NCBI GenBank assembly: GCA_945883675.1
Contig: CAMCYA010000008.1
Location: forward strand, 1 to 36,965
Origin: Bifidobacterium breve
GTDB taxonomy: Bacteria; Actinomycetota; Actinomycetes; Nanopelagicales; Nanopelagicaceae
Reading direction: 5' to 3'
Length of the DNA stretch: 36,965 nt
Below, one piece after another: positions 1 to 36,965 of this stretch. Position 1 is the first letter of the stretch. Every line of letters starts with the position of its first letter. The notes under the pieces are model-generated. The model was given only the letters and a program-made list of their open reading frames with translations. It made no database searches and had not been told where the DNA came from. Both the position numbers and the translations under genes were made by a program.

Positions 1-62
1 CTAACCTCAATTTAAATTACCTACTTTTTGTGGAGTGCGAACCAATTAAAAGTTGATATTTT

Positions 63-530
63 TTAATGTGGGCCGATAAAACCATGAAGTAGTTTCTTTA
101 GCTCAGGCCACGAGTTGCGAAAACTTGGGTGCAGAGTAAGCAAATCCACTTGATCAATTTCTACCCATCGAACCTCATGTGATTCATCATTTACTTCATG
201 TGCAATCAGATCATCAGATGCCTGGGCCAGAACTGTTTCATATTTCCAATTTCCATGATCATCACAGAACGTATGAACCGGTTTCAGTAGCGCTGTATCA
301 ACTCCCGTTTCCTCAACGGCCTCACGGAATGCTCCTTCAATAACGCTTTCGTGAGAGTCTCTTGCCCCTCCTGGAATACCCCAGGTATCACCGTTGTGAA
401 CCCAAGGCGCACGATGCTGCAAAAGGATTTGGCTGTTGCGAAAAATTAAAACGCCAGCTGCGCCATGAACTCCCCAATGCTTGTTTCCACAGCTGCATTC
501 AATCCAGCCATCACCATCGCGTGAACTCAT
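63..530 (-). CDS. NUDIX hydrolase
   Basis: A 155-residue protein of the NUDIX superfamily, which hydrolyses nucleoside diphosphates linked to another moiety (X). The Nudix box is complete at about residues 55-77: a Gly, five residues, Glu, seven residues, then REAVEETGV, matching GX5EX7REUXEEXGU, so the metal-binding catalytic loop is intact. An N-terminal segment rich in Cys and His (ECSCGNKHWG, residues 11-20) precedes the core; it resembles part of a metal-binding knuckle but lacks a second Cys pair. The start is ATG at 530. The gene is divergent from the secreted protein gene at 610. The substrate cannot be read from the sequence. The family call is secure. The 62 bases left of its stop hold no feature I can support. 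Confidence 0.92.
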   Translation of the reverse strand: MSSRDGDGWIECSCGNKHWGVHGAAGVLIFRNSQILLQHRAPWVHNGDTWGIPGGARDSHESVIEGAFREAVEETGVDTALLKPVHTFCDDHGNWKYETVLAQASDDLIAHEVNDESHEVRWVEIDQVDLLTLHPSFRNSWPELKKLLHGFIGPH

Positions 531-596
531 GGGCTAAGCCTGTCACAACTATCCACAGTTAGCATCGTGGGTAAGGTTTTGCGTTGGCTCCACATT

Positions 597-602
597 TATG
601 GT
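597..602 (+). promoter_or_regulatory. Candidate -10 element (leaderless) for the secreted PKD protein gene
   Basis: TATGGT ends seven bases before the ATG at 610, close to the spacing seen repeatedly in this window before probable leaderless start codons. It supports ATG 610 over ATG 598, because transcription would begin beyond 598. No clear -35 is visible. Confidence 0.4.
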
Positions 603-609
603 GACCGAC

Positions 610-1368
610 ATGAAGCCCATACTTATTACTTTTTCCATATTTTTGTTTGTTGGAGCCAGCTCCACAAACGCCATTGGAAGCGATCTTGTCAACGACTGTA
701 AGAAAACTGCATGCATAAAAGTGTATACAGATAACAATCAAATAATCATCGAGGCAAAAAAAGGTGGATCAACAGTCAAGAAAGCCATTACACAAGCACC
801 AAAAAAACCAGTAGTCAAGGCAAAGCCCACAACAAAACCTCGGCCGCTGTTTTTACTTCCTCAACCGAAATTAAAGCCAGTTGTAAAGAAACCCACAGTT
901 AAAACCACTTACAAAAGACCCACAAAGCCCAAAGTAAAAAAGGCTGCCACAAAAGTTAACTTGAGCGATCGCTTAACCAAATTGGTACCAACTGCCGGTG
1001 TTGCTTATCAACCAGAGTTTGAACCACTCGTGAAGGTACCTGTTTACTTTTGGTGCGATCTGCCTGAATTGTTCCAAAGTCGAGTCGAGATAATTGGTGA
1101 AATTATTGATGTCACATTGCGGCCCTCATATCTATGGAGTTTTGGCGATGGCTCAACACTTGCTACGACAGATAGTGGAGCTGCATATCCAAATGGTGAA
1201 ATCCAACATAGTTATCTAAAACCAGGGTCATATGTAGTAACGCTAGTTACAACGTGGAATGGAAGCTTTACACACAAAGCACAAGTTCGTGCCGTAACTG
1301 GCAAAGTCGTAAAAATCTCATTGGCTGCCATAAACATTGTCTCTGCTCCTACAACCTTCAAAGGATAA
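610..1368 (+). CDS. Secreted Lys/Pro-rich protein with PKD-like domain
   Basis: A 252-residue protein of unknown function. From ATG 610 it begins with a Sec-type signal peptide: Met-Lys, a hydrophobic core (ILITFSIFLFVGA) and a small-residue cleavage region near SSTNA. Starting at ATG 598 would add four residues including an Asp before the signal peptide. Residues about 60-120 form a low-complexity Lys/Pro/Val/Thr linker, probably extended and strongly basic. The C-terminal part contains YLWSFGDGS and later HSYLKPGSYVVTLV, the two hallmarks of a PKD-type beta-sandwich (W-x-F-G-D-G and the closing Y-x-V-T-L strand). It lies six bases before the DUF4192 gene and is probably co-transcribed with it. 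It is probably exported and surface-associated, but no enzyme motif is visible. Confidence 0.75.
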   Translation: MKPILITFSIFLFVGASSTNAIGSDLVNDCKKTACIKVYTDNNQIIIEAKKGGSTVKKAITQAPKKPVVKAKPTTKPRPLFLLPQPKLKPVVKKPTVKTTYKRPTKPKVKKAATKVNLSDRLTKLVPTAGVAYQPEFEPLVKVPVYFWCDLPELFQSRVEIIGEIIDVTLRPSYLWSFGDGSTLATTDSGAAYPNGEIQHSYLKPGSYVVTLVTTWNGSFTHKAQVRAVTGKVVKISLAAINIVSAPTTFKG

Positions 1369-1374
1369 ATAGAA

Positions 1375-1920
1375 ATGACAACTGAAAACACCTACGTAAA
1401 TATCACAGCCCTGCCCCTTGCCACCGATGTTGAGTTTATGAACTGTGTCCAAACCTTTTTTGTAGATACAGAGAATGACAACCTCAATCTTCTTCAACGA
1501 GATGGAGCCACGGCAGTTATTGATTTGGCGGCGCAGTTTTCCGAGCTTGGATATAAGTGCGATATAGAGTTGATTTCACAGGTGATTGGGCGCCTGTCAG
1601 ATGTCCAAGTGCGTGATTTTGCTTTGGGTTCTCACAGTGAGCAAAGTTTTGATACGTATTGGAATATGTGGCTCTATTTATTGAGAATTGCACCGGCTGG
1701 ATTCATCGCACCTGTTGCCTGCTTATTTGCCACGTTGGCATATGAGCGCGGTGAGAACGAACTCGCATTTCGTGCCTTAGATCGCGCAAAAATCGATGCA
1801 CCTACCTATGCGTTAACTGTTCTTTTGCGCAGAGTCTTTGGCTCTGATTGGCCGGCTAATGCCTTTGCTGCAATGCGAGTGGAACTACACCCCAAAGTAA
1901 CGGCTGGGATTTTTGGGTAG
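1375..1920 (+). CDS. DUF4192-family protein, C-terminal half only
   Basis: A 181-residue protein resembling the C-terminal half of actinobacterial DUF4192 proteins, with the segment around PVACLFATLAYERGENELAFRALDRA recognisable. From memory, family members in high-GC actinobacteria are roughly twice this length. No upstream remnant of the N-terminal half is visible, so this is either a shortened family member or a distant relative. The start ATG 1375 has AAAGGA at 1359-1364 overlapping the end of the upstream gene, at workable ribosome-binding distance. No catalytic residues are known to me for this family. DUF4192 genes occur near the major sigma factor gene in other actinobacteria, which fits the location. 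Confidence 0.65.
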   Translation: MTTENTYVNITALPLATDVEFMNCVQTFFVDTENDNLNLLQRDGATAVIDLAAQFSELGYKCDIELISQVIGRLSDVQVRDFALGSHSEQSFDTYWNMWLYLLRIAPAGFIAPVACLFATLAYERGENELAFRALDRAKIDAPTYALTVLLRRVFGSDWPANAFAAMRVELHPKVTAGIFG

Positions 1921-1937
1921 TAATGGCTAGAATTATC

Positions 1938-2036
1938 ACTGTTCACGAGTCCTACGTATTAGCCCCGGCTTAGTAGGCGGCAACCCTCCATCGCGGCGGG
2001 GTGCTCCGGGTGACGAACAGGCCAGGTAACTGGCAA
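1938..2036 (+). promoter_or_regulatory. SAM-IV riboswitch aptamer
   Basis: The segment has the primary and secondary structure of the actinobacterial SAM-IV S-adenosylmethionine riboswitch. P1 pairs GTTC (1941-1944) with GAAC (2015-2018). P2 pairs CCTAC (1951-1955) with GTAGG (1973-1977) around the conserved AGCCCCGGCT loop (1961-1970). CGGCAACCCTCC (1978-1989) runs into P3 with GCGGGG (1996-2001), followed by GTGCTCCGGGTGA (2001-2013). A CCGGG (2006-2010) / CCCCGG (1963-1968) pairing can form the pseudoknot. A 3' hairpin GCCAG-GTAA-CTGGC (2021-2034) closes with a GNRA-type tetraloop and corresponds to P5. It precedes metX, a usual target. No intrinsic terminator is visible between aptamer and gene, so control of translation is more likely than attenuation. 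Confidence 0.9.
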
Positions 2037-2059
2037 GTGCGTGAAGGATGATTTTTCCA

Positions 2060-2116
2060 ATGAAGAGTTTTGACTACATGAAAACTTTTACTTACACGAT
2101 GAAATCTTTGCCATGA
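2060..2116 (+). CDS. Candidate 18-codon Met-rich leader ORF, coupled to metX
   Basis: A short ORF between the SAM-IV aptamer and metX encodes [18 protein letters not shown]. Its TGA stop (2114-2116) overlaps the metX ATG (2113-2115) as ATGA, the geometry of translational coupling. metX itself has no visible ribosome binding site (CTTTGCC precedes it), whereas AAGGA lies at 2044-2048, eleven bases upstream of this ATG. That is longer than ideal. The DNA is an imperfect tandem repeat of ATGAA-plus-TTT units at 2060, 2078 and 2098, giving three Met-Lys pairs. It could equally be non-coding spacer. A short ORF arises easily by chance and only the overlap, the repeat and the Met content argue for translation. 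Confidence 0.35.
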   Translation: MKSFDYMKTFTYTMKSLP

Positions 2117-3183
2117 ATACAGGGGCATGGTTAGAAATCCATGGGCCTGGCGAAAGGCAGTTTCTTTCAATCGGTTCACTGCCACTTGAAAGCGGGGAAG
2201 TATTACCCGACGTTGTCATTGCATATCAAAGTTGGGGAACAATCAATTCAACTCAAGATAATGTCATTCTGATCAATCATGCTCTGACAGGCTTTCCCGA
2301 TGTGACTAGATGGTGGCCATCTATGGTTGGGCCAGGTCTACCTTTTGACACAGAGAAATACTTCATTGTCTGCCCAAATGTTATCGGTGGCTGTCAGGGC
2401 TCAACTGGGCCATCATCTATTGCACCCGATGGAAAAAGATGGGGCTCTCGTTTTCCTGCACTGAACATCCGTGACATGGTTGCAGCTGAGGTTGCATTTA
2501 CTGATGCCATGGGAATTAAAAAATATAAATTAGCCGTAGGTCCGTCTCTAGGTGGAATGCGCGCACTGGAATGGGCCATTCAACATCCTGATCGAGTTGG
2601 TGCAATTTGTACTATCGGCTCATCGGCCGTTGCAACGGGTGATCAGATTGGAACAGCATCTATTCAGATCCGTGCAATAAAGACAGATCCACATTTTAAT
2701 AACGGTGATTATTATGACCAGGAAAAGGGTCCAGAAGTCGGTATGGGTATTGCGCGTCGAATTGCACATCTGACCTATCGAACTGAGGCCGAGATGGACA
2801 TTAGATTTGGGCGTCAGTTACAGGGAGATGAGACCGGCCGGTATGCAGTTGAGTCATATCTAGATCACCAGGCACAAAAGCTAGAAAAGCGCTTCGATGC
2901 AAATACATATATTGCACTGACCGAAGCGATGAATAGCCATGATGTTGGCCGAGATAGGGGCGGAGTTGCCGCAGCCCTATCGACAATAAAGATTCCCGTT
3001 ATTGCAGTTGGAATTGATACGGACAGGCTCTTTCCTGTGCGCCTTCAGGCTGAGATAGCCGAACTTGCACCCTCTGCAGCGCCCTTAGTGACAATTTCCA
3101 GCCCCTTTGGCCATGATGGCTTCCTTGTAGAGGTTGAGAGCGTGGGAGAGATCATCAGAGAGGCTTTAAAACTCTCTAAATAG
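2113..3183 (+). CDS. metX: Homoserine O-acyltransferase (MetX), alpha/beta-hydrolase fold
   Basis: A 356-residue enzyme that activates L-homoserine with an acyl group (acetyl in most actinobacteria) in the first committed step of methionine synthesis by direct sulfhydrylation. The N-terminal [18 protein letters not shown] is typical of the family. The nucleophile elbow is [12 protein letters not shown], with the Ser near residue 145. The acid is the Asp in GIDTDRLFP (about 300) and the His is in GHDGFL (about 333). Length is usual. The SAM-IV riboswitch upstream indicates repression by S-adenosylmethionine. The partner metY (O-acylhomoserine sulfhydrylase), often adjacent, is not in the window. 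Acetyl versus succinyl specificity cannot be decided reliably from sequence here, because specificity-determining residues vary within the family. Confidence 0.93.
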
Positions 3184-3218
3184 CGGTTTTGGATGTGCAT
3201 TTAGGGTCAAAACCAAAT

Positions 3219-3224
3219 TATAAT
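3219..3224 (+). promoter_or_regulatory. sigA promoter -10 element
   Basis: A perfect TATAAT lies between metX and sigA. The matching -35 region is poor. A transcript starting near 3231 would leave a leader of about 42 bases before GTG 3273 and would exclude any upstream start codon for sigA. Confidence 0.6.
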
Positions 3225-3272
3225 ATAGCCATCGCATCAGCCGAATGGCTGAGAAAAAACCAAAGGATAATT

Positions 3273-4943
3273 GTGGCTGTATTTAGTGCGCTCAAAAACA
3301 AGGTGAAGCCAAAGGCTTCGGCAAAAAAGGTTGTTGCTAAGAAAGCCGTTGCCAAAAAAGCTCCTGTGAAAAAGAGTTCGGCATCAAAATCACCTGTTAA
3401 GAAAGCTACCGCAAAGAAATCGGTTGCGAAAAAGAGCGCTCCAGTCAAGAAAGCCGCCGTAAAGAAAATTGAACTTAAGAAAGACCTGACTGCAAAAGAT
3501 GTTCAAGCAATTGTGGACACAAAAAATGCTGTGTTACGACACAATGAAGTTCTTGCAGAACTTGAACTCCGTGGAATTACATCAATCAACCGAATTCCAA
3601 AAAAGGTTGATAAGGATTTAGTAGACGAAGCGCGCTCGCTGGCAACCGAAGTTCCTTTGTTGATTGAGAAACTCCGCAAATCCGGACTTGGGTCACCATC
3701 TCGAATTTTGAAGAAAAGCGAGTACGAGTTAATCGCTCCAAAAGTTGAGCCCATAAAGGGCACATCTGAAAAAATCGATGCAAAGACTGGAAAAACTGTC
3801 GTCACAAAAATTGATGGCGAGGATGTTGAGTTAGAAGAAGTTGAACTAGAAGATGTAGAGACTTTAATCAAGGAAGTTGTCGAGATTATCGACAGCGAAG
3901 AAGAGGAGAAAGGCAATCAGCCACGAGTGGTTGATCTTGCCGATGAGGCCACACAGGGCAATGAAGAAAATGCATTTACTTTAAAGGCCTCTGAAGAAGA
4001 CGATGCTCCAGTTCAAACCGTTATGACTGCAGGAGCAACGGCTGACCCAGTTAAGGACTATTTAAAGCAGATTGGTCGCGTAGCACTTCTTAACGCAGAG
4101 CTGGAAGTTGAGCTTGCTACTCGAGTAGAAGTTGGCTTGTTTGCCGAAGAAAAATTGAAGCACGAAAAGAAGTTGGACAAAAAATATAAGAGAGAGCTTG
4201 AGTTCCTTGTTCAAGATGGAAAGCGTGCAAAGAATCATTTGCTCGAAGCAAACCTTCGCTTGGTAGTTTCCTTAGCAAAGCGTTACACAGGACGTGGCAT
4301 GTTGTTCCTTGATTTGATTCAAGAAGGTAACTTGGGTCTGATCCGTGCAGTTGAGAAATTTGACTATACAAAGGGTTACAAGTTCTCAACATATGCAACG
4401 TGGTGGATCCGTCAGGCAATTACCCGTGCAATGGCTGATCAGGCTCGCACAATCCGTATTCCAGTCCACATGGTTGAAGTCATCAACAAGCTTGCTCGAG
4501 TCCAGCGCCAGATGCTTCAAGATCTAGGTCGCGAACCGACCCCAGAAGAGCTCGCTAAAGAATTAGATATGACACCTGAAAAGGTTGTTGAAGTTCAAAA
4601 GTATGGCCGCGAACCAATCTCGCTACACACGCCTCTTGGAGAAGAAGGTGACTCTGAGTTCGGAGATTTGATCGAAGATTCTGAGGCAGTAGTTCCTGCA
4701 GATGCCGTTTCCTTTACACTGCTTCAAGAGCAGTTGCACTCTGTTTTAGATACTCTCTCAGAGCGCGAAGCTGGTGTTGTTGCGATGCGATTTGGATTAA
4801 CTGATGGTCAACCAAAGACCTTAGATGAGATCGGAAAAGTTTACGGTGTAACTCGTGAACGTATTCGTCAAATCGAATCAAAGACAATGTCAAAGCTTCG
4901 CCACCCTTCACGTAGCCAGGTGCTGCGAGATTATCTAGATTAA
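3273..4943 (+). CDS. sigA: Primary sigma factor (SigA/HrdB/RpoD type)
   Basis: The housekeeping sigma-70 that directs RNA polymerase to most promoters, 556 residues from GTG 3273. That start has AAAGGA (3262-3267) at good spacing and lies downstream of the TATAAT at 3219. The open frame upstream, from 3189, would begin before the promoter. After the start comes about 60 residues of Lys/Ala/Val repeats ([12 protein letters not shown] type), then a helical segment, then a very acidic stretch ([18 protein letters not shown] and DSEEEE). The conserved core begins at [16 protein letters not shown] (region 1.2), followed by region 2 ([32 protein letters not shown]), region 3, and region 4.2 with [20 protein letters not shown]. 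Location beside metX and parE matches other actinobacteria. All RNA polymerase and DNA contact regions look intact. Confidence 0.97.
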
Positions 4944-4958
4944 GAGAAGCTCTTAAAC

Positions 4959-5150
4959 ATGGGTGAGAATGCAAAGGTTTTCATCAACCCCAAAAGCGGT
5001 TCGATTCGAATAACGGGGATGATTGATATTGTCGATTCAGAGGGAAATGTCACTCAAACAGTTGAAAATCCAAAGTTTTGTGGCTGTGGTCAATCAAAAG
5101 AAAAGCCCTTATGCGATGGATCGCATAAGGGAGTTCTCAAAGAAAAGTAG
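4959..5150 (+). CDS. CDGSH-type [2Fe-2S] iron-sulfur protein
   Basis: A 63-residue protein carrying one complete CDGSH motif near its C-terminus: CGCGQSKEKPLCDGSH, giving the three Cys and one His that ligate a redox-active [2Fe-2S] cluster. Small single-motif bacterial members of this family are soluble and of largely unassigned function (electron transfer or cluster handling). It starts 15 bases after sigA and is probably read from the sigA transcript; no clear ribosome binding site is visible. It converges on the DUF7455 gene with two bases between stops. The codons for the cluster-ligand segment PLCDGSHKG form a perfect 12-base-pair inverted repeat that appears to be the terminator of the opposite gene. 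Confidence 0.9.
   Translation: MGENAKVFINPKSGSIRITGMIDIVDSEGNVTQTVENPKFCGCGQSKEKPLCDGSHKGVLKEK
5092..5131 (-). terminator. Intrinsic terminator of the DUF7455 gene, inside the CDGSH coding sequence
   Basis: Perfect 12-base arms (5106-5117 and 5120-5131) flank a central GG. In minus-strand reading the hairpin is followed directly by CTTTTCTTTTG (5095-5105), a good U-tract. In plus-strand reading the hairpin is followed by GTTCTCAAAG, which is not U-rich. The signal therefore fits termination of the minus-strand gene ending at 5153, about 22 bases upstream of the hairpin. Confidence 0.75.
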
Positions 5151-5152
5151 AT

Positions 5153-5365
5153 TTAGTTTTTAGATTCGATGAGTTTTTCTGATTCATCTTGAATCTTGGC
5201 AGCAATAGGCTTGAGCTTTTCAGCGTATTCCTTGCCGTGGTGAGCGCAGAACATGAGCTCTCCACCGTTGAGAAGTACTGCTCGGACGTATGCCTGGGCA
5301 CCGCAACCATCGCAACGATCTAAGGCGTTAAGAGGTACTGATTCAAGTAACAACTGCTCTGTCAT
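5153..5365 (-). CDS. DUF7455-type small zinc-ribbon-like protein
   Basis: A 70-residue actinobacterial protein with CDGC (in LDRCDGCGAQAYVRAVL) and CAHH (in GGELMFCAHHGKEYAEKL), a CxxC...CxHH arrangement likely to bind a metal. Such proteins are conserved beside the sigma factor and topoisomerase genes in actinobacteria; no function is established to my knowledge. ATG 5365 is preceded by a purine-rich GGAGAGAG ribosome binding site. It is divergent from parE, with 198 bases between the two start codons, and convergent with the CDGSH gene, whose coding sequence holds its apparent terminator. Confidence 0.82.
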   Translation of the reverse strand: MTEQLLLESVPLNALDRCDGCGAQAYVRAVLLNGGELMFCAHHGKEYAEKLKPIAAKIQDESEKLIESKN

Positions 5366-5445
5366 ATCTCTCTCCGTTTCCCTGTACTTCCAACTATTTA
5401 AACTTCCTTACATGGAACAGGAAACCACATATATTTATTCCCCGC

Positions 5446-5473
5446 TTGATTTAATCTATAATTTATCGATAAT
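5446..5473. promoter_or_regulatory. Candidate divergent promoter between DUF7455 gene and parE
   Basis: AATCTATAAT at 5453-5462 reads as a -10 in both directions (TATAAT on plus at 5457-5462, TAGATT on minus at 5453-5458) sharing the central TA. An alternative plus-strand promoter is TTGATT (5446-5451), 16 bases, GATAAT (5468-5473). The region is AT-rich, so a chance match is possible. The rest of the 5366-5563 gap shows no other structure. Confidence 0.45.
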
Positions 5474-5563
5474 TTACGCTGAGAAAAGAGATTTTCCACT
5501 ATCTGAGACTATTTCGGCGCGCTTTCTGCTCAAATGGGCTCTAGACAGTTAGCCTTGGCCCCC

Positions 5564-7639
5564 ATGGCCGAGAAAGATGCAACAAGTTTGCAAGATAGCT
5601 ACACCGCAAAAGATCTTGCAGTTCTCGAAGGCCTAGATGCAGTTCGCAAACGTCCCGGCATGTACATCGGTTCCACAGATTCACGTGGGCTCATGCACTG
5701 TCTGTGGGAGATCATCGATAACTCTGTAGATGAATCATTGGCGGGCCACTGTAAAAAAATTGAAATCAATCTTGAGTCCGATGGTTCTGTTGAAGTCCAT
5801 GATGATGGTCGCGGAATTCCAGTTGATAAAGAAGCCAAGACTGGTTTAACTGGTGTTGAAGTAGTACTCACCAAACTTCATGCTGGTGGAAAATTCGGTG
5901 GTGGCTCATACGCTGCATCGGGTGGACTCCATGGAGTCGGCGCTTCAGTTGTAAATGCACTTGCGTCCAGACTTGATGTAGAAGTTGACCGCGATGGCAA
6001 GATTTATTGGATGTCCTTTCAGCGGGGTGCCGCGGGAATATTTGATGGTGATGGACCTAAGGCCTCTTTTCAACCAAAGTCTGGCTTGCGTGTAATTGGA
6101 AAGATTTCTTCAAAGGTAACTGGAACTCGAATTAAATGGTGGAGTGACCGTCAAATCTTTTTGAAAGAGGCAGAGTTAGATCTGACCGACATCTATGACC
6201 GTGCTCGTCAAACTTCTTACTTGGTTCCAGGATTGACTTTAGTTGTAAACGATAATCGCACAAAGGCCAAAACCACTGAAACCTTCTTCCACAAGAGTGG
6301 AATAACCGAATATTGTAATTTCTTGCAACCAGATGAAGCTGTTGGAGATGTCATTCGAATCTATGGCACTGGGCATTATCAAGAAACTGTGCCTGTTTTA
6401 GACGACAAGGGCCACATGGTCTCTACGGAGGTCGAGCGCGATATGGAAGTTGATATCGCCATGAAGTGGGGTAATGGCTTTGAAACAACACAGCGTTCCT
6501 TTGTAAATATTATCGCAACTCCAAAAGGTGGAACGCACGTACTTGGCTTTGAGCGCGCACTCATAAAAGTTGTAAACGAAGCGCTTAGGTCTACGAAAAC
6601 TCTTGCAAACAAAGAGATTGATGTCATCAAAGATGACGTCCTTGAAGGATTGACCGCTGTAGTCACAGTTCGAATGTCTGAACCACAGTTTGAAGGTCAG
6701 ACAAAAGAGGTATTAGGAACATCTGCGGCTACACGAATAGTCTCCGCCGTTGTTGCCGAAAAAATGAAAGAGTATTTCAATACAACCAAACGTATTGATA
6801 AAGCCAATGGGCGGTTAGTTCTAGAAAAAATCGCTGCCGCATCGCGCACAAGAATTAGTGCAAGGGCCCATAAAGACTTGCAGCGACGTAAAAACGCGCT
6901 CGAATCCTCATCACTACCTACAAAGCTCTCAGATTGTCGCTCAGAGGATGTAACGCGAACAGAGTTGTTTATTGTGGAAGGTGATTCCGCTCTTGGTACA
7001 ACAAAGGCTGCTCGTAACAGTGAGTTCCAAGCAATTTTGCCGATTCGCGGAAAGATTCTAAATGTTCAAAAAGCCTCACTGTCTCAGATGTTAGAAGACA
7101 AAGAGTGCGGCTCAATCATTCAAGTTATTGGTGCTGGCTCTGGAAAGTCTTTTGATCTTGATGAAGCTAGATATGGTCGAGTCATTTTGATGTCAGATGC
7201 TGACGTTGACGGGGCGCATATTCGTTGTCTCTTGTTAACTCTTATGTATCGATACATGCGTCCATTGATCGATTCCGGCCGAGTATTTGCAGCGATTCCA
7301 CCATTGCACCGTATTGAAGTTATGGGTGGGGGAGGCAAGAAGGGCGACTACATCTACACATACTCAGATGATGAGATGAAAAAACTTACAGCCGATTTAA
7401 AGAAGAGTGGAAAGCGTTGGAAAGAGCCTATTCAGCGCTATAAAGGTCTCGGTGAAATGGATGCAGATCAACTACGTGAAACAACCATGGACCCAGATGC
7501 AAGAACTCTGCGACGAATTACTGTCAAAGATGCCGCTGCAGCAGAGGCTATGTTTGAACTATTAATGGGAAGTGATGTGGCCCCTCGTAAAGAGTTTATT
7601 GCTAATGCAGAAATAGATCGTGAACATATCGACGTTTAG
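5564..7639 (+). CDS. parE: DNA topoisomerase IV subunit B (ParE)
   Basis: ATPase subunit of a type IIA topoisomerase that decatenates chromosomes, 691 residues from ATG 5564. The N-terminus has the GHKL ATPase motifs: the region before RKRPGMYIGST, the Asn in EIIDNSVDE, DDGRGIP, and GGLHGVGASVVNAL. The TOPRIM domain has VEGDSALGTTKAARN and MSDADVDGAHI, followed by QRYKGLGEM. EGDSALG in place of the GyrB EGDSAGG, and pairing with parC nearby, favour ParE. An in-frame ATG at 5534 would add ten residues of no family resemblance; TAGCCT eight bases before 5564 might give a near-leaderless transcript. Its stop overlaps the stop of the convergent ABC-F gene. The choice between the two starts is uncertain. 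Confidence 0.93.
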   Translation: MAEKDATSLQDSYTAKDLAVLEGLDAVRKRPGMYIGSTDSRGLMHCLWEIIDNSVDESLAGHCKKIEINLESDGSVEVHDDGRGIPVDKEAKTGLTGVEVVLTKLHAGGKFGGGSYAASGGLHGVGASVVNALASRLDVEVDRDGKIYWMSFQRGAAGIFDGDGPKASFQPKSGLRVIGKISSKVTGTRIKWWSDRQIFLKEAELDLTDIYDRARQTSYLVPGLTLVVNDNRTKAKTTETFFHKSGITEYCNFLQPDEAVGDVIRIYGTGHYQETVPVLDDKGHMVSTEVERDMEVDIAMKWGNGFETTQRSFVNIIATPKGGTHVLGFERALIKVVNEALRSTKTLANKEIDVIKDDVLEGLTAVVTVRMSEPQFEGQTKEVLGTSAATRIVSAVVAEKMKEYFNTTKRIDKANGRLVLEKIAAASRTRISARAHKDLQRRKNALESSSLPTKLSDCRSEDVTRTELFIVEGDSALGTTKAARNSEFQAILPIRGKILNVQKASLSQMLEDKECGSIIQVIGAGSGKSFDLDEARYGRVILMSDADVDGAHIRCLLLTLMYRYMRPLIDSGRVFAAIPPLHRIEVMGGGGKKGDYIYTYSDDEMKKLTADLKKSGKRWKEPIQRYKGLGEMDADQLRETTMDPDARTLRRITVKDAAAAEAMFELLMGSDVAPRKEFIANAEIDREHIDV

Positions 7640-9234
7640 TCGATAGCAACTAAATCGAAATATTCATCTTTCCAAAGATCTTCATCGCCATCTGGCAACA
7701 AAATTACACGTTCTGGCTTTAGCGCTTGGACGGCGCCTTCATCGTGAGAAACCATAATGACGGAGCCTTGGTACTCGGCTAAAGCGCCAAGAATCTCGGC
7801 ACGGGATGCAGGATCTAAGTTATTTGTTGGTTCATCAAGTAGTAAAACATTGGCTGCCGAAACAACTAGCACGGCAAGTGCCAATCGAGTTCTTTCTCCA
7901 CCAGATAAGACTTTTACTGGCTTATGTACATCATCTCCGATAAATAAAAATGAACCAAGAGTATTTCGGGCAGTAGGTTCATTGATATCTGGAGTTGCTG
8001 ACATCATGTTTTCCAAAATAGTCCGCTCAAAATCTAGGGACTCATGCTCCTGGGCGTAGTAGCCAATTTTTAAACCGTGACCATGTTCAACTTTTCCTGT
8101 ATCTGACTCAAGCTCACCTGCCAAAATTCTGAGTAGTGTTGTTTTACCAGCACCGTTAAGGCCAAGGATCACAACTCTTGAGCCTTTGTCGATTACGCAG
8201 GATACATCGGTAAAAATTTCAAGTGAGCCGTAGTTTTTAGAAAGCTCTTCACCAGATAGCGGAGTTTTGCCACAGGGAGCCGGAGTTGGAAAACGAAGTC
8301 TTGCAACTTTATCTGCAACGCGAACATCTTCTAAACCACTCCGTAGTTTGTCTGCTCGACGTAACATGCCCTGTGCGGCGGTAGCTTTAGATGCCTTAGC
8401 TCGCATCTTTTCGCCCTGCTTCTGCAAAATCTCGGCTCGCTTTTCTGCGTTAGCTCGTTCTTTCTTGCGGCGATGTTCATCTTGCTCGCGCTGTAGGAGA
8501 TAGGCCTTCCAACCCAAGTTATAAACATCGATAACGTTTCTATTGGCATCAAGATAAAAAACCTTATTTACAACAGTTTCAATTAAATTTACATCGTGAG
8601 AGATAATGACAAGTCCACCTGAGTACTTTGACAAGAATTCACGAAGCCAGATGATTGAGTCAGCGTCTAAGTGGTTAGTCGGTTCGTCGAGCAGAAGAGT
8701 TTCTGCGCCACTAAACAAAATCCGAGCAAGTTCGATGCGACGACGTTGCCCACCCGAAAGAGTTGAGAGTTCATTTGAAAAGACTGCCTCTGAAACACCT
8801 AACGATGTGGCAATAGCTTCAGCCTCAGCTGATGCGGCGTAGCCACCTGCAGCTGAAAACTCTGCCTCCACTCGACCGTAACGCCCCATTGCTTTTTCTA
8901 ACGCTTCACCTTGAGCCGTTGCCATCTCTTCTTCGACAGAACGCATTCGAGATGCGATTTGATCTAAATCTCTCGCAGAGAGGATTCGATCAATAACTGT
9001 TCCAGGTTCATCGCCAGTTCGAGGATCTTGAGGCAGATAACCAATTTTTCCTGTGCGATTTACTGCACCGCCTGCGGGCATAGTTTCACCCGCAAGAACT
9101 TTAGCTAGCGTTGATTTACCCGCACCGTTTCGACCAACAAACCCAATGCGATCGCCATCATTGATTCGTACCGTGACGCCTTTAACCAAAAGGCGTGCGC
9201 CGGCACGAAGTTCAAGTGCTTGGGTTGAAATCAC
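7636..9234 (-). CDS. ABC-F family ATPase (ribosome-associated type)
   Basis: A soluble protein of 532 residues with two ABC ATPase domains and no membrane segment. The first domain has GRNGAGKST, LSGGQRRRIELARIL and LLLDEPTNHLD. The second has GLNGAGKTT, LSGGERTRLALAVL and LLLDEPTNNLD. A charged linker rich in Lys, Arg and Glu (RRKKERANAEKRAEIL onward) lies between them, typical of ABC-F proteins acting on the ribosomal E site or conferring antibiotic protection. GTG 9234 is preferred over TTG 9240, giving the usual start ISTQALELRAGARLL; a TAGACT (9240-9245) lies five bases upstream of it. The gene sits between parE and parC. The exact subfamily cannot be assigned. Confidence 0.9.
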   Translation of the reverse strand: MISTQALELRAGARLLVKGVTVRINDGDRIGFVGRNGAGKSTLAKVLAGETMPAGGAVNRTGKIGYLPQDPRTGDEPGTVIDRILSARDLDQIASRMRSVEEEMATAQGEALEKAMGRYGRVEAEFSAAGGYAASAEAEAIATSLGVSEAVFSNELSTLSGGQRRRIELARILFSGAETLLLDEPTNHLDADSIIWLREFLSKYSGGLVIISHDVNLIETVVNKVFYLDANRNVIDVYNLGWKAYLLQREQDEHRRKKERANAEKRAEILQKQGEKMRAKASKATAAQGMLRRADKLRSGLEDVRVADKVARLRFPTPAPCGKTPLSGEELSKNYGSLEIFTDVSCVIDKGSRVVILGLNGAGKTTLLRILAGELESDTGKVEHGHGLKIGYYAQEHESLDFERTILENMMSATPDINEPTARNTLGSFLFIGDDVHKPVKVLSGGERTRLALAVLVVSAANVLLLDEPTNNLDPASRAEILGALAEYQGSVIMVSHDEGAVQALKPERVILLPDGDEDLWKDEYFDLVAID

Positions 9235-9239
9235 ACCCA

Positions 9240-9245
9240 AGTCTA
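9240..9245 (-). promoter_or_regulatory. Candidate -10 element for the ABC-F gene
   Basis: TAGACT on the minus strand lies five bases before GTG 9234 and ten bases after the parC stop. It suggests the ABC-F gene has its own nearly leaderless transcript as well as any read-through from parC. Confidence 0.4.
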
Positions 9246-9255
9246 TCTAGTTGGA

Positions 9256-10788
9256 TTAAGCAGCACCAATTCGAGTACGACGTTGGGTAGCAAAGGCCTT
9301 TCCAACTGCTGTTAACTCTTCTGACACTTGAGCTTTAATTGCCTCTTCACTTTTTAGAAGTTTTGTTAACTCGGCAATTACAGATTTAAGTTCTTTTTGC
9401 TCAGTCTCGAGTTCAATTTTGCTCATCTTGGTTAAACGTCGAAGTGGCATGTCTAAGATATAAGTTGCCTGCTCTTCATTTAACTTAAAGTCTTTAATCA
9501 ACTTATCTTTGGCCTGAGCAGCATCATCACTGGCTCGAATAATCTTAATGACCTTATCAATATCGATAATCGCCTTCAAAAGCCCGTCTACTAAGCCAAG
9601 TCTGGATTGGGCCTTTGCTTTACGAAACTCAGATCGTCGTCGAATTACTTCGATACGGTGATCGATAAAGACTTTCAGTAACTCTTTTAATCCAAGAGTC
9701 TGGGGCTTGCCTTTTACTAATGCGACTGCGTTAATTGCAAAAGCATCCTCCATTGGAGTTAGCGCATAGAGTTTTTCGAGAACCTCTTCTGGTTCAAAGC
9801 CATTCTTTAGCTCAATGACAACATTTGTTCCCGTCTGCCCATCGGTCAAGTCAATGATGTCGCTAATTCCTTGAATCTTTTTATTCTTAACTAACGTAGC
9901 GATACGCTCCACTACTTTTTCTGGTCCAATTGTGTAAGGAAGCTCTTTGATGATGATTCCCATCTTACGACTGGTTACCTTTTCAATTTCAACCGTGGCT
10001 CTTACTTTAAAGGAGCCTTTTCCAGTTGCGTAAGCCTCGCGGACGCCTTCTAAACCAACAATTTCACCACCGGTTGGAAAATCAGGACCGGGCACAAACT
10101 TCATTAACTGTTTAACGGTTGCAGTTGGGTTCTCAATCAAATGCTTAGTAGCGGCAATTACTTCACCAAGATTATGTGGCGCCATGTTTGTTGCCATACC
10201 CACGGCAATTCCAGATCCACCATTTACTAAAAGATTTGGATAGGCAGCTGGCAGAACTAATGGCTCAGATAGTTGTCCATCATAGTTTGGTCCAAAATCA
10301 ACAGTGTCTTCGTCGGCTTCAGCAACCATAGCCATTGCAGCCGCGGCCAATCTTGCCTCGGTATAACGCATAGCTGCAGGGCCTGCATCCAATGATCCAA
10401 AATTTCCATGGCCATCAATTAATGGTAAGCCCATTGAAAAACTTTGGGCCATGCGAACGAGTGCGTCATAAATTGCACCATCACCGTGTGGGTGCAATTT
10501 ACCCATCACTTCACCCACAACTCGCGCACTCTTTACATGTCCACGTTCTGGTCGAAGGCCCATATCTGCCATCTGATGCAAAATTCTCCGGTGAACTGGC
10601 TTTAATCCATCACGAGCATCAGGTAATGCGCGTGAATAAATAACAGAGTATGCATATTCAAGAAAAGACTCAGAGACTTCTTTCGATACATCGATATCAA
10701 TTATTTTTCCTGGATATTCACCAGGCTTTGGGCCAGTAGGTTTCTTACCTTTTGCCGCAGTTTTCACGGGCGTCTTCGCATTTGCCAT
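9256..10788 (-). CDS. parC: DNA topoisomerase IV subunit A (ParC), lacking the C-terminal domain
   Basis: The DNA-cleaving subunit of topoisomerase IV, 510 residues. A basic Lys/Ala/Pro tail (residues 1-22) precedes the winged-helix and tower domains. The active-site Tyr is Y142 in AAMRYTEARL, with the upstream ARVVGEVMGKLHPHGD and the HGNFGSLD region intact. The protein ends at ATQRRTRIGAA, which corresponds to the end of the coiled-coil gate (F-x-x-x-RRT in the family). The C-terminal beta-pinwheel, about 250-300 residues in most relatives, is entirely absent. The stop is followed after only 15-21 bases by the ABC-F start, so no displaced domain exists downstream. CAGAAT six bases upstream of the ATG could be a leaderless -10. 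Confidence 0.93.
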   Translation of the reverse strand: MANAKTPVKTAAKGKKPTGPKPGEYPGKIIDIDVSKEVSESFLEYAYSVIYSRALPDARDGLKPVHRRILHQMADMGLRPERGHVKSARVVGEVMGKLHPHGDGAIYDALVRMAQSFSMGLPLIDGHGNFGSLDAGPAAMRYTEARLAAAAMAMVAEADEDTVDFGPNYDGQLSEPLVLPAAYPNLLVNGGSGIAVGMATNMAPHNLGEVIAATKHLIENPTATVKQLMKFVPGPDFPTGGEIVGLEGVREAYATGKGSFKVRATVEIEKVTSRKMGIIIKELPYTIGPEKVVERIATLVKNKKIQGISDIIDLTDGQTGTNVVIELKNGFEPEEVLEKLYALTPMEDAFAINAVALVKGKPQTLGLKELLKVFIDHRIEVIRRRSEFRKAKAQSRLGLVDGLLKAIIDIDKVIKIIRASDDAAQAKDKLIKDFKLNEEQATYILDMPLRRLTKMSKIELETEQKELKSVIAELTKLLKSEEAIKAQVSEELTAVGKAFATQRRTRIGAA

Positions 10789-10813
10789 GTGCGCATTCTG
10801 CCAAGACAGTTGA

Positions 10814-11695
10814 TTAATTTAGGGGAGGGCGCGCCCCAATGGATGCAACGCACCTTGCTGCAAGAGCGGCGCCGGCTGAAAGTGCTTGAGTTAGATCACT
10901 CGTTTCAAGCCATTTTGGAATAAACCCAGCGGCAAATGAATCACCTGCTCCAGTGGTGTCGACAACATTTGTAGTCACTGCAGGAACTTTAGATGTCTGT
11001 CCTGCATTGATTCCCATGGCACCTTTAGATCCCAACTTGATTACAACAAGGGGGGTGTATTCGGTCAGTTTCTTTTCGGCAACTTCAACATCAGTTTCAG
11101 CAGCAAGGTACAAAGCCTCTTCAGAGTTTAAAAGAATTCCATCCATAAGAGATACCCATGATAAAACCTCTTCACGAGATACGATTTTCATCGCACCAGT
11201 AGTTGTGGGGTCAAAGAAAATTGGTTTGCCGGCTGCTTTAACTTTTTTTACCATCGCAAGTACTGATTCGCGACTTCGAAAATCAAGGAGCGCATAACCA
11301 CTTAAGTAGACGCCATCAATATCATCAAGAGGAGGAAGATCTGCAACCTCTAAATCAGCATTGGCACCATTATCTGGAAACATCGTTCGCTCACCATTAG
11401 AGTCAACCAAGATCACCACAACACCTGTTGGACGCCCTGAGTGCATCAAGTTTAAGTGCTCGACTCCGTACTTATCTAAGTCAGAGATGAGTGCAAAACC
11501 AACAGGATCATTTCCAGTCCTAGCAACTAAATGCGCTTGAGTATTTGTTCGCGTAATCCACGTGGCAACGTTGGCAGCTTGACCCCCTGGGTGGCTGGAG
11601 ATTTTACTCGCCGTATCGTTACCGTAGTTAATTGGCTCTTTTAGTTGAGAAATTACATCTAGCGCAATATCGCCTATACAGAGAATTTTCTTCAT
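10814..11695 (-). CDS. psuK: PfkB-family kinase, probable pseudouridine kinase
   Basis: A 293-residue PfkB/ribokinase-family sugar or nucleoside kinase. GDIALDVISQ at the N-terminus, the HPGGQAANVATWI substrate loop, and the C-terminal anion hole with catalytic Asp (DTTGAGDSFAAGF) are all present. Its ATG overlaps the stop of psuG by four bases (ATGA), indicating a two-gene operon. By context it phosphorylates pseudouridine to pseudouridine 5'-phosphate, the substrate of the adjacent glycosidase. PfkB specificity is not readable from the motifs alone, so the substrate rests on gene context. Confidence 0.8.
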   Translation of the reverse strand: MKKILCIGDIALDVISQLKEPINYGNDTASKISSHPGGQAANVATWITRTNTQAHLVARTGNDPVGFALISDLDKYGVEHLNLMHSGRPTGVVVILVDSNGERTMFPDNGANADLEVADLPPLDDIDGVYLSGYALLDFRSRESVLAMVKKVKAAGKPIFFDPTTTGAMKIVSREEVLSWVSLMDGILLNSEEALYLAAETDVEVAEKKLTEYTPLVVIKLGSKGAMGINAGQTSKVPAVTTNVVDTTGAGDSFAAGFIPKWLETSDLTQALSAGAALAARCVASIGARPPLN

Positions 11696-12594
11696 GAGAG
11701 TGCAACAGCAATCTCTGCCGCAAGGGCGCAGTTAGATTTAATGATTTCGGTGTTTATTTTCAGCGACTCACCATTAGATGCTTTGTGGAAGTGCTCTAGT
11801 AAAAACGGAGTCACAGCCTTGCCATCAATTCCTTCTTGTTGGGCGCGTGCTAAGCCACTTGCCAATATCTCATCATGCCGGGCTCTAGGCATCTCTACTG
11901 CCACAGGGTTAGCAACGACTAAAGATTTAAACTGCGTTGCAATATCTGTTCGAGTTTTTATTATCTTTGCAATCTCTGCAGCGTTTTCAACACGGTGTTC
12001 TAGAGTAAAACCAGAGTCGGTTAGATAAAAGCCTGGGAATGAATTGGTCTTGTAACCAACTATTCCTATAGATAAAGTTTCTAACCGCTCAAGAGTTGCA
12101 TGCACGTCCAAGATTGACTTTACCCCTGCGCAAACTACCGTCATATCTAACTGCGACAAAGCGGTCAGATCTGCCGACTCATCAAATGATTCTGATGCAC
12201 CACGGTGAACACCACCTAAGCCACCTGTTGCAAAAACCTTGATTCCTGCAACAGCGGCGATATGAGCTGTTGCCGCAACTGTAGTTGCAGCACTTTTGTT
12301 TTGCGAAACTATTATTGCAAGATCTCGAATTGATGCTTTAGCAATGTCATCACGATTTGCGATCGCTTCAAGTTCATCTGGTTCAAGCCCAATTAAAATC
12401 TTTCCATCAAGTAGTGCGATGGTGGCCGGAACTGCTCCACCTTTTCGGACAATCTCTTCACACTGCTTTGCAACCTCAAGATTTGATGGACGTGGCAATC
12501 CGTGGCTAATGATCGTAGATTCAAGGGCAACTATGGGCTTGCCCGCTTTAATTGCCTGGGCTACCTCAGGTGAATACTTTATTGCGCTGATCAT
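11692..12594 (-). CDS. psuG: Pseudouridine-5'-phosphate glycosidase
   Basis: A 300-residue enzyme that splits the C-glycosidic bond of pseudouridine 5'-phosphate to ribose 5-phosphate and uracil. The N-terminal PIVALESTIISHGLPRP, KGGAVPATIALLDGKI and the central FATGGLGGVHRGA are diagnostic of the PsuG/YeiN/IndA family. ATG 12594 is preferred over the in-frame TTG at 12600 because TAGAGT lies exactly six bases upstream of it. With the kinase, it forms a complete salvage route for pseudouridine from RNA turnover. No pseudouridine transporter is next to it. Confidence 0.93.
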   Translation of the reverse strand: MISAIKYSPEVAQAIKAGKPIVALESTIISHGLPRPSNLEVAKQCEEIVRKGGAVPATIALLDGKILIGLEPDELEAIANRDDIAKASIRDLAIIVSQNKSAATTVAATAHIAAVAGIKVFATGGLGGVHRGASESFDESADLTALSQLDMTVVCAGVKSILDVHATLERLETLSIGIVGYKTNSFPGFYLTDSGFTLEHRVENAAEIAKIIKTRTDIATQFKSLVVANPVAVEMPRARHDEILASGLARAQQEGIDGKAVTPFLLEHFHKASNGESLKINTEIIKSNCALAAEIAVALS

Positions 12595-12600
12595 GGACAA

Positions 12601-12610
12601 ACTCTAATAC
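12601..12610. promoter_or_regulatory. Promoter of psuG, possibly shared with the divergent phosphodiesterase gene
   Basis: TAGAGT on the minus strand (12601-12606) is six bases before psuG ATG 12594. TAATAC on the plus strand (12605-12610) shares its TA and could serve the gene starting at 12627, though its last base departs from TAnnnT. Confidence 0.55.
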
Positions 12611-12626
12611 ACATTCGTGGGAAGAT

Positions 12627-13733
12627 ATGCACGTGCATTTATCCCAAATAACGCCTTCGATTTTTTCATCCCTTGGGTTAGAAAGCGCTACGGATCACTT
12701 AAATGTTGGCGTTTCTCCTATGGGACGCGAACTTCTTTTTCTTATTGATGGATTTGGCTTTGACGTTCTAGAAAAATATTCACAAGTTATGCCAACAATC
12801 TCTCGAATGGTTAACCACGGCGTTATACAAACAGCTTTTCCAACAACGACCGCAACATCACTAGCTACCTTAACTACAGGGGCAATGCCTGGTTCACATG
12901 GAATGCTTGGTTATACGGTTCGAGTTCCACGTAGTGGAGGGAGATTACTAAATGCCCTCAAATGGGACGAACGGGTCGATCCTGAAAATTGGCAGCCAGT
13001 TCAAACATTGTTTCAACGCGCATCCCTGACTGGAATTAACGTCACTCATGTTGCAGCAAAAAGATATGAAAACTCAGGATTTACACGCGCTGTTTTCCGT
13101 GGGGCCCAATACAAAGGTGCAAACCTTGTAAGTGATTTAGTGAGTGAAACAAGAGATGCCTTACAAAAGACACCTTCATTCGTATACCTTTACGTAAATG
13201 ACTTGGATTCGGCCGGTCATAATGATGGTGTTGGAAGCGATAACTGGATTTCAGCCCTTGCAATGATTGATCAGCTGACTCAAAACCTTATGAAGGAAGT
13301 TCCAAAAGGAACACGCATTTGGATTACCTCTGACCATGGAATGGTTAATGTCCAAGAAAAAATCATCATTGGGCAAGACAATCCCTTGCTCACTGGAGTA
13401 AGCGTTGTAGCTGGTGAGCCACGAGCTCGCCATATTTATTTAGAGAGTGAAAGCAAGAATGCTAGAGATGATGTTGCATCACTATGGAATGAGTTTTTGA
13501 AGGAGAAGGCGTTAGTTTTAACTCGAGAAGATGCAATCGCGCGTGGCATTTTTGGAGAAGAGGTCACTCAGGATGCGGCAGATCGCATGGGAGATGTGAT
13601 TGCTATTGCACGTGATGGTGTTGTATTACTTGACCCTGAAAGAGCAGATAAAGAAAGTGCGATGGTTGGTCACCACGGTGGCGATAGTCAGATTGAATCT
13701 CAGGTTGGACTGTTTACTACAACGCTAAGTTAG
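12627..13733 (+). CDS. Type I phosphodiesterase / nucleotide pyrophosphatase (alkaline phosphatase superfamily)
   Basis: A 368-residue metalloenzyme of the alkaline phosphatase superfamily. FLIDGFGFDVL gives the first metal-binding Asp. AFPTTTATSLATLTTGAMPGSHGMLGY contains the nucleophilic Thr region characteristic of nucleotide pyrophosphatase/phosphodiesterases. LYVNDLDSAGHNDG, ITSDHGM and GHHGG supply the remaining Asp and His ligands. There is no signal peptide or membrane segment, so it should be cytoplasmic. GGGAAG just before ATG 12627 could act as ribosome binding site on a leader of about ten bases. The substrate is unknown; similar proteins occur near sepH in other actinobacteria. 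Confidence 0.85.
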   Translation: MHVHLSQITPSIFSSLGLESATDHLNVGVSPMGRELLFLIDGFGFDVLEKYSQVMPTISRMVNHGVIQTAFPTTTATSLATLTTGAMPGSHGMLGYTVRVPRSGGRLLNALKWDERVDPENWQPVQTLFQRASLTGINVTHVAAKRYENSGFTRAVFRGAQYKGANLVSDLVSETRDALQKTPSFVYLYVNDLDSAGHNDGVGSDNWISALAMIDQLTQNLMKEVPKGTRIWITSDHGMVNVQEKIIIGQDNPLLTGVSVVAGEPRARHIYLESESKNARDDVASLWNEFLKEKALVLTREDAIARGIFGEEVTQDAADRMGDVIAIARDGVVLLDPERADKESAMVGHHGGDSQIESQVGLFTTTLS

Positions 13734-13745
13734 CGAGTGAGTTAA

Positions 13746-14600
13746 CTACTTATCGTCAGGCTTAATTCCAAACATTATTTCGTCCCAACTGGGAACTTTT
13801 GCTCGCGCAGTGATTCCATCACGGGATGCTTCATCATCTGGCTCTTCACGAATGACGGCCAACCTTGGAACAAGGGGTGCAATCTTTTCGTTCTCAAACT
13901 CTTCGCCCTCAAACTCATCAAAGCGATCTTTTACTACAACTTTTCCAATCTGATTTTCTGTACTTCGACGATCAGACGGATGTGTCGATTCTGTTGTTAC
14001 TAACCCTGGTTTTGAAAGTTGGCGAGGCGCGGGTTCATCACCCATCATCCAACGCGCATTTTCATCCATAGATGTCAGGGTGCGTAGTAATGAATCAAAA
14101 CTCCACTGAGCTACCCCAATACCACCTGTATTTGGATAGTGAAGTTCAATCGTCCAGGTTCCATTTTCTAATCGCCATGTGTCCCACGATAGGGTTGAAG
14201 CATCAATTCCGCGGGGAGCAAGTCGGGAAGTAATCGTTCCAAGTAATGTGATTGGGTCCCGATCAATTTCTTTTCGTACAACAATTTGTTGTGCCTGATC
14301 GATTATGTAGATGCGCTCGGAAACAATAGGACCTGAGAAGCGATCTATTTTTTCAATTGAAACACCGTAGTCACGCGCAATTTGCTCGCTTGTTTGGCCA
14401 GAGCGAAGCAATCTCTGTATCTCTTTAATCGAAATTGTAGGCTCTTCATTTACTGGAACAGAGTTCAATCGCTGTTGATTAACTGTCGCACGCAAGGTGT
14501 CACTAACGCGAATGGTGTACTGCTCACCTTCTTGATCGCGCATAGAAAGATAGAGACCATCATCGGTCCGTCCATCTAGTCGTAGTTCAGTCACGAGCAC
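13746..14600 (-). CDS. sepH: Septation protein SepH (DUF3071)
   Basis: A 284-residue actinobacterial cell-division regulator; SepH in Streptomyces and mycobacteria binds FtsZ and promotes its assembly. The N-terminal DUF3071 domain (about residues 1-170) contains a helix-turn-helix-like segment (SIKEIQRLLRSGQTSEQIARDYGVS, split here by residue 68) that contacts FtsZ in the studied proteins. A variable acidic middle follows. The C-terminal motif PSWDEIMFGIKPDD is the conserved SepH tail. GTG 14600 and GTG 14594 are both possible starts and both overlap the end of the upstream MFS gene, indicating translational coupling. Confidence 0.9.
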   Translation of the reverse strand: MLVTELRLDGRTDDGLYLSMRDQEGEQYTIRVSDTLRATVNQQRLNSVPVNEEPTISIKEIQRLLRSGQTSEQIARDYGVSIEKIDRFSGPIVSERIYIIDQAQQIVVRKEIDRDPITLLGTITSRLAPRGIDASTLSWDTWRLENGTWTIELHYPNTGGIGVAQWSFDSLLRTLTSMDENARWMMGDEPAPRQLSKPGLVTTESTHPSDRRSTENQIGKVVVKDRFDEFEGEEFENEKIAPLVPRLAVIREEPDDEASRDGITARAKVPSWDEIMFGIKPDDK

Positions 14601-15828
14601 GAGGGTAGCCGATGAGGGCCTTAAAAACCTTGAAGTACGGGAGTGTGGCTAGCGATGCTGCGATCATAAATCCAAGAGGCACCCAGTATGCGATTTCGGG
14701 TCCAAATTCATCAATCACTTGGCCCGAAAGTGCACTGGCAATGGCTCCACCTAGTGGCATTCCCGCAACTACCCAGGTCAAGGTCTCTGTAATTTGCTCA
14801 GGTGGAACAGCGCCTTCTGCAACTCCATATGCATTGATAACAAGTGGTGCAACTGCAAATCCATTAAAAAATAATGCAATAGAGAGCCACAATAGAGAAT
14901 CCACAAACAACATAGGAATTGATAAAATCGTTAGCGCAAAAAGAAATATAAGAAATCGTGCAGCGCTGGAAATCTTCCACTTAATGACTCCATTACCTAT
15001 CGCAGCAACTGCGCTTCCGCATGCCCAGATTGCCAGTAAAATTCCAGCTTTATTTTCTTGGCCTTGGATTTGAGCAAAAGCAACCGTAACAATTGCAATT
15101 GAACCAAAAAACCCGCCAAGTAAAACTGTTGGAAGCACAACGGCTTGAACTTGTTTATTTCTAATGACCGCCGGATGTGGATCAACTACACGCTTGGGTG
15201 TGGCTGGGGGTTCGGTCGACTTTTGCATGACAAAAAGCGGAACTCCGATAGCCATAAACAAAATCCCAACGATGATGCCTGCAGCTGGTGCTATTGAGGT
15301 TGCGCAGGCGGTCACAATGATTGGACCTAGAATGAAAACAACCTCATCCATTAACGCTTCAAATGAGTAGGCAGTGTTGACCAGATGTCGATCGCTTTCA
15401 TCTTCGGCCGTAGTGGATTTATCAGGGCTCAATACATGTAGCCAGCGCCGACGAACAAGTCCTCCTGTATTTACAGAAAAACTTTCGGCAAAAATTATGG
15501 CCACAAACCAAGTCCAGGTTGGAGTCTGGTTTAAAACCAAGAGCGTGAACAGAGATAGTCCGGCAATCTTTATTGGAACTATTCGTATCAGCATGGTGCT
15601 TTGGCCTATTCGATCTGCCACCCGCGACCAGTGTGGGGTGGCAATCGAGATAGCGATCGATGCAGCTGCACTTAGTCCACCGGCGATTGCATATGAACCA
15701 TTAACAGAGACAACAATGAAAACCAGAGCAAGAGTGTCCATAGAAATAGGCATCCGAGCGATGAGCCCTGAAATAGAAAATTTGAGAGCCCCCGGTGTGC
15801 GTATCAAAGTCGTGTATGCCGAGAACAT
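14587..15828 (-). CDS. Major facilitator superfamily transporter
   Basis: A 413-residue polytopic membrane protein with about twelve hydrophobic segments in two halves, separated by a cytoplasmic loop near PPATPKRVVDPHPAVIRN. The first half has WSRVADRIGQSTML, the MFS loop 2-3 signature region. The ATG at 15828 is preferred over 15834 because TAGACT (15836-15841) lies seven bases upstream of 15828 and would start transcription beyond 15834. The family position next to sepH and an inositol-monophosphatase-family gene recurs in other actinobacteria. The substrate is unknown; no specificity motif is recognised. Confidence 0.85.
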   Translation of the reverse strand: MFSAYTTLIRTPGALKFSISGLIARMPISMDTLALVFIVVSVNGSYAIAGGLSAAASIAISIATPHWSRVADRIGQSTMLIRIVPIKIAGLSLFTLLVLNQTPTWTWFVAIIFAESFSVNTGGLVRRRWLHVLSPDKSTTAEDESDRHLVNTAYSFEALMDEVVFILGPIIVTACATSIAPAAGIIVGILFMAIGVPLFVMQKSTEPPATPKRVVDPHPAVIRNKQVQAVVLPTVLLGGFFGSIAIVTVAFAQIQGQENKAGILLAIWACGSAVAAIGNGVIKWKISSAARFLIFLFALTILSIPMLFVDSLLWLSIALFFNGFAVAPLVINAYGVAEGAVPPEQITETLTWVVAGMPLGGAIASALSGQVIDEFGPEIAYWVPLGFMIAASLATLPYFKVFKALIGYPRARD

Positions 15829-15835
15829 GGGCATT

Positions 15836-15856
15836 AGTCTAGACCGCGGTTACACT
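15836..15856. promoter_or_regulatory. Paired leaderless promoters for MFS gene and IMPase gene
   Basis: On the minus strand TAGACT (15836-15841) precedes ATG 15828 by seven bases. On the plus strand TACACT (15851-15856) precedes ATG 15863 by exactly six bases. The 34-base gap between the two start codons thus holds two back-to-back -10 hexamers. Confidence 0.6.
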
Positions 15857-15862
15857 CGGACT

Positions 15863-16627
15863 ATGACAGATTCCAAGACACTGTTAGATCTCGCACTCAC
15901 AATTGCGCGTGATGCAGGAGATTTATTGATGGATCGTCCAGCATCCTGGGATCTCACATCTAAATCAACTGCCATAGATATTGCAACACAGATGGATCTA
16001 GCAAGTGAGAAGTTCATTGTTCAAGCGATTTTAAAGGCAAGACCAGAGGATGGAATAATTGGGGAAGAGGGCGCATCCAGAGATTCCAAAAGCGGAGTCA
16101 CATGGGTGATAGATCCCGTAGATGGAACGGTCAATTATTTTTATGGGCTACCAGGTTGGTGTGTATCGATTGCCGCAAAAGATGAAAATGGAGCATTAGT
16201 TGGTGTAGTCCATTCACCTACAGTTAATTCAACTTGGCATGCATCAAGAGGTAATGGAGCATTTCTCAATAATATAAAGATTGCATGTAATGAACCAGTG
16301 GAGTTAAACCGTGCACTAATCTCTTCGGGCTTTGCATATGATGTAACAAATCGAATTGAACAGTTAAAAATCGTTAACGTTCTACTTCCCAAGATTCGAG
16401 ATTTGCGCAGAATAGGTTCTGCCGCCGCAGATATTTGTCATGTAGCCACAGGTTTAGTTGATGGTTATTTTGAAACCGGTTTATTCGAGTGGGATCTGGC
16501 TGCTGCCCAGCTAATTGCCCAAGAGGCTGGAGCCATTGTCACTACCCGGCGCTGGCATGGACTTGATTTGACCGTGGCCGCAGGTCCTCATCTTTACGGA
16601 CAACTCAACGCTCAAATTCCTGAGTAA
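15863..16627 (+). CDS. Inositol-monophosphatase-family phosphatase
   Basis: A 254-residue Mg-dependent, Li-sensitive-type phosphatase. GEEG (after DGIIGE), the WVIDPVDGTVNYFYGLP metal site, and WDLAAAQLIAQEAGA near the C-terminus are the complete IMPase signature. The open frame runs upstream to 15374 but that part is antisense to the MFS gene; ATG 15863 with TACACT six bases upstream is the real start and gives a normal family length. The substrate could be inositol phosphate, histidinol phosphate, fructose 1,6-bisphosphate or another sugar phosphate. In other actinobacteria a member of this family lies near sepH with ferrochelatase (hemH) between; hemH is missing here. Confidence 0.9.
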   Translation: MTDSKTLLDLALTIARDAGDLLMDRPASWDLTSKSTAIDIATQMDLASEKFIVQAILKARPEDGIIGEEGASRDSKSGVTWVIDPVDGTVNYFYGLPGWCVSIAAKDENGALVGVVHSPTVNSTWHASRGNGAFLNNIKIACNEPVELNRALISSGFAYDVTNRIEQLKIVNVLLPKIRDLRRIGSAAADICHVATGLVDGYFETGLFEWDLAAAQLIAQEAGAIVTTRRWHGLDLTVAAGPHLYGQLNAQIPE

Positions 16628-16647
16628 GTGCGGGGGCGGGGCCCGAT

Positions 16648-16705
16648 TTACGCTTACAACCCTGTGTGTGGCACAATACGCAATCTGCACCGCCAAAGCG
16701 TGTGC
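16648..16705 (+). promoter_or_regulatory. rplS promoter and 5' leader hairpin
   Basis: TTACGC (16648-16653) and CACAAT (16672-16677) spaced by 18 bases are a plausible -35/-10 pair. Directly downstream, GCAC-CGC (16687-16693) pairs with GCG-T-GTGC (16698-16705) across a CAAA loop, and TTTATT follows. The hairpin would lie at the very 5' end of the rplS mRNA and could act as an attenuator or L19 autoregulation site. The G-rich run at 16629-16642 has no assigned role. Confidence 0.4.
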
Positions 16706-16734
16706 TTTATTGAAATGACAAAAGGATCGAAAAT

Positions 16735-17304
16735 ATGAACATTCTTGACGCAGTAGATGCAGCCTCGCTGCGCAAAGACATCCCACAGTTTCGTGCCGGT
16801 GATGAGCTCAAGATTCATGTTCGCGTTATCGAAGGTAGCAAGAGCCGTCTTCAGGTTTTCCAAGGAATTGTTATCCGTCGCCAAGGTGATGGCGTCCGTG
16901 AGACTTTCACAATTCGTAAAGTTTCTTACGGTGTTGGAGTCGAGCGTACATTCCCAGTACACACTCCAGTTATCGAAAAAATTGAGTTAGTAAAGAAAGG
17001 CGAAGTTCGTCGCGCCAAGCTTTACTACCTACGTGATCTTCGCGGTAAGGCTGCAAAGATTCGCGAAAAGCGCGATGGCGTTGAAGGTTATGGTGACGGA
17101 ATCCTTTCTACTCCTGTTGCTGAAGTAGTTGTAGAACCGGTTGCTGCTACACAAGAAGTTATAGCCGAACCAGTTGAGGCAGTTGTTACAGAGGCAGTTA
17201 CTCAAGAGACACCAGAGGCAATCGTTGAAACCGCAGCAGAGGCTGTTGAGCAGACTCCAGATGCTGAAGTAATTCCTGCATCTGATGAAGAACCTAAAGC
17301 CTAG
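16735..17304 (+). CDS. rplS: 50S ribosomal protein L19 with acidic C-terminal extension
   Basis: L19 lies at the 30S-50S interface. The first 115 or so residues are a normal L19 ([58 protein letters not shown]-type segment [19 protein letters not shown]). About 70 further residues are almost entirely Ala, Val, Glu, Thr and Pro with no fold signature, making the protein 189 residues against about 115 in most bacteria. AAAGGA (16721-16726) at eight bases before ATG 16735 is a good ribosome binding site. It heads the rplS-lepB-rnhB block. trmD, often upstream of rplS, is not here. Confidence 0.95.
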
Positions 17305-17321
17305 TAACTTCATTCATCTCT

Positions 17322-17975
17322 ATGAGAAGTAAGGGATCACTCCTTAAGGAGCTCCCAATCCTGATTGTCGTTGCTTTAATTGTTTCTCTGTTTATTAAGA
17401 GCTTCCTTGTTCAGTTTTTCTATATTCCTTCTGGATCAATGGAAAACACATTGCAGGTTCAAGACCGAGTTGCAGTCAACAAAGTTCCATTTATCTCTGA
17501 CAACATAAAGCGTGGGGATGTCGTAGTTTTCCGCGATCCAAATAACTGGCTCCCTGAGAACTTGGAAAACTCAAGCAACTCTTTAACTTCTAAGGCAAAG
17601 AGCCTTCTTGTAACAGTGGGAGTTCTCCCAAATCCTGCAAAGCAGTATTTGGTAAAACGAGTTGTAGGTGTGGCCGGAGATCGAGTCGTTTGCTGCGGTG
17701 ACAGTGGCAAACTCTCAATTAATGGCGTAGAAGTTACCGAGCCTTACATTTATGGCGGAGATGCTCCCTCGGATATGAAATTTGATGTGACTGTACCTGA
17801 AGGAAAATTATGGGTAATGGGTGATCACCGTGGTGCAAGTGCGGACTCTAGATATCACCAAGACGACATCAACAGTGGATTCGTACCTCTAAAAACCGTT
17901 TCAGGCCGAGTAGTGGCAGTAATTTGGCCTTTTAAAAACCTTACGTATGTTCCAAAAATAGACGTCACGAAGTAG
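17322..17975 (+). CDS. lepB: Signal peptidase I
   Basis: A membrane-bound serine protease of 217 residues that removes signal peptides from exported proteins. A single N-terminal membrane anchor (about residues 11-30) is followed by the catalytic Ser39 in YIPSGSMENTL and the general-base Lys112 in YLVKRVVGVAGD; MGDHRGASADSR is the conserved box E. It begins 17 bases after rplS with no strong ribosome binding site and is followed after three bases by rnhB, so the three are probably one transcript. This is the usual actinobacterial order. Confidence 0.96.
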   Translation: MRSKGSLLKELPILIVVALIVSLFIKSFLVQFFYIPSGSMENTLQVQDRVAVNKVPFISDNIKRGDVVVFRDPNNWLPENLENSSNSLTSKAKSLLVTVGVLPNPAKQYLVKRVVGVAGDRVVCCGDSGKLSINGVEVTEPYIYGGDAPSDMKFDVTVPEGKLWVMGDHRGASADSRYHQDDINSGFVPLKTVSGRVVAVIWPFKNLTYVPKIDVTK

Positions 17976-17978
17976 CAG

Positions 17979-18587
17979 TTGAAGGTTATCGAGCAGCTGC
18001 TAACTGCTGCAGGCATCGCTCCGATTGCAGGAGTAGATGAGGCAGGCCGTGGTGCATGTGCTGGTCCATTGGTAATAGCATCAGTTGTTTTACATGATCC
18101 CTTTGCACCTGAACTAGCACCTGTTCGTGATTCAAAAGAGTTATCAGAAAACAAACGTGAAACGATATTTGATCTCATTCAAAACTGCGCAAAGGCAATT
18201 AGTGTTGTAGTTGTCCCATCCGAAGAGGTTGATGCTCGAGGTGTGCATGCTGCAAATTTAGATGGAATGCGCAGAGCGGTACTGGGTTTAAATGTGGAGC
18301 CGGCATATGTGTTAACTGATGGGTATGCCATTGAAGGATTAGGTCTTCCTAACTTGGCTGTGTGGAAAGGCGATCAAGTTGTTGTATCAATTAGCGCTGC
18401 TTCAATTATCGCCAAAGTTACAAGAGATCGAATAATGAGAGAACTTGATTTAGAGTTTCCAGAGTATGGATTTGCTGGACATAAGGGATACATCACGGCC
18501 GGACACACAAAGGCTCTTGAAAAACATGGCCCAACCCCACATCACCGAACTTCTTTTTCAAATATAGCAGCGCTCATCCACAAGTAA
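17979..18587 (+). CDS. rnhB: Ribonuclease HII
   Basis: A 202-residue endonuclease that cleaves RNA in RNA-DNA hybrids and removes single ribonucleotides from DNA. GVDEAGRGACAGPLV carries the first catalytic Asp-Glu pair and the GRG motif; VRDSKELSE, VLTDGYA and SAASIIAKVTRDR supply the remaining conserved residues. The start is TTG 17979, three bases after the lepB stop. The order rplS-lepB-rnhB is conserved in actinobacteria. Confidence 0.95.
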   Translation: MKVIEQLLTAAGIAPIAGVDEAGRGACAGPLVIASVVLHDPFAPELAPVRDSKELSENKRETIFDLIQNCAKAISVVVVPSEEVDARGVHAANLDGMRRAVLGLNVEPAYVLTDGYAIEGLGLPNLAVWKGDQVVVSISAASIIAKVTRDRIMRELDLEFPEYGFAGHKGYITAGHTKALEKHGPTPHHRTSFSNIAALIHK

Positions 18588-18623
18588 TTCGATTTGGCGC
18601 TAGGGTCGCCTTGTTAGAACTTA

Positions 18624-19499
18624 ATGTTGCTAACTATGAATGATTTGATGGCTCGTGTAGCTTTATTTAGCGCAATTGAATCAGGGCATAAATTCTGGTC
18701 TCAAGAAATCTTTAAGTTGGGTGCACTCGATGTGCATGAGAAACTGATTAAAGGCGGATATGGCACAACTAAACATGAAAAGTTAGTCTCCGCGCTTCAG
18801 TTGACTCCTGGTCAGAAAATTCTCGAATTGATAACAAATCATGGAGCTCATTTTTTGACGCCACAAGATTTAGATTGGCCAGAACAGGTAAATGATCTAG
18901 CCAATCCACCGATTGCACTGGTGGTCAAAGGCAACGTTCATGCATTGAAGATTCCTTCTCTTGCAATCGTTGGGACTAGAAATCCAACAAGCTATGGTGC
19001 TCGAATAGCCGGTGATTTTGCTGCCGGTTTCGTAGATCGCGAATGGGCAGTTGTAAGTGGAGGTGCATACGGGATCGACTCCTATGCGCACAAGGGAGCT
19101 TTAATTGCTGAAGGAGTAACAATTGCAGTTATTGCATGTGGCATAGATGTAAATTACCCAGCTGGAAATGCCAGATTGTTTTCAGAGATCTGCGAAAGCG
19201 GAGCGATAGTCAGTGAGTTCTTACCAGGTCAAAGAGCATTACCGAATAGATTTTTAACACGCAATCGATTAATTGCGGCGCTTTCGAAAGCTACTTTGGT
19301 TGTCGAAGCTGCTTTTAGGAGTGGTTCATTACGTACTGCAAGGGATGCAGCTGAGATATTTAGACCAGTTATGGCAATACCGGGCCCAATTAATTCACCA
19401 ACGAGTGAGGGTTGCCATCGATTAATTGGAGAACGTTGCGCCGAAATAGTCACTTCGGTGACCGATGCCGTGGAGTTTGTTGGAGTTCAATCAGGGTAA
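18624..19499 (+). CDS. dprA: DNA-processing protein A (DprA/Smf), short form
   Basis: DprA binds incoming single-stranded DNA and loads RecA during natural transformation. The 291-residue protein has an N-terminal helical region (1-90) and the complete Rossmann-like core: IVGTRNPTSYGARIAGDFAAGF, VSGGAYGIDSYAHKGAL, CGIDVNYPAGN, SEFLPGQRALPNRFLTRNR and MAIPGPINSPTSEGCHRLI. It ends soon after the core and lacks the C-terminal winged-helix domain found in many homologues. In most actinobacteria yraN and comM lie between rnhB and dprA; both are absent. ATG 18624 and ATG 18636 are both possible and neither has a ribosome binding site. Confidence 0.93.
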   Translation: MLLTMNDLMARVALFSAIESGHKFWSQEIFKLGALDVHEKLIKGGYGTTKHEKLVSALQLTPGQKILELITNHGAHFLTPQDLDWPEQVNDLANPPIALVVKGNVHALKIPSLAIVGTRNPTSYGARIAGDFAAGFVDREWAVVSGGAYGIDSYAHKGALIAEGVTIAVIACGIDVNYPAGNARLFSEICESGAIVSEFLPGQRALPNRFLTRNRLIAALSKATLVVEAAFRSGSLRTARDAAEIFRPVMAIPGPINSPTSEGCHRLIGERCAEIVTSVTDAVEFVGVQSG

Positions 19500-19518
19500 A
19501 GAATGAGAGAATAGAAGT

Positions 19519-20439
19519 ATGAGTGGTTTTCGATCAGGATTTGTGGCTATTGTCGGCCGTCCTAATGTCGGAAAATCTACCTTAATCAACGCCCTTGTTG
19601 GTAGCAAAATTGCAATTACATCACACCATCCAAATACAACTAGGTCGGCAATTAGAGGAATTGTTCATCGTCCTGATTATCAGGCAGTTCTAGTTGATAC
19701 ACCGGGAGTACATAAACCAAAAACTCTACTTGGGCAGAGATTAAATCAAGTCGTTGATCAGAGTATGGACTCGGTTGATATTGTTCTTATGTGCATCCCT
19801 GCTGATGAAACTTCTGGCGCAGGTGACATTTTTATTGCTCAAGAAATTGCTAAACACTGCAAGGCAAAGAAATTTGCAGTGATTACAAAAACCGATTTGA
19901 TTTCAAAGGAAAAATTAGCGGCACGCTTACTTGGAATTATGGAGATTGCTAAGGGCTTTACTTGGGATGAAATCATTCCAGTATCAGCGGCAATTCACGA
20001 TCAAGTTGAATTACTTAATGAGTTAATTGGAAAAAATTTGCCAGAAGGTCCGGCCTATTATCCAGAAGGCACCAACAGCGATCAGGCTATTGAAGCTTTG
20101 ATATGTGAATTCATTAGAGAGGCGGCCCTACAGGATGTCCGCGAAGAGCTTCCGCACTCGATTGTTGTGACAATTGATGAATTTGGTGAACGAGAAGAAA
20201 AAGGTTCAAGGCCCTTTTATGACATACACGCGACTGTTCACGTTGAGCGAGATACACAACGTGCGATTTTATTGGGCCATCAAGGTTCTCGGTTGAAGGA
20301 GATCGGTATTCGAGCTCGCGCCGATATTGAACGCACACTTAATGCGAAGATTTTTCTTGGACTGCATATTAAAGTCTCAAAAGAATGGCAGAAGGATCCA
20401 AAACTTTTAGAACGTTTAGGGTTTGGCGAGAAGGGCTGA
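19519..20439 (+). CDS. era: GTPase Era
   Basis: A GTPase of 306 residues that binds 16S rRNA 3' end and acts in 30S maturation. G1 is GRPNVGKS (about 13-20), the effector Thr is in PNTTRSAIRG, G3 is DTPGVHKP, and G4 is TKTD in place of NKxD. The C-terminal KH domain includes VERDTQRAILLGHQG and LKEIGIRARADIE, ending in WQKDPKLLERLGF. A GAGAAT six bases upstream of ATG 19519 could be a leaderless -10. It overlaps the end of the convergent EamA gene by 24 bases. Era normally sits with ybeY or recO; here it follows dprA. Confidence 0.95.
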   Translation: MSGFRSGFVAIVGRPNVGKSTLINALVGSKIAITSHHPNTTRSAIRGIVHRPDYQAVLVDTPGVHKPKTLLGQRLNQVVDQSMDSVDIVLMCIPADETSGAGDIFIAQEIAKHCKAKKFAVITKTDLISKEKLAARLLGIMEIAKGFTWDEIIPVSAAIHDQVELLNELIGKNLPEGPAYYPEGTNSDQAIEALICEFIREAALQDVREELPHSIVVTIDEFGEREEKGSRPFYDIHATVHVERDTQRAILLGHQGSRLKEIGIRARADIERTLNAKIFLGLHIKVSKEWQKDPKLLERLGFGEKG

Positions 20440-21294
20440 TTCACTCTTCTTGCTTGCCAAATATGATCCAATAAGTACCAATGGAAGTCCTACGATCAAG
20501 CCGATTGTTATTGGTTCATCTAGAACAATTACACCCAGAACTACTGCAACAGAAGTATTGAGATAAGTAACTAGAGATCCTCGTGCCGGACCAATTTCAG
20601 CAAGAAGTTTGAAAAAGATTAGAAATGCCAAAGCGGTACAAAGGACACCTAGAGCAATCAAGGACATTGCAGGCTTGAGCGAAACCTGCGCTGGCCATTG
20701 TGCAATTGCAAGTGGGGCCCAAAATATTGAAGTAATTGCCATCGCTAAACCGTTGATCGCAATTCCATCGACTAAAGGTAAGTTAGTCGTGACCATAATG
20801 ATTGCGTATGAGTACCCCATAGCGGCAAGAATCATCATTGCAATTGAAGCCGGATGGCTATTTCCAGAGAAACTTTCAATTCCAACAACAGCAATCAAAC
20901 CAATAAACCCAACAACAATCCCGAACATTCGCTTGAACTGCCACACTGAATGGTCACCTCGCAGTGAAGTAATAATCGCTGCAAATATAGGCACAGTTGA
21001 GATGAGCAAACCAGCTAACCCTGAATCAATTTTCTTTTGTGCTGTAGAAATTAATATCCAAGGGCCAATCATCTCCAGCAGTGCATAAAAGGCAACATAT
21101 TTAAATCCAAGCACAGCGCCTTTAAAGGTTTTTCTATAAAGAGCAACCGGGATGAGAATTGCTGCGCCAATTAATGTTCGTCCGGCAACGATTGCAGAAG
21201 GTGGTATCTCTTCAACGGCAACTTTCATGAGTAGATATGGAATGCCCCATAGGAAACCAACTAGAAGGAAATAAAATAAGGATTTGCGACTCAC
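20416..21294 (-). CDS. EamA-family (DMT) transporter 1
   Basis: A 292-residue membrane protein with about ten hydrophobic helices in two EamA repeats. The start SLFYFLLVGFLWGIPYLLMKVAVEEIPP is typical of repeat 1 and LNTSVAVVLGVIVLDEPITIGLIVG of the end of repeat 2. Drug/metabolite transporters of this type export amino acids or other metabolites; the substrate is not readable. GTG 21294 directly follows the stop of the xylulokinase remnant, so it is probably expressed from that gene's promoter. Its end overlaps era. Confidence 0.85.
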   Translation of the reverse strand: MSRKSLFYFLLVGFLWGIPYLLMKVAVEEIPPSAIVAGRTLIGAAILIPVALYRKTFKGAVLGFKYVAFYALLEMIGPWILISTAQKKIDSGLAGLLISTVPIFAAIITSLRGDHSVWQFKRMFGIVVGFIGLIAVVGIESFSGNSHPASIAMMILAAMGYSYAIIMVTTNLPLVDGIAINGLAMAITSIFWAPLAIAQWPAQVSLKPAMSLIALGVLCTALAFLIFFKLLAEIGPARGSLVTYLNTSVAVVLGVIVLDEPITIGLIVGLPLVLIGSYLASKKSESALLAKP

Positions 21295-21573
21295 TTAATA
21301 TTTACCGTTGTTTCGCTTGTTCCTTAAGTGTTCGGTATTTTTCCATGACAGTTGTAGACCTACAGTTGAAACTGCTGCGGTATCTTTTATACCGCAAACT
21401 TTGGAAATCCCAGAATTTAATCCCGTCACCCAATGAACTGGATCGACCTTTGTGCCATCTGGATGGGTAGCCCATTCCTGCCGAACCAGTTTGCGCGTAT
21501 TTGAATCTCGAATAACTTCCGCTACGGATTGGGTTGAAGAGTCAACGCCGGCAATAAGTTGTCGTTTAGCCAT
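21295..21573 (-). pseudogene. Xylulokinase (FGGY family) remnant with internal deletion
   Basis: The 92-codon frame starts MAKRQLIAGVDSSTQSVAEVIRD and continues KLVRQEWATHPDGTKVDPVHWV, matching the first 70 or so residues of actinobacterial xylulokinases (GVDSSTQS, HPDGTEVDP). After AAVSTVG the frame turns into an unrelated tail and stops, whereas a full xylulokinase has about 450-500 residues. In another frame the following DNA reads VMEKYRTLKEQAKQR then stop, which resembles the extreme C-terminus of such kinases. This would fit deletion of the middle of the gene. TAGCCT exactly six bases upstream of ATG 21573 means the promoter is intact and the fragment may be expressed. It now heads the EamA transcript. 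Confidence 0.75.
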
Positions 21574-21579
21574 AGGGCA

Positions 21580-21589
21580 AGGCTAGACT
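21580..21589. promoter_or_regulatory. Symmetric divergent -10 element: xylulokinase remnant / pfkA
   Basis: AGGCTAGACT reads TAGCCT on minus (21580-21585), six bases before ATG 21573, and TAGACT on plus (21584-21589), sharing the TA. The plus transcript would carry a 65-base leader to pfkA ATG 21661. TAAAAT at 21632-21637 is an alternative plus -10. Confidence 0.55.
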
Positions 21590-21660
21590 GTCCCAGTCAG
21601 TGTGGACCACAAGTAGCAGAATTTCGCTACATAAAATCAAGCATGTTCTTGGAGTAACAA

Positions 21661-22686
21661 ATGCGTATTGGTGTGTTAACTGGCGGTGGAGATTGCCCCG
21701 GATTAAATGCTGTAATTCGCGCAGTGGTTCGAAAAGGTGTCAAAGAGTATGGTCACGAGTTTGTGGGTTTTCGTGATGGATGGAAAGGACCTTTAGAAGG
21801 TTTAACAATGCCTTTAAGTCTTGAGACTACTCGAGGTATTTTGCCCCGTGGAGGAACAATTCTTGGTTCATCACGGACAAATCCATTTAAAATTGAAGGT
21901 GGCGTTGAGCGCATAAAAGAAAATCTTGATAAAAGTGGAATTGATGCATTAATTGCAATCGGTGGCGAAGACACTCTAGGCGTGGCAACAAAGCTTGATG
22001 CTCTAGGAGTAAAAGTTATTGGTGTTCCAAAGACAATTGATAACGACCTTAATAACACTGACTACACTTTTGGTTTTGATACAGCTGTAAATATTGCAGT
22101 TGAAGCTATTGATCGCTTACATACAACTGCTGAGTCTCACCATCGAGCATTAATTGTTGAAGTAATGGGTCGCCATGCAGGTTGGATCGCACTTCATGCT
22201 GGTCTTGCCGGTGGAGCATCGTGTATTTTGATCCCAGAACAAAAGTTTTCAATTGAAAAGGTATGCCAGTGGGTTGAATCTCGATTTAAGTCTCACTATG
22301 CACCGATCATTGTTATCGCAGAAGGTGCAATTCCCCAGGACGGAGATATGGTTACTAAGGATCAAACTTTAGATTCATTTGGCCACGTTAAGTTGTCGGG
22401 AATTGGTGACTGGCTGGCACAAGAGATCGAGACCCGAACTGGAAAGGAAGCTCGGACATCAGTCTTGGGCCACATTCAGCGCGGCGGCACACCGAGTGCA
22501 TTTGATCGAGTCTTAGCTACCCGATTTGGATTACATGCGATAACTGCCGCTCACGAGGGCGATTGGGGCAAAATGGTTGCACTCCATGGCACAGATATTG
22601 TCCGTGTTCCTCTGGCATCTGCCACTGAGAAACTCAAAGTGGTTCCTCTAGAGTTATATAAGGAGTCCGAGATATTTTTCGGTTAA
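21661..22686 (+). CDS. 6-phosphofructokinase, predicted pyrophosphate-dependent
   Basis: A 341-residue group-III PFKA-family enzyme that interconverts fructose 6-phosphate and fructose 1,6-bisphosphate. GGGDCPGLNAVIRA binds the phosphoryl donor, PKTIDNDL and MGRHAGWIA are catalytic and substrate-binding segments, and GHIQRGGTPSAFDR completes the family pattern. Asp104 (in GGEDT) and Lys124 (in PKTIDND) are the pair that marks PPi-dependent enzymes; ATP enzymes have Gly at 104. PPi use makes the step reversible. GGAG six bases before the ATG is a good ribosome binding site. PPi dependence rests on the two-residue rule and is a prediction. Confidence 0.9.
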   Translation: MRIGVLTGGGDCPGLNAVIRAVVRKGVKEYGHEFVGFRDGWKGPLEGLTMPLSLETTRGILPRGGTILGSSRTNPFKIEGGVERIKENLDKSGIDALIAIGGEDTLGVATKLDALGVKVIGVPKTIDNDLNNTDYTFGFDTAVNIAVEAIDRLHTTAESHHRALIVEVMGRHAGWIALHAGLAGGASCILIPEQKFSIEKVCQWVESRFKSHYAPIIVIAEGAIPQDGDMVTKDQTLDSFGHVKLSGIGDWLAQEIETRTGKEARTSVLGHIQRGGTPSAFDRVLATRFGLHAITAAHEGDWGKMVALHGTDIVRVPLASATEKLKVVPLELYKESEIFFG

Positions 22687-22715
22687 TTGCCCTGCGCAGT
22701 TAACTAGCGATTCTC

Positions 22716-22721
22716 TACACT
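22716..22721 (+). promoter_or_regulatory. Leaderless -10 element of aroG
   Basis: TACACT lies exactly six bases before ATG 22728. This identical hexamer and spacing precede the IMPase gene at 15863. Confidence 0.6.
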
Positions 22722-22727
22722 TTCCCA

Positions 22728-24074
22728 ATGAGCGCAAACTTAGAAAATCTATTTACTCCTGGCCTAGTAGCGGCTCAGCAGCCACAATGGCCTGGCGGCC
22801 CAGAAGGTCCTGCGATCAAGTCGGCGGTAGCCCAACTTCAATCACTACCTCCACTGGTTTTCGCAGGTGAGTGCGATGATTTAAAAGCTCGCATTGCCTT
22901 GGCTGCAGAAGGAAAAGGATTTTGGTTACAAGGTGGAGATTGCGCTGAAACTTTTGTGGCTGCAACTGCCGATTCAATTCGAAACCGAATAAAAACAATT
23001 TTACAGATGGCAGCGGTACTCCAGTATTACTCCAGTCTTCCAGTAATCAAGGTGGGGCGTATGGCTGGGCAGTTTGCAAAGCCTCGCTCCAGTGATTTTG
23101 AAACTCGCGGTGATGTGACACTTCCTGCCTACCGCGGAGATGCTGTAAATGACATTGAATTCACAGAAGCATCACGTACTCCGGATCCTGCGCGTTTAGT
23201 CCGTGTTTACAATACTTCTGCTGCAACTCTTAACTTGGTGCGGGCATTTACTCAAGGAGGATTTGCAGATCTTCGGCAAGTTCACGAGTGGAATAAGGGT
23301 TTTATTCGTGACTCAAAGGTCGGTGACCGGTATGAACAGATGGCAAATGAAATTGGTCGAGCACTTTCCTTCATGAAATCTGCTGGAGTAGATCCAGAGA
23401 GTTTTAAATCAGTTGATTTCTTTTCAAGTCATGAAGCGTTGATCATGGAGTATGAAAAGGCGTTGACTCGAATCGATTCGCGCACAGGTAGCGCATACGA
23501 TGTTTCGGGCCATTTCATTTGGATTGGAGAGCGCACGCGTCAATTAGATGGTGCACATGTAGATTTCGCCTCTAACGTTCGAAATCCAATAGGAATTAAG
23601 TTAGGTCCAAAATCAACTGTAGAAGATGCCTTGGCACTAATTGATAAGTTAGATCCAAATCGCGAACCAGGTCGAATAACATTTATAACTCGCATGGGAG
23701 CGGGCAAGATTCGCGAAGTACTTCCTGCGCTAGTAGACGGGGTTACAAAATCTGGTGCGAAAGTTTTGTGGGTCTGTGATCCTATGCATGGAAATACCTA
23801 CGAAGCTCCAACTGGATATAAGACTCGAAGCTTTGATGATGTTATGGACGAAGTAAAGGGATTTTTTGAAGTTCATAAAGCACTCGGAACTCATCCTGGT
23901 GGGGTTCATATTGAACTAACGGGAGATGATGTTACAGAGTGCGTCGGCGGGGGAGAAGAGATTTCACACGATGATTTAGCATCACGCTATGAAACAGCCT
24001 GCGATCCTCGACTAAACCACTCCCAATCGTTAGAGCTTGCATTTTTAGTTGCTGAAATGTTGCGCGATCGCTAA
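22728..24074 (+). CDS. aroG: 3-deoxy-7-phosphoheptulonate synthase, class II
   Basis: The first enzyme of the shikimate pathway, condensing phosphoenolpyruvate and erythrose 4-phosphate. At 448 residues it is a plant/actinobacterial class II (AroA-II) enzyme. WPGGPEGPAIKSAVAQL, GFWLQGGDCAETF, VGRMAGQFAKPRS, LPAYRGDAVND, FSSHEALIMEYEKALTR, WIGERTRQLDGAH and CDPMHGNTYEA are family hallmarks, including the Cys and Glu/His/Asp metal ligands. It is transcribed from its own probable leaderless promoter. Proximity to a PASTA kinase gene and, farther on, a polyprenyl synthase and metF matches the mycobacterial aroG-pknL-idsA2-metF neighbourhood. Confidence 0.96.
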   Translation: MSANLENLFTPGLVAAQQPQWPGGPEGPAIKSAVAQLQSLPPLVFAGECDDLKARIALAAEGKGFWLQGGDCAETFVAATADSIRNRIKTILQMAAVLQYYSSLPVIKVGRMAGQFAKPRSSDFETRGDVTLPAYRGDAVNDIEFTEASRTPDPARLVRVYNTSAATLNLVRAFTQGGFADLRQVHEWNKGFIRDSKVGDRYEQMANEIGRALSFMKSAGVDPESFKSVDFFSSHEALIMEYEKALTRIDSRTGSAYDVSGHFIWIGERTRQLDGAHVDFASNVRNPIGIKLGPKSTVEDALALIDKLDPNREPGRITFITRMGAGKIREVLPALVDGVTKSGAKVLWVCDPMHGNTYEAPTGYKTRSFDDVMDEVKGFFEVHKALGTHPGGVHIELTGDDVTECVGGGEEISHDDLASRYETACDPRLNHSQSLELAFLVAEMLRDR

Positions 24075-24077
24075 CTT
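24072..24077 (+). promoter_or_regulatory. Leaderless -10 element of ogt, overlapping the aroG stop codon
   Basis: TAACTT lies exactly six bases before GTG 24084, and its first three bases are the aroG stop codon TAA. Confidence 0.5.
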
Positions 24078-24083
24078 AGGCGC

Positions 24084-24557
24084 GTGCCTTTTCTAATTTC
24101 ATCACACAAGACTCCAATTGGAGTTCTCAATCTTTTGGCTGATGATCAAATTCTGATAGGTGCCAATCTTTCAACAGTTGCAGCTCTTTCTGCTGGCAAG
24201 GATTCAAAGACTGTTAAATCAATTCCTGTAATCTCTGAATTGGTACAGGACTACTTTGACGGAGACTTAACGGCGCTCAATGGGATTCAGGTACGACAAT
24301 CAGGGGCTTCTTTCTCTCAATCGGCTTGGAAAGCGATGCGAAGAATTACCGTTGGAAAGACCTGGACCTATTCTGAACTTGCAGCCAAAGCTGGATCACC
24401 AAATGCTGTGCGTGCGGCGGGAACGGCATGTGCAAACAATGCGATCATGTTGATCGTTCCATGTCATCGTATTGTTAAAACAGGAGGTGCTTTAGGAAAT
24501 TACGCCTATGGAGTTGAAAAGAAGAGATGGCTTTTAAGCCACGAGGGTTTTCTCTAA
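24084..24557 (+). CDS. ogt: Methylated-DNA--[protein]-cysteine S-methyltransferase
   Basis: A 157-residue suicidal repair protein that transfers the alkyl group from O6-alkylguanine to its own Cys. The active site IVPCHRIVKTGGALGNYAYGV (split around PCHRIV, Cys near residue 127) and the DNA-recognition part VGKTWTYSELAAKAGSPNAVRAAGTACANN with the arginine finger are complete. The N-terminal domain is short and of the Ogt type, with no Ada activator domain. The start is GTG 24084 with TAACTT six bases upstream. The nearby nfo gene is also a DNA repair gene but is read in the opposite direction. Confidence 0.95.
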   Translation: MPFLISSHKTPIGVLNLLADDQILIGANLSTVAALSAGKDSKTVKSIPVISELVQDYFDGDLTALNGIQVRQSGASFSQSAWKAMRRITVGKTWTYSELAAKAGSPNAVRAAGTACANNAIMLIVPCHRIVKTGGALGNYAYGVEKKRWLLSHEGFL

Positions 24558-24594
24558 AAGCAAAGTCAAACTACCTTCACTCATTAATCTAAAT

Positions 24595-25461
24595 CTATTT
24601 ATTCTCTTTAAGAACAATCAAATACATAGCAAGAAGAACTAATAAACCTCCAAGTAGGACTTGAAGTGTCAATACCTCTCCGCCGAATATGACAGCAAAC
24701 AGCGCAGCAAATACCACTTCCATTGTTAGGATTACTGCAACTTTTGTTGCGCTAATGTGAGCTTGAGACCATGTTTGAACTATGAAAGCAATAGCTGTGG
24801 CAAAGACTGCAGTAAAGACAACTACAGCCCAAACACTTCTATCTGGTGGTGGGGCATATCCCTCAGGGATAGAAGCAATGCCTGCCATCACGGCGCAGAC
24901 TGTTAGTTGAACAACGGTCATCGAATAGGCATCTCGACCCGATGACCATTTACTAAGAGCGATGATATGAGCAGCAAAAAATATTGCACTGATGAGAACG
25001 AGCATCTCACCAAATCCAACGGAAAAACCCTGCACTGACAATAAAGCCAACCCTATTGTTGCTATGAAGATGCAGAACCAGACAAATTTACTAATTCGCT
25101 CCTTTAGAATTACAGATGCCAAAAGTGGAGTAACCACAACGTATAGGCCTGTAATAAAACCTGTGATTGCAGCACCAGTTCGCTCAAGTCCTAGAGTTTG
25201 AAAGATATATCCAAAGCCCAAAAAGATTCCAGCCAATCCTGCGCGCAGTAACAGTTCTTTATCGAGCTTACGAAGGACCTGAGGTCTAATTGCGATCATC
25301 ACCAGAACTGCTAGAGAAAAACGAGTGAATAGAAAATTATTGACACTCTGTCGCTCAATTGCATCTTTCATTACTACAAATGCAAGACCCCAAGCCGCTG
25401 CAACCCCAAGTAGAGCCCAAGAGGCAAGCTTTAATTGAAGTTGATGGCGAACAGTCATCAT
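24595..25461 (-). CDS. EamA-family (DMT) transporter 2
   Basis: A 288-residue membrane protein with about ten hydrophobic helices in two EamA repeats. The beginning LASWALLGVAAAWGLAFVVMKDAIERQ and the repeat-2 segment ISATKVAVILTMEVVFAALFAVIFGGEVLT are family-typical. Its ATG lies inside the end of nfo by four bases (ATGA-type overlap), so it is translated from the nfo transcript. Substrate unknown. It is only distantly similar to the EamA protein at 20416-21294, so this is not a recent duplication. Confidence 0.87.
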   Translation of the reverse strand: MMTVRHQLQLKLASWALLGVAAAWGLAFVVMKDAIERQSVNNFLFTRFSLAVLVMIAIRPQVLRKLDKELLLRAGLAGIFLGFGYIFQTLGLERTGAAITGFITGLYVVVTPLLASVILKERISKFVWFCIFIATIGLALLSVQGFSVGFGEMLVLISAIFFAAHIIALSKWSSGRDAYSMTVVQLTVCAVMAGIASIPEGYAPPPDRSVWAVVVFTAVFATAIAFIVQTWSQAHISATKVAVILTMEVVFAALFAVIFGGEVLTLQVLLGGLLVLLAMYLIVLKENK

Positions 25462-26321
25462 CCACGTAGCTTCTTGAGAAGTGCGACTTCTTTTTTGTGG
25501 GCTGGCTCTAAGCCTGGTGTTTCTAAAATGAGCGGTGCGTTTGCTACAGCAGGATGTTTAAGTAGTTCTTTGAATGGATCTATTCCAATATGTCCATCAC
25601 CGATGTTTTGATGTCTATCTTTTAACGCTCCGCATACATCCATGGAATCATTTGCGTGGACAAGCTTAAATCGCTCAATGCCAGCAATTTCCACTAAAAG
25701 ATCAATAGTTGCAGTCATTCCACCTTTGGTAGCAATATCGTGACCAGCAGCAAATACGTGACATGTATCTAGGCAAATACCAACTTTTGGGTGGTACTCA
25801 AGTGCCTTGAGGTACATCTCTAAATCATCTAATTTCTTAACTAATGATTGACCTTGTCCTGCAGTGGGTTCAAGTAATAGAAATGGTGATGAGTCATCTA
25901 ATGCATTCAGAATTGGCATCATGCCCTCATGAATCTGTTTCCATGCCTGATCAACGTGGGTGACATCAACTGCTGAGCCAGTGTGAATCACTACTCCAAG
26001 AGCGCCAATTTCAGAACCCCTTCTGAGTGAGTAAGCCGTTGAAGCTAATGAGTTTTCATAGGTAGCAACAGTTGGAGAACCTAAGTTGATAAGAAATGGT
26101 GCATGCACATAGGTTTCAAGATCCATTGCTGCTGCCTTGATTTTGAATGCTTCATCAAGTTCAGGTTTTGCTGCAGGCATTGCCCACATGCGAGGACTTG
26201 AAGCAAAGACTTGAATCGCCTCTGCGCCAATCTCTTGGGCATAATCAATAGAACGCTTAGCCATTCCGCCGGTTGTAGGAGTATGCGCACCTATTCGTGG
26301 CTTTTTAGCGGGCTTAGACAT
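25458..26321 (-). CDS. nfo: Deoxyribonuclease IV (endonuclease IV)
   Basis: A zinc-dependent apurinic/apyrimidinic endonuclease of 287 residues in base excision repair. RIGAHTPTTGGMAKRSIDYAQEIGAEAIQVF starts the TIM barrel. VHAPFLINLGSP, VIHTGS, LLLEPTAGQG, VGICLDTCHVFAAGHD, FKLVHANDSMD and GDGHIGIDPFKELL provide the His, Glu and Asp ligands of the trinuclear zinc centre. Its own probable leaderless -10 overlaps the pknL stop codon, and the EamA transporter gene is coupled behind it. Confidence 0.96.
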   Translation of the reverse strand: MSKPAKKPRIGAHTPTTGGMAKRSIDYAQEIGAEAIQVFASSPRMWAMPAAKPELDEAFKIKAAAMDLETYVHAPFLINLGSPTVATYENSLASTAYSLRRGSEIGALGVVIHTGSAVDVTHVDQAWKQIHEGMMPILNALDDSSPFLLLEPTAGQGQSLVKKLDDLEMYLKALEYHPKVGICLDTCHVFAAGHDIATKGGMTATIDLLVEIAGIERFKLVHANDSMDVCGALKDRHQNIGDGHIGIDPFKELLKHPAVANAPLILETPGLEPAHKKEVALLKKLRG

Positions 26322-26325
26322 TCAT

Positions 26326-28224
26326 CTACTGTACTTTAATCGTTACTGTGCTGCCACGTTCAACTTTTGTTTTCTTAACAGGAGAGACGGAGATAACGTA
26401 CTTAACCTTATTTTTTCCTGTCGAAACTACTTTTGGCTTTAGACCAAGAGATTTAAGGAGATTTTGAGCTGCAACAGATTCCATTGCAATAATGGTTTCA
26501 GGAATAAACGTGTAGCGAGGCCCCTTTGAAATAACGATAGAAACTTTTGCTCCCTTATTTAGTGCCGAACCACCGGCGGGGCTTTGTGAAATGACTGCAA
26601 GCTCTAAGACATTCTCGCTGTATGCATATGTAGGTTCGACATCAAAACCAGCCTCAGTTAATTCATTAAGGGCTTGCTCTCCACTTTTACCGAGATAAGA
26701 GGGAAAGGCAATCTGCTCAATTCCTTTGGAGACAATTATTTCAATCTGCGTATCTCGCTTTACTGATGTTCCTGACTTCGGAAGGGTTTCAATCACAAAG
26801 CCTTTGGGGATTTCACTGCTAAAGACTTCTTTAACTGGGAGAATTTCAATTGGATACTTCAAGATGGCATTTTGGGCGGCCAAAACAGTTAATCCTGTTG
26901 TTTTTGGAATCGTGTATCGCTCTGGTCCCTTGGATACGATAAAACTAACGCTGCCACTGGCCTGAACTTTTCCGCCTCCGGCTGGGTTTGATTCGATAAC
27001 TCTACCTTTGGCAATTTCTTCATCGAATCTACTTTCGATCACGGTCGCTGTTAGTCCTAGCGGCTGCAGAATCGATACTGCTTCTTCATATGTTGCTCCG
27101 ACCGTTGATGGAACTACAACTTGCGAACCCGGACCAACCAAACTCCACCAACCTGCTACACCAACTGCGACTGCAAAAAATAAAGCAACCTTACGATTCC
27201 TACGAACACGTTTGCTTGCTCTCTTCTTCTTTTCTTCTTTTCGCCTAAGTTGACGAGTGGTCTCTCTTTTTTCTACTTCGACAGCTGGTTCAGATTTAGT
27301 AGCCTCTTTCTTTTGGGTTTTCTCACGAATCGGCTCGACAGGCAGGTCTAAACCAAGTGACATTTGATTTTTCTTCGGATCTAAATCAACTTGAATTTGC
27401 GCGAGTTCATCTAAAAACTCAGTTGCAGAGCGAGGTCGATTATCTGGGTTCTTTGAGGTTGCTCTGGCAATTAAGTCATCCAGAGCCTGCGGAATCTCTT
27501 TGCGCTTACTGCGAAGACGAGGAACTTCTTCATTAACGTGCATATAAGCAATCTGTATAGGGGAGTCGGCAGTGAAAGGTTTATCACCAATCAACATTTC
27601 GTAGGCAACAATTCCTGCCGCATAGACATCACTTCGAGAATCAGCGATTCCCCTTTGCACCTGTTCTGGAGAGAGATAAGAGACGCTTCCTAAAATCACA
27701 CTGGATTCTGCTGTCATTGTTGATCCAATAATTTCGCCTCTTGCCAAACCAAAATCAGCAACTTTAACTCTGCCTTCATTCGAGATCATTATGTTTTCCG
27801 GCTTTACATCACGGTGAACAATTCCTAATGCATGCGCTGCAGATAGTGCACTTAAAATCGGGGTTAAGTAGTTCATTGCATCCTTGATTTCGAATCTTCC
27901 ACGTTCATTCAAATACTCTCGTAATGTATGGCCTTCTATAAGCTCCATTACTAAGAAGACAGCGGGAACTCCATTTTGGTTCCAGCCTTGATCTTGTACA
28001 GCCACGATGTTGGGATGCGAAAGGGCCGCCGCTGCTTTTGCTTCGCGAATAAAACGTGAAACATAGGCATCATCTTGTGCCAGATGTGAGTGCATAATCT
28101 TTACTGCAACTTTACGATCTAAGCGAGTATCGAGCGCCTCATAAATTGCGGCCATCCCGCCATTGGCTACCTGACGCAATAATTGATAGCGACCGTCAAT
28201 GAGTTCGCCGGTCAGATCAGACAT
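26326..28224 (-). CDS. pknL: Ser/Thr protein kinase with four PASTA domains (PknL-like)
   Basis: A transmembrane Hanks-type kinase of 632 residues. The kinase domain (about 12-272) has the Gly-rich loop QVANGGMAAIYEA, Lys42 in VAVKIM, the catalytic Asp139 in HRDVKPENIM and DFG in VADFGLARG. A very basic juxtamembrane linker (RRKEEKKKRASKRVRRNRK) precedes one membrane helix (about 345-362). Four PASTA repeats follow outside, each with a G-x-x-x-x-x-A pattern and an SKGP-like end, so it may sense cell-wall muropeptides. The location near aroG and away from the division cluster suggests PknL rather than PknB. TAAAAT six bases before ATG 28224 indicates a leaderless mRNA. Confidence 0.92.
   Translation of the reverse strand: MSDLTGELIDGRYQLLRQVANGGMAAIYEALDTRLDRKVAVKIMHSHLAQDDAYVSRFIREAKAAAALSHPNIVAVQDQGWNQNGVPAVFLVMELIEGHTLREYLNERGRFEIKDAMNYLTPILSALSAAHALGIVHRDVKPENIMISNEGRVKVADFGLARGEIIGSTMTAESSVILGSVSYLSPEQVQRGIADSRSDVYAAGIVAYEMLIGDKPFTADSPIQIAYMHVNEEVPRLRSKRKEIPQALDDLIARATSKNPDNRPRSATEFLDELAQIQVDLDPKKNQMSLGLDLPVEPIREKTQKKEATKSEPAVEVEKRETTRQLRRKEEKKKRASKRVRRNRKVALFFAVAVGVAGWWSLVGPGSQVVVPSTVGATYEEAVSILQPLGLTATVIESRFDEEIAKGRVIESNPAGGGKVQASGSVSFIVSKGPERYTIPKTTGLTVLAAQNAILKYPIEILPVKEVFSSEIPKGFVIETLPKSGTSVKRDTQIEIIVSKGIEQIAFPSYLGKSGEQALNELTEAGFDVEPTYAYSENVLELAVISQSPAGGSALNKGAKVSIVISKGPRYTFIPETIIAMESVAAQNLLKSLGLKPKVVSTGKNKVKYVISVSPVKKTKVERGSTVTIKVQ
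26328..26333 (-). promoter_or_regulatory. Leaderless -10 element of nfo, touching the pknL stop codon
   Basis: TACAGT on the minus strand lies exactly six bases before ATG 26321 and shares a base with the pknL TAG (26326-26328). Confidence 0.5.
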
Positions 28225-28230
28225 GTGGCG

Positions 28231-28236
28231 ATTTTA
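28231..28236 (-). promoter_or_regulatory. Leaderless -10 element of the PASTA kinase gene
   Basis: TAAAAT on the minus strand lies exactly six bases before ATG 28224. Confidence 0.6.
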
Positions 28237-28279
28237 TGGAACCTGCGTGGTAGGTCCTCATCTGGCGCGCCCAAAAAGG

Positions 28280-28768
28280 TTATGAAGTAAGTTTCACATC
28301 ACAATTTTCGGCTGTTTTATCCAACTTAAAGTGCGCATCTTGGTAACTCTGCCAAATGAGCATTAAATCTCTAAGGTGGCGTCCATCTCGATCTAACACG
28401 CGTTGGAGTCCGATTTCTGGTGCGACTTCTATCCAGTAAGTCTTTGCACCTGCATCTCGAACTATCTTTTGAGCGGCACCAACGCCCTCAAGAATGAGTA
28501 CCTCTGTTGGTGGAATTAACTCTGCCTCACCAAATTCCATCATGGCCCAATTGAATCTTTTTATGTAGAAATTCTTGCCGGCTTTATGAGATTGAACAAT
28601 TTCTGAAAGCTTCAAAGTAAGCTCATCGGATAAAGCATCTTCCCAGCCCTTATAGAGATCGTCCATGTGAATAACTTGCACCGTGGAAGATTGTTGATAC
28701 TCACTTTGAAGCTTTGCAGCAAGTGTAGTTTTTCCCGATCCCGCAGGACCATCAATTGCTAAGAGCAC
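28280..28768 (-). CDS. P-loop kinase of the uridine-kinase-like family, linked to a TPP-regulated transporter
   Basis: A 162-residue P-loop NTPase/kinase. DGPAGSGKTTLAAKL is the Walker A. HMDDLYKGWED resembles the D-D-x-Y substrate segment of actinobacterial uridine-kinase-like proteins, and EVLILEGVGAAQ the Walker B/EG strand. The lid is around RVLDRDGRHLRD. GTG 28768 directly before LLAIDGPAG is preferred; the open frame reaches TTG 28792. Its start lies within the transporter gene, so translation is coupled. By context it may phosphorylate what the transporter imports, most simply thiamine, because the operon has a TPP riboswitch. Homologues are usually annotated only as AAA or uridine kinase family, so this role is an inference without biochemical support in the sequence. 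Confidence 0.75.
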   Translation of the reverse strand: MLLAIDGPAGSGKTTLAAKLQSEYQQSSTVQVIHMDDLYKGWEDALSDELTLKLSEIVQSHKAGKNFYIKRFNWAMMEFGEAELIPPTEVLILEGVGAAQKIVRDAGAKTYWIEVAPEIGLQRVLDRDGRHLRDLMLIWQSYQDAHFKLDKTAENCDVKLTS

Positions 28769-29327
28769 GTTGCCAACGTCGCCAACCAACAACGGCTACA
28801 GCTATAAACACTACATATAGCACCGCAGTGAACCAGTATCCCAAGAGCAAGTACTGCGTGCTTCCGACGATATTGATGATGAGCCAAAGAAACCATGCTT
28901 CAAATTTTTCGTAAATCATCATTACTTGGGCAAATAAACTGCCAACAAGAATGAAGGCATCTGACCACGTTGCTGCAGCGCCAATTCCAGATAACACCGG
29001 AGATAAAACTGCAACTGATGCTATGACTCCAACACAGAGATAAAGACGTTTGCGAGTAGACAACACTCCTGGCTTGGCGCCCTTAGGTCCCCATCCGCGC
29101 CAGCCATAAATGGCGGCAACTATAAAAATTATCTGAAGCGCTGCACTTGCAAAGAGTTCGACTTGATAGAAAAAGACCGCATATAAGAGACTTCCAGCGG
29201 CCCACCATGGCCATGTAATTCTCTTACCGGTAGTTCCCAGCCAAACTCCAATGAAGGAGGTAATTGCTGCAATGAATTCTAAAGCTGAGACTTCATATTC
29301 CCAGGCAGTAAATAAAATAGTTGACAT
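28752..29327 (-). CDS. PnuC-family vitamin transporter, probably PnuT (thiamine)
   Basis: A 191-residue membrane protein with about seven hydrophobic helices. Two W-x-x-W motifs, GWRGWG in the middle and GWRRWQ at the C-terminus, match the substrate-binding motif of PnuC facilitators. PnuC itself carries nicotinamide riboside, while PnuT members carry thiamine and are recognised by an upstream TPP riboswitch. One is present here. These carriers do not use energy and depend on phosphorylation for trapping, which explains the kinase overlapping its 3' end. ATG 29327 with AAAGGAAAA upstream is the correct start. ATG 29345 lies within the 3' end of the riboswitch and would add six residues. Confidence 0.85.
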   Translation of the reverse strand: MSTILFTAWEYEVSALEFIAAITSFIGVWLGTTGKRITWPWWAAGSLLYAVFFYQVELFASAALQIIFIVAAIYGWRGWGPKGAKPGVLSTRKRLYLCVGVIASVAVLSPVLSGIGAAATWSDAFILVGSLFAQVMMIYEKFEAWFLWLIINIVGSTQYLLLGYWFTAVLYVVFIAVAVVGWRRWQRALSN

Positions 29328-29337
29328 TGTGATTTTC

Positions 29338-29416
29338 CTTTCCATATCCGCATTACCGGATCGGTCTAACGGTCGGTCTGAATTTCAGACCCTCTCAGCC
29401 GTGGTGGCTCCCGTGT
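29338..29416 (-). promoter_or_regulatory. TPP (thiamin pyrophosphate) riboswitch
   Basis: Read on the minus strand: ACACGGGAGCC, then GGCTGAGAGG with the invariant CTGAGA (29393-29398), a P3 hairpin made from GGTCTGAA and TTCAGACC arms (29375-29391), then GACCGATCCGGTAATGCGGATATGG (split at GGTAAT). This last part matches the P4/P5 half of the THI box, with TAAT in the loop and pyrophosphate-sensor geometry. The ribosome binding site AAAGGA of the transporter gene follows within a few bases, and there is no U-tract terminator, so it most likely blocks translation when TPP is bound. Confidence 0.85.
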
Positions 29417-29420
29417 TCAT

Positions 29421-29430
29421 AGAGTAGCGT
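29421..29430. promoter_or_regulatory. Symmetric divergent -10 element: TPP-riboswitch operon / crtYc
   Basis: AGAGTAGCGT reads TACTCT on minus (29421-29426) and TAGCGT on plus (29425-29430), sharing TA. The minus transcript would start near 29414, right at the 5' end of the TPP aptamer. The plus hexamer is exactly six bases before crtYc GTG 29437. Confidence 0.65.
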
Positions 29431-29436
29431 TATCTC

Positions 29437-29763
29437 GTGCTCAAGTTCGGTTATCTTGCCATGATTGCATTCACAGTATGTGGCTCCATTTGGCTGGAGT
29501 TTGTACTCAAAGTTAAAGTCTTAAAAAGATATAAGAGGGCAATCAAAGCAATTCTTCCAGTCTCATTAATCTTTATTGCCTGGGATGCCTATGCAATCCA
29601 TCAAGGGCATTGGAGTTTTGATAACAATCAGATTCTGGGGATCTTTGGCCCCTTTGGTATTCCACTGGAGGAATACTTATTTTTCACCGTAGTTCCCTTG
29701 GCTGCAATTTTAACGATTGAAGCAGTACGAACTGTTAAAAAACATTGGCAGGTTTACAAATGA
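29437..29763 (+). CDS. crtYc: Lycopene cyclase subunit CrtYc
   Basis: A 108-residue membrane protein with three hydrophobic helices, one half of the actinobacterial heterodimeric lycopene cyclase. The motif PLEEYLFF (near residues 78-85), with its acidic pair, is the active-site signature shared with archaeal and fungal fused cyclases. It begins at GTG 29437 with TAGCGT six bases upstream, so the mRNA is probably leaderless. Its stop overlaps the crtYd ATG by four bases. Absence of a CrtEb-type lycopene elongase in the window suggests cyclisation of C40 lycopene (gamma- or beta-carotene) rather than C50 pigment, but that gene could be elsewhere. Confidence 0.9.
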   Translation: MLKFGYLAMIAFTVCGSIWLEFVLKVKVLKRYKRAIKAILPVSLIFIAWDAYAIHQGHWSFDNNQILGIFGPFGIPLEEYLFFTVVPLAAILTIEAVRTVKKHWQVYK

Positions 29764-30062
29764 CCTATACCCTATTAGCGATCTCTGCTGTTGTAATTGT
29801 CATAATCCTTGATCTATATGTTATAAAAACTTGCTTACTCAAACGCAAAGTTTTCTGGACTTCGTATGCAATCATTGTAGGTTTTCAGCTTTTAACAAAC
29901 TGGTGGTTAACGTCTCGAAACATCGTCATCTATAGCCCTGATGCAATTCTGGGCCTGCGAATAGCATCTGCTCCAGTTGAGGACTTACTCTTTGGTTTTG
30001 CGCTAGTTGTAGGCGTATTAATTAATTGGATAAGGCTAGGCGCTTCAGATAAGCAGCACTAG
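29760..30062 (+). CDS. crtYd: Lycopene cyclase subunit CrtYd
   Basis: The second half of the heterodimeric lycopene cyclase, 100 residues, with three hydrophobic helices and the motif PVEDLLFGF, the counterpart of the PLEEYLFF box in CrtYc. ATG 29760 overlaps the crtYc stop (ATGA). The open frame extends to ATG 29745, but those codons lie inside crtYc. The last 41 bases overlap the 3' end of the convergent crtB gene, so the two transcripts are complementary there. Confidence 0.9.
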   Translation: MTYTLLAISAVVIVIILDLYVIKTCLLKRKVFWTSYAIIVGFQLLTNWWLTSRNIVIYSPDAILGLRIASAPVEDLLFGFALVVGVLINWIRLGASDKQH

Positions 30063-30924
30063 CAACACGTAATCTTCTTCCAGTTGATGTTTTGGCACGT
30101 TTGTTGAAAATTTCGTAATTGATTTTTTCTACCTCTTCGACAATTCCACAGTACAAAGTACTTGCCGCTTGGATACATGGACGACTAGATGGCTCCAATA
30201 GTTTGATTCCTGGTGCAGCCTGGTCCTGCAACCTCTTAACTCTGGCAATTTGGAATTTAAGCGCTTCAACTATTTCGGGAGTAAGGACTCTTGCTTCTAG
30301 CATTTTGCGGTCTACGCCAAATTGTTGTAACTCTTTTTTAGGTAGATAGACGCGTGATCTATCTAAATCTTCGCCGACATCCCGAATAAAATTGGCTAAT
30401 TGAAATGCAATACCTAATGTTTTTGCCGATTCATAGGCATCAGCGTGTAAGGGACCTAGAATCGGAACCATTTGTAGCCCAATAACTGCAGCTGATCCAT
30501 AGACGTACTCCATTAAATCTTCATAGGTCTCATACTCTTGAACAGTTAAATCCATCTCCATTGAGTGTAAAAATGCTTCAAAGTATTCATGCGGAATATC
30601 AAATCGTGTAACGGTATCTATTAATGCTCGACCGACAGCATCCTGGCTATTACCTTTCTTTAAATCTGATAAAACTTTGCTGCCCCACGTGTTTAACTCT
30701 TTGGCTTTTTCTTGAACAGATAACTGTGATGCTAAGTCGTCCACGATTTCATCGGCATAGCGAGCAAAGCCATAGAGCGCGTGAACAAAAGGTCTCTTGG
30801 CTTTAGGCAGTAAAAGAGTTGCTAGGAAGTAAGTTTTTCCATGTAAAGCATTGAGTCTTTTGCACTCCGCATATGATGCACGCAGATCGGGATCTGTGAT
30901 TCCGGCAGCGGTTAACTCATCCAC
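30022..30924 (-). CDS. crtB: Phytoene synthase
   Basis: Condenses two GGPP to 15-cis-phytoene, 300 residues. The two Asp-rich motifs are YADEIVDD (residues 57-63) and NFIRDVGEDLDRSRVYLP, and YGSAAVIGLQM lies between them, as in squalene/phytoene synthases. GTG 30924 directly abuts the crtI stop, so it is the last gene of an idsA-crtI-crtB operon. Its 3' end overlaps crtYd, read from the other strand. Confidence 0.95.
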   Translation of the reverse strand: MDELTAAGITDPDLRASYAECKRLNALHGKTYFLATLLLPKAKRPFVHALYGFARYADEIVDDLASQLSVQEKAKELNTWGSKVLSDLKKGNSQDAVGRALIDTVTRFDIPHEYFEAFLHSMEMDLTVQEYETYEDLMEYVYGSAAVIGLQMVPILGPLHADAYESAKTLGIAFQLANFIRDVGEDLDRSRVYLPKKELQQFGVDRKMLEARVLTPEIVEALKFQIARVKRLQDQAAPGIKLLEPSSRPCIQAASTLYCGIVEEVEKINYEIFNKRAKTSTGRRLRVASAAYLKRLALSN

Positions 30925-32409
30925 TTATTTAACCGGACCCACAATGCGTTCAGCTGCTAAGCGACCTGAAATCAATACCATCGGAACACCAACTCCGGGT
31001 TGTGTTCCTGATCCGGCAAATACAACGTTTTCAATTCCAGCTGCAATGTTACGAGGTCTAAATGGACCTGTCTGGAAAAAAGTGTGGGCACTTGCGAAAG
31101 GAGCGCCTGCTTCCATTCCTTGAGACTGCCAATCCAATGGAGTTGTTAGCACTTCAGTTTCAATGGCATCACCAAAGCCTGTGTATCCACGCTTTTCCAT
31201 AGTTTCAACCATGTGATCACGATATGGCTTGGCCTGCTTCTTCCAATCTATGTTGGCAGTCAAATTGGGTGTTGGAAATAGAACGTAATAAGAATGTTTT
31301 CCAGGGGGAGCCAAAGTTGGATCATCCTTTGAAGGTAGCGTTACCAAAAGACTTGGATCACTCATCAAAACCTTTTTCTTGATGAGCTCATCAAATATTC
31401 CATCCCATTGATGACCAAAATGAATGTTGTGGTGGGCGGCAAATTCGTATTCTCGTGAAGAGCCAACCAGCATCGTTACGCAAGAAGGAGAGTAGTTAAG
31501 ACGCTTTACTGAAAGAGGAGTCTTTCCTAACAGGTCACGCCAAGCAACGGGTAGATCAGGATTTAGAATTACCGCATCACATTCAATTCTTTGACCATCT
31601 TCTGTAATCACAGCCTTTGCGCGCGAGTTAACAACATCAATCTTTGAAACGGTAGTGCTGTATTTGAACACGACACCATGTTTCTCGGCTGCTGCTGCCA
31701 TTGCCCGCGGAACAGCGTGCATACCGCCCTTGGGAAAGAAAACTCCGTTTACTGAGTCCATATATGCAATAACGGCATAAATCGCTAAGGCTTGTTGAGG
31801 ACTAACACCTGCATACATTGCTTGGAATGAATACACGCGTTGAAGCCGGGGATCTTTCATAAACTGATTAACTTTAGGAGACAGGCGTCTAAAACCACCT
31901 AGTGCAATGAGGCGAGCAAGATTTGGAGTTAAGAGATTGAGTGGAGAGTCGATATTTCGATCAATGAAATCATTCATCTCATACTTGTATAACTTAGTTA
32001 CGAAATCTACATATTTTGCATAACCTGCAGCTTCTTCGGGGCTAATTTTCTCTGCAATCTCTGCTTCCATCTGAGCAGTATTTGCATGGACATCTAACTG
32101 CGAACCATCTGCATAAAAAGCACGGTAAAGCGGTGAGACCGGCATAAGTTCAAGCCAATCCTTCATATCTTCACCGACACTACTAAAAGCATCTTGAATT
32201 AGTGATGGCATTGTTAAAACTGAGGGACCCGTATCAAAAGAGTAACCATCTTTTTTCAGTAAACCATTACGTCCGCCGGGAACTGATTCTCGTTCTATCA
32301 CTGTGACTTTTCGACCGGCACCTGCCAAACGTAAAGCAGCACTGAGTCCGGCCAATCCAGCACCGACTACGACTACATGATCCGTAGGCCCTTTAACACG
32401 TGCTGGCAT
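30925..32409 (-). CDS. crtI: Phytoene desaturase (CrtI)
   Basis: An FAD-dependent desaturase-isomerase of 494 residues that converts phytoene to lycopene. The N-terminal dinucleotide fold is VVVGAGLAGLSAALRLAGAG followed by the E of VIERE and GGRNG; SFDTGPSVLTMP is the conserved next box. The C-terminal FAD segment is VFAGSGTQPGVGVPMVLISG, matching the CrtI bacterial-type signature. The start ATG overlaps the idsA stop by one base (TAATG). It pairs with crtB downstream. Confidence 0.95.
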   Translation of the reverse strand: MPARVKGPTDHVVVVGAGLAGLSAALRLAGAGRKVTVIERESVPGGRNGLLKKDGYSFDTGPSVLTMPSLIQDAFSSVGEDMKDWLELMPVSPLYRAFYADGSQLDVHANTAQMEAEIAEKISPEEAAGYAKYVDFVTKLYKYEMNDFIDRNIDSPLNLLTPNLARLIALGGFRRLSPKVNQFMKDPRLQRVYSFQAMYAGVSPQQALAIYAVIAYMDSVNGVFFPKGGMHAVPRAMAAAAEKHGVVFKYSTTVSKIDVVNSRAKAVITEDGQRIECDAVILNPDLPVAWRDLLGKTPLSVKRLNYSPSCVTMLVGSSREYEFAAHHNIHFGHQWDGIFDELIKKKVLMSDPSLLVTLPSKDDPTLAPPGKHSYYVLFPTPNLTANIDWKKQAKPYRDHMVETMEKRGYTGFGDAIETEVLTTPLDWQSQGMEAGAPFASAHTFFQTGPFRPRNIAAGIENVVFAGSGTQPGVGVPMVLISGRLAAERIVGPVK

Positions 32410-33485
32410 TAATTACTCCTCTTTGTGGCGATATGAGCAAGCTCAGATAAAAGTTGTTGACCTTCTTCTGAAAATTCTGGTGAGGCAATTACCGCAATGG
32501 ATTTTTCAGTCAATTCTTCAATCAACTTCTCTAACTTATCTTTTGCTCCAGAGTCCAAGATTATCTGTTGAAGGGCGGTTATGCCCTCTGAATTCAAATC
32601 AGGTTGACCAAAGTATTTTTCAAAGGTCTGGGACTGTGATGGAGTTTGAGTATCTCGGGAAAGGGCGATCAAAACGGTTTTTTTGCCTTCTCGCAAGTCA
32701 TCCCCGGTTGGCTTTCCAGTTACCGAGGCATCTCCGTAGACACCTAATAAGTCGTCACGAAGTTGAAATGCTTCTCCAAGAGGCAGCCCATATGCAGAGA
32801 GTGCATAGATTCTCTTTTGATTTATTGAATCAGCCATAGCAGCCCCAAGGTGTAATGGACGCTCTATTGTGTATTTTCCAGATTTGTATCGCGCAATCTT
32901 CATTGAGCGATCAAAACTTGAACTTTTTTGTGTCTGCTCATGAATATCTAAAAACTGCCCTGCCATTAGTTCAACGCGCATTTCATTGTAGTAAGGAATT
33001 GTTCTTGTAAATTGATCAGCGGTTAATCCAGCTGAGTTAAGCATTTGATCAGACCATACAAGTGCCAAATCTCCAAGTAGAACTGCAGCCGATAAACCAT
33101 ACTGTGGTGCAAAACCTTCAAGTCGATCTTGCACATGAATAGATTCAAAGTGACGATGAATGGATGGTTTTCCACGGCGCGTATCAGATGCATCCATTAA
33201 GTCATCATGGATTAGCGCACACGCTTGCAGAAGTTCTAAACTTGCTATCGCTCTTATAGTTGAATTCTCAAGAGTTCCACCGGCTGCAATAAATCCTGCA
33301 TATGCAAAAAGAGGGCGAAGACGTTTACCCCCTTCTAGTAAAAATGATGTTAAAGAGTTACAAACGAGCGTTAAGTCTTGTGAGATATCTTGCAAATAGG
33401 CACCCTCACGGCTTAGAAATATTCCAAGCTCTTCTTCAACGGATGTACGAACAGCTAGCAGGCTCGTCTTTGGCACTGAATTCAC
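32409..33485 (-). CDS. idsA: Geranylgeranyl diphosphate synthase (polyprenyl synthetase)
   Basis: A trans-prenyltransferase of 358 residues making the C20 precursor of carotenoids. LEGGKRLRP binds substrate, LIHDDLMDASDTRRGKPS is the first Asp-rich motif (DDxxD), and FQLRDDLLGVYGD the second. The residue five positions before the first Asp is Cys, a small side chain consistent with a C20 or longer product. GTG 33485 with TACCGT six bases upstream suggests a leaderless mRNA. It heads idsA-crtI-crtB and diverges from metF across 22 bases. Equivalent to crtE by function. Confidence 0.93.
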   Translation of the reverse strand: MNSVPKTSLLAVRTSVEEELGIFLSREGAYLQDISQDLTLVCNSLTSFLLEGGKRLRPLFAYAGFIAAGGTLENSTIRAIASLELLQACALIHDDLMDASDTRRGKPSIHRHFESIHVQDRLEGFAPQYGLSAAVLLGDLALVWSDQMLNSAGLTADQFTRTIPYYNEMRVELMAGQFLDIHEQTQKSSSFDRSMKIARYKSGKYTIERPLHLGAAMADSINQKRIYALSAYGLPLGEAFQLRDDLLGVYGDASVTGKPTGDDLREGKKTVLIALSRDTQTPSQSQTFEKYFGQPDLNSEGITALQQIILDSGAKDKLEKLIEELTEKSIAVIASPEFSEEGQQLLSELAHIATKRSN

Positions 33486-33491
33486 GTGATA

Positions 33492-33501
33492 ACGGTACCC
33501 T
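33492..33501. promoter_or_regulatory. Symmetric divergent -10 element: idsA operon / metF
   Basis: ACGGTACCCT reads TACCGT on minus (33492-33497), six bases before idsA GTG 33485, and TACCCT on plus (33496-33501), six bases before metF GTG 33508. The two hexamers share the TA at 33496-33497 and cannot both be melted by independent polymerases at once. Confidence 0.7.
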
Positions 33502-33507
33502 CACTCA

Positions 33508-34362
33508 GTGGTAGTTGGCACATCCTATTCATTTGAGTTCTTTCCTCCCAAAGACATAGAGGGGGAAGGAAGATTGTGGCATGCAATAGAAGGGCTCAAA
33601 TCTATTGCTCCAGATTTTGTATCCGTAACATATGGAGCTGGTGGGTCAACTAGAGATCGATCTATTCGTATTGCTCGTGAAATCACAAGCCGCACCGGCA
33701 TTCCAACAGTGGCGCACATTACTTGCGTTGGATCAACGCGTGATGAATTACTGGAGATTTTAAACAGTTACAAAGATGCCAAAATTACAAGCATTCTTGC
33801 ACTTCGCGGTGATCCAGTTGGCGGACCTTTAGCGCCATGGCTACCAACAGAAAACGGATTTACTCACGCTGACGAACTTGTTGAATTGGCAAAAGAGTGT
33901 GGAGGATTCAAAATAGGTGTTGCCGCTTTTCCAGATGGACATCCAAGTTCTGGGGGAGATTTGGAAAAAGATATTGACGTGCTCATTAGAAAAGAAGAAC
34001 TGGGTGCAACGTTTGCAACAACTCAATTCTTTTTTGATGTGAAGTCTTATAAGAATCTCGTGGAACGCCTTGCAAAACGTGGCTCTGCACTCACAGTCAT
34101 TCCTGGAATTTTGCCAGTTACTAATGTGAAGCTTCTGCATCGAATGGCAGAGCTTGGGGGAACGCCTATTCCAGTTCATATTGCCAAAGCCTTCGCAGAG
34201 GTTGAGTCTGATTCCCAGGCTGTTCGTGAGCTAGGTGTAGAAATTGCCACAAAACTATGCAAAGAACTCTTAGAAGCTGGTGCTCCTGGATTACATTTTT
34301 ACACTATGAATAGCTCAACTGCAACAGTTGAGATTTATCGAAGGATCAATAATGTTAACTAA
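33508..34362 (+). CDS. metF: 5,10-methylenetetrahydrofolate reductase
   Basis: A flavin-dependent TIM-barrel enzyme of 284 residues producing 5-methyltetrahydrofolate for methionine synthesis. SFEFFPPKD is the N-terminal box with the catalytic Glu; FVSVTYGAGGSTRDRS, AHITCVGSTRDEL, ILALRGDPVGG, FPDGHPSS, ATTQFFFDV and VIPGILPVTN follow in the expected order. GTG 33508 is used, with TACCCT six bases upstream. The last 11 bases overlap the CDP-alcohol phosphatidyltransferase gene. A metF-like gene opposite a polyprenyl synthase also occurs in mycobacteria (idsA2 region). Confidence 0.95.
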   Translation: MVVGTSYSFEFFPPKDIEGEGRLWHAIEGLKSIAPDFVSVTYGAGGSTRDRSIRIAREITSRTGIPTVAHITCVGSTRDELLEILNSYKDAKITSILALRGDPVGGPLAPWLPTENGFTHADELVELAKECGGFKIGVAAFPDGHPSSGGDLEKDIDVLIRKEELGATFATTQFFFDVKSYKNLVERLAKRGSALTVIPGILPVTNVKLLHRMAELGGTPIPVHIAKAFAEVESDSQAVRELGVEIATKLCKELLEAGAPGLHFYTMNSSTATVEIYRRINNVN

Positions 34363-34975
34363 GCAAGAGTTCAAACTTAGATGGAGCGCACTGCACAGTG
34401 ATGCAAAAACTGATGGCATTGTTGGAGCATGGCTAAATATTTCATACCGATTTGGACTTGTGTGCACACTTCTTCGGATCTCCCCAAATGTACTGACGTT
34501 GTTGGGCCTCCTCGGGGCTTTAGCAACTGCAATAACGTCACAAACAATTTGGGCGATTTTCTTTCTTGTCTTTTCGCTTTTTTGCGATGGTATTGATGGA
34601 AGTGTTGCAATCTTCCAACAACGTGAAAGTAATTGGGGGGCAACCCTTGATGCGGTAGCAGATCGCATCAGTGAGGCTTTTTGGTTTTATGCTCTTTACG
34701 CAATCGGTGTTCCTGCTTGGATTCCTATAATTTTATGGAGTATTGCCTCTTTTCAGGAATACGCCCGCGCAAAGCTCAAAGCCCTGGGAGTAAATGATTT
34801 AGGAGTGGTAACGCCCGCAGAGAGACCGATTCGAGCAAGTTTTCTATTTATAGCGTTAGTAATTAATTACGTTAACCTTCCGGGCATTTTCTGGCTATCA
34901 ATAGCTTTCTTAATTGTTCAAATTTATAGTTTTGTTAGTGTCGTAGTTTTCGCTCGAAGCCAATTGCTTGACTAA
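34352..34975 (+). CDS. CDP-alcohol phosphatidyltransferase-family protein with altered motif
   Basis: A 207-residue membrane protein with about six hydrophobic helices. The family motif D-x2-DG-x2-AR-x8-G-x3-D-x3-D appears as DGIDGSVAIFQQRESNWG followed by ATLDAVAD: all four catalytic Asp and both Gly are present, but the normally conserved Arg after Ala is Ile. Similar DGAVAV-type sequences exist, as I recall, in other actinobacteria, so this may be a distinct subfamily. ATG 34352 with AAGGA (34341-34345) is preferred over ATG 34328. It overlaps metF and converges on the second CrtI-like gene with a 41-base overlap. Alcohol acceptor and product are unknown. Confidence 0.8.
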   Translation: MLTKQEFKLRWSALHSDAKTDGIVGAWLNISYRFGLVCTLLRISPNVLTLLGLLGALATAITSQTIWAIFFLVFSLFCDGIDGSVAIFQQRESNWGATLDAVADRISEAFWFYALYAIGVPAWIPIILWSIASFQEYARAKLKALGVNDLGVVTPAERPIRASFLFIALVINYVNLPGIFWLSIAFLIVQIYSFVSVVVFARSQLLD

Positions 34976-36431
34976 CTAAATCTGCGCTAATTCCAACTAA
35001 GGGAAGTCCACCTCCTGGATGAGCTGAGCCCCCAACTAGATAAAGCCCTTTAATCGGTGAGCGGTTTTTTGCACGAAGAAATGCTGCCCGCGCTCCATTA
35101 CTTGAAGTTCCATATATCGCACCTCCTGGAGCAAGAGTTTGGGATTCCAGATCTGCAGGGGTGCGGATAGTCATTGTCTCTAAACGAGATCGAATAACAA
35201 TTCCCCGTTCTTCAATTTGATCAATAATCTGACTGGCGTATTTCTGATTGAAATCATCATTGCTCCAATCAAAGCTTCCGTGAGTGGGTGCATTAACAAG
35301 TACAAACCAGCCCTCTAGATTCTCATCCTTACTCATTAATGGATCCTTTGGAGCGCAAATATAAATCGTTGGTCTTGCAACCGGCTTTCTATCCTTGAAG
35401 ACCGAATCAAACTCAGCATCATAATCATTTGGAAACAAAACTGTGTGGTGGTTCATGCCATCACTTATGTCTTTTCGCATCCCTAGAAGCAAAGAGAATC
35501 CAGCCACAGAGACATCAGCTTTTGCGATATTTCTGCGCACTCGCTTAAGCAGTCGATTGTTGCCAGATATCAGTTTGTTGTACACCAAAGAAGCATCAGC
35601 ATTAGCTATGACAACATCTGCATCAACCCTTTCTCCACTTGTTAAAACAATTCCTGTTGCCTTTCCATTCACTGTATTGATTTGAGCAACAGGTGAATTG
35701 AGGTGAAAAGAGACTCCAACATCTTTCGCTCTCTTGTGTACTTCTAGAGCAAGGTTTCCAAGCCCGCCTTTGACATGCCAGGCACCAAAACTCTCTTCAA
35801 CGAAAGCGATGGTGGACAAAACGGCAGGCGCTTTTCGTGGATCAGAGCCACTATAGGTTGCATAACGATCCATTATGAAGCGCAGATGTTGATCTTTAAG
35901 AATTTCATCTGCATGTTTGCGCAGCGATTTCCAAGGCGCAATGATCAATAGATCTCTAAAAAAAGTAATGCGTTTGAGCAATGAAAGAGGGGACTTTAAT
36001 TCTGATTCAACAAATGGCCCGCGGCTAACATCCCACATTTTCTCCGCACGACGCATAATTTGATCCCACTGACCAGATGCATCTTGACCAAAACTTTCCA
36101 CGATTGCATCCAGGGTCTCTTTACGAGAAAGGTTTGCAAACTGAACTCTTGAACCATCTTCAAAGCGATAATCAAATGCTGGATTAACTGTTTCTATTGG
36201 ACAGACCAAACCCATGGGCTTTCCAGTTCTTTGAAAAAAATCTTTATATACAGCCGGCAACGTTAAAAGTGAGGGGCCAGTATCAAATGCAACACGACCA
36301 ATCCACTCGGTTCTGCATTTACCTCCAACTTGATCACTGGCTTCATAAATTGCGACCTCATGCCCTCCGCGAGCTAGTCGTGCAGCCGAAGTCATTCCAC
36401 CCATTCCTGCACCTATGACAACAATTTTCAT
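34935..36431 (-). CDS. Second CrtI-family carotenoid oxidoreductase
   Basis: A 498-residue FAD-dependent protein of the phytoene desaturase family. VIGAGMGGMTSAARLARGGH, the E of IYEAS, VGGKC and AFDTGPSLLTLP form the N-terminal FAD fold; LYLVGGSAHPGGGLPLVGIS is the C-terminal FAD signature. It is divergent in sequence from the CrtI at 30925-32409, so it is likely to act on a later substrate. Candidates are CrtD-like C-3,4 desaturation, or CrtP/CrtN2-like terminal oxidation as in staphyloxanthin synthesis. Its ATG overlaps the upstream glycosyltransferase stop by four bases, which points to oxidation plus glycosylation of one pigment. Confidence 0.85.
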   Translation of the reverse strand: MKIVVIGAGMGGMTSAARLARGGHEVAIYEASDQVGGKCRTEWIGRVAFDTGPSLLTLPAVYKDFFQRTGKPMGLVCPIETVNPAFDYRFEDGSRVQFANLSRKETLDAIVESFGQDASGQWDQIMRRAEKMWDVSRGPFVESELKSPLSLLKRITFFRDLLIIAPWKSLRKHADEILKDQHLRFIMDRYATYSGSDPRKAPAVLSTIAFVEESFGAWHVKGGLGNLALEVHKRAKDVGVSFHLNSPVAQINTVNGKATGIVLTSGERVDADVVIANADASLVYNKLISGNNRLLKRVRRNIAKADVSVAGFSLLLGMRKDISDGMNHHTVLFPNDYDAEFDSVFKDRKPVARPTIYICAPKDPLMSKDENLEGWFVLVNAPTHGSFDWSNDDFNQKYASQIIDQIEERGIVIRSRLETMTIRTPADLESQTLAPGGAIYGTSSNGARAAFLRAKNRSPIKGLYLVGGSAHPGGGLPLVGISADLVSQAIGFERKLRH

Positions 36432-36965
36432 ACTGTGCGACCTTTCCAGGTGACGCTATTTCGCACTTTAAACGAATAGATAATCAAATAGATGAGTAGG
36501 GCAGCAGAGATTGGATGCAGAAAACTGTCAACAACTCTGCCTTGTGTCTTGATGGCACTGAGCATTCGAGAGAAGACAATCAAAATATAGCCAAGCCAGC
36601 CGTAGAAATTTCCCGACAAAGATAAAATGATAGGAAGAATGCTGGTAAGAAATAGAAATAGAACTACAAAAGATGCACCAACCACCCCACCAAATGCTTT
36701 ATTCAAGGATTTTCCGTATCCAGATTTGATTAGGCTCCACGATGTATACATTCGGCATTGGGCTATAGATGCTCCATTGATTACTCCACCATGAAAACCA
36801 GTTCGAATCAGTTCACGAGCTAAAAAGACATCATCAATGACTGCATTTTTTACAGCCTTGTATCCACCAATTTTTTCCAGTGCTATTCGACGAACAACAA
36901 AGAACTGACCATTGGCAATAGCCATAGATGGTCGTGAAGATTTCTCTGCTATTCGAAGAGGTACC
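36428..36965 (-). CDS. Glycosyltransferase family 2 membrane protein, C-terminal part (cut by window edge)
   Basis: At least 178 codons remain open to the right edge, with the true start outside the window. NGQFFVVRRIALEKIGGYKAV and VIDDVFLARELIRTGF correspond to the acceptor/ED-type region of GT2 enzymes of the HpnB/CrtQ kind. INGASIAQCRMYTSWSLIKSGYGKSLNKAF (split by residue 45) is the cytoplasmic link with the expected Y-x-S-x-x-x-x-x-x-GYGK pattern, and three membrane helices close the protein. Overlap with the CrtI-like gene suggests a carotenoid glycosyltransferase, as with CrtP-CrtQ. An internal ATG at 36925 is not the start because conserved sequence continues upstream. Confidence 0.8.
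   Translation of the reverse strand, partial: VPLRIAEKSSRPSMAIANGQFFVVRRIALEKIGGYKAVKNAVIDDVFLARELIRTGFHGGVINGASIAQCRMYTSWSLIKSGYGKSLNKAFGGVVGASFVVLFLFLTSILPIILSLSGNFYGWLGYILIVFSRMLSAIKTQGRVVDSFLHPISAALLIYLIIYSFKVRNSVTWKGRTV

Follow-up and report, generated by a model that had tools for sequence, protein, structure and literature searches.

The window, which is the whole stretch of 36,965 nucleotides analyzed here, comes from a genome of 1.19 Mb in 62 contigs and contains two gene groups that diverge from a 22-base gap (33486–33507), bounded by the minus-strand GTG of crtE (33485) and the plus-strand GTG of metF (33508). On the minus strand, genes resembling crtE, crtI, and crtB are closely packed, and the crtI-family gene overlaps crtE by 1 nt. 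The best NCBIfam match of the crtE product is NF042416, at a score under the cut-off of that family. The metF product scores above the cut-off of TIGR00676 (302.4 bits against 293.7). On the plus strand, metF is followed by a CDP-alcohol phosphatidyltransferase-family gene (below, the CDP-alcohol phosphotransferase), whose ATG (34352) lies inside the 3′ end of metF in the translation; the listed open reading frame (ORF) begins at a TTG (34328). From their arrangement, metF and the CDP-alcohol phosphotransferase probably form an operon. The names crtE, metF, xseA, PAC2, ndh-type, SpoU, EamA, and MgtE_N rest on domain or family matches, whereas the names ispH, murA, pduO, metH, and epimerase are putative and represent what we take these genes to be from our own reading of their sequences. 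Features of the locus are collected in Table 1.

Table 1. Genes and putative promoter elements at the crtE/metF locus (positions of the window)
Feature	Coordinates	Strand	Basis
Phytoene/squalene synthase family (SQS_PSY), crtB-like	30022..30924	-	PF00494, 5.3e-66
crtI-family phytoene desaturase	30925..32409	-	TIGR02734, 532.4 bits (cut-off 238.1)
crtE/idsA-like polyprenyl diphosphate synthase, 358 aa	32409..33485	-	PF00348, 1.2e-51
Predicted transcription start, first base of crtE GTG (leaderless)	33485	-	Prediction; spacing conserved in the family
Putative −10 hexamer TACCGT of crtE	33492..33497 (33497 down to 33492)	-	Sequence and family comparison
ACGGTACCCT, putative shared pseudo-palindromic double −10 element, A-nnn-TA-nnn-T	33492..33501	.	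Direct reading and family conservation
Putative −10 hexamer TACCCT of the metF operon	33496..33501	+	Sequence and family comparison
Predicted transcription start, first base of metF GTG (leaderless)	33508	+	6-nt spacing; genus peak at 6 nt
metF, methylenetetrahydrofolate reductase (MTHFR), 284 aa	33508..34362	+	PF02219, 1.6e-86
CDP-alcohol phosphatidyltransferase-family gene	34352..34975	+	PF01066, 2.2e-12

A preliminary description of this DNA had placed, in the 22-base gap, two hexamers that share a central TA and lie six bases from their respective GTG codons, and reading of the sequence confirms each of these points. The two hexamers have T33496 and A33497 in common, an overlap of −10 elements of the kind that defines a bidirectional promoter, and on both strands six bases separate hexamer and start codon. 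Going by this spacing, the two transcription starts would be 23 bp apart. The plus-strand hexamer is preceded by CGG (33493–33495), which has the form of a [G/C][A/G]N extension; on the minus strand, GGG (33500–33498) stands ahead of the hexamer and T (33491) follows it, so that the pattern [G/C][A/G]N-TANNNT of an extended −10 element is present in both directions. A consensus scan of 33350–33650 found no sigma-70 −35/−10 pair. The element has one exact match in the window, and shuffled versions of the window yield 0.6 matches at up to one mismatch; thus, the ten letters alone mean little, and their significance comes from comparing relatives.

For that comparison, 90 metF loci of Candidatus Nanopelagicaceae, the family of the window, were used, a subset of those found (30 + 20 + 40): metF was matched in 42 of 61 genomes, from which 30 loci were taken, and then in 132 of 151, from which 60 more were taken. 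Four loci (L036, L037, L048, and L145) have no divergent crtE, and the remaining 86, from 13 genera, were scored. The pattern A-nnn-TA-nnn-T is kept in every one of the 86. The preliminary description had pointed to alignment of the gap across relatives as a check, and to the disappearance of a hexamer from similarly arranged relatives as grounds for giving up its proposal; no such loss occurs among the 86 loci, and the flanks change far more than the element. The search pattern, which no divergent locus failed, fixed the A, the shared TA, and the final T, whereas G−14, C−9, and C−8 (plus-strand numbering) lay outside it. By parsimony on a tree of crtE proteins, the 86 loci show no changes at A−16, G−14, T−12, A−11, or T−7, nor at 33491, the base adjoining the element on its left (T−6 of crtE), compared with one change at C−8, three at C−9, five each at −13 and −10, and nine at −15. 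The flanks average 20.75 changes (24 left columns) and 22.96 (23 columns from +20), and the three columns of the crtE start codon undergo 2, 3, and 7. Strong conservation, as judged from this tree and the family alignment, is limited to some 11 bp and the start codon of crtE. By count, C occupies −9 in 82, −10 in 78, and −8 in 85 of the loci.

Spacing is conserved differently on the two sides. The element is 6 nt from the crtE start in 81 of the family loci and 7 nt in the other five; with control spacers of 3–4, 9–10, 11–12, and 14–15 nt, the pattern is found in 1, 5, 2, and 7 of 86 loci. Within the genus, both spacers are exactly 6 nt in 27 of 30 loci (6/7 or 7/6 in the other three), and the metF start is 6 nt from its hexamer in 29 of the 30 and 7 nt in the last. 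Outside the genus, and leaving g3 aside, metF has its nearest in-frame start 7–9 nt away, with a single g16 locus at 6. In genus g3, it is 11–41 nt away in nine of ten loci and 8 nt in the tenth, and it is usually preceded by a Shine-Dalgarno-like stretch of the GCGAAAGGA type; the position of the element is unchanged. Since the g3 element has stayed in place despite the distant metF start, it is transcription, and not the start codon of metF, to which the element is tied. Applied literally to the entire family, the 6-nt rule was rejected, as it is kept only on the crtE side.

The comparison supports the central proposal of the preliminary description, that one symmetric −10 element serves both genes. 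We consider it very likely that ACGGTACCCT is a bidirectional housekeeping-type promoter, in which two overlapping −10 elements share a TA and serve the crtE and metF operons. RNA polymerase would bind the element in either orientation, one molecule at a time, and would melt the same TA in both cases. The leftward polymerase would start at the crtE GTG and transcribe a crtE-crtI-crtB operon, and the rightward polymerase would start at the metF GTG and transcribe metF with the CDP-alcohol phosphotransferase gene. The extension upstream of each TA would stand in place of a −35 element. The start points, the operons, the two-way activity, the sigma recognition, and the steric exclusion of polymerases are all inferred from sequence; steric exclusion would be a physical consequence of the geometry, with an effect that would depend on occupancy.

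The placement of the starts draws on 800 kb of a complete same-genus genome (G104), in which ORFs were called by length only and from which the crtE/metF pair of that genome falls outside. TANNNT stands exactly 6 nt before the 5′-most ATG or GTG in 131 of 727 ORFs and at 7 nt in 34; every other spacer from 0 to 30 gives only 1–13 ORFs (11 and 7 at 8 and 9 nt, a weak or absent signal), and a control motif has no such peak. Both crtE and metF have TANNNT within the 6–7 nt that rise above the genome background. Divergent pairs able to be doubly leaderless, scored as having, on both sides, TANNNT 6–7 nt ahead of an in-frame start within the first 40 codons, make up 23 of 100 in G104, against 0, 2, 1, and 0 of the 100 pairs for four control motifs and 0, 0, 1, and 0 for four control spacers. 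Gaps of 16–32 nt are found in 8 of the 23. Sequence comparison supports a leaderless crtE across the family and a leaderless metF in the genus. The expectation in the preliminary description that both mRNAs are leaderless stands to that extent; outside the genus, the 6-nt metF spacing on which it relied is found in a single g16 locus. As both messages are probably leaderless in the genus, the whole 22-nt gap there would be promoter.

The bases upstream of each TA are also conserved. Ahead of the plus hexamer, 72 of 86 family loci have C or G at −15 and all 86 have G at −14; ahead of the minus hexamer, all 86 have C or G at −15 and 84 have A or G at −14. Most simply, both strands would carry the [G/C][A/G]N extension that Cortes et al. 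describe for 49% of the TANNNT promoters of Mycobacterium tuberculosis, a species in which they found no conserved −35 motif (PMC3898074). A similar preference is seen in G104, in which 67 of 165 leaderless-type promoters have G at −14, compared with a background of 23.9% (p 2e-6); among the same promoters, C−9 has only its background frequency (40 of 165), and C−10 falls below background (24 of 165). The shared-TA layout pairs C−9 of the plus strand with −14 of the minus strand and plus C−10 with minus −13. Because G−14 of one promoter is thereby C−9 of the other, the layout would account for the conservation of ANGNTANCNT rather than of ANNNTANNNT alone, and C−9 is indeed high at the crtE/metF site though at background in the genus, as mirroring predicts. 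The extension leaves G−13/C−10 unexplained, and the genus is without a preference there. The C at −8 is more constant than a two-promoter reading requires.

An alternative that starts from the same bases is that the palindromic core GGTACC serves, instead or in addition, as an operator through which a transcription factor controls both operons. The GG and CC beside the TA are more conserved than the NNN positions of promoters usually are, and the rarity of C at −10 among leaderless-type promoters of the genus would be in keeping with such a role. However, GG/CC varies in g9, g11, g12, g13, g15, and Aeromicrobium, in all of which ANNNTANNNT is constant, and part of its conservation is accounted for by the mirrored G−14 preference. 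The narrow conserved tract, aside from the crtE start codon, also falls short of what marks an operator. In the 800 kb of G104, ACGGTACCCT does not occur and the family variant AAGGTACCCT occurs twice, so there is no sign of a regulon in that sample. We therefore regard an operator as very improbable. The idea of a regulon was rejected on these counts, together with the finding that few of the 87 GGTACC sites in the same 800 kb are at gene starts.

Loci in which crtE has no intact metF beside it offer a further view of the element. The main set comprises 26 crtE loci, of which 18 (L277–L294) were scored, four (L295–L298) were judged by eye and by pattern, and four (L299–L302) by eye alone. Of the 28 genomes searched for such loci, two (G119 and G180) have only a distant paralogue. 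Among the 18 scored loci, the crtE half is kept in all and the full element in 17, the exception being L280, in which the final T of the plus hexamer is lost. The position of the metF start codon is altered in several metF-less loci. In G118 (L290), metF is elsewhere in the genome, and in G088 (L292) a metF remnant is found; the remaining genomes of the L277–L294 set, some of them incomplete, gave no metF match. Since 17 of 18 loci keep the full element, its retention must have some cause besides metF. Across the element from crtE, the metF-less loci have a match to the CDP-alcohol phosphotransferase; in L277, its frame opens with a GTG that is 6 nt from the hexamer, and its initial codons resemble those of metF. 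The plus half thus keeps a target in these loci, which limits what the losses can prove.

The same loci could be taken to mean that the element is a promoter of crtE only, with the plus hexamer a mirror image arising from bases needed upstream (AGGG) and with metF driven from elsewhere. This proposal agrees with the crtE half being intact in all 18 loci, 17 of them with a complete plus hexamer even though the metF start codon position differs in several, and with the near-invariance of C−8, which is minus −15 and is not needed by the plus hexamer. Against it, the CDP-alcohol phosphotransferase remains in the metF-less loci as a plus-side customer. A minus hexamer by itself does not explain the G at plus −14 in every family locus, nor does it explain a metF start held at 6 nt, or once at 7 nt, throughout the genus. 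A crtE-only promoter is, in our estimation, highly unlikely, and a promoter shared by the two operons is the reading we prefer. Counting against the shared promoter are the negative sigma-70 scan, metF starts 7–9 nt from the hexamer in most other genera (a distance at which, for 8 and 9 nt, the signal in G104 is weak or absent), and the absence of enrichment of the strict pattern described below. Sharing is not obligatory, given that the element is absent from crtE in g5 (three loci) and g14 (one locus). In g5, inspection by eye shows TAATCT-N6-ATG at crtE and TAGAGT-N7 at an opposing ATG.

Beyond the family, 70 loci from other families and classes were sampled; 31 of them have divergent idsA/metF, and this divergence is old. 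By eye, most of these loci have longer gaps and separate hexamers. The element is present in four of the 31, all from genus g25 (all four g25 genomes fetched), with the letters ACGATACCGT and spacings of 7/6 or 7/7. The MetF segment of one g25 locus (L071) is 99% identical, over the part compared, to that of an Aeromicrobium locus (L359), which places g25 in Aeromicrobium or very close to it. The same geometry is found in 5 of 5 named Aeromicrobium records (ACGATACCGT, ACGGTACCGT, or ACGGTATCGT); isolates Root344 and A. phragmitis have ACGATACCGT, and 7/6 spacing would put the Aeromicrobium starts 24 bp apart. The records of the cultured acI strains IMCC25003 and IMCC26103 likewise contain the gene pair with the element, and the element is at the crtE start in none of 13 records titled Nocardioides. 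Among 80 named loci, crtE is divergent in 74, and the element is found in 44, which by our own assignment from identity and sequence comprise 38 from the family, five from Aeromicrobium, and L370, from another Nocardioidaceae metagenome-assembled genome, with the letters ACCCTAGCCT; the named loci repeat some genomes of the main sample and are thus not an independent count.

Within the genome of origin, the strict pattern CAY-N6-ANNNTANNNT-N6-RTG has four sites, as does a reversed control pattern, and the strict pattern was rejected as an enriched genome-wide signal. Three of the four are divergent ORF pairs, crtE/metF among them. Strict sites with a shared TA lie between genes for a MgtE_N-CBS-PRC protein and an EamA transporter (AGGGTACCTT) and between genes for a SpoU methylase and a 115-aa protein without a Pfam match. 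In the 800 kb of G104, there is no strict 6/6 site with two ORFs of at least 60 aa, and there is one site each with 6/7 and 6/8 spacing. The gap between the NDH-2-type and epimerase-like genes has AGTCTA-nnn-T in all 24 loci with both genes, and an RTG is 6–7 nt off on both sides in 11 of the 24, a count of codon positions that leaves frame aside. Between xseA and ispH, abutting hexamers are found with a 25–26-nt gap kept in 15 of 30 loci. As for the other control divergent pairs, the spacing of murA/pduO is mostly not kept and that of PAC2/metH is kept in part.

Several known systems share features with this site. Bidirectional promoters have been defined as a class by starts 7–25 bp apart (PMC10268837), and the most common separation is 18 bp, with 10 and 23 bp also common (PMC12825309). 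The 23-bp class of Warman, Grainger, and co-workers resembles crtE/metF in that opposite-strand starts, predicted in the present case, are 23 bp apart, a −10 element is shared, and two mRNAs can be made. The crtE/metF site differs from that class in having start codons that coincide with the predicted starts and an extended −10 element on both strands, and it has been followed over 13 genera. In Pyrococcus furiosus, a near-symmetric BRE-TATA-BRE core is read both ways, as demonstrated in vitro for one promoter (PMC6640164). That core contains an archaeal TATA box, has starts about 50 bp apart, and gives mostly antisense RNA, not two leaderless mRNAs (PMC6640164).

Leaderless genes are standard in Actinobacteria, and the leaderless promoters described from M. 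tuberculosis and by Zheng et al. (2011) have TANNNT, no clear −35 element, and a transcription start at the start codon, as proposed for crtE/metF (PMC3898074, PMC3160421). Unlike those promoters, crtE/metF would use a single site in both directions, in place of a separate promoter for each gene. A doubly leaderless divergent pair is already on record: prpD (Rv1130) and Rv1129c of M. tuberculosis are divergent and both leaderless by start-site mapping (PMC3898074, legend to Figure 4). In the open literature searched, we found no title on doubly leaderless promoters with a shared −10 element, nor the combination of shared TA, two leaderless genes, mirrored extension, and near-invariance in a family. 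The gene neighborhood also has precedents, as a MetF homologue adjoins the geranylgeranyl diphosphate synthase gene idsA in Mycobacterium abscessus, as here, and in other mycobacteria the atypical MetF-like Rv2172c is beside idsA (PMC4428469). What appears to be new is that both genes are apparently leaderless, that the extension is mirrored, that the site is nearly invariant over 13 genera, and that the same geometry is found in Aeromicrobium.

The preliminary description had also proposed that mutual exclusion of the two polymerases couples pigment precursor supply and methyl-folate supply inversely. Opposed polymerases cannot jointly occupy a bidirectional site (PMC12825309), and at the crtE/metF site oppositely oriented polymerases would overlap, which would bar simultaneous binding. 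At Escherichia coli bidirectional promoters, one direction is repressed once the other is substantially activated (PMC12825309). However, basal activity was too low for competition at 5 of 5 E. coli promoters tested (PMC12825309), and the site in Candidatus Nanopelagicaceae is intact after loss of metF in several lineages. Exclusion strong enough to produce inverse coupling is therefore unlikely, and this part of the proposal finds no support. Given the absence of competition at basal activity in E. coli, we hold the promoter claim with much greater confidence than the inverse coupling.

Overall, the crtE/metF gap may be one example of something broader. As a tentative suggestion, more doubtful than the promoter itself, mirror-image doubly leaderless −10 promoters could be a general device of streamlined freshwater actinobacteria, in which about ten bases would be the sole regulatory DNA and the orientation of the polymerase would set the output ratio, and which would be held near-invariant family-wide while genes on one side are repeatedly deleted or joined. 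If so, crtE/metF would be the best-studied case in a set that also includes ndh/epimerase, mgtE-like/eamA, spoU/small ORF, and xseA/ispH. At crtE/metF, the same ten letters would set the separation of the starts and both start codons, which would make it possible to study polymerase competition jointly with leaderless translation and promoter directionality, and the family-wide alignment offers natural variants, including loci without metF. If the one-genome estimate of 23 in 100 divergent pairs holds, this architecture would be common among these freshwater bacteria.

The promoter element, two -10 hexamers sharing a central TA between the divergent genes crtE and metF, holds its position in genus g3 of the family Candidatus Nanopelagicaceae, where metF itself apparently switches from a leaderless to a leadered start: a Shine-Dalgarno-like stretch of the GCGAAAGGA type precedes a start codon that lies farther off (L034, L035, L122-L128).

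At the crtE loci lacking an intact adjoining metF (L277-L294), the neighbouring genes are retained, including in the single-contig genomes G014 and G015. The distance from the element to the next gene is unequal among these loci, which suggests repeated loss of metF within the family. At L277 (genome G184), where metF is absent, the GTG opening the CDP-alcohol phosphotransferase frame lies 6 nt from the hexamer and the initial codons of that frame resemble those of metF, as if the two genes had been joined through deletion.

Four metagenome-assembled records titled Bifidobacterium breve (L307, L310, L313, and L321) resemble Candidatus Nanopelagicaceae in MetF identity and gene order, as L335 (Clavibacter sp.) and L334 (Streptomycetaceae bacterium) probably do; the titles of the four, and probably of the other two, therefore seem incorrect.

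The window's own genome carries a second GGTACC-centred shared-TA site (L420), with the gene for an MgtE_N/CBS/PRC-barrel protein on one side and that for an EamA transporter on the other.

Positions of the L420 site and of the element at L277
Feature	Location	Coordinates	Strand	Detail
Shared-TA site, L420	C16, own genome	11054-11081		AGGGTACCTT; 6 nt to each start codon
Element, L277	G184	about 2577; match to 3214	reverse	

The shared-TA layout also occurs as AGTCTA-nnn-T in the ndh/epimerase gap, kept in all 24 loci having both genes (L387-L412); its spacing from the ndh start is not constant. Between xseA and ispH (L247-L276), two hexamers abut (AGCCTA-A-TAGACT type) and the start-to-start gap is 25-26 nt in 15 of 30 loci, and this arrangement marks the pair as a further candidate for doubly leaderless transcription.
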